Below, piece by piece: positions 1 to 64,000 of a DNA stretch of 64,000 bases. The translations under genes and the position numbers were made by a program. Positions within the stretch are counted from its first letter, which is position 1. Each line of letters starts with the position of its first letter. Origin of the DNA: an uncultured Rhodobiaceae bacterium (GTDB lineage: Bacteria; Pseudomonadota; Alphaproteobacteria; Rhizobiales; TMED25); contig CAJWPC010000001.1 of the NCBI GenBank assembly GCA_913045225.1, positions 143,128 through 207,127 of the forward strand. The letters run 5' to 3'. The notes under the pieces are model-generated. The model had not been told where the DNA came from and searched no databases. It saw nothing but the letters and a program-made list of their open reading frames with translations.

Positions 1-1
1 A

Positions 2-382
2 AGAGTTTTCGTAAATAATGAGTTTGAAGAATTATATGCATTGTTAATAGGCATTTGTGATTACATAAAAATAGGTGGTCGAATTGCTATTATAACATTT
101 CATTCTATTGAAGATAGGATTGTTAAAAATATCTTTGATCATTTAACAGGATGCAGTTCTTCAAAGTCTAGGTATGAACCAGAAATTGAAGATCATGCCA
201 ATTATCCATTTATATATCCAGATAAAAAATTCTATAAACCAGATCAGGATGAAATTGCTGAAAATCCGAGATCACGCTCTGCAAAATTGAGATATATACA
301 AAGAACAGAGTATTTGTTTAGAGAAAATTTAGATATTTATAGTATGACAAAATATAAAAGGATGTTAGAGGAATTAAAATGA
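2..382 (+). CDS. rsmH: RsmH (MraW) 16S rRNA m4C1402 methyltransferase, C-terminal part
   Basis: This is the 3' part of a gene that begins before the window; the frame is open from base 2. RsmH uses S-adenosylmethionine to N4-methylate C1402 of 16S rRNA. The visible part reads RVFVNNEFEELYALL, then GGRIAIITFHSIEDRIVK, which matches the conserved C-terminal RIxVNxELxxL and SFHSLEDRxVK blocks of the family, and later ENPRSRSAKLR, matching NPRSRSAkLR. It is the first gene of the dcw cluster and overlaps ftsL by 4 nt (ATGA), so the two are probably translationally coupled. The catalytic SAM-binding N-terminus is not visible. Confidence 0.93.
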   Translation, partial: RVFVNNEFEELYALLIGICDYIKIGGRIAIITFHSIEDRIVKNIFDHLTGCSSSKSRYEPEIEDHANYPFIYPDKKFYKPDQDEIAENPRSRSAKLRYIQRTEYLFRENLDIYSMTKYKRMLEELK

Positions 383-717
383 CCAGATTATTATATATCT
401 CAGTATTAATTTTATGCATCTTTACTTCTTTTGTGCTCTATTTCTTGAGTTATGATAGCAAAAATATAAAGAGAGAGATATCTCAAGTTAAGACTGCCAT
501 TGAAAATGAAAAATCTGATATAGAAACCTTACATGCAGAGCTTAGCCTCCTGTCACAACCAGATAGGATTCAAAATCTATCCAATCAATTTGGCTTAGAG
601 TTAGAACCCGTGAATGTGACGCAAATAAGAAGAATTGAGGATATTCCACTTAAACCAGCTAACAAGGTCATGGATGAGCTCATACAGAGATCACTCATTG
701 GGTATACCGTCGACTAG
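379..717 (+). CDS. ftsL: Cell division protein FtsL
   Basis: A 112-residue bitopic protein of the divisome. One hydrophobic segment lies at about residues 4-24, followed by a periplasmic heptad-like coiled coil (about residues 30-75) ending in a QPDRIQNLSNQFGLE stretch, which resembles the usual P-x-R-I-E-x-xA-x-x-x-L-G-L motif of FtsL. FtsL normally bridges FtsQ/FtsB to FtsW/FtsI. Sequence conservation is low in this family, so the call rests on topology, size and position between rsmH and ftsI. The start overlaps the rsmH stop (ATGA). Confidence 0.85.
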   Translation: MTRLLYISVLILCIFTSFVLYFLSYDSKNIKREISQVKTAIENEKSDIETLHAELSLLSQPDRIQNLSNQFGLELEPVNVTQIRRIEDIPLKPANKVMDELIQRSLIGYTVD

Positions 718-748
718 CGTATGAAACTTACAAAGGATAGTTTATAGC

Positions 749-2389
749 ATGTTTCAAGCTCAAGATAACAAAGAAATAAAAAGGCTCCATTTAAGAATTA
801 AGTTTCTGTCTTTTTGTTTTTTTTTGGGCTTCTTGGTTCTATCAGCTAAAATTTTATACTTAGCAAATTTGTCACTAGGATCAGTTATAAGTATTACTGA
901 GAGTGACATACACAATATGAAGCGCCCTAATATCTATGATAGGAACGGTCATTTGGTAGCTTCAAACATAGCAATATCATCAGTGGCGATAAGACCCAAT
1001 TTACTCAGAAATAAGGAAGATATTGTAGATAGATTACTGTCTGCAGTTCCTAGTTTTCAAAGAGAAGATCTTGAATACAAAATATTTAATGATAAGAAGT
1101 TTGTTTGGTTAAAACGAGGTATAACACCGAGCGAGCAAGATAGAATACATAATTTAGGTATACCCGGCATACAATTTATAGACGAAACAAAGCGCTTTTA
1201 TAGCTCTGCAAATACTCTATCAAGTGTTATCGGTTACGTAAATATTGATAACATTGGACAGGCAGGAGTCGAAAAATTTATCGATCAGCAATTAGAAACT
1301 GGTAATAGTGGGGATGTATATCTATCTGCAGATCTCGAGGTGAGTCATGCAATGCGGGACGAGCTGCTTAAATCGATGAACGAATATTCTTCGATAGCGG
1401 CAGCAGGTGTATTGATGGATATCAATAATGGTGAAATTATTGCTGCTGTCTCTTTGCCTGATTTTGATCCACAATATCAAGCGGACGCACTTCTGCCCGA
1501 AAATATAAATAAGGTGACAAATTCCCTATATGAGATTGGATCGACATTCAAACCATTCACAATTGCTATGGCGTTAGATAGTGGCTTGGTTCACTTGGAT
1601 ACTGAATATGATGCCAGACAACCAATCATTGCAGGCGGTCATAAAATTAGTGATTTTAGACCTCAAGCACGTATTTTAACTGTATCGGAAATATTTACCC
1701 ACTCCTCAAATATTGGAGCTGCAAAGATTGCGCTTGATTTTGGCACAGATTACCATAAGTCATTCTTGAAGAAATTGGGGCTATTAGACCCCGTGTCAAC
1801 ACAAATACAAAATTTACCAAGTAGTAGCATCCCGGTTGATTGGAAAGAAATAAACACAATAACGATTTCTTACGGTCATGGGATTGCTGTTTCACCTTTG
1901 CATGCAGCAGTAGCTGGCGCCCCCCTATTTAATGGCGGAAGATTAGTGCAACCATCCTTTATAAAAGTAGAGAATGACTCAAATACTATCTACAAACAAG
2001 TTTTGGAGCCCTCTACAAGTGAGAAGATGAAGAAATTAATGTATATGAATGTTGTAGATGGATCAGCAACACGTGCTTCTGTTGATGGTATTTTTGTTGG
2101 TGGAAAAACTGGCACAGCTAATAAGTTGGTTGGCGGATCATATGACAAAGATACTCGTCGCACTACATTTATGGGCGCATTCCCATTAGATAAACCAAAA
2201 TATATTATGTTTTTACTGCTTGATGAACCGAAGCCAACTGAGAATTCTCACGGTCTTGCAACTGCTGGATGGAATGTTGCGCCAACTTTCTCAAATATAG
2301 TCAGAAGGATTGCACCAATGTTGGACATAAAACCTTCTTCAATTGAAAGGCTGTATGACTATGACCAAATTGTAGTTGCTTCAAATTAA
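749..2389 (+). CDS. ftsI: Septal peptidoglycan transpeptidase FtsI (PBP3)
   Basis: A 546-residue class B penicillin-binding protein that cross-links septal peptidoglycan with FtsW. There is one N-terminal membrane anchor (about residues 17-40), then the dimerisation/pedestal domain beginning with the NIYDRNG motif (about 61-67), then the transpeptidase domain. The three active-site motifs are visible: S265-T-F-K268, S319-S-N321 and K453-T-G455. Length is normal for alphaproteobacterial FtsI. It lies 31 nt after ftsL, with AAGGA upstream of the ATG. Confidence 0.97.
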   Translation: MFQAQDNKEIKRLHLRIKFLSFCFFLGFLVLSAKILYLANLSLGSVISITESDIHNMKRPNIYDRNGHLVASNIAISSVAIRPNLLRNKEDIVDRLLSAVPSFQREDLEYKIFNDKKFVWLKRGITPSEQDRIHNLGIPGIQFIDETKRFYSSANTLSSVIGYVNIDNIGQAGVEKFIDQQLETGNSGDVYLSADLEVSHAMRDELLKSMNEYSSIAAAGVLMDINNGEIIAAVSLPDFDPQYQADALLPENINKVTNSLYEIGSTFKPFTIAMALDSGLVHLDTEYDARQPIIAGGHKISDFRPQARILTVSEIFTHSSNIGAAKIALDFGTDYHKSFLKKLGLLDPVSTQIQNLPSSSIPVDWKEINTITISYGHGIAVSPLHAAVAGAPLFNGGRLVQPSFIKVENDSNTIYKQVLEPSTSEKMKKLMYMNVVDGSATRASVDGIFVGGKTGTANKLVGGSYDKDTRRTTFMGAFPLDKPKYIMFLLLDEPKPTENSHGLATAGWNVAPTFSNIVRRIAPMLDIKPSSIERLYDYDQIVVASN

Positions 2390-2408
2390 TAGATAATGGT
2401 AGATAAAA

Positions 2409-3863
2409 ATGAAGCTTGAAAGGCTATTGAATTTTAAGGAGCTGCAGCATCACAATTCCAATCAAAATATAACAGATATATGCTTGGACAGCCGATTGGT
2501 GAATAATGGAAATTTATTTTTTCTACTTGAGAGAAATGTACAATTACAGGAACAATATCTAAAGCAGGCGATTCATAATGGCGCGGCTGCAATTATTGCT
2601 CCAAAAGAATTTACGTTTGATGGTGCTGCAATAAATATACCAATTATTAAGGTAGACTCAGTTCGTAAAACACTATCACAGGTCAGCTCTAAGTATTATC
2701 CAAAACAGCCAAAAAATATATTGGCAATTACCGGCACAAATGGGAAAACCTCCGTTACAAAATTTACAGAAGAAATATGGTTATTGATGGGAATTAAATC
2801 TGCCTCTATTGGAACTTTAGGTAATTCCACAACTAAAACATCGAGTGCATTGACGACACCCGATCCAATCTCACTGCACAAGCAGGTAGATACACTCGCT
2901 TCTGAGGGTTTTCAAAATCTGGTAATTGAAGCATCAAGCCATGGACTATCACAACTGAGAATGGACTCTTTAGAAATAGCTGGTGCCGCATTTACAAGCT
3001 TCTCACGCGACCATTTAGACTATCATAGCAGCATGGAGTCTTATTTTAATGCAAAAAAAAGGTTATTTACTCACCTGATAAGCACAAAGGGAACAGCTGT
3101 GGTAAATATGATTGATTTACCTATGAGATTTCACAATTTTATAGATTCAATAAAGGCTGAAAACCTAATTACAATAGGTCATAAGAATTCGTCAATTTCT
3201 ATTTTGGGCATAAACAGAGGAGATAATAATAAGATTCAACTCCAGATTAGTTGTTATGGTAAAAAAATAATCGTTACGACGCCATTCATTGCCCCTTTCC
3301 AAGCTATAAATTCGTTAATAGCAGGATGCATGGCAACAGTAAATACAGGTATTGCGCTTTCAGAGGCATTTGCAACTATTGAAAAACTAAGTGACGTTAG
3401 AGGAAGGTTGGAGTGTGTTGCAAAATTAAAAGACAATAATATTTTTATTGATTATGCTCATACACCAGATGCTATGAGCTCCGTACTTGAAGCTATCAGA
3501 ATGATAACAAAAAATAGACTCATTATTGTTTTTGGTGCAGGTGGTGACAGAGACAAGGGTAAGCGCAGTATTATGAGTGATGTCGCGGATAAATATGCAG
3601 ATCTGATTGTCATCACAGATGATAATCCGAGATTTGAAGAACCAAGTTTGATACGAGGACAATTAATGAAGCAATCAAGAAAATATATTGAGATTGCCAA
3701 CCGTGCGGAGGCAATAAGTTATGCCATTTCAGAGTTATCATCGGAGGATAATCTTCTTATATGCGGAAAAGGGCATGAAGAGTATATAATCTACGGTAAG
3801 GAAAAAATATATTCTTCGGATCATAATTTTGTGGAACAAACTATAAAAAATAGGTCTAAATGA
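2409..3863 (+). CDS. murE: UDP-MurNAc-tripeptide synthetase MurE
   Basis: A 484-residue cytoplasmic Mur ligase that adds the third peptide residue to UDP-MurNAc-L-Ala-D-Glu using ATP. The P-loop GTNGKTS is at residues 109-115. The substrate-specificity motif DNPR is at about 405-408, which in this family marks the meso-diaminopimelate-adding enzyme, so a Gram-negative type peptidoglycan is expected. The HTPDAM motif is present near residue 351. The gene overlaps murF by 4 nt. Confidence 0.97.
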   Translation: MKLERLLNFKELQHHNSNQNITDICLDSRLVNNGNLFFLLERNVQLQEQYLKQAIHNGAAAIIAPKEFTFDGAAINIPIIKVDSVRKTLSQVSSKYYPKQPKNILAITGTNGKTSVTKFTEEIWLLMGIKSASIGTLGNSTTKTSSALTTPDPISLHKQVDTLASEGFQNLVIEASSHGLSQLRMDSLEIAGAAFTSFSRDHLDYHSSMESYFNAKKRLFTHLISTKGTAVVNMIDLPMRFHNFIDSIKAENLITIGHKNSSISILGINRGDNNKIQLQISCYGKKIIVTTPFIAPFQAINSLIAGCMATVNTGIALSEAFATIEKLSDVRGRLECVAKLKDNNIFIDYAHTPDAMSSVLEAIRMITKNRLIIVFGAGGDRDKGKRSIMSDVADKYADLIVITDDNPRFEEPSLIRGQLMKQSRKYIEIANRAEAISYAISELSSEDNLLICGKGHEEYIIYGKEKIYSSDHNFVEQTIKNRSK

Positions 3864-5281
3864 ACGATAATTACAGGATAAATTGTAGCATTGACTCTCT
3901 AAAATTAATTAATATCATAAATCAGAAAAGTGATATATGTCTAAATGATAAAGAGTATATTATGTCGACCGATAGCAGATTTATCCAAAAAAATGACATA
4001 TTTATAGCCCTAAAAGGTAGGTATTCTGATGGGCATAATTTCTTATCACAGGCCTTTAATAATGGTGCATCTGTAGCAATAATTTCCGAAAAAAAAATTT
4101 TTGAAGAGTCAAATTTCCCACTCATTCTTGTACAAGACACATTCGTAGCTTTGTCAAAAATTTCTGAATATAATTTTAAAGATATCAAATCACTCAAAAT
4201 AGCTATTACGGGGAGCGTAGGTAAAACAACTACGAAAGATTATTTGAAAAATGTATTATCATACTATGAACCAACATTTGCTGCGCCTGAGTCATTTAAT
4301 AATGAATTGGGTATAGCGCTATCGAAAGCAAAAATATCCAAGCTGGATAAGTATGCGATTTTTGAGGTTGGAATGAATATGAAAAACGAGATAAGTAACC
4401 TATCAAAACTTATAAATCCTGATATAGCTATAATTACAAACATCGGCGAGGCGCATATTGGAAATCTTGGCAGTAAAAAGAATATCGCAATCGAAAAGTC
4501 AAATATTATTGATGGGATGTCGAATAATGGAATTGTCCTGCTTCCACGCGATAGTGACTACTTTGAATTCCTTCAAAAAAAAGCTTTAGCGAAAAATTTA
4601 AGGTTAATAACATTTGGCTATTCAAATAAATCAGATATTCAAATTAGCAAAATTACACGGGACAAGGGAAGAGTTTTTGTTGAATTTAGAGTGTTTGGTA
4701 AGGTTTTTGAAGCATATTCAAATATGCAAAATATAAGCATTATAAATAATTATCTTCCAGTTTTAGGTATTGCACATATCTTAAATTATGATCTAAATGA
4801 GGTGTTAAAAAATATTATTAAATCAAATGTTCATAAATCACGGTGGCAAGAGTTTGATTTTGAATTAGATAAGGGGCATGTAAAATTAATTGACGACACA
4901 TATAATGCGAGCCCGACGTCAATGTTCGAAGCAATAAGATCCGTGGACGAATATGAAGCAGACCAAATATTTCGTAAGATTATAATTATTGGTGATATGC
5001 TTGAGTTAGGAGATTTTAATGAAAAATATCATTCCGACTTAGTAAATCTTATAAACAAGACTAATATTGACCATGTATATTTTTGTGGTGATTATTTGAG
5101 TTCTCTTTTTGGTATGGTCTCATCAAAAAAAAAGAAAAAACATTTCAGGTCTGTGAAAAATATTCAGTCTATTGATGAGTTTGAATTAGCTGGAGGGGAT
5201 TTAATATTTATCAAGGGCGGGAATAAGATAGGTTTAAATAATTTAGTTCAGGAATTTATTAATTATTTGGCATTAACATAA
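3860..5281 (+). CDS. murF: UDP-MurNAc-tripeptide-D-Ala-D-Ala ligase MurF
   Basis: A 473-residue Mur ligase that attaches the D-Ala-D-Ala dipeptide to UDP-MurNAc-tripeptide, completing the pentapeptide precursor. The P-loop GSVGKTT is at residues 118-124. The family motifs ITNIGEAHIGNLGS and DDTYNASPTSM (with ADP/ligand contacts) follow. The ATG overlaps the murE stop in an ATGA quartet. The gene is strongly A+T-rich, with polylysine stretches encoded by A-runs. Confidence 0.97.
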   Translation: MNDNYRINCSIDSLKLINIINQKSDICLNDKEYIMSTDSRFIQKNDIFIALKGRYSDGHNFLSQAFNNGASVAIISEKKIFEESNFPLILVQDTFVALSKISEYNFKDIKSLKIAITGSVGKTTTKDYLKNVLSYYEPTFAAPESFNNELGIALSKAKISKLDKYAIFEVGMNMKNEISNLSKLINPDIAIITNIGEAHIGNLGSKKNIAIEKSNIIDGMSNNGIVLLPRDSDYFEFLQKKALAKNLRLITFGYSNKSDIQISKITRDKGRVFVEFRVFGKVFEAYSNMQNISIINNYLPVLGIAHILNYDLNEVLKNIIKSNVHKSRWQEFDFELDKGHVKLIDDTYNASPTSMFEAIRSVDEYEADQIFRKIIIIGDMLELGDFNEKYHSDLVNLINKTNIDHVYFCGDYLSSLFGMVSSKKKKKHFRSVKNIQSIDEFELAGGDLIFIKGGNKIGLNNLVQEFINYLALT

Positions 5282-5303
5282 TTACTGAGTAGGAAATTTT
5301 GAT

Positions 5304-6389
5304 ATGCTGATTTTACTAATTGATGAACTAATAAGTTTTTTTCCTCTGCTGAATGCTTTTGCTTACATTAGCACAAGAACAGTTGCTGCAACTTTCACAT
5401 CGGGTTTGATAGTTTTTCTCTTGAGCCCCCCTATGATTAGATTTTTAAAAAAACATCAAAAGAATGGTCAGCCAATTAGAGCTGATGGACCAAAGAGGCA
5501 TATAATAGAGAAATCAGGCACACCAACAATGGGAGGTGTCATAATTTTGCTTGGCGTAATTATATCTTCTCTACTTTGGGCGGATTTATCAAATAAATAC
5601 ATATGGGTTGTGGGTTTTGTTGCATTATTTTTTGGCTTGATTGGGTTTTATGATGATTATCTTAAAGTATTTAATTCATCATCTCATGGATTGGGCAGTA
5701 TTTACAAAATAATATTTCAGATATTTATATCAATAATTTCAGTATATTTTCTGACAAGGCATGTTGCTGATTTCGACCAGGTAGTATTTTTGCCGTTTCT
5801 GAAGGACTTCTCGATCAACCTAGGTATTTTTTTTATTATTTTTTCAACTCTAGTCATAGTAGGGTCAAGTAATTCTGTAAATCTGACGGATGGTCTTGAT
5901 GGGCTCGCCATTATGCCAGTCATGATTGCGATTGGCAGTTTTGGCTTAATCGCATATTTAACCGGTAATATTCTTTTTTCTGAATATCTTAATATACAAT
6001 ACATGCCAGGCTCGGGTGAATTAGCAATTGTATGTGGAGCAGTTATTGGCGCTGGCATAGGCTTCTTGTGGTACAATGCTCCCCCTGCAATGATTTTTAT
6101 GGGAGATACCGGATCTTTATCACTTGGCTCAATTATAGGAATTATCGCAGTTATAACAAAGCACGAGTTGGTTCTTTTAATAATTGGTGGACTTTTTGTT
6201 TTAGAGGCAACCTCCGTAATTGTACAAGTGATTAGCTTTAGATTAACGGGGAAACGAATATTTAAGATGGCACCATTACACCATCACTTTGAACAGAAAG
6301 GTTGGAGCGAGCCTACGATTGTAATTCGTTTTTGGATAATATCATTAATTTTAGCACTTGTAGGCTTGCTAACACTAAAACTTAGATAA
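5304..6389 (+). CDS. mraY: Phospho-MurNAc-pentapeptide transferase MraY
   Basis: A 361-residue integral membrane enzyme that transfers phospho-MurNAc-pentapeptide to undecaprenyl phosphate, making lipid I. About ten hydrophobic segments are visible. Conserved cytoplasmic motifs include KRHIIEKSGTPTMGG, the aspartate-rich FYDDYLK, NLTDGLDGLA and the C-terminal MAPLHHHFE. A good Shine-Dalgarno-like AGGAAA precedes the ATG. It lies 22 nt after murF and 12 nt before murD. Confidence 0.97.
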   Translation: MLILLIDELISFFPLLNAFAYISTRTVAATFTSGLIVFLLSPPMIRFLKKHQKNGQPIRADGPKRHIIEKSGTPTMGGVIILLGVIISSLLWADLSNKYIWVVGFVALFFGLIGFYDDYLKVFNSSSHGLGSIYKIIFQIFISIISVYFLTRHVADFDQVVFLPFLKDFSINLGIFFIIFSTLVIVGSSNSVNLTDGLDGLAIMPVMIAIGSFGLIAYLTGNILFSEYLNIQYMPGSGELAIVCGAVIGAGIGFLWYNAPPAMIFMGDTGSLSLGSIIGIIAVITKHELVLLIIGGLFVLEATSVIVQVISFRLTGKRIFKMAPLHHHFEQKGWSEPTIVIRFWIISLILALVGLLTLKLR

Positions 6390-6401
6390 ATTGAAGACAA
6401 A

Positions 6402-7793
6402 ATGATACCATTAACACACTGTAAAAATAAAAAAATATTCGTACTGGGCTTAGGACTATCGGGGGAAAGCGCCATACGAGCACTTGAATCAGGTGGAGCT
6501 AATGTGTCGGCATGGGATGATAATGATCGAGTTAGAAAAAATTATTTTGAGCAGGGAAAAATTATTACAAATCCCAAAGAAATTTCTGTTAAAGATTTTG
6601 ACGTATTATTTTTAAGCCCTGGTATTGACATTAAAAAATCACCTCAAAAAAAATTCATTGACGAATTTAGGAGGAAAAAGAAAACAATAATTTGCGATAT
6701 ACAGCTTTTTGTGGATGAAATAAGCCATAGAAAAAGAAATGATAAAATTATAATGTTAACGGGAACAAATGGTAAATCAACTACATCAATGATGATTTAT
6801 CATATTCTGGACAAATTAGGTAAGAAAGTGCAAGTTGGCGGTAATATTGGTTCAAGAGGCGTGCTAGATTTTGAACTGAGTGATCAAGATATAATCTTTA
6901 TTATCGAGTTGTCTTCATATCAGATAGAATTATCACCAAATATAAAGCCAGATATTGGAATACTGCTCAATATAAGCCCCGATCATCTTGATAGACACGG
7001 TGATATGGATAAATACATTGATATTAAATTTGATATTTTCAAGCACCAGAATGAAGATGATATTTCAATTATTGGTTTAGACGGAGAAATAGTATCGTCT
7101 GAAATAAAAAAAAGAAATTTTGAAAGCAATCTAATTTCATACAAAAATAATCCACAAGATGGGAATGAAATTGCCGAATTACACGTCGATGGAGAGGTGT
7201 CTAGGTATGATATAGCAAAATACTCAGCATCCCATAAAATTACTTATCCATCAAATATCACGGCTTGTATCGCTTGCATGCATGCGATGAAGATTGAATT
7301 TAATTCTTATTGTGAGTATTTCGATAGTTTTAAAGGCCTGCCTCACAGAACTGAATTAATCCATGAATATAAAAATATTCAATATATAAACGATAGTAAG
7401 GCAACGAATGCTGATGCAGCAAAACAAGCATTGACTATTTATAATAATATTTATTGGATACTAGGTGGTGTTGAGAAATATGGTGGGATTTCGCAAATTA
7501 CTAAATATTTTTCAAAAATAAAGAAAGCTTATCTAATAGGTGAATCAGCGGAGTCGCTAAGTACAACCCTGTTCAATTCGAAAATTGAGTATGAGAATTG
7601 TGTGACATTAAGAAATGCAATCAATAGGTCAACCAAGGATGCAGAAAAGTCCAAATCAAAAGTGACTATTTTATTTTCTCCAGCATGCGCATCGTTTGAT
7701 CAATATAAAAATTTCGAGGAAAGGGGTTTGGAATTTACAACTATTGTTGGGGAATTGGTTAAGGAAAGAAATGAAATTCGACAGATCAACTAA
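6402..7793 (+). CDS. murD: UDP-MurNAc-L-alanine:D-glutamate ligase MurD
   Basis: A 463-residue cytoplasmic Mur ligase adding D-glutamate to UDP-MurNAc-L-Ala. It has an N-terminal Rossmann-like domain (VLGLGLSGESA, about residues 14-24), the P-loop GTNGKST at 121-127, LLNISPDHLDRH in the central domain and NDSKATNADAA / GGVEKYGG in the C-terminal region. The 3' end overlaps the start of ftsW by 23 nt when the better ftsW start is used. Confidence 0.96.
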   Translation: MIPLTHCKNKKIFVLGLGLSGESAIRALESGGANVSAWDDNDRVRKNYFEQGKIITNPKEISVKDFDVLFLSPGIDIKKSPQKKFIDEFRRKKKTIICDIQLFVDEISHRKRNDKIIMLTGTNGKSTTSMMIYHILDKLGKKVQVGGNIGSRGVLDFELSDQDIIFIIELSSYQIELSPNIKPDIGILLNISPDHLDRHGDMDKYIDIKFDIFKHQNEDDISIIGLDGEIVSSEIKKRNFESNLISYKNNPQDGNEIAELHVDGEVSRYDIAKYSASHKITYPSNITACIACMHAMKIEFNSYCEYFDSFKGLPHRTELIHEYKNIQYINDSKATNADAAKQALTIYNNIYWILGGVEKYGGISQITKYFSKIKKAYLIGESAESLSTTLFNSKIEYENCVTLRNAINRSTKDAEKSKSKVTILFSPACASFDQYKNFEERGLEFTTIVGELVKERNEIRQIN

Positions 7794-8916
7794 ATCAGGT
7801 TTATCCGATTGGTGGTGGACAATTGATAGGGTGCAGTTGGGCGCCATCTTACTTCTTATTATCTTTGGAATTGTATTAAATTTGGCTGCAAGTCCACCAA
7901 TAGCTGAAAGATTGAACTACAGTGACCAATATTATTTTGTAAAGAAGCAATTCATATTTATAGTTTTTGGTGCCTTGGTCACAATATTCTTTTCATTTTT
8001 AAATCTAAAAAATATTCGCAGGCTTTGCCTGCTAATCTTCGCAGTATCGCTTATTTCAATATTTTTCATCAATATCTTTGGAGCCGAAATCAAGGGGGCT
8101 ACCAGGTGGATGGATCTTGGTATAATCTCACTGCAGCCATCAGAATTTGCAAAGCCTGCCTTCATTGTTTTGATATCTTGGTTGATGTCTGAGTCAATAA
8201 TAAAGAAAGCACCCGGAAAATCATTATCATTTATTTTGTATGTACTTTTTATCACTGGTTTGATTTTACAACCTGATATTGGCCAAGCAATTTTGGTAAC
8301 CCTCTCAGCCTCCATAATTTATTTTATAACGGGAATGCCTTTGATTATTGGAGTTATAATTTTTCTATTATCACTGACTGGTATTGCCCTTTCCTATATT
8401 TATATTGATCACTTTACTCAACGACTAAATATTTTTTTAAACCCGAATCTAGGTGATACATACCAAATTGATACTGCATATAATGCCATAATTAACGGCG
8501 GGTGGTTTGGTGTTGGGCCGGGTGAAGGAACAATTAAGAATATACTTCCTGATGCTCATACAGATTTCATTTTTGCTGTCGCGGCAGAGGAGTTTGGATT
8601 GATCTCCTGTTTTATTATTATGTTTTTGTTTGCATTCATAATTTTTCGAGGCGTCAAAAGATCTAAAAAGCAACAAAATTTGTTTGCAAAAATTTCAATA
8701 ATTGGTCTTATCTCGCTAATTTGCTTACAAATGGGTATAAATATTGCTGTAAATCTAGGGATTGTTCCAACAAAAGGAATGACACTACCATTTATCTCAT
8801 ATGGAGGCTCATCTGCTATCTCCATCGCTATAACATTCGGTCTCATTCTCGCATTTACGAGGCAAAATAAAACTAATTTTGAATACTCATCACGTAAACT
8901 GAGCTTTCAGAGCTGA
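7771..8916 (+). CDS. ftsW: SEDS peptidoglycan glycosyltransferase FtsW
   Basis: A polytopic SEDS-family protein with about ten membrane segments that polymerises lipid II at the septum with FtsI. Conserved features include KGATRWMDLG, LQPSEFAKP, LQPDIGQA, and the C-terminal PTKGMTLPFISYGGSS. I chose the ATG at 7771 (381 aa) because AAGGAAAG lies just upstream. The open frame also extends to an ATG at 7696, but that would overlap murD by 98 nt and add 25 residues without family resemblance. Confidence 0.96.
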   Translation: MKFDRSTKSGLSDWWWTIDRVQLGAILLLIIFGIVLNLAASPPIAERLNYSDQYYFVKKQFIFIVFGALVTIFFSFLNLKNIRRLCLLIFAVSLISIFFINIFGAEIKGATRWMDLGIISLQPSEFAKPAFIVLISWLMSESIIKKAPGKSLSFILYVLFITGLILQPDIGQAILVTLSASIIYFITGMPLIIGVIIFLLSLTGIALSYIYIDHFTQRLNIFLNPNLGDTYQIDTAYNAIINGGWFGVGPGEGTIKNILPDAHTDFIFAVAAEEFGLISCFIIMFLFAFIIFRGVKRSKKQQNLFAKISIIGLISLICLQMGINIAVNLGIVPTKGMTLPFISYGGSSAISIAITFGLILAFTRQNKTNFEYSSRKLSFQS

Positions 8917-8932
8917 CTGGAGATATCAAAAA

Positions 8933-10027
8933 ATGAAAAAGAGATCAATTGTATTGGCATGCGGTGGGTCGGGCGGCCATACTAATCCTGCAATATCTCT
9001 GTATGAGGAGTTGACAATATACGATCCTGATCTCGTTATTAATTTCTTTAGTGACAGGAGGGGCCAAGTATATCTGGAAGATTTAGACAATGTTAATATA
9101 AAAAGGATTGCTTCATCATCTCCATTTAGAGCTGATATTAATTCGAAATTATTTTTTTTATTTTACCTGTCAATAGGTCTAATTCAATCAATTTATCATC
9201 TCATAAGATTTAGGCCTAGATTAATAATTTGTTTTGGTGGTTACACAGCATTTCCAACAGCGATTGCTGCTTATTTGTTAAGGATACCTGTGATAATTCA
9301 CGAGCAAAATGCAGTTATGGGTAGAGCTAATAGATTAATATCATATTTTGCTGAATTAATTCTATTATCATTTAAGAATACAGAAAATATCAAGCTAAAA
9401 CAGAAAGAAAAAACTGTTTTTACTGGCCTACCACTGAGGGACATAATTACGAAATACTCTTCAAATGAAAATAAGGAAGACAATACTATAAACATTTTAG
9501 TTTTAGGGGGTAGCCAAGGAGCAAAAATATTCACAGATCTCATACCAGACACTCTGAGCTATCTATCAAAAGAAATAAGAGACAGGCTAAAAATTTATCA
9601 AAATTGTGTCAGTGATGATGAGGTACTACTAGAAAAAAAATATAAAGAAATTGGAGTGAATTTTGATATCAGACCTTACTTCTCAAATATTGGCAGTATC
9701 ATGTCGAACGCAGATATTATTATATCGCGAGCGGGTGCCAATACAATTTTCGAGATATGCTCGATTGGTAAGCCATTCATTCTGGTCCCCTTGCAAAATT
9801 CAATTGATGATGATCAGTTTAAAAATGCAAAATTTTTTTTTGATAAGGGGGCGTGTCTGATATTTAATGAAGTTACTAGTAATCCAAAGATGATGTCAAA
9901 CATGATAATTAATTTAATTTCAAGTAAGAATGAGAGAACTAGAATGGCAAATAAAGCCAGAGAAATTGGCAAGGCAAAATCCAGAAAGGGATTTGTAAAG
10001 CTATTAGATAAATATTTATCAGAATGA
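8933..10027 (+). CDS. murG: Lipid II synthase MurG (GlcNAc transferase)
   Basis: A 364-residue GT28 glycosyltransferase, peripheral on the inner membrane face, that adds GlcNAc to lipid I. The N-terminal glycine-rich loop GGSGGHTNPA is near residues 11-20, IIHEQNAVMGRANR is near 120, and the second glycine loop LGGSQGAKIF is near 190. The UDP-binding part SRAGANTIFEI...PFILVPLQNSIDDDQ follows. Its stop overlaps the murC start (ATGA). Confidence 0.97.
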   Translation: MKKRSIVLACGGSGGHTNPAISLYEELTIYDPDLVINFFSDRRGQVYLEDLDNVNIKRIASSSPFRADINSKLFFLFYLSIGLIQSIYHLIRFRPRLIICFGGYTAFPTAIAAYLLRIPVIIHEQNAVMGRANRLISYFAELILLSFKNTENIKLKQKEKTVFTGLPLRDIITKYSSNENKEDNTINILVLGGSQGAKIFTDLIPDTLSYLSKEIRDRLKIYQNCVSDDEVLLEKKYKEIGVNFDIRPYFSNIGSIMSNADIIISRAGANTIFEICSIGKPFILVPLQNSIDDDQFKNAKFFFDKGACLIFNEVTSNPKMMSNMIINLISSKNERTRMANKAREIGKAKSRKGFVKLLDKYLSE

Positions 10028-11415
10028 TTGAAAATAGCGAGAATATGAACCTATCAACTATACATTTCATAGGTATAGGTGGCATTGGGCTATCTGCAAT
10101 TGCAAAACTATGTTTACACAATGGATATAACGTGCAAGGCAGTGATATCAAAAATAGTGATACCCTTAAAAGTCTTGTAAAAATGGGGATCAAAGTATTT
10201 GTTGGGCATAATTCTAATAACATAAATACTAAAATTGAAAAAGTGATCTACTCATCAGCCGTAAACAGCGAGAATCCAGAATTTATTAAAGCTAAAAATC
10301 TCAATATCCCAATATATTCGAGAGCCCAAATGCTTGCAGAAGTTATGCAAAAAAAGAAGTCTATTTGTATTTCTGGTACGCATGGCAAAACATCATGCAC
10401 ATCAATGACATCTTGGGTTTTATCGCATGACACAAAAAAACCTACCACATTGATTGGCGGGATTGATTACTCTTTCAATTCAAATCTACAGATAGGTAAC
10501 AGTGATTGGATGGTTGTTGAAGCGGATGAGTCCGATAAAACATTTTTATCATTACCATCAGATATATCAGTAGTCACTAATATAGATGATGATCATATGG
10601 AAAACTATGGAACGATGAAGAATGTTGAGCAGTCATTTTTAAACTTTGCGAATAATATTAACGAAGGTGGATATTTTGTATATTTTAAAGATAATCCTGT
10701 AGCTTCCAGAGTTTTTAGTCATTTAAAATCAAATAATATAATAAGTTATGGGACTGATAAGCATTCTGATGTTGTAATAAAAAATATAGAGAGACTGCCT
10801 TTCGGCCATAACTTCGTACTATCTGGATTTATCAATGGAAAAAAATATAATTTGAAGCTTCGAATTAATAGACCCGGAATTTATAACGTATGGAACTCTA
10901 CGGCTGCAGTTGTAATTGGCTTGCTCCATGGGATAGCTGAAGAAAAGATTATTTATCAATTAGCAAAATATCGGGGGGTATATCGAAGATTTTCCAGTAT
11001 TATTGAAAAGAGCGGCATAAGATATTACGATGATTATGCACATCATCCAACAGAAATTAACCAGTTATTGATGGCGGCAAAAGAAGAAGCTGAAAATAGG
11101 GTGATAACGATTTTTCAGCCGCATAGGTATAGTCGAACACTGTCATTATATGATAGTTTGTGCAACTCATTCAAATATACAGATTGTCTTGGAATTTTAC
11201 CAATTTATGCCGCTGGTGAAGAATATGAAAGTATGTTTGACTATGGGAAATTTGCAAAAGATATAAAGAAAAAATCTCATACAGATACATATATTTTATC
11301 AAGGAAAGAGATAAGTAAATTTCTGAAAAATATAACAAAAGAAGGAGATATTGTACTATTTGTTGGTGCAGGGGATATCAATGAAATATCAAAAGTTATT
11401 TGTAAAGAAATATGA
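10024..11415 (+). CDS. murC: UDP-N-acetylmuramate:L-alanine ligase MurC
   Basis: A 463-residue Mur ligase that adds L-alanine to UDP-MurNAc, the first peptide step. The Rossmann motif GIGGIGLSAIA is at about residues 17-27 and the P-loop GTHGKTS at 118-124. VEADESDKTFL and DDYAHHPTEI are the expected MurC-specific motifs. The first ATG (10024) overlaps the murG stop; an internal ATG at 10045 is less likely. The end overlaps murB by 4 nt. Confidence 0.97.
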   Translation: MIENSENMNLSTIHFIGIGGIGLSAIAKLCLHNGYNVQGSDIKNSDTLKSLVKMGIKVFVGHNSNNINTKIEKVIYSSAVNSENPEFIKAKNLNIPIYSRAQMLAEVMQKKKSICISGTHGKTSCTSMTSWVLSHDTKKPTTLIGGIDYSFNSNLQIGNSDWMVVEADESDKTFLSLPSDISVVTNIDDDHMENYGTMKNVEQSFLNFANNINEGGYFVYFKDNPVASRVFSHLKSNNIISYGTDKHSDVVIKNIERLPFGHNFVLSGFINGKKYNLKLRINRPGIYNVWNSTAAVVIGLLHGIAEEKIIYQLAKYRGVYRRFSSIIEKSGIRYYDDYAHHPTEINQLLMAAKEEAENRVITIFQPHRYSRTLSLYDSLCNSFKYTDCLGILPIYAAGEEYESMFDYGKFAKDIKKKSHTDTYILSRKEISKFLKNITKEGDIVLFVGAGDINEISKVICKEI

Positions 11416-12362
11416 CGGAATGCTCTATGAATTACTTTTCAGATGCTGATAAACTGAGAGCTGAATTTGATGGAAGAGTAGCAGGTTATCTGTATACGAA
11501 TTATCCATTAAAAAAAATATCATGGTTTCGTGTGGGGGGTTCTGCTGAGTTGTTGTTCAAACCAAAAGATTTGACAGATTTAAAAAAATTTATGCATATC
11601 AAACCAAGTGACGTACCTGTGACTATCTTAGGTGGTGCATCTAATACATTAATAAGGGATCATGGCATACCAGGTGTGGTAATAGTTCTGGACAGAGCAT
11701 TCAATTACATCAAGCAGACTGCAGTTGATGCCATAGAGTGTGGAGCTGCAGTGCCTAGTAAAAAAATTTCAAATTTTGCGCTGAAGAATAATTTCGGAGG
11801 TCTTTCTTTTCTCAATACAATACCCGGAACTTTCGGAGGTGCGGTTAAGATGAATTCTGGCGCCTATGGGGCAGAAGTTGCTGACATACTAATATCGGCA
11901 AAGTTTATTGATCATAAGGGTAATGAATTTGAGAGCGATCTCTCTGAAATATGTTATAGCTATCGGTCGAGTAATATATCGGATGATATGATTTGCATTT
12001 CCGCAACCATTAGAGGATCGATCGCAAATAGAGATGATATTATTCAAGAGATTAATAGATACAAGAAACATAGAGATTCTTCTCAGCCAATAAAAGAGAG
12101 GACCGGTGGATCAACATTTAAGAATCCCACAAATATTAAAGCGTGGGAATTAATCAGGGACGCAGGCTGCTCGGGTCTATCATCAGGTGATGCTGTGATA
12201 TCTAGATTGCATACAAACTTTATAATCAATAAGGGTAATGCAACGGCGCATGATATTGAACTTTTGGGAGAAAAAATAAAAAAGCGTGTTAAAGAGAAAA
12301 CAGGAATAGATCTCGATTGGGAAATAAGAAGGATTGGCGTCGGTCCGAAAGTTGAGTTATGA
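11412..12362 (+). CDS. murB: UDP-N-acetylenolpyruvoylglucosamine reductase MurB
   Basis: A 316-residue FAD enzyme that reduces enolpyruvyl-UDP-GlcNAc to UDP-MurNAc using NADPH. The FAD-binding ILGGASNTLI motif is at about residues 72-81, IPGTFGGAVKMNSGAYG at 137-153, and the catalytic serine lies in GGSTFKNP (S234). The sequence after the active site is short, consistent with a type II (YP-lacking) MurB. Coupled by ATGA overlaps with murC upstream and ddl downstream. Confidence 0.96.
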   Translation: MTECSMNYFSDADKLRAEFDGRVAGYLYTNYPLKKISWFRVGGSAELLFKPKDLTDLKKFMHIKPSDVPVTILGGASNTLIRDHGIPGVVIVLDRAFNYIKQTAVDAIECGAAVPSKKISNFALKNNFGGLSFLNTIPGTFGGAVKMNSGAYGAEVADILISAKFIDHKGNEFESDLSEICYSYRSSNISDDMICISATIRGSIANRDDIIQEINRYKKHRDSSQPIKERTGGSTFKNPTNIKAWELIRDAGCSGLSSGDAVISRLHTNFIINKGNATAHDIELLGEKIKKRVKEKTGIDLDWEIRRIGVGPKVEL

Positions 12363-13273
12363 ATAATTTTTCAAAAAAACAAAATATATTACTACTAATG
12401 GGTGGTGTATCGCCGGAGAGAGAGATAAGTCTAGAGAGCGGTAAAGTATGTCTACAAGCAATAAAAGATCTAGGCTATAGGGTTCAAACTTTGGATCCTG
12501 ATTATAATATAATAACAAGCCTGACTGAGCTAAACTTTGATATTATCTTCAATTGCTTGCATGGATCCTGGGGAGAGAATGGGTATATCCAATCAATTTT
12601 TGAATTTTTAAACATCAAATATACGCACTCTGGTATTCTTGCATCAGCAAACGCAATGAATAAATTAAAATCAAAAGAAATTTTTAAACATAGACAAATC
12701 CCAGTAGCCAGATCATATTTACTTGAAAATTCATTTGATAAAATTGAGTTCCCAATCGTGATCAAACCAATCAATGGTGGATCAAGTGTTGATATTTATT
12801 TAATAAATTCAAAAAATCAGTTAGATGAGTTTATTGAGAAGAATCGTGAGTCATTGAGTTCTTTTTTTGCAGAAGATTTTGTGGATGGCGCTGATTATAC
12901 TTGTGGAGTAATTGGGGGTAAGGCCACGCAAATAGCAGAAATAGTGACAAGTGGACAATTATTTGATTACAACGAGAAATATAGTTCTAATTCTGCCGCA
13001 CATATTATTCCAGCTAATCTTAAACCAAATATTTACGAAAGAATGAGAGAATATTCATTAGCAGCGCATGATTGCTTGGGCTGTAGAGGTGTCACAAGGG
13101 TTGATTTTAGATATTCGTCATCAAGAGATGAAAAGCTGGTGTGTCTTGAAGTAAACACTCAACCGGGTATGACTAAGAAATCTCTACTGCCTGAATTGGC
13201 AGAGTATTCAGGTATCTCATTCCATGAGTTGGTTGAATGGATTATTCGTGACGCATCGTGCAATAGATATTGA
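12359..13273 (+). CDS. ddl: D-alanine:D-alanine ligase
   Basis: A 304-residue ATP-grasp ligase producing D-Ala-D-Ala for MurF. Visible motifs are LMGGVSPEREISLESG near the N-terminus, NCLHGSWGENG, the ATP-grasp loop KPINGGSSVDI, and the metal-binding CLEVNTQPGMT near the C-terminus. Its position between murB and ftsQ is the ddlB location in alphaproteobacterial dcw clusters. Confidence 0.96.
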   Translation: MNNFSKKQNILLLMGGVSPEREISLESGKVCLQAIKDLGYRVQTLDPDYNIITSLTELNFDIIFNCLHGSWGENGYIQSIFEFLNIKYTHSGILASANAMNKLKSKEIFKHRQIPVARSYLLENSFDKIEFPIVIKPINGGSSVDIYLINSKNQLDEFIEKNRESLSSFFAEDFVDGADYTCGVIGGKATQIAEIVTSGQLFDYNEKYSSNSAAHIIPANLKPNIYERMREYSLAAHDCLGCRGVTRVDFRYSSSRDEKLVCLEVNTQPGMTKKSLLPELAEYSGISFHELVEWIIRDASCNRY

Positions 13274-13289
13274 TTTATTAGGAAAGATA

Positions 13290-14060
13290 ATGCGTAATTT
13301 TATTTCTCGGATAAACAAAAAATATAAATTGAAAGCATTTGTAACCGCTGTGTCGATTTTAATTTTATTATATTCCATGACAAATTTATTTAAAAATTCA
13401 GAAGATATTATTAGTAGCTCGATGGAATATATTAATTTAGACATCAAATTAAAGAACCTTAAAATATCAGGAATTGAAAATGTAAAAGCAAGTGAGGTGG
13501 TGAACATTGTATCTGAGCTGAGGGGAATTTCACTCACAAGTATAGATTTAAAAAAAATCAGCTCAGAGATAAATAACATAGATTGGGTTAAAAAATCTGA
13601 ATTAAGAAAGATTTATCCTTCAACTTTGGAGGTCAAAGTGTATGAGCATAATCCAATTGCAATATGGTACAATGAAGGAAATAAGTTCTTGGTTGATAGA
13701 GACTCAAAAATAATTACAGAATTAAATCCTAACAAATTTACAAATCTAAAGGTAGTTGCTGGACCGAATGCACTTGAAGACATACCTGTAATTATTTCAA
13801 TGATAAAAAATTATCCTGAGTTTGAAAAAAAAATTAAATCTCTCTTAAGGGTGGGTGATCGACGCTGGACGATCCGATTACATAATGGAATAACAATCCA
13901 TCTACCAGAAAAAAATGTGGTGAATGCGATAGAAGAGATAGAGGATTTAGACAGAGAGTACTCACTTCTGAGCAGATATATTGAAATAATTGATATGAGA
14001 TTACCCGATAGGATTGATATACTACCCACTGAAGTTATGATGAACAGCTCGAAAATATAA
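13290..14060 (+). CDS. ftsQ: Cell division protein FtsQ
   Basis: A bitopic divisome protein that links early and late division proteins. From ATG 13290 (256 aa) it has a basic cytoplasmic tail, one membrane span (about residues 16-36) and a POTRA-like region starting near LKNLKISGIENVKASEVVNIV, followed by the FtsQ domain with EHNPIAIWY and FLVDRDSKII. I chose this start because AGGAAAG sits 7-8 nt upstream. The longer frame from 13224 overlaps ddl by 50 nt and would put non-conserved residues before the membrane anchor. Confidence 0.92.
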   Translation: MRNFISRINKKYKLKAFVTAVSILILLYSMTNLFKNSEDIISSSMEYINLDIKLKNLKISGIENVKASEVVNIVSELRGISLTSIDLKKISSEINNIDWVKKSELRKIYPSTLEVKVYEHNPIAIWYNEGNKFLVDRDSKIITELNPNKFTNLKVVAGPNALEDIPVIISMIKNYPEFEKKIKSLLRVGDRRWTIRLHNGITIHLPEKNVVNAIEEIEDLDREYSLLSRYIEIIDMRLPDRIDILPTEVMMNSSKI

Positions 14061-14075
14061 TATAAGAGTTTTTAT

Positions 14076-15377
14076 ATGTATTTAATGTCATTTGATAAGA
14101 TGTCCGGATTTAATCTTAAGAAAAATATCAACACAATTTCTGCAGTGTTGGATATCGGGTCAGACAAAATTATTTGTTTAATAGCAAAAAATACCATTTC
14201 TGAAAACTACAGGGAAAAATTTGAAATTCTTGGTCTGGGGCACCATAAATCCAGTGGTTTTGAACACGGGAGTATAGTTGATCCTTCAAATCTCGAATTA
14301 GCAATTAGGAAAGCAATTGAGGATGCTGAACACATGTCCTCATTAACTATTGACAAAATTTCAGTAAATATCACGTCTGATAAGGTCGAATCAAATTTAT
14401 TTGAAATTAGTATTCCAATAAACGACATCCAAGTGACAAAAAGAGATCTGGAAAAAGCATTATCATTAGCAGCAGAACAAAATGAGTCATCTGACAAATT
14501 AATATTTGAGACCATTCCATTAGGTTTTTCGATAGATGGAGTCGATCTAATTGAAGACCCAGTCGGAATGTATGGCGAAAAGCTAAACATAAATCTTAAT
14601 AACCTAACCTGTGCAAAAGGTATCATTCAGAATATCAGTAATGTTATTGAAAGTGCGCATATTCAGTTGGAGAGGATAATTTTTACGCCGATTTCAAGTG
14701 CTGTTGCAACTTTGTCGAGTGACGAAGCAAACCTTGGATCAATTGTTATTGATATGGGGGCCGGAACAACGTCTTATTCGATATTCTCTGATAATATTTT
14801 TCGTTATGCAGGTGTGGTATCATATGGTGGTAATAATATAACTATTGATATTGCGCGCGCATTATCGATCAGTATGAGCGATGCCGAAAAGTTAAAGGTT
14901 TTATATGGAGGTGTTTTAACTAACTCATACGATAATGGAGATACTGTTACTATACAACAGTTGGGCTATTCCGAAGACACAAACTCGGAGAAGCAAATTC
15001 ATAAATCAACTATTGCTGATATATCCAGAACGAGCGCTCTAGATACACTAGAAAGAGTGAGGTCTACGATCCAAAATATTAGCCCAAGTTTGTTAAATCA
15101 AAAAAGAGTAATACTTACAGGAGGGGCAAGTCAGCTCATTGGCATTGATGATTTAGCGAGCGAAATTTTTCAGTCACCTGTCAGAAGGGCGGTCCCAAGA
15201 TTGATCTCTCAAGATTTTGACATCTCGGATCCAATTTTTTCTAATGCTTGCGGTATGTTGACTTATTCACAGAATGAAATTTTTGTTAATAAAAAAATAA
15301 CCACTAAAGGCTTATCTTATAATCAAGGTAATAATTTTTTTACTAGTTTGATGAGATGGTTCAAGGACAGTTTCTAG
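14076..15377 (+). CDS. ftsA: Cell division protein FtsA
   Basis: A 433-residue actin-fold ATPase that tethers FtsZ to the membrane. The nucleotide-binding phosphate loops are visible (AVLDIGSDKIICLIA near residue 23 and IDMGAGTTSYSI near 226), and ILTGGASQLIGI is the adenosine motif. The C-terminal NFFTSLMRWFKDSF is the expected amphipathic membrane-targeting helix. Alternative starts exist at 14088 and 14100. A 12-bp perfect palindrome (15370-15381) covers the stop codon. Confidence 0.96.
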   Translation: MYLMSFDKMSGFNLKKNINTISAVLDIGSDKIICLIAKNTISENYREKFEILGLGHHKSSGFEHGSIVDPSNLELAIRKAIEDAEHMSSLTIDKISVNITSDKVESNLFEISIPINDIQVTKRDLEKALSLAAEQNESSDKLIFETIPLGFSIDGVDLIEDPVGMYGEKLNINLNNLTCAKGIIQNISNVIESAHIQLERIIFTPISSAVATLSSDEANLGSIVIDMGAGTTSYSIFSDNIFRYAGVVSYGGNNITIDIARALSISMSDAEKLKVLYGGVLTNSYDNGDTVTIQQLGYSEDTNSEKQIHKSTIADISRTSALDTLERVRSTIQNISPSLLNQKRVILTGGASQLIGIDDLASEIFQSPVRRAVPRLISQDFDISDPIFSNACGMLTYSQNEIFVNKKITTKGLSYNQGNNFFTSLMRWFKDSF

Positions 15378-15430
15378 AAACTAATTGGCCTATTGATTTT
15401 ATAAGTTAAATAAACACAGGAAAAAATATC

Positions 15431-17257
15431 ATGACAATAAATTTGAAGATTCCAGATGCTATGAGTGAGTTGAAGCCAAGAATTACAGTGTTTGGCGTTG
15501 GTGGTGCCGGTGGTAACGCTGTAAATAATATGATCCAAGAAGGATTAGATGGAGTCGAATTTGTTGTTGCTAATACTGACGCCCAAGCCCTTGCAATGTC
15601 AAGTGCTGACAGACGAATTCAGATGGGAACAAATCTAACCGAAGGTTTGGGAGCAGGCTCGCAGCCAAAAATTGGTGCAGCAGCTGCCCAAGAGGCGCAA
15701 GCGGAAATACTGGATTATTCTGCAGGATCACACATGGTGTTTATTACCGCTGGTATGGGTGGCGGAACGGGAACAGGTGCGGCGCCTGTAATAGCTCAGC
15801 TTTGCAAGGAGCAGGAAATCCTGACGGTTGCAGTAGTAACCAAACCATTTCAATTCGAAGGTGTAAGGCGAATGGAAATAGCAGACGAAGGAATTGAAGA
15901 ATTAAGCAAGTATGTAGATACATTAATCGTTATTCCAAATCAAAATCTATTCAGGATTGCTAATGAAAAAACTACATTTTCTGATGCTTTTGCAATGGCA
16001 GATCAAGTCCTACTATCAGGTGTATCTGGTATAACAGACTTAATGGTAAAAGAAGGTTTAATCAACCTTGATTTTGCTGATGTGAAATCAATTATGTTTG
16101 GGATGGGTAAAGCTATGATGGGTACAGGAGAAGCCTCGGGAGAAAAAAGAGCAATTGAGGCAGCAGAAGCTGCCATTTCGAATCCACTTTTGGATGACGT
16201 ATCAATGAAAGGGGCACAGGGTCTTCTTATCTCAATAACCGGCGGTGAAGACCTTACTCTTTTTGAAGTTGATGAGGTCGCAACCAGAATAAGAGATGAG
16301 GTGGATAATAATGCAAACATCATACTAGGTGCAACCTTTGACTCTAATTTAGAGGGATCCGTCAAAGTATCTGTTGTGGCAACCGGTATTCAAAATAATA
16401 TCAAAAATATCGACTCTACAAATTATACATTTAATAAAAATTATACTATTCCAAAGATAAATAGTACCAGAGATGATGATCAGAAGAATGAAAATCAGAC
16501 ATATCCTTTAAGTGGTATTTCAAATAACATAAAGTCAGTTGCAGAAGATAAGAAATATGATGGAGACGTATCAATAAAAAAAATAGATGGAAGTCATAAT
16601 TTTTTCACTTCAAGAGATAGGCAGAAGCCGGGTAATGAAAACTCAATAAATGAAAAAATGAGCAGCGCAAGCATTATTGAAAAAAGACAATTAACAAATG
16701 AAATAAATGAAATACCGAGAGTGAGCGAATTCTTCTCAATTAAAGATGAAAATATTTCAATGGCAATGAATGAGCAGCTCTTGGATGAGGGTGAAAGAAA
16801 AAATAAAGGGGGCTTTTTGAGTAAGCTTGTAAGCGTCGGATTCAAGAAAAAAGAGCAAGCTGACGAAACGCCGATGATTGACAGTAACTATTCAAATATA
16901 GAATTGAACTCCAATACCGAAATAGACGATAATTTAGGTATTAAAGAGCCTGATATTGAAACTGTAAAGTCAGATATGATTGAGGCACACCAGAACGCGG
17001 AAAAGCTCTCTGATGATTTGAGTACTAGCGAGTCTGACCTTGCAGAGGAAAAGAGTTTTGACTTAAATTATGATACTGAAGAAGTGTCAGATGATGTGAA
17101 TGCTCCTACCGATAATGAAATCCAAGATAGCCTTTTAGATATTGAAGTGGACGCAAACAAAGAGGATGATCTCATTGATAATACAATTGATGACGACTCT
17201 TCAGATCCAGACGGTGAGTTAGAATTACCTTCATTCTTAAAAAGACAGGCAAATTAA
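15431..17257 (+). CDS. ftsZ: Cell division GTPase FtsZ, long acidic linker
   Basis: A 608-residue tubulin homologue that forms the division ring. The GTPase core (residues about 15-320) holds [13 protein letters not shown] and the tubulin signature [10 protein letters not shown] (about 110-119). Residues about 325-592 form a low-complexity, Asp/Glu/Asn/Ser-rich linker, much longer than in E. coli FtsZ (383 aa overall). The protein ends with [13 protein letters not shown], the conserved C-terminal peptide that binds FtsA and other partners. Long linkers are usual in Alphaproteobacteria. The start ATG follows an AGGAAA ribosome site. Confidence 0.98.
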
Positions 17258-17340
17258 TATATTAATATCTCACACAGATCTATTGCTTATACCGTGAAAT
17301 ATGTATATCAATGTAGGTAGTATTAGTGAGAGCGAACAAC

Positions 17341-18270
17341 ATGTTTAACATGCAAACTACAATTAAAGACGATATCAAGTTCGAGGGTATTGGTGTTCAT
17401 ACGAATACGAAGTCTTGTATGATATTAAAACCATCAGATCCTGGTTCTGGAATTTCTTTCAGGAGAACCGATGTTAAGGATCCAAGTAAAAATACAATCA
17501 AAGCAAACTACAAAAATGTAAAATCTACATATTATTGCACTGAAATTTCAAATGAGTTCGATGTTTCTGTTTTAACTATTGAGCATCTACTTGCGGCTAT
17601 ATTTGGTGCAAACATTGATAATATTGAGATATTAATTGATGGGCCTGAGGTACCAATTTTAGATGGTAGTAGTAAAATTTTTATGGATGGTATTCAGGAT
17701 AATCAAATTATAAATCAAGGGGACGCCAAGAAATTTATAAAAATCCTTGAGCCAATAGTGGTAAATCATAATAATGCATTTGCAAGCTTCACTCCAAATG
17801 AAAAACTAATTGTTGATGCGCAAATTGATTTCAAACATCAGTTGATTGGAAAACAAAAAATGGAAATTGAAGTTAACTATGATAATTTTCTAAATGAAAT
17901 ATCAAATGCCAGAACTTTTGGCTTCCTTGAACATGCAGAAAAATTACACTCAATGGGTTATGGTTTAGGGGTAACTCTATCAAATACAATTGTTCTAACG
18001 GACAAAAATATTATGAATTCAAGCGGTTTAAATTCAACAGATGAATTTGTAAGGCATAAAATACTTGATATTTGCGGCGATCTCATGCTCGCAGATTATA
18101 GAATTATCGGGAAGTTCACATCAATATGTGGTGGGCATAATATCAATTATTTGGCTTTGAAAGAGTTATTTGAAAATAAAAATTCTTGGTGTTTAGTCGA
18201 TTTTGATGAGGACTCCAAAACGGCAGAGAATATCGAGCATATTGAACAGCAGAAGCTTGTTAATCAGTAA
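17341..18270 (+). CDS. lpxC: UDP-3-O-acyl-N-acetylglucosamine deacetylase LpxC
   Basis: A zinc amidase catalysing the first committed step of lipid A synthesis. The expected active-site residues are visible: TIEHLLAA (H82), H239 and D243 in RHKILDICGDL, and the general acid/base H266 in GGHNINY. The family normally starts about ten residues before F-x-G-x-G-x-H, favouring ATG 17341 (310 aa) or 17350; a GTG at 17326 is also in frame, and GAGAG upstream of 17341 could be its ribosome site. Its place directly after ftsZ is typical of Alphaproteobacteria. Confidence 0.96.
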   Translation: MFNMQTTIKDDIKFEGIGVHTNTKSCMILKPSDPGSGISFRRTDVKDPSKNTIKANYKNVKSTYYCTEISNEFDVSVLTIEHLLAAIFGANIDNIEILIDGPEVPILDGSSKIFMDGIQDNQIINQGDAKKFIKILEPIVVNHNNAFASFTPNEKLIVDAQIDFKHQLIGKQKMEIEVNYDNFLNEISNARTFGFLEHAEKLHSMGYGLGVTLSNTIVLTDKNIMNSSGLNSTDEFVRHKILDICGDLMLADYRIIGKFTSICGGHNINYLALKELFENKNSWCLVDFDEDSKTAENIEHIEQQKLVNQ

Positions 18271-18319
18271 ATATAGACTATACTATGCTGATATCAATGT
18301 TGTATAGTTGTGTTACAAT

Positions 18320-19120
18320 ATGCAGAAAATTATCGTCTCATTATTTCTTTTATCATTGGTTGGCTGTGCAACAGATATGCCTGTTGAGTCATTCAGCCAG
18401 AGGGATATGAGTATAATATATAATTCTGCTGCCGATTTACTCGAGAAAAAAGAATATGAATTGGCTGCAAATGAATTTCTAAATATCGAGAGAGAGTACC
18501 CATATTCAGATTGGTCAGAGCAGGCCCTAATAATGGCTTCATACTCCTACTTTGAAGGAAAAAGATACAAAGATGCTATTAGTCAGCTTACAAGGTATAC
18601 TCAATTATACCCAAATGGAAATAAACTTGCCTATGCAAATTACTTAATTGGACAATCGTACTACTTGCAAATTGCTAATGTTGGGAGAGATCAACACAAT
18701 GCTAGACATGCACTTGAGCGATTTAACACTATACTTGAAAGGTTTCCAAACTCAGACTATGCAGCGGATGCTCGTCTCAAGAAAGATCTTGCTATTGATC
18801 ATATTGCTGGATCAATAATGGAAATTGGAAGATTTTACCAAAAAAGAAAGCAGTTTACGGCGGCTATCAATAGGTTCAAGGAAGTAATCTCAGAATATCA
18901 GACTACTTCTCATATTGATGAAGCGCTAGCACGTTACTCCGACTCGTATCTCGCACTTGGCATATATGTAGAAGCACAAACATCTGCTGCAATTCTAGGT
19001 TATAACTACCCAAATAGTAACTGGTATGGTTACATTTATGGTGAGCTGACACAAGCAGGTTTAAAACCCAAAGAAGAGCCAGAAACATGGATTCGAAGGG
19101 TTTGGAGAGCGGATAAGTAG
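18320..19120 (+). CDS. bamD: Outer-membrane assembly lipoprotein BamD
   Basis: A lipoprotein of the BAM complex that folds beta-barrel proteins into the outer membrane. From ATG 18320 the sequence is MQKIIVSLFLLSLVGC, a short signal peptide with lipobox LVGC and lipidated Cys16. Five TPR-like helical repeats follow (e.g. YEFLNIEREYPYSDWSEQA-like, RYTQLYPNG, RFPNSDYAADARL). A TTG at 18308 is in frame but would add residues before the signal peptide. A 7-bp inverted repeat (ACTATAC/GTATAGT, 18277-18308) lies just upstream. Confidence 0.94.
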   Translation: MQKIIVSLFLLSLVGCATDMPVESFSQRDMSIIYNSAADLLEKKEYELAANEFLNIEREYPYSDWSEQALIMASYSYFEGKRYKDAISQLTRYTQLYPNGNKLAYANYLIGQSYYLQIANVGRDQHNARHALERFNTILERFPNSDYAADARLKKDLAIDHIAGSIMEIGRFYQKRKQFTAAINRFKEVISEYQTTSHIDEALARYSDSYLALGIYVEAQTSAAILGYNYPNSNWYGYIYGELTQAGLKPKEEPETWIRRVWRADK

Positions 19121-19129
19121 AGTTTTTGT

Positions 19130-24715
<5,586 letters not shown>

Positions 24716-24754
24716 ATATTTTTTGAATTGCTTTTATTTTATGGAAATAAATCT

Positions 24755-24775
24755 TATGCATGCAATTTATGCATA
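24755..24775. promoter_or_regulatory. ATGCAT-containing inverted/direct repeat in divergent gap
   Basis: TATGCAT and ATGCATA flank a 7-base spacer, forming a perfect 7-bp inverted repeat. The same bases also contain two direct TTATGCAT copies 13 bases apart. The site lies between the divergent M24 peptidase and the small ORF at 24876. It could be an operator for either gene; no regulator is known. Confidence 0.3.
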
Positions 24776-24790
24776 CCTACTAACTATTTT

Positions 24791-24818
24791 TTGAACTACT
24801 AAACAACATTTTTAATAC
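24791..24818 (+). promoter_or_regulatory. Possible sigma70-type promoter for the small ORF
   Basis: TTGAAC (24791-24796) is separated by 16 bases from TAATAC (24813-24818), both close to the -35 and -10 consensus. Transcription would begin about 50 bases before the ATG of the 59-codon ORF. In A+T-rich DNA such matches arise by chance, so this is only suggestive. Confidence 0.35.
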
Positions 24819-24875
24819 TATATATCAATTAAACGTAACTTAATTCTAAAAAAATACAAAACTGAAAGGAAAAAA

Positions 24876-25055
24876 ATGGAAATTTCAAGTTATTCAATTA
24901 GTTTAGCCAGTGGATTTTACGGACTAAGCTTTAGTTCAGAAAAGAGACAGAAGGCTCAAATAAAAGCAGCAAAAGACTTTGCAAGAACCGAAGGTATTGC
25001 AATTGGTGACGTACTTTCATCATTAAACAAGCCTACAGACAGCAATCAAAACTAA
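24876..25055 (+). CDS. Small hypothetical protein, 59 aa
   Basis: I do not recognise a family. The ORF starts at an ATG preceded by AAAGGA at an 8-9 base spacing and encodes MEISSYSISLASGFYGLSFS followed by a charged, helical-looking segment (SEKRQKAQIKAAKDFARTEG) and a polar tail ending in NQN. It is on the + strand while both flanking genes are on the - strand. The good ribosome site, possible promoter and balanced amino-acid composition argue for a real gene. It may pair with the 51-codon ORF 47 bases downstream. Confidence 0.55.
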   Translation: MEISSYSISLASGFYGLSFSSEKRQKAQIKAAKDFARTEGIAIGDVLSSLNKPTDSNQN

Positions 25056-25102
25056 TCATGTTGTTGCTGGTGGTTTATCTAATTAAAGCGGTGATAAAAT
25101 AA

Positions 25103-25258
25103 ATGAAATATATAATCGATAACTCTCATGACTTCTTTCATGCCTTAATCACAACGATAAGGCAGGATATCATCAACAATAGTTATGAAAAACGCTCCTT
25201 CAAGGAAGTCTATGCTGAGTACAATAAGACAGCGAAAAAAGACATATCAACAAACTAG
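25103..25258 (+). CDS. Small hypothetical protein, 51 aa
   Basis: An ATG-started ORF beginning MKYIIDNSHDFFHALITTIR, continuing with a basic stretch (EKRSFKEVYAEYN) and ending KKDISTN. No family is recognised; it lacks the arginine-rich pattern of DUF1127. The ribosome site is poor (AAAGCGGTGATAAAATAA before ATG). It lies 47 bases after the 59-codon ORF, on the same strand, and could be a second gene of a small transcript. Lower certainty than its neighbour. Confidence 0.42.
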   Translation: MKYIIDNSHDFFHALITTIRQDIINNSYEKRSFKEVYAEYNKTAKKDISTN

Positions 25259-25296
25259 CCTGATTACAGAATTAATGTATCTTCATACCTGAGGTA

Positions 25297-26157
25297 TTAG
25301 AAGGTTGGAGCTCTCATGACTAGAGTTACCCAATTGTCCAGTGTAAACTCACTTAAAACAATGAAACCTAGATTTTGGTAATTCACTCTAATCTTTTTTT
25401 TCTGTTCTTTTGTAAAACCTGAAACGATCAGAGTGCCATTATTCGTTATAACCTTCGCAATATCATATCTTGCCTGAACCACAATATTTGCGAGTATGTT
25501 GATCATGACTAGATCGAACTTTGACGAATACCCGAGCTTATGTGACTCTTTTGTGATATCTAACAATCTTACTTTTACCTTATTTCTACAGTTATTTTTA
25601 ATGATATTATTTCGAGCTACCTCAATGGATTTTTTGTCATGATCAATTCCGATACCTCTACATTTCCATATTTTGTTTGCAGCAATAGAGAGGAGCCCGC
25701 TTCCAGTTCCAATATCAAGAAAATATTTAACATCAATAGTTTTTTGTATTTTAATTAGTGCATTCACACATCCGGCTGTTGTTCCGTGATGACCAGTTCC
25801 AAAAGCCAGCCCTCCATTCACGCAGATATTGATTCTTTTGTTTTTATTTTTTTTGTGTCCATCACTATGGATATATAAACCATTAATGCTAAGTGGTTCG
25901 AGTGTTTTTTGGCTTTCCAAAACCCAATTCTTATTTTCTACCTTATTGATTTGGAAATCCTGAAATGAACCAAATAGCTTATGTATTATCTTTTTAATAT
26001 AAGATCTGTCTTTTTGATCAAATAGGAGATTGAAGTATAATTCTCCATTATAAGCATATTGTGATACCGACAGTACATTCTGTGAAAATAAAAAATCATC
26101 ATCAAGTTCGGTGATTGATTTATCAGATTTAACTAAAATCTCAATAATGTCAGTCAT
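25297..26157 (-). CDS. prmA: Ribosomal protein L11 methyltransferase PrmA
   Basis: A 286-residue SAM-dependent methyltransferase modifying L11 (or a related substrate). The C-terminal domain shows FGTGHHGTTAGCVNAL and the SAM motif FLDIGTGSGLLSIAA, then ILANIVV, which matches the NILA motif of PrmA. The N-terminal part corresponds to the substrate-recognition domain. The start overlaps the end of the upstream uvrD gene by 8 nt, so the two are probably co-transcribed. Confidence 0.92.
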   Translation of the reverse strand: MTDIIEILVKSDKSITELDDDFLFSQNVLSVSQYAYNGELYFNLLFDQKDRSYIKKIIHKLFGSFQDFQINKVENKNWVLESQKTLEPLSINGLYIHSDGHKKNKNKRINICVNGGLAFGTGHHGTTAGCVNALIKIQKTIDVKYFLDIGTGSGLLSIAANKIWKCRGIGIDHDKKSIEVARNNIIKNNCRNKVKVRLLDITKESHKLGYSSKFDLVMINILANIVVQARYDIAKVITNNGTLIVSGFTKEQKKKIRVNYQNLGFIVLSEFTLDNWVTLVMRAPTF

Positions 26158-28372
26158 TATTTACTAACTCTAAATATGAAGCTAGTACAATTTTTTTACC
26201 TGTTTTAAATTCAACCTCAATTCTGTCGTTATCACAATCAATTACTGTACCATAACCGAATTTTGTGTGAAATACCCTCTGATTGGGGCTAATGTTGATA
26301 TCCTGATTGAACGTTAAATCATCATACTCAAGATTATCAAAGTGTCCTATGGCCTGCAACCTCTCTAATGCTGTACGACCATTTGTGTAATTTTTTTGGT
26401 CATTATTTTTACCGGAAAAAGATGAGTATTGCTGAGTATAGGCATCATAGATCAATTCTTCTTCAATAAATTCGGGTGCAATTTCAGATAGAAATCTCGA
26501 CGGAATTGATTGTGTATAGTTACCATAGACCCTCCTATTTTGTGCATAGGATAAGAATAGATATTTTTTAGCGCGCGTAATACCTACGTGCGCTAAACGA
26601 CGTTCCTCCTCTAATCCGGTATTACCTTTTTCATCCAATGATCTTTGATTTGGAAAAACACCTTCCTCCATGCCTGGCATAAAAACATAATCGAACTCCA
26701 ATCCCTTGGCTGAATGCAAGGTCATGAGGTTAACTTTACTTGTATTTTCATCATTCTCAACATCCATAACAAGCGAAACATGGTCTAGAAATTCTGCTAG
26801 TGATTGGAATTCTGATAATTGACCAATCAGTTCCTTTATATTTTCAATTCTGCTTTCGGAATTCGGTGTTTTTTCATTCTCCCACATCGCTACATAACCT
26901 GAATCTTCAAGTATTAACTCAGTCAATGTAATATGATCTACTTTATTTATTTTTTCACGCCAGCTATCAACCATTGATATAAAAGATTTAAGTTGAGTTC
27001 GAGGGCTTGCCCCTAATTCATCAGTATCGATTATCTTTTTTGAAATATCATATAGTGAGATGTTATCTCTGCGTGCTGCATCATTTATTTTACGAAGAGT
27101 TGTATCTCCAAGTCCTCGTCGAGGTGTATTTATAACACGCTCAAATTTTAAATCATGATTTGGATTTACAACGAGCTGAAGATATGCAATTACATCACGT
27201 ATTTCTTGCCTTTCATAGAACCTCGGACCCCCAATTACTCTATAAGGGATGCTATTTATAATAAATCTATCCTCAAATTCTCTCATCTGGAAGCTGGCCC
27301 TAACGAGTACCGCTGTGTTATTTAAATTTTCATTTTTTGATATAATTGTGTCAATTTCATCAGATACGAACCTCGCCTCATCTTCGGCGCTATAAAGACT
27401 TTTAATTTTTACTTTATCACCAGCATCTTCTTTATAGGAGGAAAGCTCTTTTCCAAGTCGATCTTTGTTGTTCGATATTAAACTCCTTGCGGCACCAAGA
27501 ATATTTTTTGTAGAGCGATAATTCTTTTCAAGTCGAATGATTTTTGCTCCGCTAAAATCCTTTTCGAAATTTAAGATATTATTCACATCAGCTCCCCTCC
27601 AGCCATAGATAGATTGATCATCATCGCCTACACAAGCAATGTTCAAGTTTCTTTGGGAAAGTAATTTAAGCAGTAAGTATTGAACACTATTTGTATCTTG
27701 ATACTCGTCAACAAGTGTGTAGGAAAAGATTGATTGATACTTATGAAGTAAGCCATCATTCTCCTTAAGCAGCTTTAAAGGTAAAAGCAGCAAGTCTCCA
27801 AAATCGGCTGCGTTTAATCTTGATAGTCTTTTTTGATAGCTGCTATAGACTTCAACACTTTTTTCGTGACCAATGACATCGGGCTCACTATTTGCAACCT
27901 TTTCAGGCGGAAGCCCTTTATTTTTCCAATTTTCAATTTGTGATAAAAAATATCGTGGCGGAAAACGCTTTTCGTCGATATTTAGTATTTTTATTACCTC
28001 TTTAATAACCTTTAATTGATCATCGGTATCTAATATTGTGAAATCACTTTTAAGGTTTGCAGCTTCAGCGTGAATTCTTAACAACTTAGCGCCTATGGAA
28101 TGAAATGTACCTAACCAGTTCATACCTTCGATTGCGCTACCAATAATGTTTCCAATTCGCACCTGCATTTCTCTTGCTGCTTTGTTCGTGAATGTTACTG
28201 CAAGTATATTTGAAGGGAAGGCTTTCTTTTGATCAATAATATGCGCAAGTCGCGAGGTGAGAACTCTTGTTTTTCCTGTACCGGCACCAGCTAATATTAG
28301 AAGCGGTCCTTCCGTATGCATAACAGCAGCCCTCTGCTGCTCATTGAGATCTGAAAAGTAATTGGGACTCAT
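26150..28372 (-). CDS. uvrD: UvrD/PcrA-type DNA helicase
   Basis: A 740-residue superfamily 1A 3'-5' helicase for nucleotide excision and mismatch repair. Motif Q (LNEQQRAAV), Walker A GAGTGKT (29-35), motif II VDEYQDTN, motif III GDDDQSIYGWRGA, motif IV LEKNYRST, motif V MTLHSAKGLEFD and motif VI EEERRLAHVGITRAK are all present. The C-terminal region ends in a tudor-like FHTKFGYGTVIDCDNDRIEVEF segment, as in UvrD/PcrA. Start is ATG at 28372. Confidence 0.95.
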   Translation of the reverse strand: MSPNYFSDLNEQQRAAVMHTEGPLLILAGAGTGKTRVLTSRLAHIIDQKKAFPSNILAVTFTNKAAREMQVRIGNIIGSAIEGMNWLGTFHSIGAKLLRIHAEAANLKSDFTILDTDDQLKVIKEVIKILNIDEKRFPPRYFLSQIENWKNKGLPPEKVANSEPDVIGHEKSVEVYSSYQKRLSRLNAADFGDLLLLPLKLLKENDGLLHKYQSIFSYTLVDEYQDTNSVQYLLLKLLSQRNLNIACVGDDDQSIYGWRGADVNNILNFEKDFSGAKIIRLEKNYRSTKNILGAARSLISNNKDRLGKELSSYKEDAGDKVKIKSLYSAEDEARFVSDEIDTIISKNENLNNTAVLVRASFQMREFEDRFIINSIPYRVIGGPRFYERQEIRDVIAYLQLVVNPNHDLKFERVINTPRRGLGDTTLRKINDAARRDNISLYDISKKIIDTDELGASPRTQLKSFISMVDSWREKINKVDHITLTELILEDSGYVAMWENEKTPNSESRIENIKELIGQLSEFQSLAEFLDHVSLVMDVENDENTSKVNLMTLHSAKGLEFDYVFMPGMEEGVFPNQRSLDEKGNTGLEEERRLAHVGITRAKKYLFLSYAQNRRVYGNYTQSIPSRFLSEIAPEFIEEELIYDAYTQQYSSFSGKNNDQKNYTNGRTALERLQAIGHFDNLEYDDLTFNQDINISPNQRVFHTKFGYGTVIDCDNDRIEVEFKTGKKIVLASYLELVNND

Positions 28373-28432
28373 ATTTTCATCATATTAGTAAGATAGTGGG
28401 TTGCAATATTTATGTGCTTCAAATATCAACTA

Positions 28433-28648
28433 TTAACGTTTTTTTATTATATCATTTAAATGATTTATACAGAAAACTCGGATTGCTGACGTTAAGTTTT
28501 GCCTGTCACTTTGTTTTTCAATGATCTCAAGCAATTTTGGGATGGATGTATTTTTCTCCAATGAGATACTCTCTAAGATCTCCCAGAATTCTTTTTCTAG
28601 GGAGATACTTGTACGATGCCTTGCAATCGTGACAGAACGCTTTTGCAT
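28433..28648 (-). CDS. Ribbon-helix-helix domain protein (RHH_4 type)
   Basis: A 71-residue protein. KRSVTIARHRTSISLEKEFWEILESI matches the start of the alphaproteobacterial RHH_4 family (KRSVTIxGHRTSxSLExxFW), followed by a helix and the conserved RQNLTSAIRVFCINHL ending. These are thought to be small DNA-binding proteins; the target is unknown. It starts 3 bases after the fumC stop and is probably translated from the same mRNA. Genes of this family are often next to fumC/sspB in Alphaproteobacteria. Confidence 0.85.
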   Translation of the reverse strand: MQKRSVTIARHRTSISLEKEFWEILESISLEKNTSIPKLLEIIEKQSDRQNLTSAIRVFCINHLNDIIKKR

Positions 28649-28651
28649 TTA

Positions 28652-30031
28652 TTATATCATTTTTTTTGGGTCTACAAGTGAGTCAAATTCTACTTCATTG
28701 ACATAACCAGATTTTAGCGCCTCTTCTTTCAATGTTGTATTGTTCTTGTGAGCTAGTTTGGCAAGTTCTGCTGCTTTATCGTAGCCGATTTTTGGCGCGA
28801 GTGCGGTTACAAGCATAAGTGATCTTTCGAGGTTTAACTTGATATTTTCATGCCTCGCCTCAAGACCATCCAAGCAATTTTTTTCAAATGAAATTGCGGC
28901 ATCTGTCATGAGCTTTACCGACTGTAAAAAATTGAATGCCATCATTGGGTTAAAAACGTTCAACTGGAAATGGCCCTGACTGCCAGCTATTGAAATGGCA
29001 GTATTGTTCCCAAAAATATGTAGGCAAACTTGTGTTAGAGACTCGCATTGTGTGGGATTAACCTTACCAGGCATAATTGATGATCCTGGCTCATTTTCTG
29101 GTAGAGCTAATTCTCCAAGTCCAGCACGAGGGCCGCTACCAAGAAATCTTATATCATTGGCTATTTTAAATAGGGATGCGGCTACTGTATTTATTGCGCC
29201 GTGAGCCATAAGCATAGCATCATGCGCCGATAAAGCCTCAAACTTATTGGGGGCGCTTGTAAATTTTTTGCCTGTTAATTTTGAGATACACTGCGCTATT
29301 TTAACTCCAAAGTCTTTTGGTGCATTTAGACCAGTTCCTACAGCAGTTCCGCCTTGTGCTAATTCCATTAGTTTTGGCAGTGTATCTTTTATTCTATCAA
29401 TACCGTTATTAATCTGCTGAGCATAGCCAGAGAACTCTTGCCCAAGTGTTAGGGGTGTGGCATCTTGCGTATGAGTTCTACCAATTTTTATAACCCTTGC
29501 CCACTCATCAGATTTTTTCTGAAACTTTTTTGCAAGGGATGTCAGTGCGGGTAGCAATGCATCCAATATCTCTGATGCACAAGCAATATGCATAGCTGTT
29601 GGATAAGTATCATTTGATGATTGAGACATATTACAATGGTCATTTGGATGAACTGGTGATTTCGAGCCCATTTCACCGCCCATCATTTCTATTGCTCTAT
29701 TTGATATGACTTCATTAGCATTCATGTTTGATTGAGTGCCAGAACCAGTTTGCCATACTGAAAGTGGAAAATGATCATCGAGTTTACCGTCAATTACTTC
29801 ATTGGCGGCTTTGACGATATTCTTTCCAATATCTTGATCAAGAATACCGTAACCCATGTTTACCTCCGCCGCAGCAGCTTTGATAATACCCAAGGCTCTG
29901 ATAACAGATTTTGGCTGTATTTCCCATCCAATATCAAAATTCTTAAGCGACCTTTGTGACTGCGCACCCCAATATTTACTGCTATCTACATCTATTTTGC
30001 CAAAAGTATCTGTTTCAGTTCTTTTACTCAT
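28652..30031 (-). CDS. fumC: Class II fumarate hydratase FumC
   Basis: A 459-residue homotetrameric TCA-cycle enzyme interconverting fumarate and malate without an iron-sulfur cluster. The family signature [15 protein letters not shown] is present near residue 315, with [34 protein letters not shown] and the [11 protein letters not shown] block. Length is normal. It lies between sspB and the ribbon-helix-helix gene on the same strand with short spacers, indicating an operon sspB-fumC-rhh. Confidence 0.96.
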
Positions 30032-30038
30032 GATGACC

Positions 30039-30542
30039 TCATTTATTTGTCTCTCTCATAAATTCTTTCAGTGATACAATCTCAGCCGTTTTTTCATATC
30101 CTTCTTTTTTTTCTTCGTTTACAAGCGTGAGATTTTCATTTGCCAGTTGTTGACTCGACTCAACCTTTTGACTGTCTTGTTGTGATTTCAACATAAAATC
30201 AATACCAAAATTTACCGCAGGGTCAAAAAATCTGGTCATTGCATTGTAGGGTATAACAATTTTCTCCGGTTTATTATCAAAATGTAAAATTACTGAGAAA
30301 TGATTAGATTTAATCTCAAGCTCACTGAATTGATGCTGTAGTACTATCGTCATTTCCTCTTTAAATTTATCCTTTAGGCTTTTTGATATAAGAACTCCAT
30401 TCTCATTTGTCAGAAAGGTCACATAAATATGATGATCACCTGGTAATCCATTATTTTTCTTTATTTTTTTGAGCACATCAACAACTAAGTTAATCATGGA
30501 TTTATTAATTATGTCATTATAACCAATAAGATCTTCTGTCAT
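30039..30542 (-). CDS. sspB: SspB-type ClpXP adaptor
   Basis: A 167-residue cytoplasmic adaptor. SspB binds ssrA-tagged proteins and hands them to ClpXP. The family fold is indicated by [16 protein letters not shown], a long [36 protein letters not shown] block (the IPxxAITxFxDPSVxFGLqF motif) and an acidic, poorly conserved linker. The C-terminus ends in [14 protein letters not shown], consistent with the short ClpX-binding tail (IVxLDxFRK-like). The tmRNA gene that writes the ssrA tag lies only about 560 bases away. Confidence 0.9.
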
Positions 30543-30575
30543 TTACGGATTCTCACCACTATGTAATTATAAATT

Positions 30576-30929
30576 CTAGTTTTCACCAAACCATTCCCAA
30601 ATAACACTTGCCATTATGTCACAATCTGTTTGTCCAGCTTCAATAACAGCTGCTGCACCCATTGCGCCTCTTTCCCAAGCCAATTCCTGCCTTTCATTAA
30701 GGTGATCTAACTCATTTGAGTAGCGTTCAAATCTTGGGCTAATCATTAATCTGTCTATAACTGTGTCATAATATTGGTTGTCAAAACAATATTCCTCATA
30801 CGCAAAAATCTGTGTCCATACTCCGCCCAAAACTGCAATTTCCTCATTTGCAACTTCTACATCATGAAATGCGAAGCTAGAATTTATGATAAAGAGTGTT
30901 GCAATTATACTTTTTACAATCGTTTTCAT
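30576..30929 (-). CDS. Small secreted protein of unknown function
   Basis: A 117-residue protein not recognised. An N-terminal signal peptide is plausible: MKTIVKSIIATLFIINSSFAF, with cleavage likely after the Ser-Phe-Ala. The mature part has two cysteines (CFDNQ and TDCD) that could form a disulfide, many acidic residues and a tryptophan-rich end (VIWEWFGEN). It is upstream of sspB on the same strand, 33 bases away, and downstream of the tmRNA. Periplasmic location is inferred. Confidence 0.7.
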   Translation of the reverse strand: MKTIVKSIIATLFIINSSFAFHDVEVANEEIAVLGGVWTQIFAYEEYCFDNQYYDTVIDRLMISPRFERYSNELDHLNERQELAWERGAMGAAAVIEAGQTDCDIMASVIWEWFGEN

Positions 30930-31104
30930 AACCCGTCTCCTGCTAAGTATATTGTGATACTATTACAATAACACTAAACAAGCATATAAAAATTAAAATA
31001 ATATACTTATATCCAAGTAAAAAATAAATGATTATCAATCTATCCATTTTGATAATTTTATTGTCGTATCAGATAAAAAAGCTTTGAATAAATATTTTAA
31101 TTAA

Positions 31105-31380
31105 GGGGGCGTTCTGTTGCCAGGTGCCCCCAAACCCCGCCTTACCTTGCTAGAGGTAAGGGCTTAAGTTTCGGTGCTCAAGCTGACTATGCAGCTACTG
31201 CGACCGGAGCATAGTTGTCATTTGCAACTATAAAATTAGCCCGATAACGGTGGTACAATACCGAGTAAAAGGTAGCCTTTTACGCTCTCGTCGATCCTGT
31301 TTCGCCCCCATAATTTTTAATGGTGGAGGCGCCGGGTACCGCCCCCGGGTCCGATAAGTTTATTTTGACGCCAATTTATT
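31105..31380 (-). ncRNA. ssrA: Two-piece (permuted) tmRNA
   Basis: Read on the - strand, an acceptor piece comes first and ends at CCA (31321-31323), with T-stem CCGGG/CCCGG. After a spacer of about eleven bases the coding piece begins at about 31309 with GGGGGCGAAACAGGATCGACG, the standard tmRNA 5' motif. The 7-bp acceptor stem GGGGGCG pairs with CGCCTCC and contains the G3-U70 alanine identity pair. The tag frame at 31187-31225 reads ANDNYAPVAVAA followed by TAG. The coding piece ends in a hairpin GGGGGC...GCCCCC at 31105. The 5' end of the acceptor piece (set near 31380) is uncertain. tmRNA rescues stalled ribosomes. Confidence 0.96.
31187..31225 (-). other. tmRNA proteolysis tag reading frame ANDNYAPVAVAA
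   Basis: Twelve sense codons from the resume GCA (31223-31225) to GCA, then TAG at 31187-31189. The tag begins AND and ends VAVAA. The last residues would be seen by ClpX and the N-terminal part by SspB. The bases before the resume codon are TATAGTT, similar to the upstream region of other tmRNAs. Confidence 0.92.
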
Positions 31381-31398
31381 ACCATAGCTCAAAGAGCA

Positions 31399-31425
31399 GA
31401 ACTATAATAATCCCAAATACGTATC
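31399..31425 (-). promoter_or_regulatory. Possible tmRNA promoter
   Basis: On the - strand TTGATA is followed, 15 bases later, by TATAGT, about 20-30 bases before the acceptor piece. The spacing is shorter than the ideal 17, so the match is imperfect. Confidence 0.3.
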
Positions 31426-31450
31426 AAATAAAGTTTATAATAAATTTATT

Positions 31451-31473
31451 TCACACTTCGCAAGTGTTAGTGA
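31451..31473 (+). promoter_or_regulatory. Short hairpin upstream of thyA
   Basis: ACACTT and AAGTGT flank the triloop CGC (31453-31467), about 24 bases before the thyA ATG. There is no T-run after it, so it is unlikely to be a terminator. It could act in the thyA 5' leader or be an operator in this tmRNA/thyA divergent gap. Confidence 0.3.
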
Positions 31474-31491
31474 ATCAGTCATAGTTAGAAT

Positions 31492-32286
31492 ATGAAACAG
31501 TATCTAGACTTATTAGAGCATATTATTAAAAACGGCGAAGAAAAAGAAGACCGTACAGGTACGGGCACAATTTCGGTATTCGGACATCAAATGAGATTTA
31601 ATCTTCAGGATGGCTTTCCTCTTGTTACCACAAAAAAGCTTCACCTAAAATCAATAATTTATGAGCTTATTTGGTTTCTATCAGGAGACACGAATATTAG
31701 ATTCTTACAGGATAATGGGGTTTCAATTTGGAATGAATGGGCTGGACCAGATGGCGACCTAGGGCCAGTTTACGGGAAGCAATGGCGCTCATGGGAGTGC
31801 AGAGATGGTAGGTCCATTGATCAAATATCTAACTTAATTTCTAATTTAAAAAACTCACCACAATCTAGACGGCATATAATCTCAGCTTGGAATGTTGGTG
31901 ATGTAGAAAATATGGCACTACCACCTTGTCATTGCCTATTTCAATTTTATGTCTCAAACAACAAATTAAGTTGTCATTTATACCAAAGATCAGCTGATGT
32001 TTTTTTGGGTGTGCCTTTCAATATTGCTTCCTATGCACTACTCACACACATGATAGCGCACGTATGTAAATTCGAGGTTGGAGATTTTGTTCATACTTTG
32101 GGTGATGCGCACATATATTCAAACCATCTTGAGCAGGTCAAAGTCCAGCTTGAAAGATCTCCATTAAGATTGCCAACACTGGCATTAAATGAAACTGTTA
32201 CAGATATATTCAATTTCAAATATGAAGACATTATTATTTCTGATTATGAAGCCCATCCACACATAAAAGCTAAAGTTGCTGTATGA
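31492..32286 (+). CDS. thyA: Thymidylate synthase ThyA
   Basis: A 264-residue enzyme that methylates dUMP to dTMP using methylene-tetrahydrofolate. The catalytic cysteine is C146 in [12 protein letters not shown]. The dUMP-binding [17 protein letters not shown] and the [12 protein letters not shown] block are intact, and the protein ends in KAKVAV as usual. The length of 264 aa equals the E. coli type. It overlaps folA by 4 nt, pairing dTMP synthesis with regeneration of tetrahydrofolate. Confidence 0.98.
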
Positions 32287-32792
32287 TCTCAATATCAATT
32301 ATAGTAGCGCATGCATCAAATCATGTGATTGGTAAAGATGGGAAACTGCCATGGCACATACCTGCTGACCTTAAATATTTTAAAGAACTTACCTATGGAA
32401 ATCCTATAATTATGGGCCGAAAAACTTTTGAGTCTATAGGTAGACCACTACCTGGTCGACACAATATAATAATAACTAGAAATAGTGAATACCACATGGA
32501 TGATTGCGCAGTGGTATGTGATTTTCAAGCGGCTCTGAAAGAGGCAGGTGATTTTGCAGAACAAAATGGAAAAAGTGATATTTTTATAATTGGAGGGGCT
32601 GAAGTTTACAGACAGGCGATAGATTTTGCCGACAAGGCTTATATTACTGAAGTTCACGCTGATTTTGATGGTGATGCAGTTTTTGATATGTTGGATCTAT
32701 CAAATTGGAAAGAAATTTCGCGTGATTATCATTCGAATGAAACTTCAGATCTGCCATATTCTTTTGTCGTTTTGACCAGAATTAGCCAGTAA
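32283..32792 (+). CDS. folA: Dihydrofolate reductase
   Basis: A 169-residue enzyme reducing dihydrofolate with NADPH. The N-terminal [34 protein letters not shown] carries the conserved G-x-x-G-x-LPW-x-x-PxDLxxFK motif with the catalytic acidic residue. [17 protein letters not shown] and [12 protein letters not shown] are further family blocks. ATGA overlap with thyA implies translational coupling. Confidence 0.97.
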
Positions 32793-32892
32793 ATAATAAT
32801 TCCATTCAATTTGTATAAAAACCTTTAAAACAATTTACACAATAACTATGTTATATTAGTGTATTTTAAAAATCTCAAGAAGGTAGTAAACA

Positions 32893-33996
32893 ATGTCATG
32901 GGACAATAATAACGATAATGGTCCTTGGGGACGAGGTCCAAGTGGCGGCGGCAATTTCGATAATAATGATCTAGATAAGCTGCTAAAGAATTTAAAATCC
33001 CGGTTTGGTAGTTTTTCACCAAAGTCACCGGATGGTAAGGTGAGCAAAAAAAATTGGCTATTGATCGCACTAATAGGCCTAGCAATATGGGGGGCGACTG
33101 GAATTTATCGAGTTCAACCAGATGAGCAAGGTATAGTATTACGCTTTGGTGAGTATATCCGTTCAACTCCAGATGGGTTACATTATCACTTACCTTTCCC
33201 AATTGAGACAGTCCTAAAGCCCAAAGTGACACGTGAAAACCAAGTAGAAGTCGGCATAAGAACCTCAAATCAAGCGTCTATTGGCAGAGGTACTGTCGGA
33301 CGTGATGTACCTGAAGAAAGTTTGATGCTTACCGGAGATGAGAATATTGTTGATGTTGATTTTTCAGTTCAATGGGTCATAAGTGACGCCGCTGACTACT
33401 TATTTAATATCGAAAATCAAGAATCTACAGTAAAAGCTGTCGCAGAAAGTGCAATGAGAGAGGTTATTGGAAACTCAAATCTTGAACAGATACTTACACA
33501 GGGCAGAGAGAGCAATGAACAGGCCGTAAGAGATCTGATGCAGAGTACACTGGATGAATATGGCGCAGGCATACTTATCAGACGTGTCCAATTACAAAAA
33601 GTTGATCCTCCAGCTGCCGTTATTGATGCTTTCAGAGATGTTCAGGCTGCAAGAGCTGACCAAGAAAGGCTAAGAAACGAAGCTGAAGCTTACTCAAACA
33701 GGATAATCCCGGCAGCACGCGGTGAAGCCGCACAATTAATGGAAGCTGCTGAAGCCTATAAAAACTCTGTTATAGCTGATGCCGAAGGTCAAGCATCAAG
33801 ATTTAACTCAATTTATGAAGAATATAGAAAAGCACCAGAAGTTACTCGAGGAAGGATGTACCTTGAAACAATCGAACGTGTGTATGGCGGAATGGATAAG
33901 ATCATAATAGACCAGAGTGGTGATAGCTCAAATGTTGTACCATATCTGCCCCTAGATCAATTACAAAAACGGCAAGATGATGGAGAAGCGCAATGA
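32893..33996 (+). CDS. hflK: FtsH protease modulator HflK
   Basis: A 367-residue SPFH-family membrane protein that forms a cage with HflC around FtsH. A glycine/asparagine-rich N-terminus (about 1-30) precedes one transmembrane segment (about residues 53-69), then the SPFH domain starting TGIYRVQPDEQGIVLRFGEY and an Ala/Glu-rich coiled coil (EAEAYSNRIIPAARGEA). The ribosome site GAAGG is present upstream of ATG. It overlaps hflC by 4 nt. Confidence 0.95.
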   Translation: MSWDNNNDNGPWGRGPSGGGNFDNNDLDKLLKNLKSRFGSFSPKSPDGKVSKKNWLLIALIGLAIWGATGIYRVQPDEQGIVLRFGEYIRSTPDGLHYHLPFPIETVLKPKVTRENQVEVGIRTSNQASIGRGTVGRDVPEESLMLTGDENIVDVDFSVQWVISDAADYLFNIENQESTVKAVAESAMREVIGNSNLEQILTQGRESNEQAVRDLMQSTLDEYGAGILIRRVQLQKVDPPAAVIDAFRDVQAARADQERLRNEAEAYSNRIIPAARGEAAQLMEAAEAYKNSVIADAEGQASRFNSIYEEYRKAPEVTRGRMYLETIERVYGGMDKIIIDQSGDSSNVVPYLPLDQLQKRQDDGEAQ

Positions 33997-34868
33997 TTAA
34001 AAAACTTGGAATAACAGGCTTGATTGTATTACTATTTGCTTCTGCTGTGATCCTTTTTAGTGCAGCGTTCACCGTTCATCAAACACAGCAAGCATTGATT
34101 TTACGTTTTGGTGAAGCAATAAGAATCGTCACAAATCCTGGATTACATTTTAAAATGCCAATTGCTGATGACGCGGTATACATTGATAAAAGAATTTTGG
34201 ACTTAGATTCAGAATCACAGGAAGTTATTGCATCTGACCAGAAGAGGCTTGTCGTCGATGCATATTCAAGATACCGGATAACTGACGCATTAAAGTACTA
34301 CCAGTCAGTTCAAACATCAGCTAGAGCAAATGCCCGTCTTTCTCAAATTCTCAACTCGGCCGTAAGAAGGGTACTGGGTGCGGCAACGTTCGAGGAAATT
34401 GTGAGAGATAAGCGACCAGAATTGATGAAAAAGATTACGGAGCAAGTGAACAATGAGGCGGCGGCTCTTGGAATGTCAATTGTAGATGTAAAAATCAGAA
34501 GAGCCGATCTACCTGAGGCTAACAGCCAAGCTGTATACATGAGAATGCAAACAGCAAGGACCAAGGAAGCAAATGACATCAGAGCAAGAGGTCAAGAGCA
34601 AGCGAAAATCATAACATCAGTAGCAGACAGGGAAGCAAAGATCATCATAGCTGAGGCTAATAAGATCTCAGAAATAACAAGGGGTGAAGGTGACGCTGAG
34701 CGAAACAGTATTTATGCGGAATCATACGGCAAAGATCCAGAGTTTTTTAAGTTTTATCGCTCAATGGTTGCCTATGAAGAAAGTTTGAAGTCGGGTGATA
34801 CACGCTTGGTTATTTCACCTGATACTGATTTTTTCAATTATTTTAAAGACCCTCTCGGCTCTGACTAA
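33993..34868 (+). CDS. hflC: FtsH protease modulator HflC
   Basis: A 291-residue SPFH protein, partner of HflK. It has an N-terminal membrane segment (about residues 7-27), then FTVHQTQQALILRFGEA, DKRILDLDSESQEVIASDQKRL and the RAxxxQEAxxI-like region RARGQEQAKIITSVADREA. The DLPEANSQAVYMRMQ motif is typical of HflC. It is followed after 2 bases by a DUF2065 gene and then degP, so the four probably form a membrane protein quality-control operon. Confidence 0.95.
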   Translation: MIKKLGITGLIVLLFASAVILFSAAFTVHQTQQALILRFGEAIRIVTNPGLHFKMPIADDAVYIDKRILDLDSESQEVIASDQKRLVVDAYSRYRITDALKYYQSVQTSARANARLSQILNSAVRRVLGAATFEEIVRDKRPELMKKITEQVNNEAAALGMSIVDVKIRRADLPEANSQAVYMRMQTARTKEANDIRARGQEQAKIITSVADREAKIIIAEANKISEITRGEGDAERNSIYAESYGKDPEFFKFYRSMVAYEESLKSGDTRLVISPDTDFFNYFKDPLGSD

Positions 34869-34870
34869 GA

Positions 34871-35050
34871 ATGGATATTTTGATAATGGCGATCGCAGTA
34901 TTCTTATTATTAGAAGGTACTGTTTACGCCTTATTTCCTGAGCAAACAAAACGGATGCTGGCAACAATAATCTCTATGGATACGAATAATCTCCGGGTTT
35001 TTGGACTTGTCATGGTAACTTTGGGCGCAATAATAATATGGTTGGTTTAA
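34871..35050 (+). CDS. DUF2065 small membrane protein
   Basis: A 59-residue ORF, starting two bases after the hflC stop. It has two hydrophobic helices (about residues 2-22 and 41-59) separated by FPEQTKRMLATIISMDTNNLRVFG. LLLEGTVYALFP and RMLxxI..-xxxxLRxxGL match the DUF2065 (YjeT) family, which is commonly found beside hflKC. The function is unknown; inner-membrane location is expected. Confidence 0.88.
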   Translation: MDILIMAIAVFLLLEGTVYALFPEQTKRMLATIISMDTNNLRVFGLVMVTLGAIIIWLV

Positions 35051-35116
35051 AAAACATAATTTTGACAAAATCTATATCTAAATGAATGATGTAAAAATTA
35101 AATTTTGGAAGTTAAT

Positions 35117-36571
35117 ATGCAAAAATTACACAATATCAAATTAACATTAACTATATTGCTTGTCTTTGGGATAATTGTCTTTGCAAACCCTCTACGGGCT
35201 AATACCTATCCAGATTTCTCTGAGATTGCAGCAAAATATGCAGACTCAGTTGTCAATATATCCTCAAAGCAGAGTGTCAAAAGTAGCGATCCTTTCAATG
35301 GGCTAAATCCAGAGGACATACCCGATGTTTTCCGAGATTGGTACGAAAAAAATAAAAATTCTCAACGACCTGAGTCTGCAAGCTCACTCGGTTCAGGTTT
35401 TGTGATTGATGAGGAGGGTATAATAATAACAAACGCTCATGTGATACTTGATGCCAATGAAATTGATGTGATATTTTCAAATGGAGTCATACTGCCTGCC
35501 GAACTTGTGGGGAAGGATACCAAAACTGATATTGCGGTCTTGCGTGTAGAGCCCGCTGAAGGGCAGAATTTGGTTGCCTTAGAATTTGGTAACTCAGATG
35601 AACTGAAAGTAGGGCAATGGGTAATGGCAATAGGTAACCCGTTTGGATTGGGTGGAACTGTAACTGCTGGTATTGTCTCTGCAAAAAATAGAGATATAAG
35701 GTCGGGTCCATATGATAATTTTATACAAACCGATGCTGCAATTAACCGGGGGAACAGCGGGGGACCATTATTTAACACAAATGGAAAGGTGATCGGAATA
35801 AATTCCGCGATTATATCGACTACAGGTGGATCAGTTGGAATTGGATTTGCAATACCATCAAAAACAGCAACGGCCGTAATAGAGCAATTGATTGAATATG
35901 GTGAAACTAGGCGCGGGTGGTTAGGTGTTAGAATTCAGGAAGTTTCCGAAGATATTGCATCCAGTCTCGGTATGAATGATGCAAGTGGTGCACTTGTTGT
36001 TAGCGTTGATGATGATGGACCCGCAAAGCGGGCTGGTATTAAATCTGGGGATATCATACTGAAGTTTAATGGTGTTGTAATTGATACAATGAGGGAACTG
36101 CCAAGAGTTGTAGCAGAAACAAAGGTTGGTACAAGGGCTGAAGTAGAAATTTGGCGTAAAAATAAAGTCATAAACAAATCTGTGGTGATTGAAAGATTGA
36201 ATGAGGGCAGCCTCGTACCTGTAGAGTCACCAGATGTTGAGGATAACACTGATGTAGATAATACCTCTGTCTTAAACCTTGGTTTCTCGTTAAGCAATGT
36301 AAGTAAAGAATTAGCGGCCAAATATGATTTCACCCCAAACCAAAAGGGTCTTGTTGTAACACAGATAGACAATCAATCTGATGCATTCAAAAGAGGTTTG
36401 CAGGAGGGCGATGTTATTAACGTTATAAATGAGCCGGATCTATTCAGCGTTAATCAATTTATTCGTATTATTGATAAATACAAAAAGGCTGACAAAAACT
36501 TACTTCTAATAAAAGTAGTTCGTGGAAAGAATATGATCCGGATATTTCCAATTGATATTTCTATAGATTAA
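35117..36571 (+). CDS. degP: Periplasmic Do/DegP-family serine protease
   Basis: From ATG 35117 (484 aa; GGAAG ribosome site) it has a signal peptide ending near PLRANT (residue 30), a trypsin-like domain with catalytic triad H108 (TNAHVI), D138 (TDIAVL) and S214 (RGNSGGPLF), and two C-terminal PDZ domains (RRGWLGVRIQEV, and the second from about residue 390). An in-frame TTG at 35105 is less likely. DegP degrades or refolds misfolded envelope proteins. The stop overlaps that of serB on the other strand. Confidence 0.95.
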   Translation: MQKLHNIKLTLTILLVFGIIVFANPLRANTYPDFSEIAAKYADSVVNISSKQSVKSSDPFNGLNPEDIPDVFRDWYEKNKNSQRPESASSLGSGFVIDEEGIIITNAHVILDANEIDVIFSNGVILPAELVGKDTKTDIAVLRVEPAEGQNLVALEFGNSDELKVGQWVMAIGNPFGLGGTVTAGIVSAKNRDIRSGPYDNFIQTDAAINRGNSGGPLFNTNGKVIGINSAIISTTGGSVGIGFAIPSKTATAVIEQLIEYGETRRGWLGVRIQEVSEDIASSLGMNDASGALVVSVDDDGPAKRAGIKSGDIILKFNGVVIDTMRELPRVVAETKVGTRAEVEIWRKNKVINKSVVIERLNEGSLVPVESPDVEDNTDVDNTSVLNLGFSLSNVSKELAAKYDFTPNQKGLVVTQIDNQSDAFKRGLQEGDVINVINEPDLFSVNQFIRIIDKYKKADKNLLLIKVVRGKNMIRIFPIDISID

Positions 36572-37446
36572 TCAATTATTTTATCCTCTGGTATGCCTAT
36601 AAAGTATAATAGACTATCGAGACCAGTGTGCTCTATCTGCCCATTAGCATTTGCTTTTAATATTGGTTTGCCTCTGTAGGATATTCCAAGGCCAGCTTCT
36701 TTTATCATTTCCAAGTCGTTCGCTCCATCACCTATGGCCACCACTTCAGCATTTGTGAGCTTATGAGACTCTATAGTTTTTTTGAGGATTTTCTTTTTCG
36801 ATATGGAGTCAATTATTGGCGGAATAACCTTACCAGTAAGAATATCATCAATCACTTCCAGGTTATTTGCATAATTTTCGTGGAAATTAAGTTTTTCTGA
36901 TATTTTTTTAGTGAAAAAAGTAAATCCCCCTGAAACCAATATTGTTTTTATTTTTTGCTTATTGAGATTTATTAGCAATTTTTCTGCACCATCATTTAAT
37001 TCAATCTTATGGAAAATTTCATTGAGAAGTTCTAATTTCATACCCTTTAGCAAGCCAACTCTTTTTTCTAAAGCATCAGCAAAGGCTATTTCTCCCTCCA
37101 TTGCCCTTCTTGTGATATCTTCTACTTCTTCTTTTACATTTATGAGATCTGCAATCATATCAATACATTCTTGTTTTATGATTGTTGAGTCCATATCCGA
37201 GATGAATATTCGCTTACTATTTTCTTCAGCATTTTGGTAAGCCCAATCATACAAGCAAGTATTAAAATACTCAATTAATTGATCAGCTATTACAGTCTTA
37301 TCTGAGCTAAAATAAATCTCACAGGCTCTTTCACTAGCAAGCCATTTACTTTTGATATCGACTTTTAAAAAATCCTGAATCGCTGTAAAGGTTTCTGTTG
37401 TTATGTTGTTATCTTTACTAGATACTATTGTAAGTAATTTTTTCAT
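36568..37446 (-). CDS. serB: Phosphoserine phosphatase SerB
   Basis: A 292-residue HAD-superfamily enzyme making serine from phosphoserine. The HAD motif I is FISDMDSTII, with nucleophile D84 and acid/base D86. Motif II lies at TILVSGGFTFF, motif III at the lysine region, and motif IV at AIGDGANDLEMIKEAGLGISYRGKP. The N-terminal about 75 residues are a regulatory ACT-like part of low conservation. The stop overlaps the degP stop. Confidence 0.95.
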   Translation of the reverse strand: MKKLLTIVSSKDNNITTETFTAIQDFLKVDIKSKWLASERACEIYFSSDKTVIADQLIEYFNTCLYDWAYQNAEENSKRIFISDMDSTIIKQECIDMIADLINVKEEVEDITRRAMEGEIAFADALEKRVGLLKGMKLELLNEIFHKIELNDGAEKLLINLNKQKIKTILVSGGFTFFTKKISEKLNFHENYANNLEVIDDILTGKVIPPIIDSISKKKILKKTIESHKLTNAEVVAIGDGANDLEMIKEAGLGISYRGKPILKANANGQIEHTGLDSLLYFIGIPEDKIID

Positions 37447-37469
37447 TCTTTATTTGTAGACTAAGGTAG

Positions 37470-38375
37470 ATGTCAAATTATAGCTCAATTCTTATTTCAG
37501 GTCCAACAGCTTCTGGGAAGTCTCAGCTGGCAGTTCGGTTGGCAAAAATCTATGATGGTGTGGTAATTAACGCTGACGCCATGCAAATATATGATGTACT
37601 TTCAATTATAACTGCTCGACCAAACATCAAATCTCAAGACGGCGTTCCACACTTTTTGTATGGTTATGTTAATCCTCAAATAAGGTATTCAGTCGGTGAA
37701 TGGCAAAAAGATATTGCAAGATTACTCGTATTCTTAGAGAAAATAAATATTTTACCTATAATTGTCGGTGGGACAGGATTATATTTTTCTGGGTTACTGG
37801 GTGAAATAGCTGAAATACCAAATATTTCTCAAGAAATAAGAAGCAAATGGTTGAAAGTTAAAGATGAAAATGACACGCATTATCTTCATAAATACCTAAA
37901 AAAAATAGATCCAAAATCATACAAAAAGATCAATCCAAATGATCCATCAAGAATTTTACGCGCCATTGAAGTTTATGAGCAGACTGGTGTTTCAATTCAG
38001 GATTGGCAAGAAAATGCGGGTATTCGACTCATAGAAAAGTCAAAGTCAAAATTTATTTATCTCTGCCCCAACAAGGATAATCTGCATTTTAATATCGAAA
38101 ATAGAACAGCCCAAATGTTATCGAGTGAAGAGCTGTATAGAGAGGTTAGCGATCTTCGTAAACTTAAAGTCCCATCTGCCTATCCATTAATGAAAGCAAT
38201 TGGTGTAAGAGAAGTCATCGATTTAATTGATGGTAAAACTAATCAAGATCAAGTAAAAATTAGCATAAATAATCAAACAAAAAGATACGTAAAAAGACAA
38301 ATAACATGGGCACGAAAAAAAATGGTTGATTGGAACTGGATTGATGACGAAAAACAAATTTCTGAACTCTTATAA
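37470..38375 (+). CDS. miaA: tRNA dimethylallyltransferase MiaA
   Basis: A 301-residue enzyme that adds a dimethylallyl group to A37 of tRNAs reading codons that start with U. The P-loop GPTASGKSQLA is at about residues 10-20, with VINADAMQIY, the GGTGLYFSGLL block and the C-terminal RYVKRQITWARK. Divergent from serB with a 23-base gap. It precedes the ilv promoter directly. Confidence 0.95.
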   Translation: MSNYSSILISGPTASGKSQLAVRLAKIYDGVVINADAMQIYDVLSIITARPNIKSQDGVPHFLYGYVNPQIRYSVGEWQKDIARLLVFLEKINILPIIVGGTGLYFSGLLGEIAEIPNISQEIRSKWLKVKDENDTHYLHKYLKKIDPKSYKKINPNDPSRILRAIEVYEQTGVSIQDWQENAGIRLIEKSKSKFIYLCPNKDNLHFNIENRTAQMLSSEELYREVSDLRKLKVPSAYPLMKAIGVREVIDLIDGKTNQDQVKISINNQTKRYVKRQITWARKKMVDWNWIDDEKQISELL

Positions 38376-38381
38376 AAAAAA

Positions 38382-38410
38382 TTGATTAATTTTTCTTTAT
38401 GAAATATATT
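38382..38410 (+). promoter_or_regulatory. Strong-looking sigma70-type promoter for ilvB-ilvH-ilvC-leuA
   Basis: TTGATT (38382-38387) is separated by exactly 17 bases from TATATT (38405-38410). Transcription would start near 38417, some 25 bases before the leader-peptide start. This is the best-spaced promoter match in the window. Confidence 0.6.
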
Positions 38411-38442
38411 GAGATATAAATTTAATATTAATGGATTAAATG

Positions 38443-38487
38443 ATGTACTTAAATAGAAATCTGCTGGTCGTCTTCTGTATCACCTGA
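38443..38487 (+). CDS. ilv leader peptide MYLNRNLLVVFCIT
   Basis: A 14-codon ORF upstream of ilvB. ATG at 38443 (another ATG directly before it at 38440) encodes MYLNRNLLVVFCIT, with consecutive Leu-Leu-Val-Val, then Ile and Thr, ending in TGA at 38485-38487. The codon content matches the end products of the downstream genes (Leu, Val, Ile). The ribosome site is weak. The last codons lie within the first arm of the hairpin at 38477-38515, so ribosome position can affect RNA folding. Confidence 0.75.
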   Translation: MYLNRNLLVVFCIT

Positions 38488-38543
38488 GTCCCCCGAGGGT
38501 TCTTAATGGTGATACTTTGATAGGGGCAAACGCCCCTTTTTTT
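38477..38543 (+). terminator. Attenuator: leader hairpin and intrinsic terminator before ilvB
   Basis: GTATCACC (38477-38484) pairs perfectly with GGTGATAC (38508-38515). Downstream, AGGGGC (38522-38527) and GCCCCT (38532-38537) form a 6-bp stem with loop AAAC, followed by seven T (38537-38543), a classic intrinsic terminator. CCCCC at 38490-38494 could pair with GGGG at 38523-38526 as a competing structure. The ilvB ATG is 50 bases after the T-run. Leader peptide, hairpin and terminator are the layout of attenuation. Confidence 0.72.
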
Positions 38544-38592
38544 AATTTTGGGTATATCTTTATGAAAATTTTTTTTAAAAAAGGTAATAAGA

Positions 38593-40353
38593 ATGGGTAA
38601 AAAAATTACAGGAGCAGAAATGGTAATTCAAACACTTCATGATCAGGGTGTTGAGTCTGTTTTTGGTTATCCGGGTGGTGCAGTACTTCCAATTTATGAC
38701 GCTATATTTCAGCAGGAAAATGTAAAGCATATCCTTGTACGTCATGAACAGGGTGCATCACATGCAGCAGAAGGTTATGCCCGTTCAACCGGTAATGTTG
38801 GTGTTCTCATCGTGACTTCGGGGCCAGGGGCTACAAATGCCGTAACTGGGCTTACAGATGCTTTACTGGACTCTATACCTATTGTTTGCATAAGTGGGCA
38901 GGTACCAACACATCTCATTGGAACTGATGCATTCCAAGAGGCCGATACTGTTGGTATTACAAGAGCATGCACTAAGCATAATTGGTTGGTTAAAGATATT
39001 AAAGATCTACCACGTATTATGCATGAGGCATTCTATATTGCGAGATCAGGTCGTCCTGGTCCGGTTTTGGTGGATATTCCAAAAGATATACAATTCGCAG
39101 AGGGTGAATACGAGAATTTATCTAAAACAACTCATAAAACATACACGCCTCCAAGTACAATTGATAGTAAAGCTGTTTCGGCCGTTGTAGACCTTATGCA
39201 AAGGGCCAAGAGGCCAATTATATACTCAGGCGGGGGTATAATAAATTCAGGTCCTAAAGCATCAAAATTATTACAAAAATTTGTACAAAAAACTAATATG
39301 CCAATTACATCAACGTTAATGGGTCTCGGCGCTTATCCAGGTTCAGGAGACAATTGGCTCGGTATGTTGGGCATGCATGGCACCTATGAAGCAAATATGG
39401 CGATGCATGATTGTGATTTAATGCTATGCATTGGTGCGAGGTTTGATGACAGAATTACAGGAAAAATTGATGAATTTTCCCCAAAATCAAAAAAAATTCA
39501 TGTAGATATAGACGCAACGTCAATAAATAAAAATGTTGAAGTAGACCTATCTATTATTGCTGACTGCGGTAAATTCCTTAATGAAGTACTCAAAATTATG
39601 GAAAATAGAAATAATAAATTCCAATCCTACGATTTATGGTGGAAGCAAATTGATTCATGGAAAAAAGTGAATTGCCTGCAATATAAAGCAAATTCAGATG
39701 TAATCATGCCACAATATGCTATCCAAAGATTGTATGAATTAACAAAAAATAAAGATACATACATTACGACTGAAGTCGGACAACATCAAATGTGGGCAGC
39801 ACAATTTTATAAATTCGATAAACCAAATCGATGGCTAACATCAGGGGGTTTGGGCACTATGGGTTATGGCTTCCCTGCTGCAAACGGTGTTCAGGTTGCG
39901 AAGCCCGACGCGCTGGTTATAGATATTGCTGGAGATGCATCAATACTGATGAATATTCAGGAGCTTTCAACAGCGGTTCAATATCAACTTAACACAAAGA
40001 TCTTTATTTTGAATAATAGCTACATGGGGATGGTCAGGCAATGGCAACAGTTATTACACGGTAATCGAATTTCTGAGAGTTACTCTGACTCATTACCAGA
40101 TTTTGTGAAGCTTGCAGAGGCTTACGGTGCAACTGGTATACGTGCGAAAAAGCCAGCTGAACTTGATGATGCAATTTTGGAGATGATCGATACGCCAGGA
40201 CCTGTTATTTTTGACTGCGTTGTTGCAAATCTTGAAAATTGTTTTCCAATGATTCCATCAGGTAAGGCTCATAATGATATGTTACTTGGTGAGAATGTAT
40301 CTGATGAAGAAGTAGCAAACGCTATTGATGATGATGGAAAAATAATGGTTTGA
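38593..40353 (+). CDS. ilvB: Acetolactate synthase large subunit
   Basis: A 586-residue ThDP, Mg2+ and FAD-dependent enzyme that makes acetolactate or acetohydroxybutyrate for Val, Leu and Ile. The catalytic Glu is E52 in RHEQGASHAAEG. SGPGATNAVTGL, the FAD part and the ThDP-binding motif DIAGDASILMNIQELSTA...NNSYMGMVRQWQ are complete. It is the first gene after the attenuator and is followed by ilvH. Confidence 0.96.
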   Translation: MGKKITGAEMVIQTLHDQGVESVFGYPGGAVLPIYDAIFQQENVKHILVRHEQGASHAAEGYARSTGNVGVLIVTSGPGATNAVTGLTDALLDSIPIVCISGQVPTHLIGTDAFQEADTVGITRACTKHNWLVKDIKDLPRIMHEAFYIARSGRPGPVLVDIPKDIQFAEGEYENLSKTTHKTYTPPSTIDSKAVSAVVDLMQRAKRPIIYSGGGIINSGPKASKLLQKFVQKTNMPITSTLMGLGAYPGSGDNWLGMLGMHGTYEANMAMHDCDLMLCIGARFDDRITGKIDEFSPKSKKIHVDIDATSINKNVEVDLSIIADCGKFLNEVLKIMENRNNKFQSYDLWWKQIDSWKKVNCLQYKANSDVIMPQYAIQRLYELTKNKDTYITTEVGQHQMWAAQFYKFDKPNRWLTSGGLGTMGYGFPAANGVQVAKPDALVIDIAGDASILMNIQELSTAVQYQLNTKIFILNNSYMGMVRQWQQLLHGNRISESYSDSLPDFVKLAEAYGATGIRAKKPAELDDAILEMIDTPGPVIFDCVVANLENCFPMIPSGKAHNDMLLGENVSDEEVANAIDDDGKIMV

Positions 40354-40376
40354 AAATTAATTTATGAGTGAATGAA

Positions 40377-40934
40377 ATGAACAAGAAAAATCCTGCTTCA
40401 ACTTATGATATCATCTCAATAAATGAAGATGATGAAAGACATACATTATCTATTATTGTTGACGACGAACCAGGCGTTTTAGCAAGAGTCATTGGGCTCT
40501 TTGCTGCGAGAGGATTTAATATTGACTCGCTCACTGTGTCTGAAACAGAAAGCAAACAGCAACTATCCAGAATTACACTTGTAACATCTGGATCGCCAAG
40601 TGTAATTGAAAAAATAAAAGTTCAAGTTGATAGGCTGGTTTCCGTTCACAGAGTGGCAGATCTTACAGCTGATTATGGTCAATATGGAGCTCTCGAGAGA
40701 GAGCTAGCGTTAATAAAAGTAAAAGGGACAGGAAACAAAAGGCTTGAGGCATTAAGATTGGCCGAAGCATTTGATGCTCAAACAGTTGATGCGAGCCTTG
40801 ATAGTTTTGTTTTTCAAATAACAGGACGAACCCGTGAAATTGATAGATTTATTAATTTAATGGCTAGTGTAGGGCTTACAGAAGTATCAAGAACTGGTGT
40901 GGCTGCGCTAAAAAGGGGTGCTGGAAGCACATAA
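40377..40934 (+). CDS. ilvH: Acetolactate synthase small (regulatory) subunit
   Basis: A 185-residue regulatory subunit that activates the large subunit and confers valine feedback. ACT domain motif: HTLSIIVDDEPGVLARVIGLFAARGFNIDSLTV, then the C-terminal domain with ELALIKV and the ending TEVSRTGVAALKRG. I use ATG 40377; a GTG at 40368 is an alternative three codons upstream. It lies 23 bases after ilvB. Confidence 0.95.
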   Translation: MNKKNPASTYDIISINEDDERHTLSIIVDDEPGVLARVIGLFAARGFNIDSLTVSETESKQQLSRITLVTSGSPSVIEKIKVQVDRLVSVHRVADLTADYGQYGALERELALIKVKGTGNKRLEALRLAEAFDAQTVDASLDSFVFQITGRTREIDRFINLMASVGLTEVSRTGVAALKRGAGST

Positions 40935-40975
40935 TATTATGAATGAATTTAGATTTTAATACATTAACAATATAG

Positions 40976-42010
<1,035 letters not shown>

Positions 42011-42016
42011 GGTTAG

Positions 42017-43546
42017 ATGAGCTCCGAAGATAACCATATAAGAATATTTGATACAACTCTACGTGATGGTGAGCAATCACCAGGCGCGACAATGACACTT
42101 GATGAGAAAATTCAGGTTGCAGAATTATTAGACGATATGGGTGTTGATATAATCGAAGCTGGATTCCCCATTGCTTCAAACGGTGACTTTGAAGCTGTAT
42201 CAAAAATTGCTGAAAGATCACAAAATTCTATTATCGCAGGACTGGCAAGGGCGATTCCTGAGGATATTGACAGAGCAGGTGAAGCAGTAAAAAAAGCAAA
42301 AAGAGGTAGAATTCACACGTTTGTCTCCACATCCCCTATACATCTTGAACACCAAATGAAAAAAAACGAAGAAGAAGTTCTAGAAATCATAAAAAAAACA
42401 GTCACCTTGGCAAGGAACTATGTTGAAGATGTCGAATGGTCAGGCATGGATGCAACAAGAACATCTATCGATTTTTTGTGTAAATGTTGTGAAGTAGCAA
42501 TAAAGAATGGTGCAACTACTATCAATATACCGGATACGGTCGGATACGCCATCCCTCGTGAGTTCAATAATTTGATTAAAACCTTACGGGAAAAAGTACC
42601 AGGCGCGGATGAAGTTATTTTTTCTACACACTGTCATAATGACCTTGGCCTAGCTGTGGCCAATTCTTTAGCAGGTGTCGATGCCGGCGCAAGACAGATT
42701 GAATGCACAATAAACGGACTGGGAGAAAGGGCAGGAAATGCGGCACTGGAAGAGGTTGTTATGGCGATTAATACTCGTTCTGATGCGTTACCTTACACAA
42801 CAAAAATTGATACAACAAAAATACTGCGAGCATCAAAGCTCGTATCTGCTATAACATCTTTTCCAGTCCAGTATAACAAAGCTATCGTTGGAAAAAATGC
42901 TTTTGCACATGAGTCTGGCATTCATCAAGATGGGATGCTGAAGAATAGCCAGACATACGAGATAATGAACCCCGAAGCTATTGGTCTTAAGGAGTCGTCA
43001 CTAGTAATGGGAAAACACTCGGGAAGGCATGCCTTTAGAGAAAAATTAGCAGATCTTGGATATAAACTTGGTGATAATGCATTTCAAGATGCGTTTGACA
43101 GATTTAAGACGCTTGCTGATAAAAAGAAGAATATTTACGATGAGGATATTATGGCTCTCGTCGATGATGAAATTTCAAGTACAAGCGAGAGACTAAAGTT
43201 TAAATCACTTATCGTGAATGCGGGAACGCAAGGACCACAAAGTGCAGAGCTTGAGATGGAAGTTGATGGTGAAATCATGAAAAATAAATCAACGGGCGAT
43301 GGGCCTGTAGATGCAATATTTAATTGTATAAAATCCATATTTCCTCATGAGGCATCCCTACCATTATACCAAGTTCAAGCAGTAACAGAGGGAACGGATG
43401 CACAAGCCGAAGTTAGTGTTAGACTGGAAGATGAGGGTATATCTTTCACCGGTAGGGGGGCAGATACAGACACACTAGTAGCCTCGGCAAGAGCATACAT
43501 CAGCGCACTAAATAGGTTGCTTATCGCAAAAGAGCGATCAAATTAA
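42017..43546 (+). CDS. leuA: 2-isopropylmalate synthase LeuA
   Basis: A 509-residue enzyme condensing acetyl-CoA with 2-oxoisovalerate, the committed step to leucine. The catalytic barrel starts IFDTTLRDGEQSPGATM (about residues 10-26) and includes HCHNDLGLAVANS and NGLGERAGNAALEEV. The C-terminal LeuA dimer domain, which gives leucine feedback inhibition, is intact. It starts 6 bases after ilvC, so it is in the same operon, and ends 7 bases before a tRNA gene. Confidence 0.95.
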   Translation: MSSEDNHIRIFDTTLRDGEQSPGATMTLDEKIQVAELLDDMGVDIIEAGFPIASNGDFEAVSKIAERSQNSIIAGLARAIPEDIDRAGEAVKKAKRGRIHTFVSTSPIHLEHQMKKNEEEVLEIIKKTVTLARNYVEDVEWSGMDATRTSIDFLCKCCEVAIKNGATTINIPDTVGYAIPREFNNLIKTLREKVPGADEVIFSTHCHNDLGLAVANSLAGVDAGARQIECTINGLGERAGNAALEEVVMAINTRSDALPYTTKIDTTKILRASKLVSAITSFPVQYNKAIVGKNAFAHESGIHQDGMLKNSQTYEIMNPEAIGLKESSLVMGKHSGRHAFREKLADLGYKLGDNAFQDAFDRFKTLADKKKNIYDEDIMALVDDEISSTSERLKFKSLIVNAGTQGPQSAELEMEVDGEIMKNKSTGDGPVDAIFNCIKSIFPHEASLPLYQVQAVTEGTDAQAEVSVRLEDEGISFTGRGADTDTLVASARAYISALNRLLIAKERSN

Positions 43547-43553
43547 TCATATT

Positions 43554-43629
<76 letters not shown>

Positions 43630-43777
43630 GCTCAGTAACAGGATATTTATATATCTTGATATTGGTTGAGCAAGAGTTCTTTCAGTTACCCAAATCACAT
43701 AATGTATTGTAATTTGCACCATTTTAATATTTAATAAGCCATTAATGAATGATTAACTATTTTAAAGGGAGAACGAA

Positions 43778-44983
43778 ATGTTAAGAATGTTTATGTTTGT
43801 ACTCGCTTTTGTAACTTTTGGTATTGCTAACGCTGAAGCTAAAGATATAAAAGTTGGTATTATTTTAGGCTTTACAGGCCCAATTGAATCGTTGACTCCT
43901 GATATGGCTGCTGGTGCAGAACTTGCATTTGCGGAAGCCTCAGACTCAGGAGCTCTATTAGGTGGATCAACCATTTCTGTAAGTAGAGCTGACTCAACTT
44001 GCATTGACTCCGCAGCAGCAACTACTGCAGCTGAAGGTTTAGTAAGTGAAGGTGTTACTGCTATTGTTGGTGCTGACTGTTCAGGTGTAACAGGTGCTGT
44101 ACTTGCAAACGTTGCTGTACCTAAGGGTGTGCCGATGATTTCACCATCTGCGACATCACCTGCATTAACAACAGCAGAGGACAATGGACTATTTTTTAGA
44201 ACAGCACCGTCCGACGCAAGAGGGGGTGAAGTTTTGGCAGATATCACTGCTGATAGAGGTGTGAGTAGTGTTGCGATAACTTATGTTAATACTGACTATG
44301 GTGTTGGTTTGGCTGATGTTTACGAAGCGGCAGCGGAAGCAAGAGGAATTGAAGTAACAACAAAAACACCACATGAAGGCGATAAAGCTGACTACAGTGC
44401 TGAAGTTGGCGTATTATCATCTGCTGGCGGTGATGCTCTTGTTGTTGTTGGATATCTGGACCAAGGCGGTAACCAAATCATAAGGGGTTCACTTGATACT
44501 GGTGCATTTGATACATTTATCTTATCAGATGGTATGATTGGTGACTCTTTAACTGATGCTTTTGGTTCTGAACTTAATGGATCTTTCGGCTCTATGCCAG
44601 GTTCGACAAGTCCAGGTGCGCTAAAATTTGCTGAATATGCAGAAGCAAATGGCGTAAATCCATCTGTATATGTTGGTGAGTCATATGACGCAGCTGCACT
44701 AATTGTATTAGCAATGGCATCAGCAGACTGTGACATCAGTGGTTGTGCTGGTTCTGATGACAGCGCATCTATAGCCGATAATATTTTAAGTGTTGCAAAC
44801 GGACCTGGTGTAAAAATATACGCCGGTGAGCTTGCTAAGGGTATCAGACTTGCAAGCGCTGGTAATGCTATAAACTACGAAGGCGCAACCGATGTTAACT
44901 TCACAGATGGTGGGGAGGCATTCGGTGCATTCTTAGAAAAGGCAATTGAAGGCGGTTCATTTGTGAATGCTTCACAAAGATAA
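43778..44983 (+). CDS. livJ: Branched-chain amino acid ABC transporter substrate-binding protein
   Basis: A 401-residue periplasmic binding protein of the Liv (PBP type I) fold. The signal peptide MLRMFMFVLAFVTFGIANAEA is followed by KVGIILGFTGPIESLTPDMAAGAELAF, typical of LivJ. The ribosome site AAAGGGAG is strong. Codon use is richer in GC than its neighbours, as seen for highly expressed genes. The partner permeases and ATPases are on the opposite strand, convergent with it. Substrate (Leu/Ile/Val, or other amino acid or amide) is inferred from context only. Confidence 0.92.
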   Translation: MLRMFMFVLAFVTFGIANAEAKDIKVGIILGFTGPIESLTPDMAAGAELAFAEASDSGALLGGSTISVSRADSTCIDSAAATTAAEGLVSEGVTAIVGADCSGVTGAVLANVAVPKGVPMISPSATSPALTTAEDNGLFFRTAPSDARGGEVLADITADRGVSSVAITYVNTDYGVGLADVYEAAAEARGIEVTTKTPHEGDKADYSAEVGVLSSAGGDALVVVGYLDQGGNQIIRGSLDTGAFDTFILSDGMIGDSLTDAFGSELNGSFGSMPGSTSPGALKFAEYAEANGVNPSVYVGESYDAAALIVLAMASADCDISGCAGSDDSASIADNILSVANGPGVKIYAGELAKGIRLASAGNAINYEGATDVNFTDGGEAFGAFLEKAIEGGSFVNASQR

Positions 44984-44989
44984 AAAAAT

Positions 44990-45018
44990 GTCACCCTGTC
45001 ATATATTGGCAGGGTGAC
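44990..45018. terminator. Bidirectional hairpin terminator between livJ and livM
   Basis: GTCACCCTG (44990-44998) and CAGGGTGAC (45010-45018) form a perfect 9-bp stem around an 11-base loop. On the livJ (+) side it is preceded by a run of A and followed by CTTTAATTCTT; on the - strand it is followed by a T-run (ATTTTTTT). It can stop transcription from both sides. Confidence 0.75.
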
Positions 45019-45020
45019 CT

Positions 45021-46388
45021 TTAATTCTTAATTATTTTTTCAGGCAAAAGTCCTTTTGGTCTATATCTCATGACCAACAATAAACCTAAACCCATCATTA
45101 AATATCTAAAATATGGAATACTATCGATCAAGTGTTTTTTTACTTCATTGGCGTTATCAACTTGACTCAGTAGCGTATTAATTAAAAAAAGTGCGAGCGG
45201 TGCAGACTCAATCCATATAAACCAAACAACAAAACCCCCCAATATTGCGCCATAATTATTACCTGTTCCGCCAAGTAGTACCATTACCCATATCAGGAAA
45301 GTATATCTTAAGGGCTGAAAGCTTGCAGGCGTGAATAGACCATCATAAGTGACAAGCATCGCGCCTGCAAAACCAATGATTGCCGATCCAATCATAAATA
45401 TGTGTAAATGACGTTTTACCACATTTTTTCCCATCGCTTTTGCTGCATCCTCGTTATCACGTATGGCGCGCATCATCCTTCCCCACGGCGATCTCAGAGC
45501 TTTTTCTGAAAAGATAAGCAATGTAATTAAAACGACTGCAAATATTAAGCTAAAGCATAATTTCACAAATACACCTGATGAGCTTATGACAAGCTCTTTT
45601 AAAGTCGCCATTTGCTGATCAATATCTGTAATTTTAGATAATCGGCTTGAATAAATAGACTCAATCATACCAATAAACCAATCGGAGTTTTGTAAGTCTA
45701 CTTCATACGGTGCCGGTCTTTTTAAACCAATCACATTCTTCACACCGCGTGTCAGCCACTCTTCATGTTTCACAATAGTAATTACGATACCTGATATTAA
45801 GAGCGTTGCAATTGCAAGATAATCTGACCTTAGGCCTAAGCAAACCTTTCCTGTTACGAATGCTACGAATGCTGCAAGTAGCGCCCCGACGAACCATGAA
45901 AATATGATAGGCATATTGAAACCACCAAGATAGCCGCTTGTTGCAGCATCAATTGACTCAATAGCATGTATTGAAGGACCAGAAACAACTTTCATTATTG
46001 GTACAATTGATATTACAAGTACAAAAATAATATAATTTTTATATTTTGATGTAACTTTGCTATGTACATAAAATACTGCATAAACCAGTGCTGCTAGTAA
46101 TAAGCCAGACATAATAATACCTGTACCACCTGCATCCCATGCTGCATATACAGGTGGGACGGATATAACAATTACTGCGAGCCCTCCAATGGCCAAGAAA
46201 CCCATCACTCCAAAGTTAATCAATCCTGAATAACCCCATTGCATATTTACTCCCATGGACATTACCGATGAGATTAAGCATAAGTTGAGTATCGATAAAG
46301 CAACTCCCCATGATTGGAAAAAACCAACAAGCATAATCAGAAGGCCCATGATTGTGAAGGCAATTTTTATATCAAGATTATTCTTCAA
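45021..46388 (-). CDS. livM: Branched-chain amino acid ABC transporter permease LivM
   Basis: A 455-residue inner-membrane protein with about ten hydrophobic segments. Family blocks include the N-terminal GYSGLINFGVMGFLAIGG, SDYLAIATLLISG and RAIRDNEDAAKAMGKNV (the EAA-like loop contacting the ATPases). An extra hydrophilic stretch around residues 215-265 makes it longer than E. coli LivM (425 aa). The 3' end abuts the shared terminator with livJ. The gene overlaps livH by 4 nt. Confidence 0.92.
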   Translation of the reverse strand: MKNNLDIKIAFTIMGLLIMLVGFFQSWGVALSILNLCLISSVMSMGVNMQWGYSGLINFGVMGFLAIGGLAVIVISVPPVYAAWDAGGTGIIMSGLLLAALVYAVFYVHSKVTSKYKNYIIFVLVISIVPIMKVVSGPSIHAIESIDAATSGYLGGFNMPIIFSWFVGALLAAFVAFVTGKVCLGLRSDYLAIATLLISGIVITIVKHEEWLTRGVKNVIGLKRPAPYEVDLQNSDWFIGMIESIYSSRLSKITDIDQQMATLKELVISSSGVFVKLCFSLIFAVVLITLLIFSEKALRSPWGRMMRAIRDNEDAAKAMGKNVVKRHLHIFMIGSAIIGFAGAMLVTYDGLFTPASFQPLRYTFLIWVMVLLGGTGNNYGAILGGFVVWFIWIESAPLALFLINTLLSQVDNANEVKKHLIDSIPYFRYLMMGLGLLLVMRYRPKGLLPEKIIKN

Positions 46389-47395
46389 ATTACCTTTCCT
46401 TTAAATATTCCGTTTGGTCTGTAGATGAGAACCACAATTAGTATAGCGAAAGAAATTGCAAATTTATAATCAGTTGAAATATATTGCACTAAGCTATTTG
46501 GCTCAAGCTGTTCTGGGAGCAAATATATAAAAAATTTTTTATATGCATAGGTTAAGCCAATTTCAGTGAATGCAATAACGAAGCCACCATAGAACGCTCC
46601 GAGAGGATTTCCTATCCCACCGACTATGGTTGCCGCAAATATTGGTAGCAGATTATTCCAATATGCGAGTGGTTTAAAACTTTTGTCTAGTCCATAAAGG
46701 GTTCCAGCGATCGTTGCTAATATTGAGACGAGAATCCAAGTAAGTAGAATAATTTTTCCAGGATCAATACCTGATAAAAGAGCCAAATCTTCATTGTTTG
46801 AGTAAGCCCTCATTGATTTACCAGTTTTTGTTTTGTTAAGAAAATAAAATAACAAAGAGCATGTGATAATTGTAGTGATGAAAGTTATTAGCTGTGTTGA
46901 TTTTATTGCAAGACCCTCATTTAGTCCCGTTAGATTTTTAAATTCGTTTGCCTTTAGGATGAATCTTGACCCATCCATAAAAGTAACATCTCCGGGTCCA
47001 ATAATTATTCGAACAATTGCATTAAGTATAAACATCACACCTAAGCTAACGACAATTAATATAACCGGATCACTCTTTTTCTCTCTGTAGTATTTAAATA
47101 CGGCCTTATCAAAAAATATGCTAATTAAGATTGTTGCGATGATACCGATTGGTAATGCAATAAGGGCCGTAGGTAGTACACCAAGTGATATTCCTATAGA
47201 CTGCAGGTACCATGTAAATAAGATCACTATCATAGTTGCAAATGCCATAAGGTCTCCGTAGGCAAAATTTGCAAATCTGAGAACTCCGTATATTAGTGTA
47301 ACACCTATTGCCCCAAGTGCTAACTGGGATCCATATGTAATGGCTGGCACCACAATGAAATTTGTTAGAAGAATTATTGAGTTTAATAAGTCCAT
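46385..47395 (-). CDS. livH: Branched-chain amino acid ABC transporter permease LivH
   Basis: A 336-residue integral membrane protein with about eight hydrophobic segments. GAIGVTLIYGVLRFANFAYGD is the N-terminal LivH motif, and RAYSNNEDLALLSGIDPGK is the EAA-like coupling loop. The protein ends in RPNGIFKGKVI, matching the RPxGLFG ending of the family. Its start directly abuts the livF stop. Confidence 0.93.
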   Translation of the reverse strand: MDLLNSIILLTNFIVVPAITYGSQLALGAIGVTLIYGVLRFANFAYGDLMAFATMIVILFTWYLQSIGISLGVLPTALIALPIGIIATILISIFFDKAVFKYYREKKSDPVILIVVSLGVMFILNAIVRIIIGPGDVTFMDGSRFILKANEFKNLTGLNEGLAIKSTQLITFITTIITCSLLFYFLNKTKTGKSMRAYSNNEDLALLSGIDPGKIILLTWILVSILATIAGTLYGLDKSFKPLAYWNNLLPIFAATIVGGIGNPLGAFYGGFVIAFTEIGLTYAYKKFFIYLLPEQLEPNSLVQYISTDYKFAISFAILIVVLIYRPNGIFKGKVI

Positions 47396-48097
47396 TTACC
47401 CACCTAAGAAAGACCTTTTTATTTCATTATCATTAAGTAAATATTCACCCGATCCTTCATATGCATTCCTGCCAGTTACGAGAATATAACCTCGATCCGA
47501 TATATCTAGAGCTTGTCTTGCATTTTGCTCTACCATAAGAACGGCTATATTTTTTCCCTTGATGTTTAGTATGTGCTGAAAAATCTCATCCATGACAACG
47601 GGTGAAACACCTGCGGTCGGTTCATCAAGCATGAGGACTTTTGGATCAGTCATTAATGCCCTTGCCAGAGCAACTTGCTGCCTTTGCCCTCCTGATAGCT
47701 CACCCGCAAATTGATCACTTTTTTCCTTGATTATGGGGAATAAATCAAACATTTCGTTTAGTCTATCATTGATATCTCCTTCTATTAAAAAGGCACCCAT
47801 TTCAAGATTTTCTCTAACAGTTAATTCTGTAAATATATTATTAGTTTGGGGAACAAATGATATACCTGACTTTATCCTATCTTGTGGTTTCATCTTATTT
47901 ATATTTTTGCCCTCTAAAAAAACATCGCCAGTCGAATTATTAAGAATTCCAAGCATGGCCTTCATGGCTGTTGACTTTCCGGCGCCATTTGGACCGAGTA
48001 TTGAAACAATCTCACCCCGTTCAACCTCAAAGTAGCAATCCTCAATTATATTTGCTCCACCATAACCTCCAGTAAGTTTCTTTGCTGAAAAAAACAT
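47396..48097 (-). CDS. livF: Branched-chain amino acid ABC transporter ATPase LivF
   Basis: A 233-residue ABC ATPase. Walker A GPNGAGKST, the Q-loop, signature LSGGQRQQVALARAL and Walker B VLMLDEPTAGVSP are present, followed by VEQNARQALDISDRGYIL, typical of LivF. It shares one base with the livG stop upstream. It energises the LivHM permease together with LivG. Confidence 0.94.
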   Translation of the reverse strand: MFFSAKKLTGGYGGANIIEDCYFEVERGEIVSILGPNGAGKSTAMKAMLGILNNSTGDVFLEGKNINKMKPQDRIKSGISFVPQTNNIFTELTVRENLEMGAFLIEGDINDRLNEMFDLFPIIKEKSDQFAGELSGGQRQQVALARALMTDPKVLMLDEPTAGVSPVVMDEIFQHILNIKGKNIAVLMVEQNARQALDISDRGYILVTGRNAYEGSGEYLLNDNEIKRSFLGG

Positions 48098-48873
48098 TAT
48101 TTTTTTACACCTCTGCCTAAGTATGACTCAATGACCTCATCATTCTTTCTTATTTCGTCAGCCGTCCCTTTAAATAATACGGAGCCCTCCGCAAGAACAA
48201 TTATTGGGTCACATAACCTGCTTATTAAATCAAAGTCATGCTCAATCATACAGAATGTATAACCTTTTTCATTATTGAGACGTAATATTGACTCTGCTAT
48301 ATCATTCAATAAGGTTTTATTAACACCCGCGCCAACCTCATCAAGAAATACGATCTTTGCATCCACCATCATTGTGCGCGCGAGTTCGAGTAGTTTTTTT
48401 TGCCCACCAGACAGATTGCCCGCCAATTCATTTTTTAGATGGTCAATTTTCAGAAATTCTAATACTTCAAACGCTTTTTGTTTTATTACATCATCTTCTT
48501 CCTGAATCTTCCTTCTGTTGACTAATGAATAGAGCAAATTCTCTCCTGCTTGATTGCCAGGGACAACCATAAGATTTTCTACAACTGTCATATTTGTGAA
48601 TTCGTGTGCTATTTGAAATGTCCTGAGCATGCCCAATTCAAAAAGTTCGTAGGACTCGAAACCTGTTATATTTTCACCATTATATAAAACTGATCCTGAC
48701 TCGGGCTTTAGATGCCCGGTAATAACATTGAAAAGTGTGCTCTTACCTGATCCGTTTGGGCCGATTATTCCCGTAATAGAGCCTTCTTCTATATCTATTG
48801 TACAATCGTTCAATGCGACAAGGCCACCAAACCTCTTTACTATATTTTGAACATTGAGAAGTGTTTCACTCAT
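48097..48873 (-). CDS. livG: Branched-chain amino acid ABC transporter ATPase LivG
   Basis: A 258-residue ABC ATPase, first gene of the livG-F-H-M transcript. Walker A GPNGSGKST, signature NLSGGQKKLLELARTM and Walker B IVFLDEVGAGVN are visible; IEHDFDLISRLCDPIIVLAEG is the LivG-type H-loop. The ATG lies in a 124-base gap containing the imperfect A/T palindrome AATAATCGATTATT. Confidence 0.94.
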   Translation of the reverse strand: MSETLLNVQNIVKRFGGLVALNDCTIDIEEGSITGIIGPNGSGKSTLFNVITGHLKPESGSVLYNGENITGFESYELFELGMLRTFQIAHEFTNMTVVENLMVVPGNQAGENLLYSLVNRRKIQEEDDVIKQKAFEVLEFLKIDHLKNELAGNLSGGQKKLLELARTMMVDAKIVFLDEVGAGVNKTLLNDIAESILRLNNEKGYTFCMIEHDFDLISRLCDPIIVLAEGSVLFKGTADEIRKNDEVIESYLGRGVKK

Positions 48874-48997
48874 ATGAAAGACCCAAAAAATAATCGATTA
48901 TTATTTTATTTTTTATGGATATACTATCATAATTACAGATTAATTGTATTCTAAAACTTTATTGAATTCAAAGATACCTGTTGTGTTGTTTTTGCTA

Positions 48998-49381
48998 TTA
49001 AAATGTTATTGCTTTAAATACCAAGAGGTAAAAATCAATTTTATTAAACACCTCTAAAGCATCGATGTTAAGCGATATGAGGTATAAATATATAAAAAAA
49101 CTTAAAATTGCTTCAGGGATTTGCTTTGAATATTGAGTATTTTTTTTATAACTAAGAAAGTAATTATTAATTGTAATAAGCCTCAAAACTATAATAATAA
49201 GTGCTGAGAAACACTTAAAAGTGCAATAGATCAATGAAAGTGTTATTGCAATTATTATTGTATATCTAAACTGCTTATTACTAATATCAATTAGGTGATT
49301 TGTTACTGTATAATAGAGCGCATAAACTGTGATTACATCACGAATAAAATATAAAATTTGTTTTTTTTGGAGCATTGGCAT
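48998..49381 (-). CDS. Small membrane protein of unknown function
   Basis: A 127-residue protein not recognised. Four hydrophobic segments are visible (about residues 11-27, 40-58, 60-73 and 90-123), with polar or basic stretches between them (SYKKNTQYSKQIPEA). It overlaps the DUF4174 gene at a single base and is on the same strand, so the two are probably translated from one mRNA. Rich in isoleucine and lysine, like other A+T-rich genes here. Confidence 0.6.
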   Translation of the reverse strand: MPMLQKKQILYFIRDVITVYALYYTVTNHLIDISNKQFRYTIIIAITLSLIYCTFKCFSALIIIVLRLITINNYFLSYKKNTQYSKQIPEAILSFFIYLYLISLNIDALEVFNKIDFYLLVFKAITF

Positions 49382-49707
49382 TATTTTTCCATACCCATTT
49401 TTCTCATTGGCATGCTGTCTATAACATCAAACAAGCTCTCCAATAGTTTTAAGTCTTTTGAGTATCTCTTAAGTGTGCCATCAAGACCTACAAGATAAAG
49501 GCCAAAAGTATCCTTATTTATTAACGGTATTTGATTTATATCGAAATCATCTCGCGTAATGGCAATGTGTTTTAGCTGTCTCTCCTCAATTGCTTGATTG
49601 TTATTTATAAAAAAGCGATTAATTTCCTCTTTCATGAAGGACTGAGATTCATCATCGTGGAAATAGGAAATTAGTAGTCTTTTTTTCCATTTATATTTTT
49701 GGAACAT
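49381..49707 (-). CDS. DUF4174 domain protein
   Basis: A 108-residue protein. KWKKRLLISYFHDDESQSF near the N-terminus and the C-terminal LYLVGLDGTLKRYSKDLKLLESLFDVIDSMPMRKMGMEK match the DUF4174 family (RxLLIFAP... and LxGKDGxxKlrs...LFxxIDxMPMRxxEM). The family has a thioredoxin-like appearance but no catalytic cysteines are present here. Unlike many members, this copy has no signal peptide visible. Function unknown. Confidence 0.78.
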   Translation of the reverse strand: MFQKYKWKKRLLISYFHDDESQSFMKEEINRFFINNNQAIEERQLKHIAITRDDFDINQIPLINKDTFGLYLVGLDGTLKRYSKDLKLLESLFDVIDSMPMRKMGMEK

Positions 49708-49775
49708 TATAAATAATCTATTACAATAAATTTTTTAAACTGTTATAAATATAGCAGAGAGGAAAGGATAATAAT

Positions 49776-50753
49776 ATGATTAATGCAGTAATGGTCGGGC
49801 TTGGATGGTGGGGGAAACATTCCATTGAGTCAGTCAAAGACAAAAGTGAAAAAATTAAAATTATTGGTGCATGTTCAAAGAATAGTGATCAACATTCAGC
49901 TTACCTAAAGAAAAATGATTTAATAATCTATCAAACTTATGAAGATGCTCTCAAAGATGAGAATATTGATGCGGTAATTTTGACGACACCGCATACGACG
50001 CATACCGAACAAATTATAGCAGCTGCAAATCATAATAAACATGTATTTGTTGAAAAACCGATGACACTTACAAAATCGGATGCAATTATGTGTGTCAAGG
50101 CACTAGAAGATAAGAAACTGAAATTGGGTATAGGCTTTAGTAGAAGGTTCCAGCCTGCGTATATTGATTTACTTAAAATGATCAGTGATGGCGAGATAGG
50201 TGATGTGCTCCACATTGAAGGAGAGCAATCTGGCCCAAGCGCGTACAAGCTTAAAGAGGGTATGTGGAGAGCTTCAAAAAGTGAAAGTCCCGGAGGGGCA
50301 ATGGCTGCGCGTGGCACACATGTTATGGACGCAATGATAAGTATAGCTGGAGCAGTTGAGAAAATATCATGCATAAGTGAAAGGAGAGTCCTTGATATTG
50401 ACCTAGACGATACAACCTCAATGCTAATGAAATTCAAAAGTGGAATATCAGGTTATCTTGGAACAATTTACGTAACAGCTGATATCTGGAGACTGCATGT
50501 CTATGGATCGATGGGGTATTTATTGATGGATGCGGAGACAAGGCTAATCAAGAAAACACTGGATAATAAAGAGACAATTATTAATTATCCAAATGCTAAT
50601 ATAGTTGGTTTAACATTAGAAGCATTTGCTGATGATATTGAAGGGAAAGCGCCATTCCCTGTCACCACTGATGAAGCAATAGATGGTGTTGCTGCTTTTG
50701 AGGCTATGGTTAAATCAGCTGAAAATAACAGTAATTGGATTAGCGTAGACTAA
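49776..50753 (+). CDS. Gfo/Idh/MocA-family oxidoreductase (copy 1)
   Basis: A 325-residue NAD(P)-dependent dehydrogenase. The N-terminal Rossmann fold begins AVMVGLGWWGKHSIESV, followed by VILTTPHTTHTEQIIAAANHNKHVFVEKPMTL, the conserved EKP motif. The C-terminal alpha/beta domain contains GGAMAARGTHVMDAMI in the place of the catalytic G-x-x-D-x-x-x-H-like region. It resembles the protein at 60978, with an identical GLGWWGK start. Substrate unknown; sugars, inositols and related polyols are typical for the family. Confidence 0.88.
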   Translation: MINAVMVGLGWWGKHSIESVKDKSEKIKIIGACSKNSDQHSAYLKKNDLIIYQTYEDALKDENIDAVILTTPHTTHTEQIIAAANHNKHVFVEKPMTLTKSDAIMCVKALEDKKLKLGIGFSRRFQPAYIDLLKMISDGEIGDVLHIEGEQSGPSAYKLKEGMWRASKSESPGGAMAARGTHVMDAMISIAGAVEKISCISERRVLDIDLDDTTSMLMKFKSGISGYLGTIYVTADIWRLHVYGSMGYLLMDAETRLIKKTLDNKETIINYPNANIVGLTLEAFADDIEGKAPFPVTTDEAIDGVAAFEAMVKSAENNSNWISVD

Positions 50754-50772
50754 TACTTCGGGGGTAATATCT

Positions 50773-51696
50773 CTAATCTTTCGTTTGACCAACTGACTCA
50801 CGACAAGGTCCGTACATGCAAGTGAGCAGGAGTATAATTCCTGAGACGACTGCAATCATACCAGCGGCACTAACAGAATTTTCACTACCAAACCAAAGTG
50901 GACCGTATCCTGCGATTATATAGCCAAAAATTGCTGCTAATATTGCAAAAACTATTGACCAAATAACCTGAATACCTAGCTTATTTGTCATTAGCCGTGC
51001 TGCCGCCGGTGGGCAAATAAACATAGCAATCACAATGATAGAGCCCACTGACTCAAATGCCGCAACAGCTGCGATTGCGGTTATGATAACTAGCGAAAAG
51101 TTAATTATTGAGGAATGAATACCAATAGTTCTCGCATATTCTTCATCAAACGTTACAATTTTTAACCAGCGCCAGAATATCACTGTCAGAGAGAGAATAA
51201 ATCCACAAACAAAAATAATACGAAATAATTCATCGGGTAGCGTTTTCAATACGTCAAGATCAAACAATGATTGCCACCCTTGTGCTTTTAACCAAATCAG
51301 GGACTCTAAGTTTCCCATTAATGCATGTTCAACATCGAGATGTACTTTGCTCGTATCTGTTTGTTCCAAAATTAATACCCCTAGCGCAAACATACCTGTG
51401 AATACAACCCCCATTGCTGCACCAGGCTCAATTTTTCCCAATCTTTTAATAACTTCTATAAGTATGACAGCGACTAATGCCGCTCCTGCAGCGCCCAACA
51501 ACATTGGTATTGTGGAAATAACTCCTGTGAAAATGAAAGCAATAACAATACCGGGTAGCACAACATGACTGATTGCATCACCAATTAGTGCTTGGCGTTT
51601 TAGTATAAGAAAGTTGCCTGGGACCGCACAACTTATTCCTGCCAGAATACCAATTAAGATTGGCGTCAAAGAAAATTGAATAAATTCAGTAATCAT
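50773..51696 (-). CDS. Zn/Mn-type metal ABC transporter permease (second subunit)
   Basis: A 307-residue ABC-3 family permease with about eight hydrophobic segments. Family blocks GNFLILKRQALIGDAISHVVLPGI and FDEEYARTIGI are present, with FESVGSIIVIAMFICPPAAARLMTNKL near the C-terminal half. It overlaps the first permease by 11 nt, which suggests a heterodimeric permease as in TroCD/SitCD. Metal is inferred from the family only. Confidence 0.9.
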   Translation of the reverse strand: MITEFIQFSLTPILIGILAGISCAVPGNFLILKRQALIGDAISHVVLPGIVIAFIFTGVISTIPMLLGAAGAALVAVILIEVIKRLGKIEPGAAMGVVFTGMFALGVLILEQTDTSKVHLDVEHALMGNLESLIWLKAQGWQSLFDLDVLKTLPDELFRIIFVCGFILSLTVIFWRWLKIVTFDEEYARTIGIHSSIINFSLVIITAIAAVAAFESVGSIIVIAMFICPPAAARLMTNKLGIQVIWSIVFAILAAIFGYIIAGYGPLWFGSENSVSAAGMIAVVSGIILLLTCMYGPCRESVGQTKD

Positions 51697-52903
51697 ACGT
51701 TATACTCTTAAATTTGTGAGATTTGATATATTGATCAACTTTCAAAAGCTCTTCTTTTGTGAGTGTTTCCTCAATTAGTTTGATGCCATAATTTATGTTC
51801 ATATCTTTATCTGGATATACTTCTTTGGCTGCAATCCACCTATTTTCATCAATAAGGATTTTTGTTACTAATTTTTTACCTTTATCGGTCAAACCATCCG
51901 ATCTTGAGAGGCCCTCATTTGCTAATAATTTTCGAGTAAATGAGCTAACAACATTCTCACCTTTTGCAATTGTGAGTAATCCTTGACGACGGTGGATATT
52001 AGATTTAGTTTTTCGACGCTCTATGAATGTTGAGAATACTCCACTGTTTGGTGCAAGAAAAAGTGAAAGCACAAATAGGACTATTGCAATCAATACAATA
52101 ATTGGGCCTGTTGGCAGCGATGGCGCTGAAGCAGATAGAACTGCCCCAATATACCCCGATAAACCACCTAAAAAGCCTGCAATCACAACGACTTCATCCG
52201 TACGATTACTCCAGAAGCGTGCTGTTACTGCTGGTATTATTAGCATTGCGACAATTAAAATTAAACCAACAAGTTTCATTCCAATAACGGTCACTCCTAG
52301 GACAAGCCCCATCATTAAAAGGTCAATTTGTCGAACATCATAGCCCACAGATATTGCGTAATCTTTGTCAAAGGAAACAATTGTTAAGGGGCGGCGCGCG
52401 ATCCAGATTCCTAAAATACTAAAAAATCCTCCAATAGCAATTACAATTGCATCTTGAAATAACATTCCAGCTGTTGAACCAAGGAGAAAACTTTCTAGCC
52501 CTGCTTGTCTACCACTGCTCATTGTCTGAATAACTGTAAGAAGAACGATACCAGCGCCAAAAAAAACTCCTAGTACGCTGCCAATCGCTGCATCCTCAGG
52601 TAAGCGTGTACGTCGAGGAATCCACTCTATTATGAATAGACCTATGAGCGCTGTTATTGCTGAACCACATAATAATCCCAATATGCTGCGACCATCTCCT
52701 CCAAGCCAAATCATTATAATGAAAGCAACTCCAATACCAGGCAAGGTTGCGTGGGCTATTGCATCTGAAACAAGCGCACGCTTTCGCAGAAAAAGGAATG
52801 TTCCAGCCGAACCTGCGGCGATACCTAAAAGTATAGCTCCAACGGTAACGAGGGCAACATTGTAACCCGCTTGAAATAGCATTGCTTGTAGAAAAGTATT
52901 CAT
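51686..52903 (-). CDS. Zn/Mn-type metal ABC permease with DtxR/MntR-like C-terminal extension
   Basis: A 405-residue protein. The first about 285 residues are an ABC-3 permease (GTFLFLRKRALVSDAIAHATLPGIG, FDKDYAISVGYDVR, KLVGLILIVAMLIIPAVTARF). The last about 115 residues are hydrophilic and include EGLSRSDGLTDKGKKLVTKILIDENRWIAAKE followed by IEETLTKEELLKVD, similar to the helix-turn-helix/dimerisation part of iron-dependent repressors. This permease-repressor-like fusion is known in TroC-like proteins; its role may be cytosolic metal sensing. It overlaps the ATPase gene by 4 nt. Confidence 0.88.
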   Translation of the reverse strand: MNTFLQAMLFQAGYNVALVTVGAILLGIAAGSAGTFLFLRKRALVSDAIAHATLPGIGVAFIIMIWLGGDGRSILGLLCGSAITALIGLFIIEWIPRRTRLPEDAAIGSVLGVFFGAGIVLLTVIQTMSSGRQAGLESFLLGSTAGMLFQDAIVIAIGGFFSILGIWIARRPLTIVSFDKDYAISVGYDVRQIDLLMMGLVLGVTVIGMKLVGLILIVAMLIIPAVTARFWSNRTDEVVVIAGFLGGLSGYIGAVLSASAPSLPTGPIIVLIAIVLFVLSLFLAPNSGVFSTFIERRKTKSNIHRRQGLLTIAKGENVVSSFTRKLLANEGLSRSDGLTDKGKKLVTKILIDENRWIAAKEVYPDKDMNINYGIKLIEETLTKEELLKVDQYIKSHKFKSITYDY

Positions 52904-53700
52904 TTAGTAGGGCGATCTTTGGGGGCAGATAACTCCTCTGCATGGGTTAGTTCAAGTTTTCCACCATATGTCGATTGTAAATTTTCGTTGGTAAAAGTTT
53001 CATTAATCAATCCTTCTGCAATATTTTTTATATTGATCATGAGTACGTAGTCAAAATAATCGCGAACTGTTGCTAAGTCATGATGAACTGCAATTATAGA
53101 TTTATTTTTTGATTTTAAGGATTTTAAGACGTCAATAATTGCTCTTTCAGTTGCCGCATCAACACCAGAAAATGGTTCATCCAAAAGATATATTTCGGCG
53201 TCTTGCGCAAGAGCTCTCGCTAAAAATACCCTTTGTTGCTGGCCACCTGATAATTGTCCAATCTGCTGCTGCCACATGTCAGCCATACCAACTCGATCTA
53301 GGCAATCCATTGCAATGGAAGTTTGCTCCCCTTTCATTCTTCCAAGTAATCCAACCTGTCGATAGAGGCCCATTTGTACGACATCGATTACATTTGTTGG
53401 AAAATCCCAATCAACACTTACTCTTTGAGGTACATATGCAATTTTTTGCAGGTTATTTTTTATTGGATTATCGAAAATATGTACTTGCCCAGCAAGAATT
53501 GGTTGCACTCCAATTACTGCTTTAAGAAGCGTTGATTTTCCAGCGCCATTCGGTCCAATTATGGCCGACATAGAGGCAGTAGGAAAATTTGCATCAACTG
53601 AAAATATGGCAGTCTTATCTCCATAAGAGACGGTTAAACCCTGTATTTTCAGTGCTGGCTTGGACGGGGTTATCTCAGATGTGTTCGTACTATTAATCAT
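52900..53700 (-). CDS. Zn/Mn-type metal ABC transporter ATPase
   Basis: A 266-residue ABC ATPase energising the two permeases. Walker A GPNGAGKST, Q-loop with YVPQRVSVDWDFP (a feature of ZnuC/MntA-type ATPases), signature LSGGQQQRVFLARALA, Walker B IYLLDEPFSGVD and the H-loop VHHD are intact. It sits between the binding-protein gene (33 bases upstream) and the first permease. Confidence 0.93.
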   Translation of the reverse strand: MINSTNTSEITPSKPALKIQGLTVSYGDKTAIFSVDANFPTASMSAIIGPNGAGKSTLLKAVIGVQPILAGQVHIFDNPIKNNLQKIAYVPQRVSVDWDFPTNVIDVVQMGLYRQVGLLGRMKGEQTSIAMDCLDRVGMADMWQQQIGQLSGGQQQRVFLARALAQDAEIYLLDEPFSGVDAATERAIIDVLKSLKSKNKSIIAVHHDLATVRDYFDYVLMINIKNIAEGLINETFTNENLQSTYGGKLELTHAEELSAPKDRPTK

Positions 53701-53733
53701 GTTGGAAATTTTAAATATTCAGTTCTAACATTT

Positions 53734-54693
53734 TTATTTGAGCTTATTTAACATACCAGCATGTGGTGCATCACCGCCGAGGGCAATTGCAATTTTTGTA
53801 GAGTTTGAGTCAATCATACCGATATATGTCCCTTCATAACTACCAGGTTCACCCATCGCATCAGAAAATAGCTCACCACCAATACTGACTTCATATCCCT
53901 TAGCTCTGGTACCTTCCACTAAAGCTCTAATATTACGGTCACTTACTGATGTTTCAATAAAGACAGCTCGTATATTCTTTTCTATAATTAAATCCACAAG
54001 TTCCGAAATACGCTTCAAACCAGCCTCAGACTCTGTTGAAATACCCTGAATACCAATGACATCATAGCCGTAAGCTTGTCCAAAGTAATTAAATGCGTCA
54101 TGTGAGGTGAGTAGTATACGGTTTTTTTGTGGGACGGACGTAAGAACGTTATTTGCATAATTTTCAAGCTGTTCAATTTCTTTCATATAAATTTCTGCAT
54201 TATCGCTAAATTTAGTTTTCGCATCTGGTAAAATTTCAATAAGAGCGTCTCTCACATTTAAGACGATATAAGACCAAATATTCGGATTCATCCAAAGATG
54301 TGGATCGAAACGATCAACATATTCATCTGAACCTATGAGCAATTTATGTGGTACATTCTCAGCAACAGCGATGACAGGCCTTTCATTACCGAGTTCTATA
54401 AGAAACTCTTCCATTTGCGCTTCAAGATAAAGACCATTCCATAAAACTAAATCAGCATTTGCTAGAGACACAATATCTGATCTTGTTTGTCTATAGGCGT
54501 GTGGATCAACACCAGAGCCCATAAGGACTTTAATATTAACATGGTCTTCTGCAATATTTGATACGGCGTCAGCTATCATACCTGTGGTGACAACAATATT
54601 TGGTTTTTCATTTGCGTATGCGGAAGACCAATGCGCGCACATTACACATAGTATGAGTGTAAATAATTTGCAAAATAACTTTATCTTATACAT
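53734..54693 (-). CDS. Metal-binding periplasmic protein (TroA/ZnuA family)
   Basis: A 319-residue cluster A-I binding protein delivering Zn or Mn. A signal peptide ends near YANEK (residue about 28). The four metal ligands fit the TroA pattern: H65 (GVDPHAY), H132 (DPHLWMN), H198 (TSHDAFNYFG) and D278 (ELFSDAMG). Histidine rather than glutamate at the third position favours a TroA/Zn-type site over the strict Mn (PsaA) type, although TroA binds both. First gene of the transporter operon, with a possible operator upstream (54707-54727). Confidence 0.92.
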   Translation of the reverse strand: MYKIKLFCKLFTLILCVMCAHWSSAYANEKPNIVVTTGMIADAVSNIAEDHVNIKVLMGSGVDPHAYRQTRSDIVSLANADLVLWNGLYLEAQMEEFLIELGNERPVIAVAENVPHKLLIGSDEYVDRFDPHLWMNPNIWSYIVLNVRDALIEILPDAKTKFSDNAEIYMKEIEQLENYANNVLTSVPQKNRILLTSHDAFNYFGQAYGYDVIGIQGISTESEAGLKRISELVDLIIEKNIRAVFIETSVSDRNIRALVEGTRAKGYEVSIGGELFSDAMGEPGSYEGTYIGMIDSNSTKIAIALGGDAPHAGMLNKLK

Positions 54694-54706
54694 CTAAAGA
54701 TAATAA

Positions 54707-54727
54707 TGCAATTAAGAATGATTTGCA
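54707..54727. promoter_or_regulatory. Possible Fur/Mur/Zur-type operator upstream of metal transporter
   Basis: TGCAA (54707-54711) and TTGCA (54723-54727) form an inverted repeat spaced by 11 bases, about 15-35 bases upstream of the binding-protein start codon. A+T-rich TGCAA...TTGCA boxes are reminiscent of the Fur/Mur sites that control Mn uptake in Alphaproteobacteria. No regulator gene is in the window, so this is inference. Confidence 0.35.
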
Positions 54728-54798
54728 AGAAGGTAATAGAATAAATGTATTTTGTACTTTTTCTGTGGTAAATATTATACAAAAACTAATAAGGATAC

Positions 54799-55962
54799 TT
54801 AGACATTCTCATTGCAAACCCAATCGCGGATGTCATCTCCGTAGGCCTCAAATCCATCATTTTTGATTACCACAGTATCTTCTAGTTTAACAAACCCGAC
54901 ATCATCATATTTCAGATCGGTTTCAATAGACAATACCATTCCTGACTCGAGAGATTTCTCTTTGTAAGGGGCAGGGTATGGTATGACACCCTTATCATAC
55001 ATGTGGGGCGCTTCATGTTGGATCATGCCCATTCCATGAGCGACAAATTTAAAATTTAGAGTTTTATCACACTTTGATATCTCGCGATGTGCTGCTTCTA
55101 TTATTTCATTACCTGTTATTCCAGCTTTAATCACAGAACGAGGGGCGTCATTAATTGCACGGACTTGTGATAGTAAGTCACACATCTTGCTCGAAGGTTT
55201 ACCCATCACTGCCATTCGACATAAGTCACCAAGGTAACCTTTTAGATTTGCACCTGAGTCGAGCGATAGAATTTCACCCTTATTCCAAGAAAGTTTTTTT
55301 GAAGGGGTACGGTTATATGATTTTCCAGCAGCTACAAGGCAATACTCAAAATTCATACCTAATTTTGTTTCTTCTTCTTTTAGCGCTTGGGCAATTGAAT
55401 GCGTATTTGTACCGGGCTTTGTCATTGTCATGACTTTTTTCATGCAAGCAGTAATATTATCTGAAGCCTTTTTTAACAACTCAAGCTCTTGGTCTGTTTT
55501 GACTGAACGTAGCTCTTGCATCAAAACTAACACATCAACAAATTCAACATCTGGAAGATTTTTCTTGAGAGCAATATATGTGTCTGTTGGTGTGTTACAG
55601 AGCTCAATTCCAATTCTCTTTTTCGAATACCCGAGTTCAATCACTTTCTTTGCCGCTTCATGTCCCGCTTGACTGGTATTCCATTGTATATTCTTTATAT
55701 CTTTAATCCATAATGGCTCAACTTCTTGTTGTTGACCCTCTAACATGTGTCCAATGTAGAATGCCATTTCAGGTCTACCTTTTGGGTATCCAATAGTTGG
55801 CAAATAACGACTGATACCAATTGAGTCTTTTTGCGCAAAGAAAAAAAATTTATACCCACCTAATAAATATTGGGCTGTATTCTTATCATTTATAATTAAG
55901 AAATCAATACCATGTTCATCCAGTAATTTATCTAATTTAGATTGATCAAATGGTAATTGCAT
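54799..55962 (-). CDS. M24-family metallohydrolase (creatinase/Xaa-Pro dipeptidase-like)
   Basis: A 387-residue pita-bread enzyme. The N-terminal creatinase-like domain occupies about 1-155. The dinuclear metal ligands are visible: D235 and D246 (SLDSGANLKGYLGD), H309 (VAHGMGM), E347 (SIETDL) and E361 (KLEDTVV). It could be a prolidase, a creatinase-like or an ectoine hydrolase-like enzyme; the sequence does not decide. Last gene of the - strand catabolic cluster, 11 bases after the flavin enzyme gene. Confidence 0.85.
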   Translation of the reverse strand: MQLPFDQSKLDKLLDEHGIDFLIINDKNTAQYLLGGYKFFFFAQKDSIGISRYLPTIGYPKGRPEMAFYIGHMLEGQQQEVEPLWIKDIKNIQWNTSQAGHEAAKKVIELGYSKKRIGIELCNTPTDTYIALKKNLPDVEFVDVLVLMQELRSVKTDQELELLKKASDNITACMKKVMTMTKPGTNTHSIAQALKEEETKLGMNFEYCLVAAGKSYNRTPSKKLSWNKGEILSLDSGANLKGYLGDLCRMAVMGKPSSKMCDLLSQVRAINDAPRSVIKAGITGNEIIEAAHREISKCDKTLNFKFVAHGMGMIQHEAPHMYDKGVIPYPAPYKEKSLESGMVLSIETDLKYDDVGFVKLEDTVVIKNDGFEAYGDDIRDWVCNENV

Positions 55963-55973
55963 GTGCCGCCATT

Positions 55974-57176
55974 CTATAAGGTTAGGCTTTGGAAATCATT
56001 TTTTAGTAAATTTCTACCCCACTGTGAAAACTGCATATCTTGGTTGAAATGGATATGAGATGAGCAAGCCTGGACATCCATTAGTGCGCTTGTTATCGGA
56101 GATCCATTATATATACCATTTGCTCCACACACTTGCTGCATGATAGATACAGACTCCAGAGTTATTTTGACTGCATAAGCTGCATTTCTCTTATATTTTA
56201 GTTTATTATTTGTTGAAATTTGTCCATTCTCGTGCATTTGTCTTTCAACTTCAATACAGTCATTTCTTAATATAAGTCTCGCAGCGTCTATTCTGGATGC
56301 AATTTCTCCCAACCTGTTATGTATAGTTGGGATATCTGACATTTTCATATTTGAGGTACTAGTTGATCTTTTTTCGATCCATTCTAGAAGTAAATCAAGG
56401 CATAACTGCGCACCGCCGATTGCACACCCGGCAAGTCCATGCCCACCAATTGACGCTGTAGGAATTTGATACATTAAATTCTTATTTAGATCTACACCTT
56501 TGAATGTATGGCCATCTCGGTTTACAGAAAATGATTGTAACTTATATTCGGGTACAAATAATTCATTAATTTTAACTGAACAGCTACCAGTTTGCTTCAT
56601 ACCATACGTATCCCAATCATTTAAGATTTCATATTCACTTTTATGAAGAATACACTGGTGCCAATCTTTTGTTCCATTATCATCTAGCATGAATGCGAAA
56701 AAAGACCAATCTGAAATCTCAATTCCAGAGCAAAAATTCCACAGCCCAGTAAGGATTACGCCATCTTCTACTTTTTTTGCGCTACCTTGTTGATAGATAT
56801 TTCCTGCTGCGATTAGAGCATTCGGATTATCATCCCAGATTTCTCTTTGAATTCTCTCATCAAATACTGCAAGAGTCCGGTGATGTGAGGCCATATTAGC
56901 AACGATCCAGCCAGTTGAGCAATCTGCTCGAGAAATTATTTCAGGAATATCGAACCAGGCTTCAAAATCCAGCTCCCAACCACCCCATTGCCTTGGCTGA
57001 AAGTATCTAAATAAGCCCTCTTGGTGGAGTAAGTCTATGATATCTGGGGAAACATTGGTGTCAGATGATTTAATATTACTTTTGATGTCTCTAATCTTAG
57101 GGATAAGAGATAAAGCACGCTCGTTTGCATCTTTATTTGATACCACTGATATTTCGTTTAGATTATCTTTTAGCAT
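55974..57176 (-). CDS. Acyl-CoA dehydrogenase-fold flavin monooxygenase-like protein
   Basis: A 400-residue protein. GLWNFCSGIEISDWSFFAFM matches the G-x-W-x-F-x-SG-x-x-x-A-x-W motif of group-D flavin monooxygenases (HsaA, HpaB-type C2 hydroxylases), which hydroxylate aromatic substrates with reduced flavin from a separate reductase. The C-terminal part resembles the acyl-CoA dehydrogenase type 2 C-terminal domain. No flavin reductase is seen in the window. It lacks a convincing ribosome site. Substrate unknown. Confidence 0.8.
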   Translation of the reverse strand: MLKDNLNEISVVSNKDANERALSLIPKIRDIKSNIKSSDTNVSPDIIDLLHQEGLFRYFQPRQWGGWELDFEAWFDIPEIISRADCSTGWIVANMASHHRTLAVFDERIQREIWDDNPNALIAAGNIYQQGSAKKVEDGVILTGLWNFCSGIEISDWSFFAFMLDDNGTKDWHQCILHKSEYEILNDWDTYGMKQTGSCSVKINELFVPEYKLQSFSVNRDGHTFKGVDLNKNLMYQIPTASIGGHGLAGCAIGGAQLCLDLLLEWIEKRSTSTSNMKMSDIPTIHNRLGEIASRIDAARLILRNDCIEVERQMHENGQISTNNKLKYKRNAAYAVKITLESVSIMQQVCGANGIYNGSPITSALMDVQACSSHIHFNQDMQFSQWGRNLLKNDFQSLTL

Positions 57177-57205
57177 TTAATTTAAAGAGAGAATTTTCTG
57201 TATTT

Positions 57206-58294
57206 TTACTTAAAATCTGATTCTGACAGATTAAGTAGCCTTAAGGCATTCAATCCACAAATTTTCTCTCGTTCCTCTTCTGTTATACTTTCAACTTGGT
57301 ATACGTGTTCGACTGGGTCATGTTCTGCCATATCAGCCGGATAGTCTGTCCCGATCGCAACATGGTCAGCACCATATTTTTTTATTAAAAATTCTAATTG
57401 GTCGACTGAAAAAACAAGCGTGTCAAAGTAGAACTTTTCTAAGTAAGTAGATGGTTTTTTATAAATTTTTTGTCGACCGTCAATTCTTGCACCGTATACA
57501 TGATCCATGCGGGCCGCATAACTAGCAGGAAATGCCCCACCATGTGATAGATAAAATTTGATATTTGGGTATCTTTCCATAACGCCATCAAATATCAAGT
57601 AATGGATAGCAACTGTTGTATCAAGAGGATTTCCAATTACATTTAGCATGTAATGCTCACCGAAGCGATCGCTGTAGAATGATGATGGATGAATAAATAT
57701 TAGAATATCATGCTCCTCGCACCTCTTCCAAAAAGGCTCCAATCTCTCCGCTGATAGTTCTTCTTTTCCTACTCGTGCCCCAATTTGTATACCTCTGAAA
57801 TCAAGTTCATTGACACATCTATCTAGTTCTTTAATTGCAAGTTCAGTATCTTGTAACGGAACAGTTCCAAGACCAACGAGTCTCTTAGGATTTGTTTTTG
57901 CGGTTGCAGAAATATTATTATTTATTATTTCTGCAGACTCAGCACAAAGATTTTTATCAACCATATAAAAAAATTGTTGTGGTGAACAAGATAATGCTGA
58001 TACATCCAGCAATGATTTATCCATTTGCTCAAGTCGTACATTGATATCAGTAAATGGTATTTCACGATCTTCAGATTGTTTTTTATTAACTTGTTTTGTT
58101 AAATCACTTGCAACACCAACTGAAGGATGAAAGTCCTGGGGTAGATGGGGTTTTACCAAAGCATCTGACTCCGGAGTTCGCATATGATTGTGAAGATCAA
58201 CAGTTAAGGTCTTTGGTCTTTTTGCCGGTCCTGTTGGGTGTTCTCGCCCTGCAGTTGGTCCATATGGTCTTAATTCAATATCATGTTGAGTCAT
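57206..58294 (-). CDS. Amidohydrolase family protein (ACMSD-like)
   Basis: A 362-residue metal-dependent hydrolase or decarboxylase of the amidohydrolase-2 superfamily. H35 and H37 in VDLHNH form the first metal motif, H202 in IFIHPSSF and H251 in YLSHGGAFP follow, and D317 in IGTDYPADM is the catalytic aspartate. These match aminocarboxymuconate semialdehyde decarboxylase (ACMSD) and gamma-resorcylate decarboxylase relatives. AGGAGAT precedes the ATG. Clustered with a hydrolase and a flavin monooxygenase, suggesting ring or side-chain catabolism. Confidence 0.85.
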   Translation of the reverse strand: MTQHDIELRPYGPTAGREHPTGPAKRPKTLTVDLHNHMRTPESDALVKPHLPQDFHPSVGVASDLTKQVNKKQSEDREIPFTDINVRLEQMDKSLLDVSALSCSPQQFFYMVDKNLCAESAEIINNNISATAKTNPKRLVGLGTVPLQDTELAIKELDRCVNELDFRGIQIGARVGKEELSAERLEPFWKRCEEHDILIFIHPSSFYSDRFGEHYMLNVIGNPLDTTVAIHYLIFDGVMERYPNIKFYLSHGGAFPASYAARMDHVYGARIDGRQKIYKKPSTYLEKFYFDTLVFSVDQLEFLIKKYGADHVAIGTDYPADMAEHDPVEHVYQVESITEEEREKICGLNALRLLNLSESDFK

Positions 58295-58364
58295 CTTACA
58301 TTATCTCCTAATTGACGTATTTGCATTATTAAACAGATCTTTTTTATAGCATCGTGTAGAATAT

Positions 58365-59576
58365 CTACTCCCACCAGTGAAGAGCATCTTTATTTTCACC
58401 TTGCTTGCTATTAGGGCCGCTCCCATTAGTGCGGAGGAACATTTTCTTGTCATGACCCGCTTTAATCTTACCGTTAAATACATCGACTAACCAATCCATG
58501 CACATCATATGACAGTCATGTCTATCTTGCCCGGTACCCTTGAACATAACCGCTTGATGGTATGTATCCTCGTAGACCCATAACTCTTTAGGGGATTTTA
58601 CCTTTTCGTAGAAATTATAAACAAGTTCGACAGGACTTCTTGAGTCATATTCACCAACAGTTAGTAGAATTGGACACTTAATGTCTTTCTCTCTTCCTTC
58701 GACTGTCATTTGTGCAACAATTTTGTCGAGCTCTTCTTCACTTTTTGCTCCAGTTAAGTATCCAAATAATTGTTTATATCTCGGTGAAAATGTATCTAAT
58801 ATGTAATATTTATCAAGGTAAGAAGCCCAAGGCCCAACAACGCCTTTTATTCTTGGATCTCCAGATGCTGCAACTTCGAGACCCCAATGCGATCCCATTG
58901 AGACTGCGAATATGCCTATTTTATCTTTGTCGACCTCAGGTCTTGTTTCGAGCCAATCAACGATTTTGAGAACTGCTCTCTCATAATTACCATGAGTTAA
59001 TTTTTGGTTTCGGATATTGCTCATACCTTGCCCTGGTCCATCAATAACAAGTAAATGCATACCACGTGCGTGTGCTTCAACTACTTTTGGATCGGGCCAC
59101 ATCTCTTTAGTCATGTCACATCCTGGAATAAAAATCATTGTTGGTGCGACATCGACTCCAGGACACAAGAAAAAATTACATTGTAGTTGCATATCCTCGA
59201 ATGGTACTTCCACTCTTTCAATTGTATAAGGGGCGAGTTCGATAACTTTCTCAAAGTTCGCTATACATCGACCGTGTAAATATTTTTTTTCATCGTTTGT
59301 TTCTAATACTGGATGTTGAGCAGCTGCAAACTTAGCTGATGCTCTGTAATATAAGTCAAATGCAGTTGATGTATGCCCTGCTTGCTCTTCTTCTTGTGCG
59401 ACTTTTTCAAGTCTTTGAGCCTGTCTACCAAGATGTTTCGATATTTGTCCATGACTCTTTACTGTTCCTGGAAGCTCACGACCCTCTTCATCCCAATGAA
59501 ATACACGACCGGTTTCTTTGACAATCCAGTCATAAATCCATTGATGACCATCTCTATTTAATCTTGGTGTACGCAT
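58365..59576 (-). CDS. Alpha/beta hydrolase (DUF1100/dihydroxypseudooxynicotine hydrolase-like)
   Basis: From ATG 59576 (403 aa; AAAGGGGGG ribosome site just upstream) it has a helical N-terminal cap region (about 1-110) and an alpha/beta hydrolase core. LVIDGPGQGMSN, the nucleophile elbow FAVSMGSHWGLEVAA (nucleophile Ser226; the usual first Gly is Ala) and YEDTYHQAVMF (candidate His) are visible. Similar to 2,6-dihydroxypseudooxynicotine hydrolase and FrsA-like esterases, which cleave C-C or ester bonds. A GTG at 59597 is an alternative start. First gene of the - strand cluster. Confidence 0.82.
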   Translation of the reverse strand: MRTPRLNRDGHQWIYDWIVKETGRVFHWDEEGRELPGTVKSHGQISKHLGRQAQRLEKVAQEEEQAGHTSTAFDLYYRASAKFAAAQHPVLETNDEKKYLHGRCIANFEKVIELAPYTIERVEVPFEDMQLQCNFFLCPGVDVAPTMIFIPGCDMTKEMWPDPKVVEAHARGMHLLVIDGPGQGMSNIRNQKLTHGNYERAVLKIVDWLETRPEVDKDKIGIFAVSMGSHWGLEVAASGDPRIKGVVGPWASYLDKYYILDTFSPRYKQLFGYLTGAKSEEELDKIVAQMTVEGREKDIKCPILLTVGEYDSRSPVELVYNFYEKVKSPKELWVYEDTYHQAVMFKGTGQDRHDCHMMCMDWLVDVFNGKIKAGHDKKMFLRTNGSGPNSKQGENKDALHWWE

Positions 59577-59679
59577 TATGTATCCCCCCTTTAACACAAA
59601 ATATTTTGAACATAATTATTAATTTACTTAGTATAATTTATAGGATAAAAACAGATTATTTGAAACACATAATTTAAAT

Positions 59680-59700
59680 ATTATTGAATAATTCAATAAT
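59680..59700. promoter_or_regulatory. Perfect 9-bp inverted repeat in divergent promoter gap
   Basis: ATTATTGAA (59680-59688), spacer TAA, then TTCAATAAT (59692-59700). It lies 30 bases upstream of the MFS start and 104 bases upstream of the alpha/beta hydrolase start, in the only sizeable gap between the two divergent transcripts. This symmetry and position suit an operator for a dimeric repressor or activator. No regulator gene was found in the window. Confidence 0.45.
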
Positions 59701-59729
59701 CTCACAAAAAATCTAAATAAGTATACTGG

Positions 59730-60947
59730 ATGTATTTATCACTCAATTTTCCATCACTAAAAAGCAACGAGTTTAAAAAATATACTGCTGGCAATTTTTT
59801 TGCAATGAATGGAATATGGATTAACCGAGTTATTATTGGTTGGCTGGCGTGGGAATTAACAAATCTAGCGACTTGGGTTGGTTTTTTATCATTTTTATTA
59901 TTTGCCCCAACTATAATTGCGGGTCCATTTTTTGGTGTTGTGATTGATAGGGTGAATATAAAGAAATTTGCCATATACACTCAGTCAATAATTGCCATCA
60001 CAGTTTTTATCTTATGGTTCCTCTACAATTTTAAGCTATTAAATATATATAATTTAAGTCTTATTGCGCTTGTCATTGGTATTTTTACATCAGCAGACCG
60101 GACAACGCGTATGACACTTGTGCCACGAATAATTGATAGAAATAACTTAGCGAATGCGATTGCTGTTCATGGTATCAATTTTAATTCGGCAAGGCTTATT
60201 GGGCCAGCGCTTGCTGGACTATTAATACAGATACTTAGTTTTGAAATAACAATATTTATTAATTTTTTATTTCTCATTGCAATGCCATTAACTCTAGTGT
60301 CTATAAGTGTATCCAAAAAAGATGGAGAACCAGGTAAAAAAAAGAATATTTTATTAGAATTTCTAGACGGTGCGAGATTCGCAATTAATCACAATATAAT
60401 TTTTGAAGCATGCGCTATTACTGCTGTTTTTTCATTATTTGCAAGAGGGACTGTTGAAATTCTTCCAGCGCTGGCAGGGGGAGTTTATGATGTAGGACCG
60501 CAGGGTCTAGGTCATCTTATGGCAACTGCGGGCGCAGGAGCGCTAGTCGCGGCAATATTTATTGCGATGAGGAGATCAAAAGATCAAGAAAAAGGTATCC
60601 CTTTTCGGGTTTATTTCACATCTTTTCTTGGTTTGCTTGCAATAATTACTTTAGGGATGTCGGGTAGCTGGTCACTCGCACTCATTTCAGTTTTCATCAT
60701 TGGTTTCTCAATGACAATTAATGGCATTGATCTTCAAGCAGTAGTTCAATTGGAGTTAAATGATACATATCGGGGAAGGGTCATGAGTTTATGGGTGGTT
60801 CTTGTAATTGGTCTTGCCGCTGTAAGTGCAATTTTTATGGGCGCTATTGGGGATATCTTTGGTATTGAAAATACACTTATAATTTTTTCAATACTTGGTA
60901 TTATATCTTTGATTACGCTATTATTGCTGCTAAAGAAGAAATTTTGA
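59730..60947 (+). CDS. MFS transporter (MFS_3/EntS-like)
   Basis: A 405-residue permease with about 11-12 hydrophobic segments. FFAMNGIWINRVIIGWLAWELT near the N-terminus and the A-like motif GPFFGVVIDRVNIKK are typical of the MFS_3 group. DRTTRMTLVPRIIDRNNLANAIAVHGINFNSARLIGPALAGLL is the characteristic inter-domain motif. Substrate unknown; it is divergent from the catabolic cluster and could import or export its substrate or product. Confidence 0.88.
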   Translation: MYLSLNFPSLKSNEFKKYTAGNFFAMNGIWINRVIIGWLAWELTNLATWVGFLSFLLFAPTIIAGPFFGVVIDRVNIKKFAIYTQSIIAITVFILWFLYNFKLLNIYNLSLIALVIGIFTSADRTTRMTLVPRIIDRNNLANAIAVHGINFNSARLIGPALAGLLIQILSFEITIFINFLFLIAMPLTLVSISVSKKDGEPGKKKNILLEFLDGARFAINHNIIFEACAITAVFSLFARGTVEILPALAGGVYDVGPQGLGHLMATAGAGALVAAIFIAMRRSKDQEKGIPFRVYFTSFLGLLAIITLGMSGSWSLALISVFIIGFSMTINGIDLQAVVQLELNDTYRGRVMSLWVVLVIGLAAVSAIFMGAIGDIFGIENTLIIFSILGIISLITLLLLLKKKF

Positions 60948-60977
60948 TTACAAAAAAACTTATACGTGAGGTTTAAT

Positions 60978-61967
60978 ATGAGAGCTGCTGTTGTTGGACT
61001 TGGTTGGTGGGGTAAGGTGATTGTAAAAAATCTTGCTAAAAGTGATAAAATAAATGTCGTATGCGGTGTCGATCAGGACCTATCGCAGCTCAAAGAATTT
61101 GGTGTTGAGTATAATATCGAGCTTCGCGACAGTTATGCGTCGGTTTTGTCTGACGCGAGCATCGACAGTGTAATTTTAGCAACGCCAAATCGTCTTCATC
61201 ATACCCATATAATTGAGGCTGCTGAAGCAGGTAAATTTATTTTTTGTGAAAAACCGTTGTGCTTAAGCACTAAAAATGCAAAGGAAGCCATTAAATCATG
61301 TAAGGAGAATGGAATTGTGTTGGGGCTCGGTCACGAAAGAAGATTTGAGCCGGCAATGAAGAGCCTCTTTGATCATGTCGCTCGCGGTGATATTGGCAGA
61401 GTGCTACATGTTGAAACTAATTTTAGTCATGATTTATTTGATAATCTGAGTAAAGATAATTGGAGATTTAATCCAAAAGATGCCCCTGGAGGTGGCTTTA
61501 CTGCTAGAGGAATTCATTTGACAGATTTTATGGTTCATATGTTTGGTGGAGCCAAGAGGGTTTATTCAACAATGTCTAGCATTGCCTATGAAAAGCCTCG
61601 CATCGATACTATGTCGGCAAATATTGAATTTAGTAATGGTATTACTGGTATAGTTTCAGTCTCAATTGCTACTCCATTTTATGGAAGATATACTGTATTT
61701 GGGGATAAGGGTTGGATTGAGGCGAGAGAGATTAATAATTTTGAACACGACGATCCAGGTGAATTAGTCTTCTGTAAGCAAGGAGGAGAGAGGATTATTA
61801 CAAATCATCCACATACAAATACAGTCCTAGAAAATTTTGAATTATGGCACGACGCCTGCGTTAATAATCAAGATTACCCAATTACACCGGAGGAGATGAT
61901 AGCAAATATAGAGATTTTCGAAGCAATTGTAAAGTCTGGTGAAACGGGAGAAATAGTTGATATATGA
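60978..61967 (+). CDS. Gfo/Idh/MocA-family oxidoreductase (copy 2)
   Basis: From ATG 60978 (GAGG upstream; 329 aa). MRAAVVGLGWWGKVIVKNLAK opens the Rossmann fold; ILATPNRLHHTHIIEAAEAGKFIFCEKPLCL contains the EKP motif. GGGFTARGIHLTDFMVHMFGG corresponds to the catalytic region. A GTG at 60966 is in frame. It sits downstream of the MFS gene on the same strand with a 30-base gap, so probably co-transcribed. Paralogue of the gene at 49776. Confidence 0.88.
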   Translation: MRAAVVGLGWWGKVIVKNLAKSDKINVVCGVDQDLSQLKEFGVEYNIELRDSYASVLSDASIDSVILATPNRLHHTHIIEAAEAGKFIFCEKPLCLSTKNAKEAIKSCKENGIVLGLGHERRFEPAMKSLFDHVARGDIGRVLHVETNFSHDLFDNLSKDNWRFNPKDAPGGGFTARGIHLTDFMVHMFGGAKRVYSTMSSIAYEKPRIDTMSANIEFSNGITGIVSVSIATPFYGRYTVFGDKGWIEAREINNFEHDDPGELVFCKQGGERIITNHPHTNTVLENFELWHDACVNNQDYPITPEEMIANIEIFEAIVKSGETGEIVDI

Positions 61968-61972
61968 TAAGC

Positions 61973-62536
61973 TTATTTAAGATCAAGTTCAGCTCTTTTA
62001 TTCGCTTCCCTAAAAATCTTGTGAGAATGCTCAACTTTATATTCCGCCTCTTCAAGTGTTTCTGTATCCCACTCACTTTTCGGTGTTTCAAAAAAATCTC
62101 CGCCGTAGACATGCAGTGCACATGTGAATTTGTTTGTGGGGTTAATCACAGAGTGAATGATATCACTACCTAGCGGAACTGTATCATGCTTTTCTAGGGA
62201 TTTTGCCCCTGCAGCCTCAATCTTTCCATGTTCTCTGTTATCTAATTTACGCCAGAATATATTATCCTCTCTACCAGAATAAACACCAATTGCCGCCCAC
62301 ATGTTGTGGTTATGAGGCATAATTGTCATATTTGGAGTCCAAATAACATTAAGTATCGAAAACTTATCTGATTGATATATTTTTTGAATTCCACCCTGCG
62401 TTGGTTCACCAAAATATCTAAAAAGATCTGTTGGGTTCTCAACTGCCTTTGAGAGGATATCGATCACTGCCTTGTGATTGTTCTTCTTTTCAATTCTGCT
62501 ATCACATTCTTGAATAAATTTATCAATATCAAACAT
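61973..62536 (-). CDS. Cupin protein, cysteine dioxygenase-like
   Basis: A 187-residue protein with a cupin metal site: MPHNHNMWAAIGVYSGREDN gives H75 and H77 as ligands, and H128 in SDIIHSVINP gives the third. This is the pattern of the cysteine/3-mercaptopropionate dioxygenase superfamily (iron-dependent thiol dioxygenases). Alternatively it could be a metal-dependent enzyme of the double-stranded beta-helix family with a different substrate. Convergent with the oxidoreductase gene and divergent from the FMN dehydrogenase. Confidence 0.78.
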   Translation of the reverse strand: MFDIDKFIQECDSRIEKKNNHKAVIDILSKAVENPTDLFRYFGEPTQGGIQKIYQSDKFSILNVIWTPNMTIMPHNHNMWAAIGVYSGREDNIFWRKLDNREHGKIEAAGAKSLEKHDTVPLGSDIIHSVINPTNKFTCALHVYGGDFFETPKSEWDTETLEEAEYKVEHSHKIFREANKRAELDLK

Positions 62537-62629
62537 ATGAATATTTTTTCTATTTTTTAATAAAAAATTATTATATCATAAACAGCGACGTTGTTAACCC
62601 CTATATATATCAAAATAACTCACTGTTTT

Positions 62630-63799
62630 ATGACCGGAAAAAAGCCACGTATATTAAATAAAATTTATGCTCTTGAAGATCTCGAAGTTCACGCAAAAAA
62701 ACATCTTCCAAAACCTGTATTTGGATATGTAGCCGGTGGAGCTGAAAGAAACCATACACTGCGCAATAACGCAGAAGATTTTGCAAATTATAAGTTTGTG
62801 CCAAATATTCTTCGAAACGTATCTGAGCGATCCACGAAAACTGAGATATTTGGTAGGCAATGGGATGCTCCTTTTGGTATTTCACCTATGGGTGTGAGTG
62901 CGCTTGCCGCATACAGAGGAGATATTGTTTTAGCTGATGCAGCACAAAAAATGAATATCCCAATGGTTATCAGTGGCTCATCTTTAATTCCAATGGAGGA
63001 AATAATTAAGTTAGCGCCCGGGACATGGTTTCAGGCATATCTCCCTGGAGAGCATGATAAGGTTGAAAATCTTGTTTTACGGGTAAAAAAAGCAGGCTTT
63101 GAGACGCTCGTTTTAACTGTTGATGTTGCGGTTTTGGCAGGGAGAGAGAATAATCTTCGAAATGGTTTTTCGACGCCACTTAGACCATCATTTAGTTTAC
63201 TTTATCAAGGCTTAACACACCCAAATTGGTCCATGAATACTTTTCTGAAAACTATATTTAAACACGGCATGCCCCACTTTGAGAATTTTCTAGCGGAAAG
63301 AGGTGAGCCGGTGTTTTCTGCATCAATAAACAGAGATTTTGGTAAAAGGTCAAATCTCAATTGGGAACACTTGAAGCAAATTAGAAAACTCTGGGATGGT
63401 AATTTAATTGTAAAAGGTATTCTAAATAAGGGAGACGCTCTCAAAGCTATCAATTTAGGCGCAGATGCTATTATAATTTCAAACCATGGTGGTCGGCAGC
63501 TAGACTCAGCGATATCCTCAATTAAAGCCCTTGAAAATATCAGGCCGCACGTAAAAGGTGACTGTAAATTATTCGTAGATAGTGGCTTTAGAAGGGGTAC
63601 TGATGTAATAAAAGCGCTTGCTTTAGGAGCGGATTTTGTCTTCATTGGGAGACCCTTTCTCTATGCGGCTTCAATAGCCGGTACATCTGGCGTTACACAC
63701 ACCATTAATTTATTGAAAGAAGAAATAGACAGAGATATGGCCCTTCTAGGGGTAAATGAAATTAATGAGTTGGGCCTCGAACTTCTTCAAAAATATTAG
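62630..63799 (+). CDS. FMN-dependent alpha-hydroxy-acid dehydrogenase (lactate dehydrogenase/mandelate dehydrogenase type)
   Basis: From ATG 62630 (389 aa). PVFGYVAGGAERNHTLRNN is the N-terminal block, ISPMGVSALAAYRGD binds FMN, K262 (LIVKGIL) and the catalytic H286 with R289 in SNHGGRQLD are in place, and VDSGFRRGTDVIKALALGADFVFIGRP is the FMN phosphate site. Oxidises an L-2-hydroxy acid such as lactate, glycolate or mandelate; the substrate cannot be fixed. A TTG at 62591 is in frame but less likely. Confidence 0.92.
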   Translation: MTGKKPRILNKIYALEDLEVHAKKHLPKPVFGYVAGGAERNHTLRNNAEDFANYKFVPNILRNVSERSTKTEIFGRQWDAPFGISPMGVSALAAYRGDIVLADAAQKMNIPMVISGSSLIPMEEIIKLAPGTWFQAYLPGEHDKVENLVLRVKKAGFETLVLTVDVAVLAGRENNLRNGFSTPLRPSFSLLYQGLTHPNWSMNTFLKTIFKHGMPHFENFLAERGEPVFSASINRDFGKRSNLNWEHLKQIRKLWDGNLIVKGILNKGDALKAINLGADAIIISNHGGRQLDSAISSIKALENIRPHVKGDCKLFVDSGFRRGTDVIKALALGADFVFIGRPFLYAASIAGTSGVTHTINLLKEEIDRDMALLGVNEINELGLELLQKY

Positions 63800-64000
63800 A
63801 CAATTTCAAATAATCCTGTCTTTATTAAGTCTGATTTTAGTTCTCTCTTTTTTTCATCCGTCATTGGGATAACTGGTGGTCGAGTATTTCCCCCATGCAT
63901 GCCAATTAGCTCTTGCCAGTATTTCATTTCAGCAATGGGCATTCTACCACTATTCCAGTATCCCATAATCCATTTAGCATGAAGTTCTCTTAGTGGCTGT
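63796..64000 (-). CDS. Dihydrodipicolinate synthase-family protein, C-terminal part
   Basis: The - strand holds an open frame ending with TAA at 63796-63798 and running off the window edge. The visible end contains MPIAEMKYWQELIGMHGG and RPPVIPMTDEKKRELKSDL, which resembles the C-terminal end of DapA-family (class I aldolase) proteins, GG-x-x-RPPL-x-PLtdaexxxL. The active-site lysine region lies outside. It overlaps the FMN dehydrogenase end by 4 bases, in convergent orientation. Confidence 0.6.
   Translation of the reverse strand, partial: QPLRELHAKWIMGYWNSGRMPIAEMKYWQELIGMHGGNTRPPVIPMTDEKKRELKSDLIKTGLFEIV

Follow-up and report, generated by a model that had tools for sequence, protein, structure and literature searches.

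The intergenic region 38376-38592 of the window (the whole 64,000-nucleotide stretch of DNA that was analyzed) separates miaA (37470-38375) from ilvB (38593-40353). According to the original prediction, a promoter, a short leader ORF, a hairpin and an intrinsic terminator located there form a ribosome-mediated attenuator that senses leucine, valine and isoleucine and acts on ilvB-ilvH-ilvC-leuA. Concerning the genes, profile matches confirmed the four identities: ilvB encodes the large subunit of acetolactate synthase (NF006581, 1096.6 bits; TIGR00118) and is followed, with short gaps, by ilvH for the small subunit (40368-40934; TIGR00119/NF008864), the true start of which lies probably some 20 codons inside that ORF, ilvC for ketol-acid reductoisomerase (40991-42010; NF004017, TIGR00465) and leuA for 2-isopropylmalate synthase (42017-43546; NF002087, TIGR00973). 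An ilvB gene was present in every searched member of the genus. The regulatory parts span 38382-38543, directly upstream of the operon; each was found where it had been placed and, like the four genes, they lie on the plus strand.

With respect to the surroundings, a tRNA-Lys gene (anticodon CTT, 43554-43626) is located immediately 3′ of leuA on the same strand, and after it comes a branched-chain amino acid ABC transporter-like binding protein (43778-44983). At the other end, miaA, which codes for a tRNA-modifying enzyme, ends just before the ilvB promoter region, and miaA C-terminal-like sequence occurs upstream of ilvB also at the alphaproteobacterial loci L012, L138, L140 and L166. Attenuation in E. 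coli is affected by MiaA.

The promoter-like element TTGATT-N17-TATATT occupies positions 38382-38410. Together with an A-rich lead-in it makes a stretch (38379-38410) with 96% column identity in 11 congeners, the flanks being at 60–64% and the next 29 nt at 60%. As a mere pattern, it did not exceed the expectation from shuffled sequences (2 matches found versus 3.4 expected). No promoter-like conserved block was found downstream of the leader when column identity was considered in the 11 congeners. Transcription is predicted to start near 38417.

The leader ORF (38440-38487, encoding MMYLNRNLLVVFCIT) has two candidate starts, an ATG at 38440 that gives 15 codons and a second one at 38443 that gives 14, both ending at the TGA stop 38485-38487. 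The first ATG is taken as the conserved start, because most relatives read M-I-Y-L-N. The start, the branched-chain amino acid codons and the stop are kept in the genus and the family. Given its clustered Leu, Val and Ile codons and its preservation in 13 genus or family genomes and in many families of Rhizobiales, this short ORF can be considered a putative leader peptide.

The leader stop codon is enclosed by a hairpin (38477-38515) with a fold z of −3.6. Its outer stem of 8 bp pairs GTATCACC (38477-38484) with GGTGATAC (38508-38515), and these arms are 99% and 100% identical in the 11 congeners, while the hairpin interior is only 75% identical. The inner stem, around 38485-38505, differs in sequence between genomes and keeps its pairing, as in GAGTTCA/TGGACTC, GAGACC/GGTTCTC and GAAGATTT/AAATCTTC. 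The intrinsic terminator AGGGGC-AAAC-GCCCCT comes directly after this hairpin; its stem-loop (38522-38537) is followed by six more T that complete the U tract (38522-38543 in all). Covariation had been proposed as a check of both hairpins: it was found in the inner stem of the first, while the terminator turned out to be 96% identical within the genus and replaced in the sister genus by a different but equivalent one, GGGGC-UUAA-GCCCU. As MAFFT misaligned the latter, the stems were read sequence by sequence. The gap between the terminator and ilvB has diverged (73% identity in 11 congeners).

All the parts of the element are kept in the 11 genomes of the genus and in two of the sister genus, in contrast to the diverged stretches between them, and the layout is present in each of the 12 further genomes of the genus or family whose upstream region is intact. 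The sister genus keeps a leader of the form LVVV..(V/I)T before the stop, the outer stem and its own terminator. Beyond the family, 125 Rhizobiales loci with an ilvB start and upstream DNA were considered, and 97 of them showed a leader ORF rich in branched-chain amino acid codons plus an intrinsic terminator, located in nearly all 97 at 20–45 nt after the leader stop; MKNSIVLIVVGKRMGRMV and MRKIVSILVLRGTTIETA are typical leader peptides. For the structural comparisons, one false pick (L108) was dropped, which left 96 loci, and the ORF picks at L005 and L111 were corrected. In these 96 loci, the median gap was 5 nt from control codons to hairpin and 4 nt from hairpin to terminator stem. The hairpin folded well below its shuffles (median z of −4.1), and a strict version of it, for which the outer stem had to be correctly placed and to run for 7 bp or more without interruption, occurred in 72 of the 96 loci versus 2.7 expected from shuffles. 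Among 29 loci from other orders of the class, one (L156) showed the layout on inspection by eye, the automatic scan flagging only the doubtful L150. So, the suggestion of a lineage-specific design does not hold, since the architecture is common to most Rhizobiales and one genome of another order.

Some details of these loci can be recorded separately. At L062, L071 and L099 the terminator of the ilvB leader has a long stem, GACGAGGGGCC-UUCG-GGCCCCUUCGUC, with hardly any U tract. The outer arms are almost invariant in the family under study. AUCACC resembles the anti-Shine-Dalgarno end of 16S rRNA, and GGUGAU an extended Shine-Dalgarno sequence; the outer arms of other families are unrelated to them. 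A role of GGTGAT (38508-38513) as a Shine-Dalgarno-like trap for the 30S subunit was considered and rejected, as this motif is missing in other families.

The conservation of the Leu, Val and Ile codons and of the terminator in relatives, the absence of which would have spoken against the original prediction, together with the conserved promoter and hairpin and the same layout across Rhizobiales, strongly supports ribosome-mediated attenuation sensing Leu, Val and possibly Ile, as far as can be judged from sequence. The element is thus very probably a leader-peptide transcription attenuator of the alphaproteobacterial ilvB type. A riboswitch or a T-box before ilvB can be practically dismissed, as there is no Rfam match at this place and the leader ORF accounts for the conservation. 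The Rfam scan of the whole window gave only tmRNA and tRNA, the former being an alphaproteobacterial permuted (two-piece) tmRNA gene on the minus strand (31103-31436).

The control codons deserve separate consideration. The run CTG CTG GTC GTC (Leu Leu Val Val, 38461-38472) is 96% identical in the genus, and after it there is an Ile codon, ATC (38479-38481), within the pair Ile-Thr (38479-38484). In the 13 genomes of the genus (11) and the sister genus (2), the control positions hold only Leu, Ile or Val. The synonyms used are rare: in the genes of the window, from which alone the codon usage of the source organism was computed, CTG makes up 8% of the Leu codons and GTC 14% of the Val codons. 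Nevertheless, the leaders of this AT-rich family have CTG at 18 of 23 Leu control positions (78%) and GTC at 24 of 28 Val ones. In the genes of GC-rich relatives, CTG (41%) and GTC (47%) are the commonest Leu and Val codons, whereas in their leaders CTG occurs at 2 of 90 (2%) and GTC at 6 of 106 control positions, with CTT, GTA and ATT being preferred; these counts come from related sequences and are therefore not independent. The opposite bias in both groups fits selection for slowly read synonyms. Concerning the tRNAs, the anticodons of tRNA-Leu in the genome are TAA, CAA, TAG and GAG, and no tRNA-Leu with anticodon CAG was found in it, which would leave wobble as the only way to read CTG. 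It can be said that the control codons track rarity, opposite to the codon usage of the genes, rather than base composition.

Another aspect is how a stalled ribosome could prevent termination. In classical attenuators, a strand captures the 5′ arm of the terminator when the ribosome stalls. For the element upstream of ilvB, this would mean a trp-type antiterminator, mutually exclusive with the terminator, that pairs the 5′ arm (38522-38527) with upstream RNA, either as CCCCC (38490-38494) with GGGG (38523-38526), the pairing favored by the original prediction, or in a shifted form as GUCCC (38488-38492) with GGGGC (38523-38527). Both C and G runs exist, and in this genome the 5′ arm pairs weakly (−3.8 kcal/mol) once 38477-38484 is masked. 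A ribosome placed on the last control codon gives this arm a probability of upstream pairing of 0.83, yet one at the stop gives 0.97. The CCCCC:GGGG pairing is not conserved and was rejected as a switch: the nearest relative, G001, with an IlvB 99% identical, reads CCTC and has a pairing energy of about zero, and the CCCCC run is missing in eight further genomes (G003, G004, G007 and G009 to G013), thus in most congeners. A stop-codon hairpin prolonged into the terminator arm (by CUUNU:AGGGG or GUC:GAU) was also considered; such pairings were seen by eye in some genomes and are lost in others, for which they were discarded.

A general pairing test was also run: with the ribosome stalled at the last control codon, the 5′ arm was joined to the RNA that remained free, and the resulting gain in ensemble energy was scored against that of shuffled arms. 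The E. coli thr, trp, leu and phe leaders gained −7.6 to −12.8 kcal/mol (z of −1.6 to −2.9), and four trp leaders of the same order gained −6 to −17 (z of −0.9 to −2.7). The E. coli his, ilvGMEDA and ilvB leaders gave no signal in the same test, which marks its limits and leaves room for a complex or pseudoknotted antiterminator. In opposition to the positive controls, the 96 ilvB leaders showed antiterminator pairing below that of their own shuffles, with a median gain of about −2, a mean z of about +0.5 and only 4% of the loci below −6. Upstream pairing of the 5′ arm was weaker than in shuffles also with the ribosome masked at several positions, and no pairing of the terminator 3′ arm with upstream RNA was found in the ilvB leaders. 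In these leaders, the median probability of upstream pairing of the 5′ arm was 0.26 for a ribosome on the first control codon, 0.43 on the last one and 0.50 at the stop; six of the seven E. coli leaders show instead a drop as the ribosome moves to the stop. So, judged against the E. coli and same-order trp controls, no conserved alternative pairing that sequesters the 5′ arm on stalling was found in the ilvB leaders, and a trp-type antiterminator seems unlikely here. As a side observation, the trpE loci L202 and L206-L209 of other Rhizobiales have WW-rich leader ORFs, and a simple scan did not find an intrinsic terminator downstream of them.

In the static RNA model, the ilvB terminator is predicted to form at every ribosome position, so regulation does not follow from this model by itself. 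This prediction could also suit an independent small RNA or a constitutive premature terminator, the hydrophobic ORF being accidental and amino acid control absent. Such an interpretation is very improbable in view of the branched-chain control codons across Rhizobiales, the fixed distance to the hairpin, the constant position before ilvB and the use of rare synonyms.

For the attenuator, we infer ribosome stalling, read-through and the direction of control as follows. With ample amino acids, the ribosome would pass CTG CTG GTC GTC ATC quickly and reach the stop codon, where it would hold the stop-codon hairpin open, and the terminator would work. In a shortage of charged Leu-, Val- or Ile-tRNA, the ribosome would stall at the control codons, and RNA polymerase would read on into ilvB-ilvH-ilvC-leuA. 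The ribosome covers about 12–13 nt beyond the A-site codon. With this footprint, a stall at the first control codons would free the hairpin, while a ribosome at the stop codon would open it, so the state of the hairpin would differ between starvation and plenty. The hairpin formed on stalling, about 4–6 nt upstream of the terminator stem, may be a steric obstacle to the terminator: for the terminator stem to close at its base, this bulky hairpin would have to be drawn toward the RNA exit channel. This last step is tentative, and the effect of the adjacent hairpin could even have the opposite sign; in PMC8355165, adjacent hairpins elsewhere have been associated with termination and not against it.

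Another way to link the hairpin to read-through would be a tertiary or pseudoknotted antiterminator, or a protein (NusA or a ribosomal protein) recognizing the stop-codon hairpin, either of which would be invisible to nested secondary-structure folding. The strong conservation of the hairpin and of the short, fixed distances on its two sides, and the lack of any other nested pairing, would agree with such an interaction, while the wholly different hairpin sequences of different families (GTATCACC here, GCGCATGGG in Rhizobium-like loci) speak against sequence-specific recognition; a place can be given to it, with doubt. Returning to the steric reading, it may perhaps be extended to the Rhizobiales ilvB attenuators as a class devoid of strand-exchange antiterminator, in which a stop-codon hairpin within about 7 nt of the terminator would block termination on stalling and would be opened by the ribosome at the stop codon, an extension offered with reserve.

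Comparison with known systems places the element among its relatives. Attenuation of ilvBN has been reported in Caulobacter crescentus (Tarleton 1994, as described in PMC4117421), and alphaproteobacterial ilvB/ilvIH leaders have been predicted (Vitreschak 2004, cited in PMC2573895 and PMC1273637), so the attenuator belongs to a known kind, with which it shares a short leader ORF rich in branched-chain amino acid codons, along with an intrinsic terminator, just ahead of the acetolactate synthase operon. It differs from other alphaproteobacterial ilvB attenuators in that the operon goes on into ilvC and leuA and in that the control codons are CTG/GTC rather than CTT/GTA/ATT; Rhizobium-like loci have a different leader peptide sequence and different hairpin arms. 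Like the E. coli trp, thr, leu and phe attenuators, the element combines control codons within a leader peptide, a hairpin close to the leader stop and an intrinsic terminator, although in those the 5′ arm pairs strongly with upstream RNA on stalling and the ilvB leader has no conserved pairing of this sort. In the ‘fast’ attenuator of Corynebacterium glutamicum ilvBNC, antiterminator and terminator share a boundary trinucleotide (PMC11857589). That system is also similar in its branched-chain amino acid leader (with control codons CUU/GUA) and in a hairpin base adjoining the terminator, but no conserved overlap was found here.

That some 95 conserved leaders show no detectable pairing of the antiterminator type represents a gap in the textbook picture of attenuation. 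As for the organism itself, the genome that carries the window is of 1.34 Mb, and amino acid attenuation of the ilv-leu operon would have been retained in this streamlined, AT-rich lineage.
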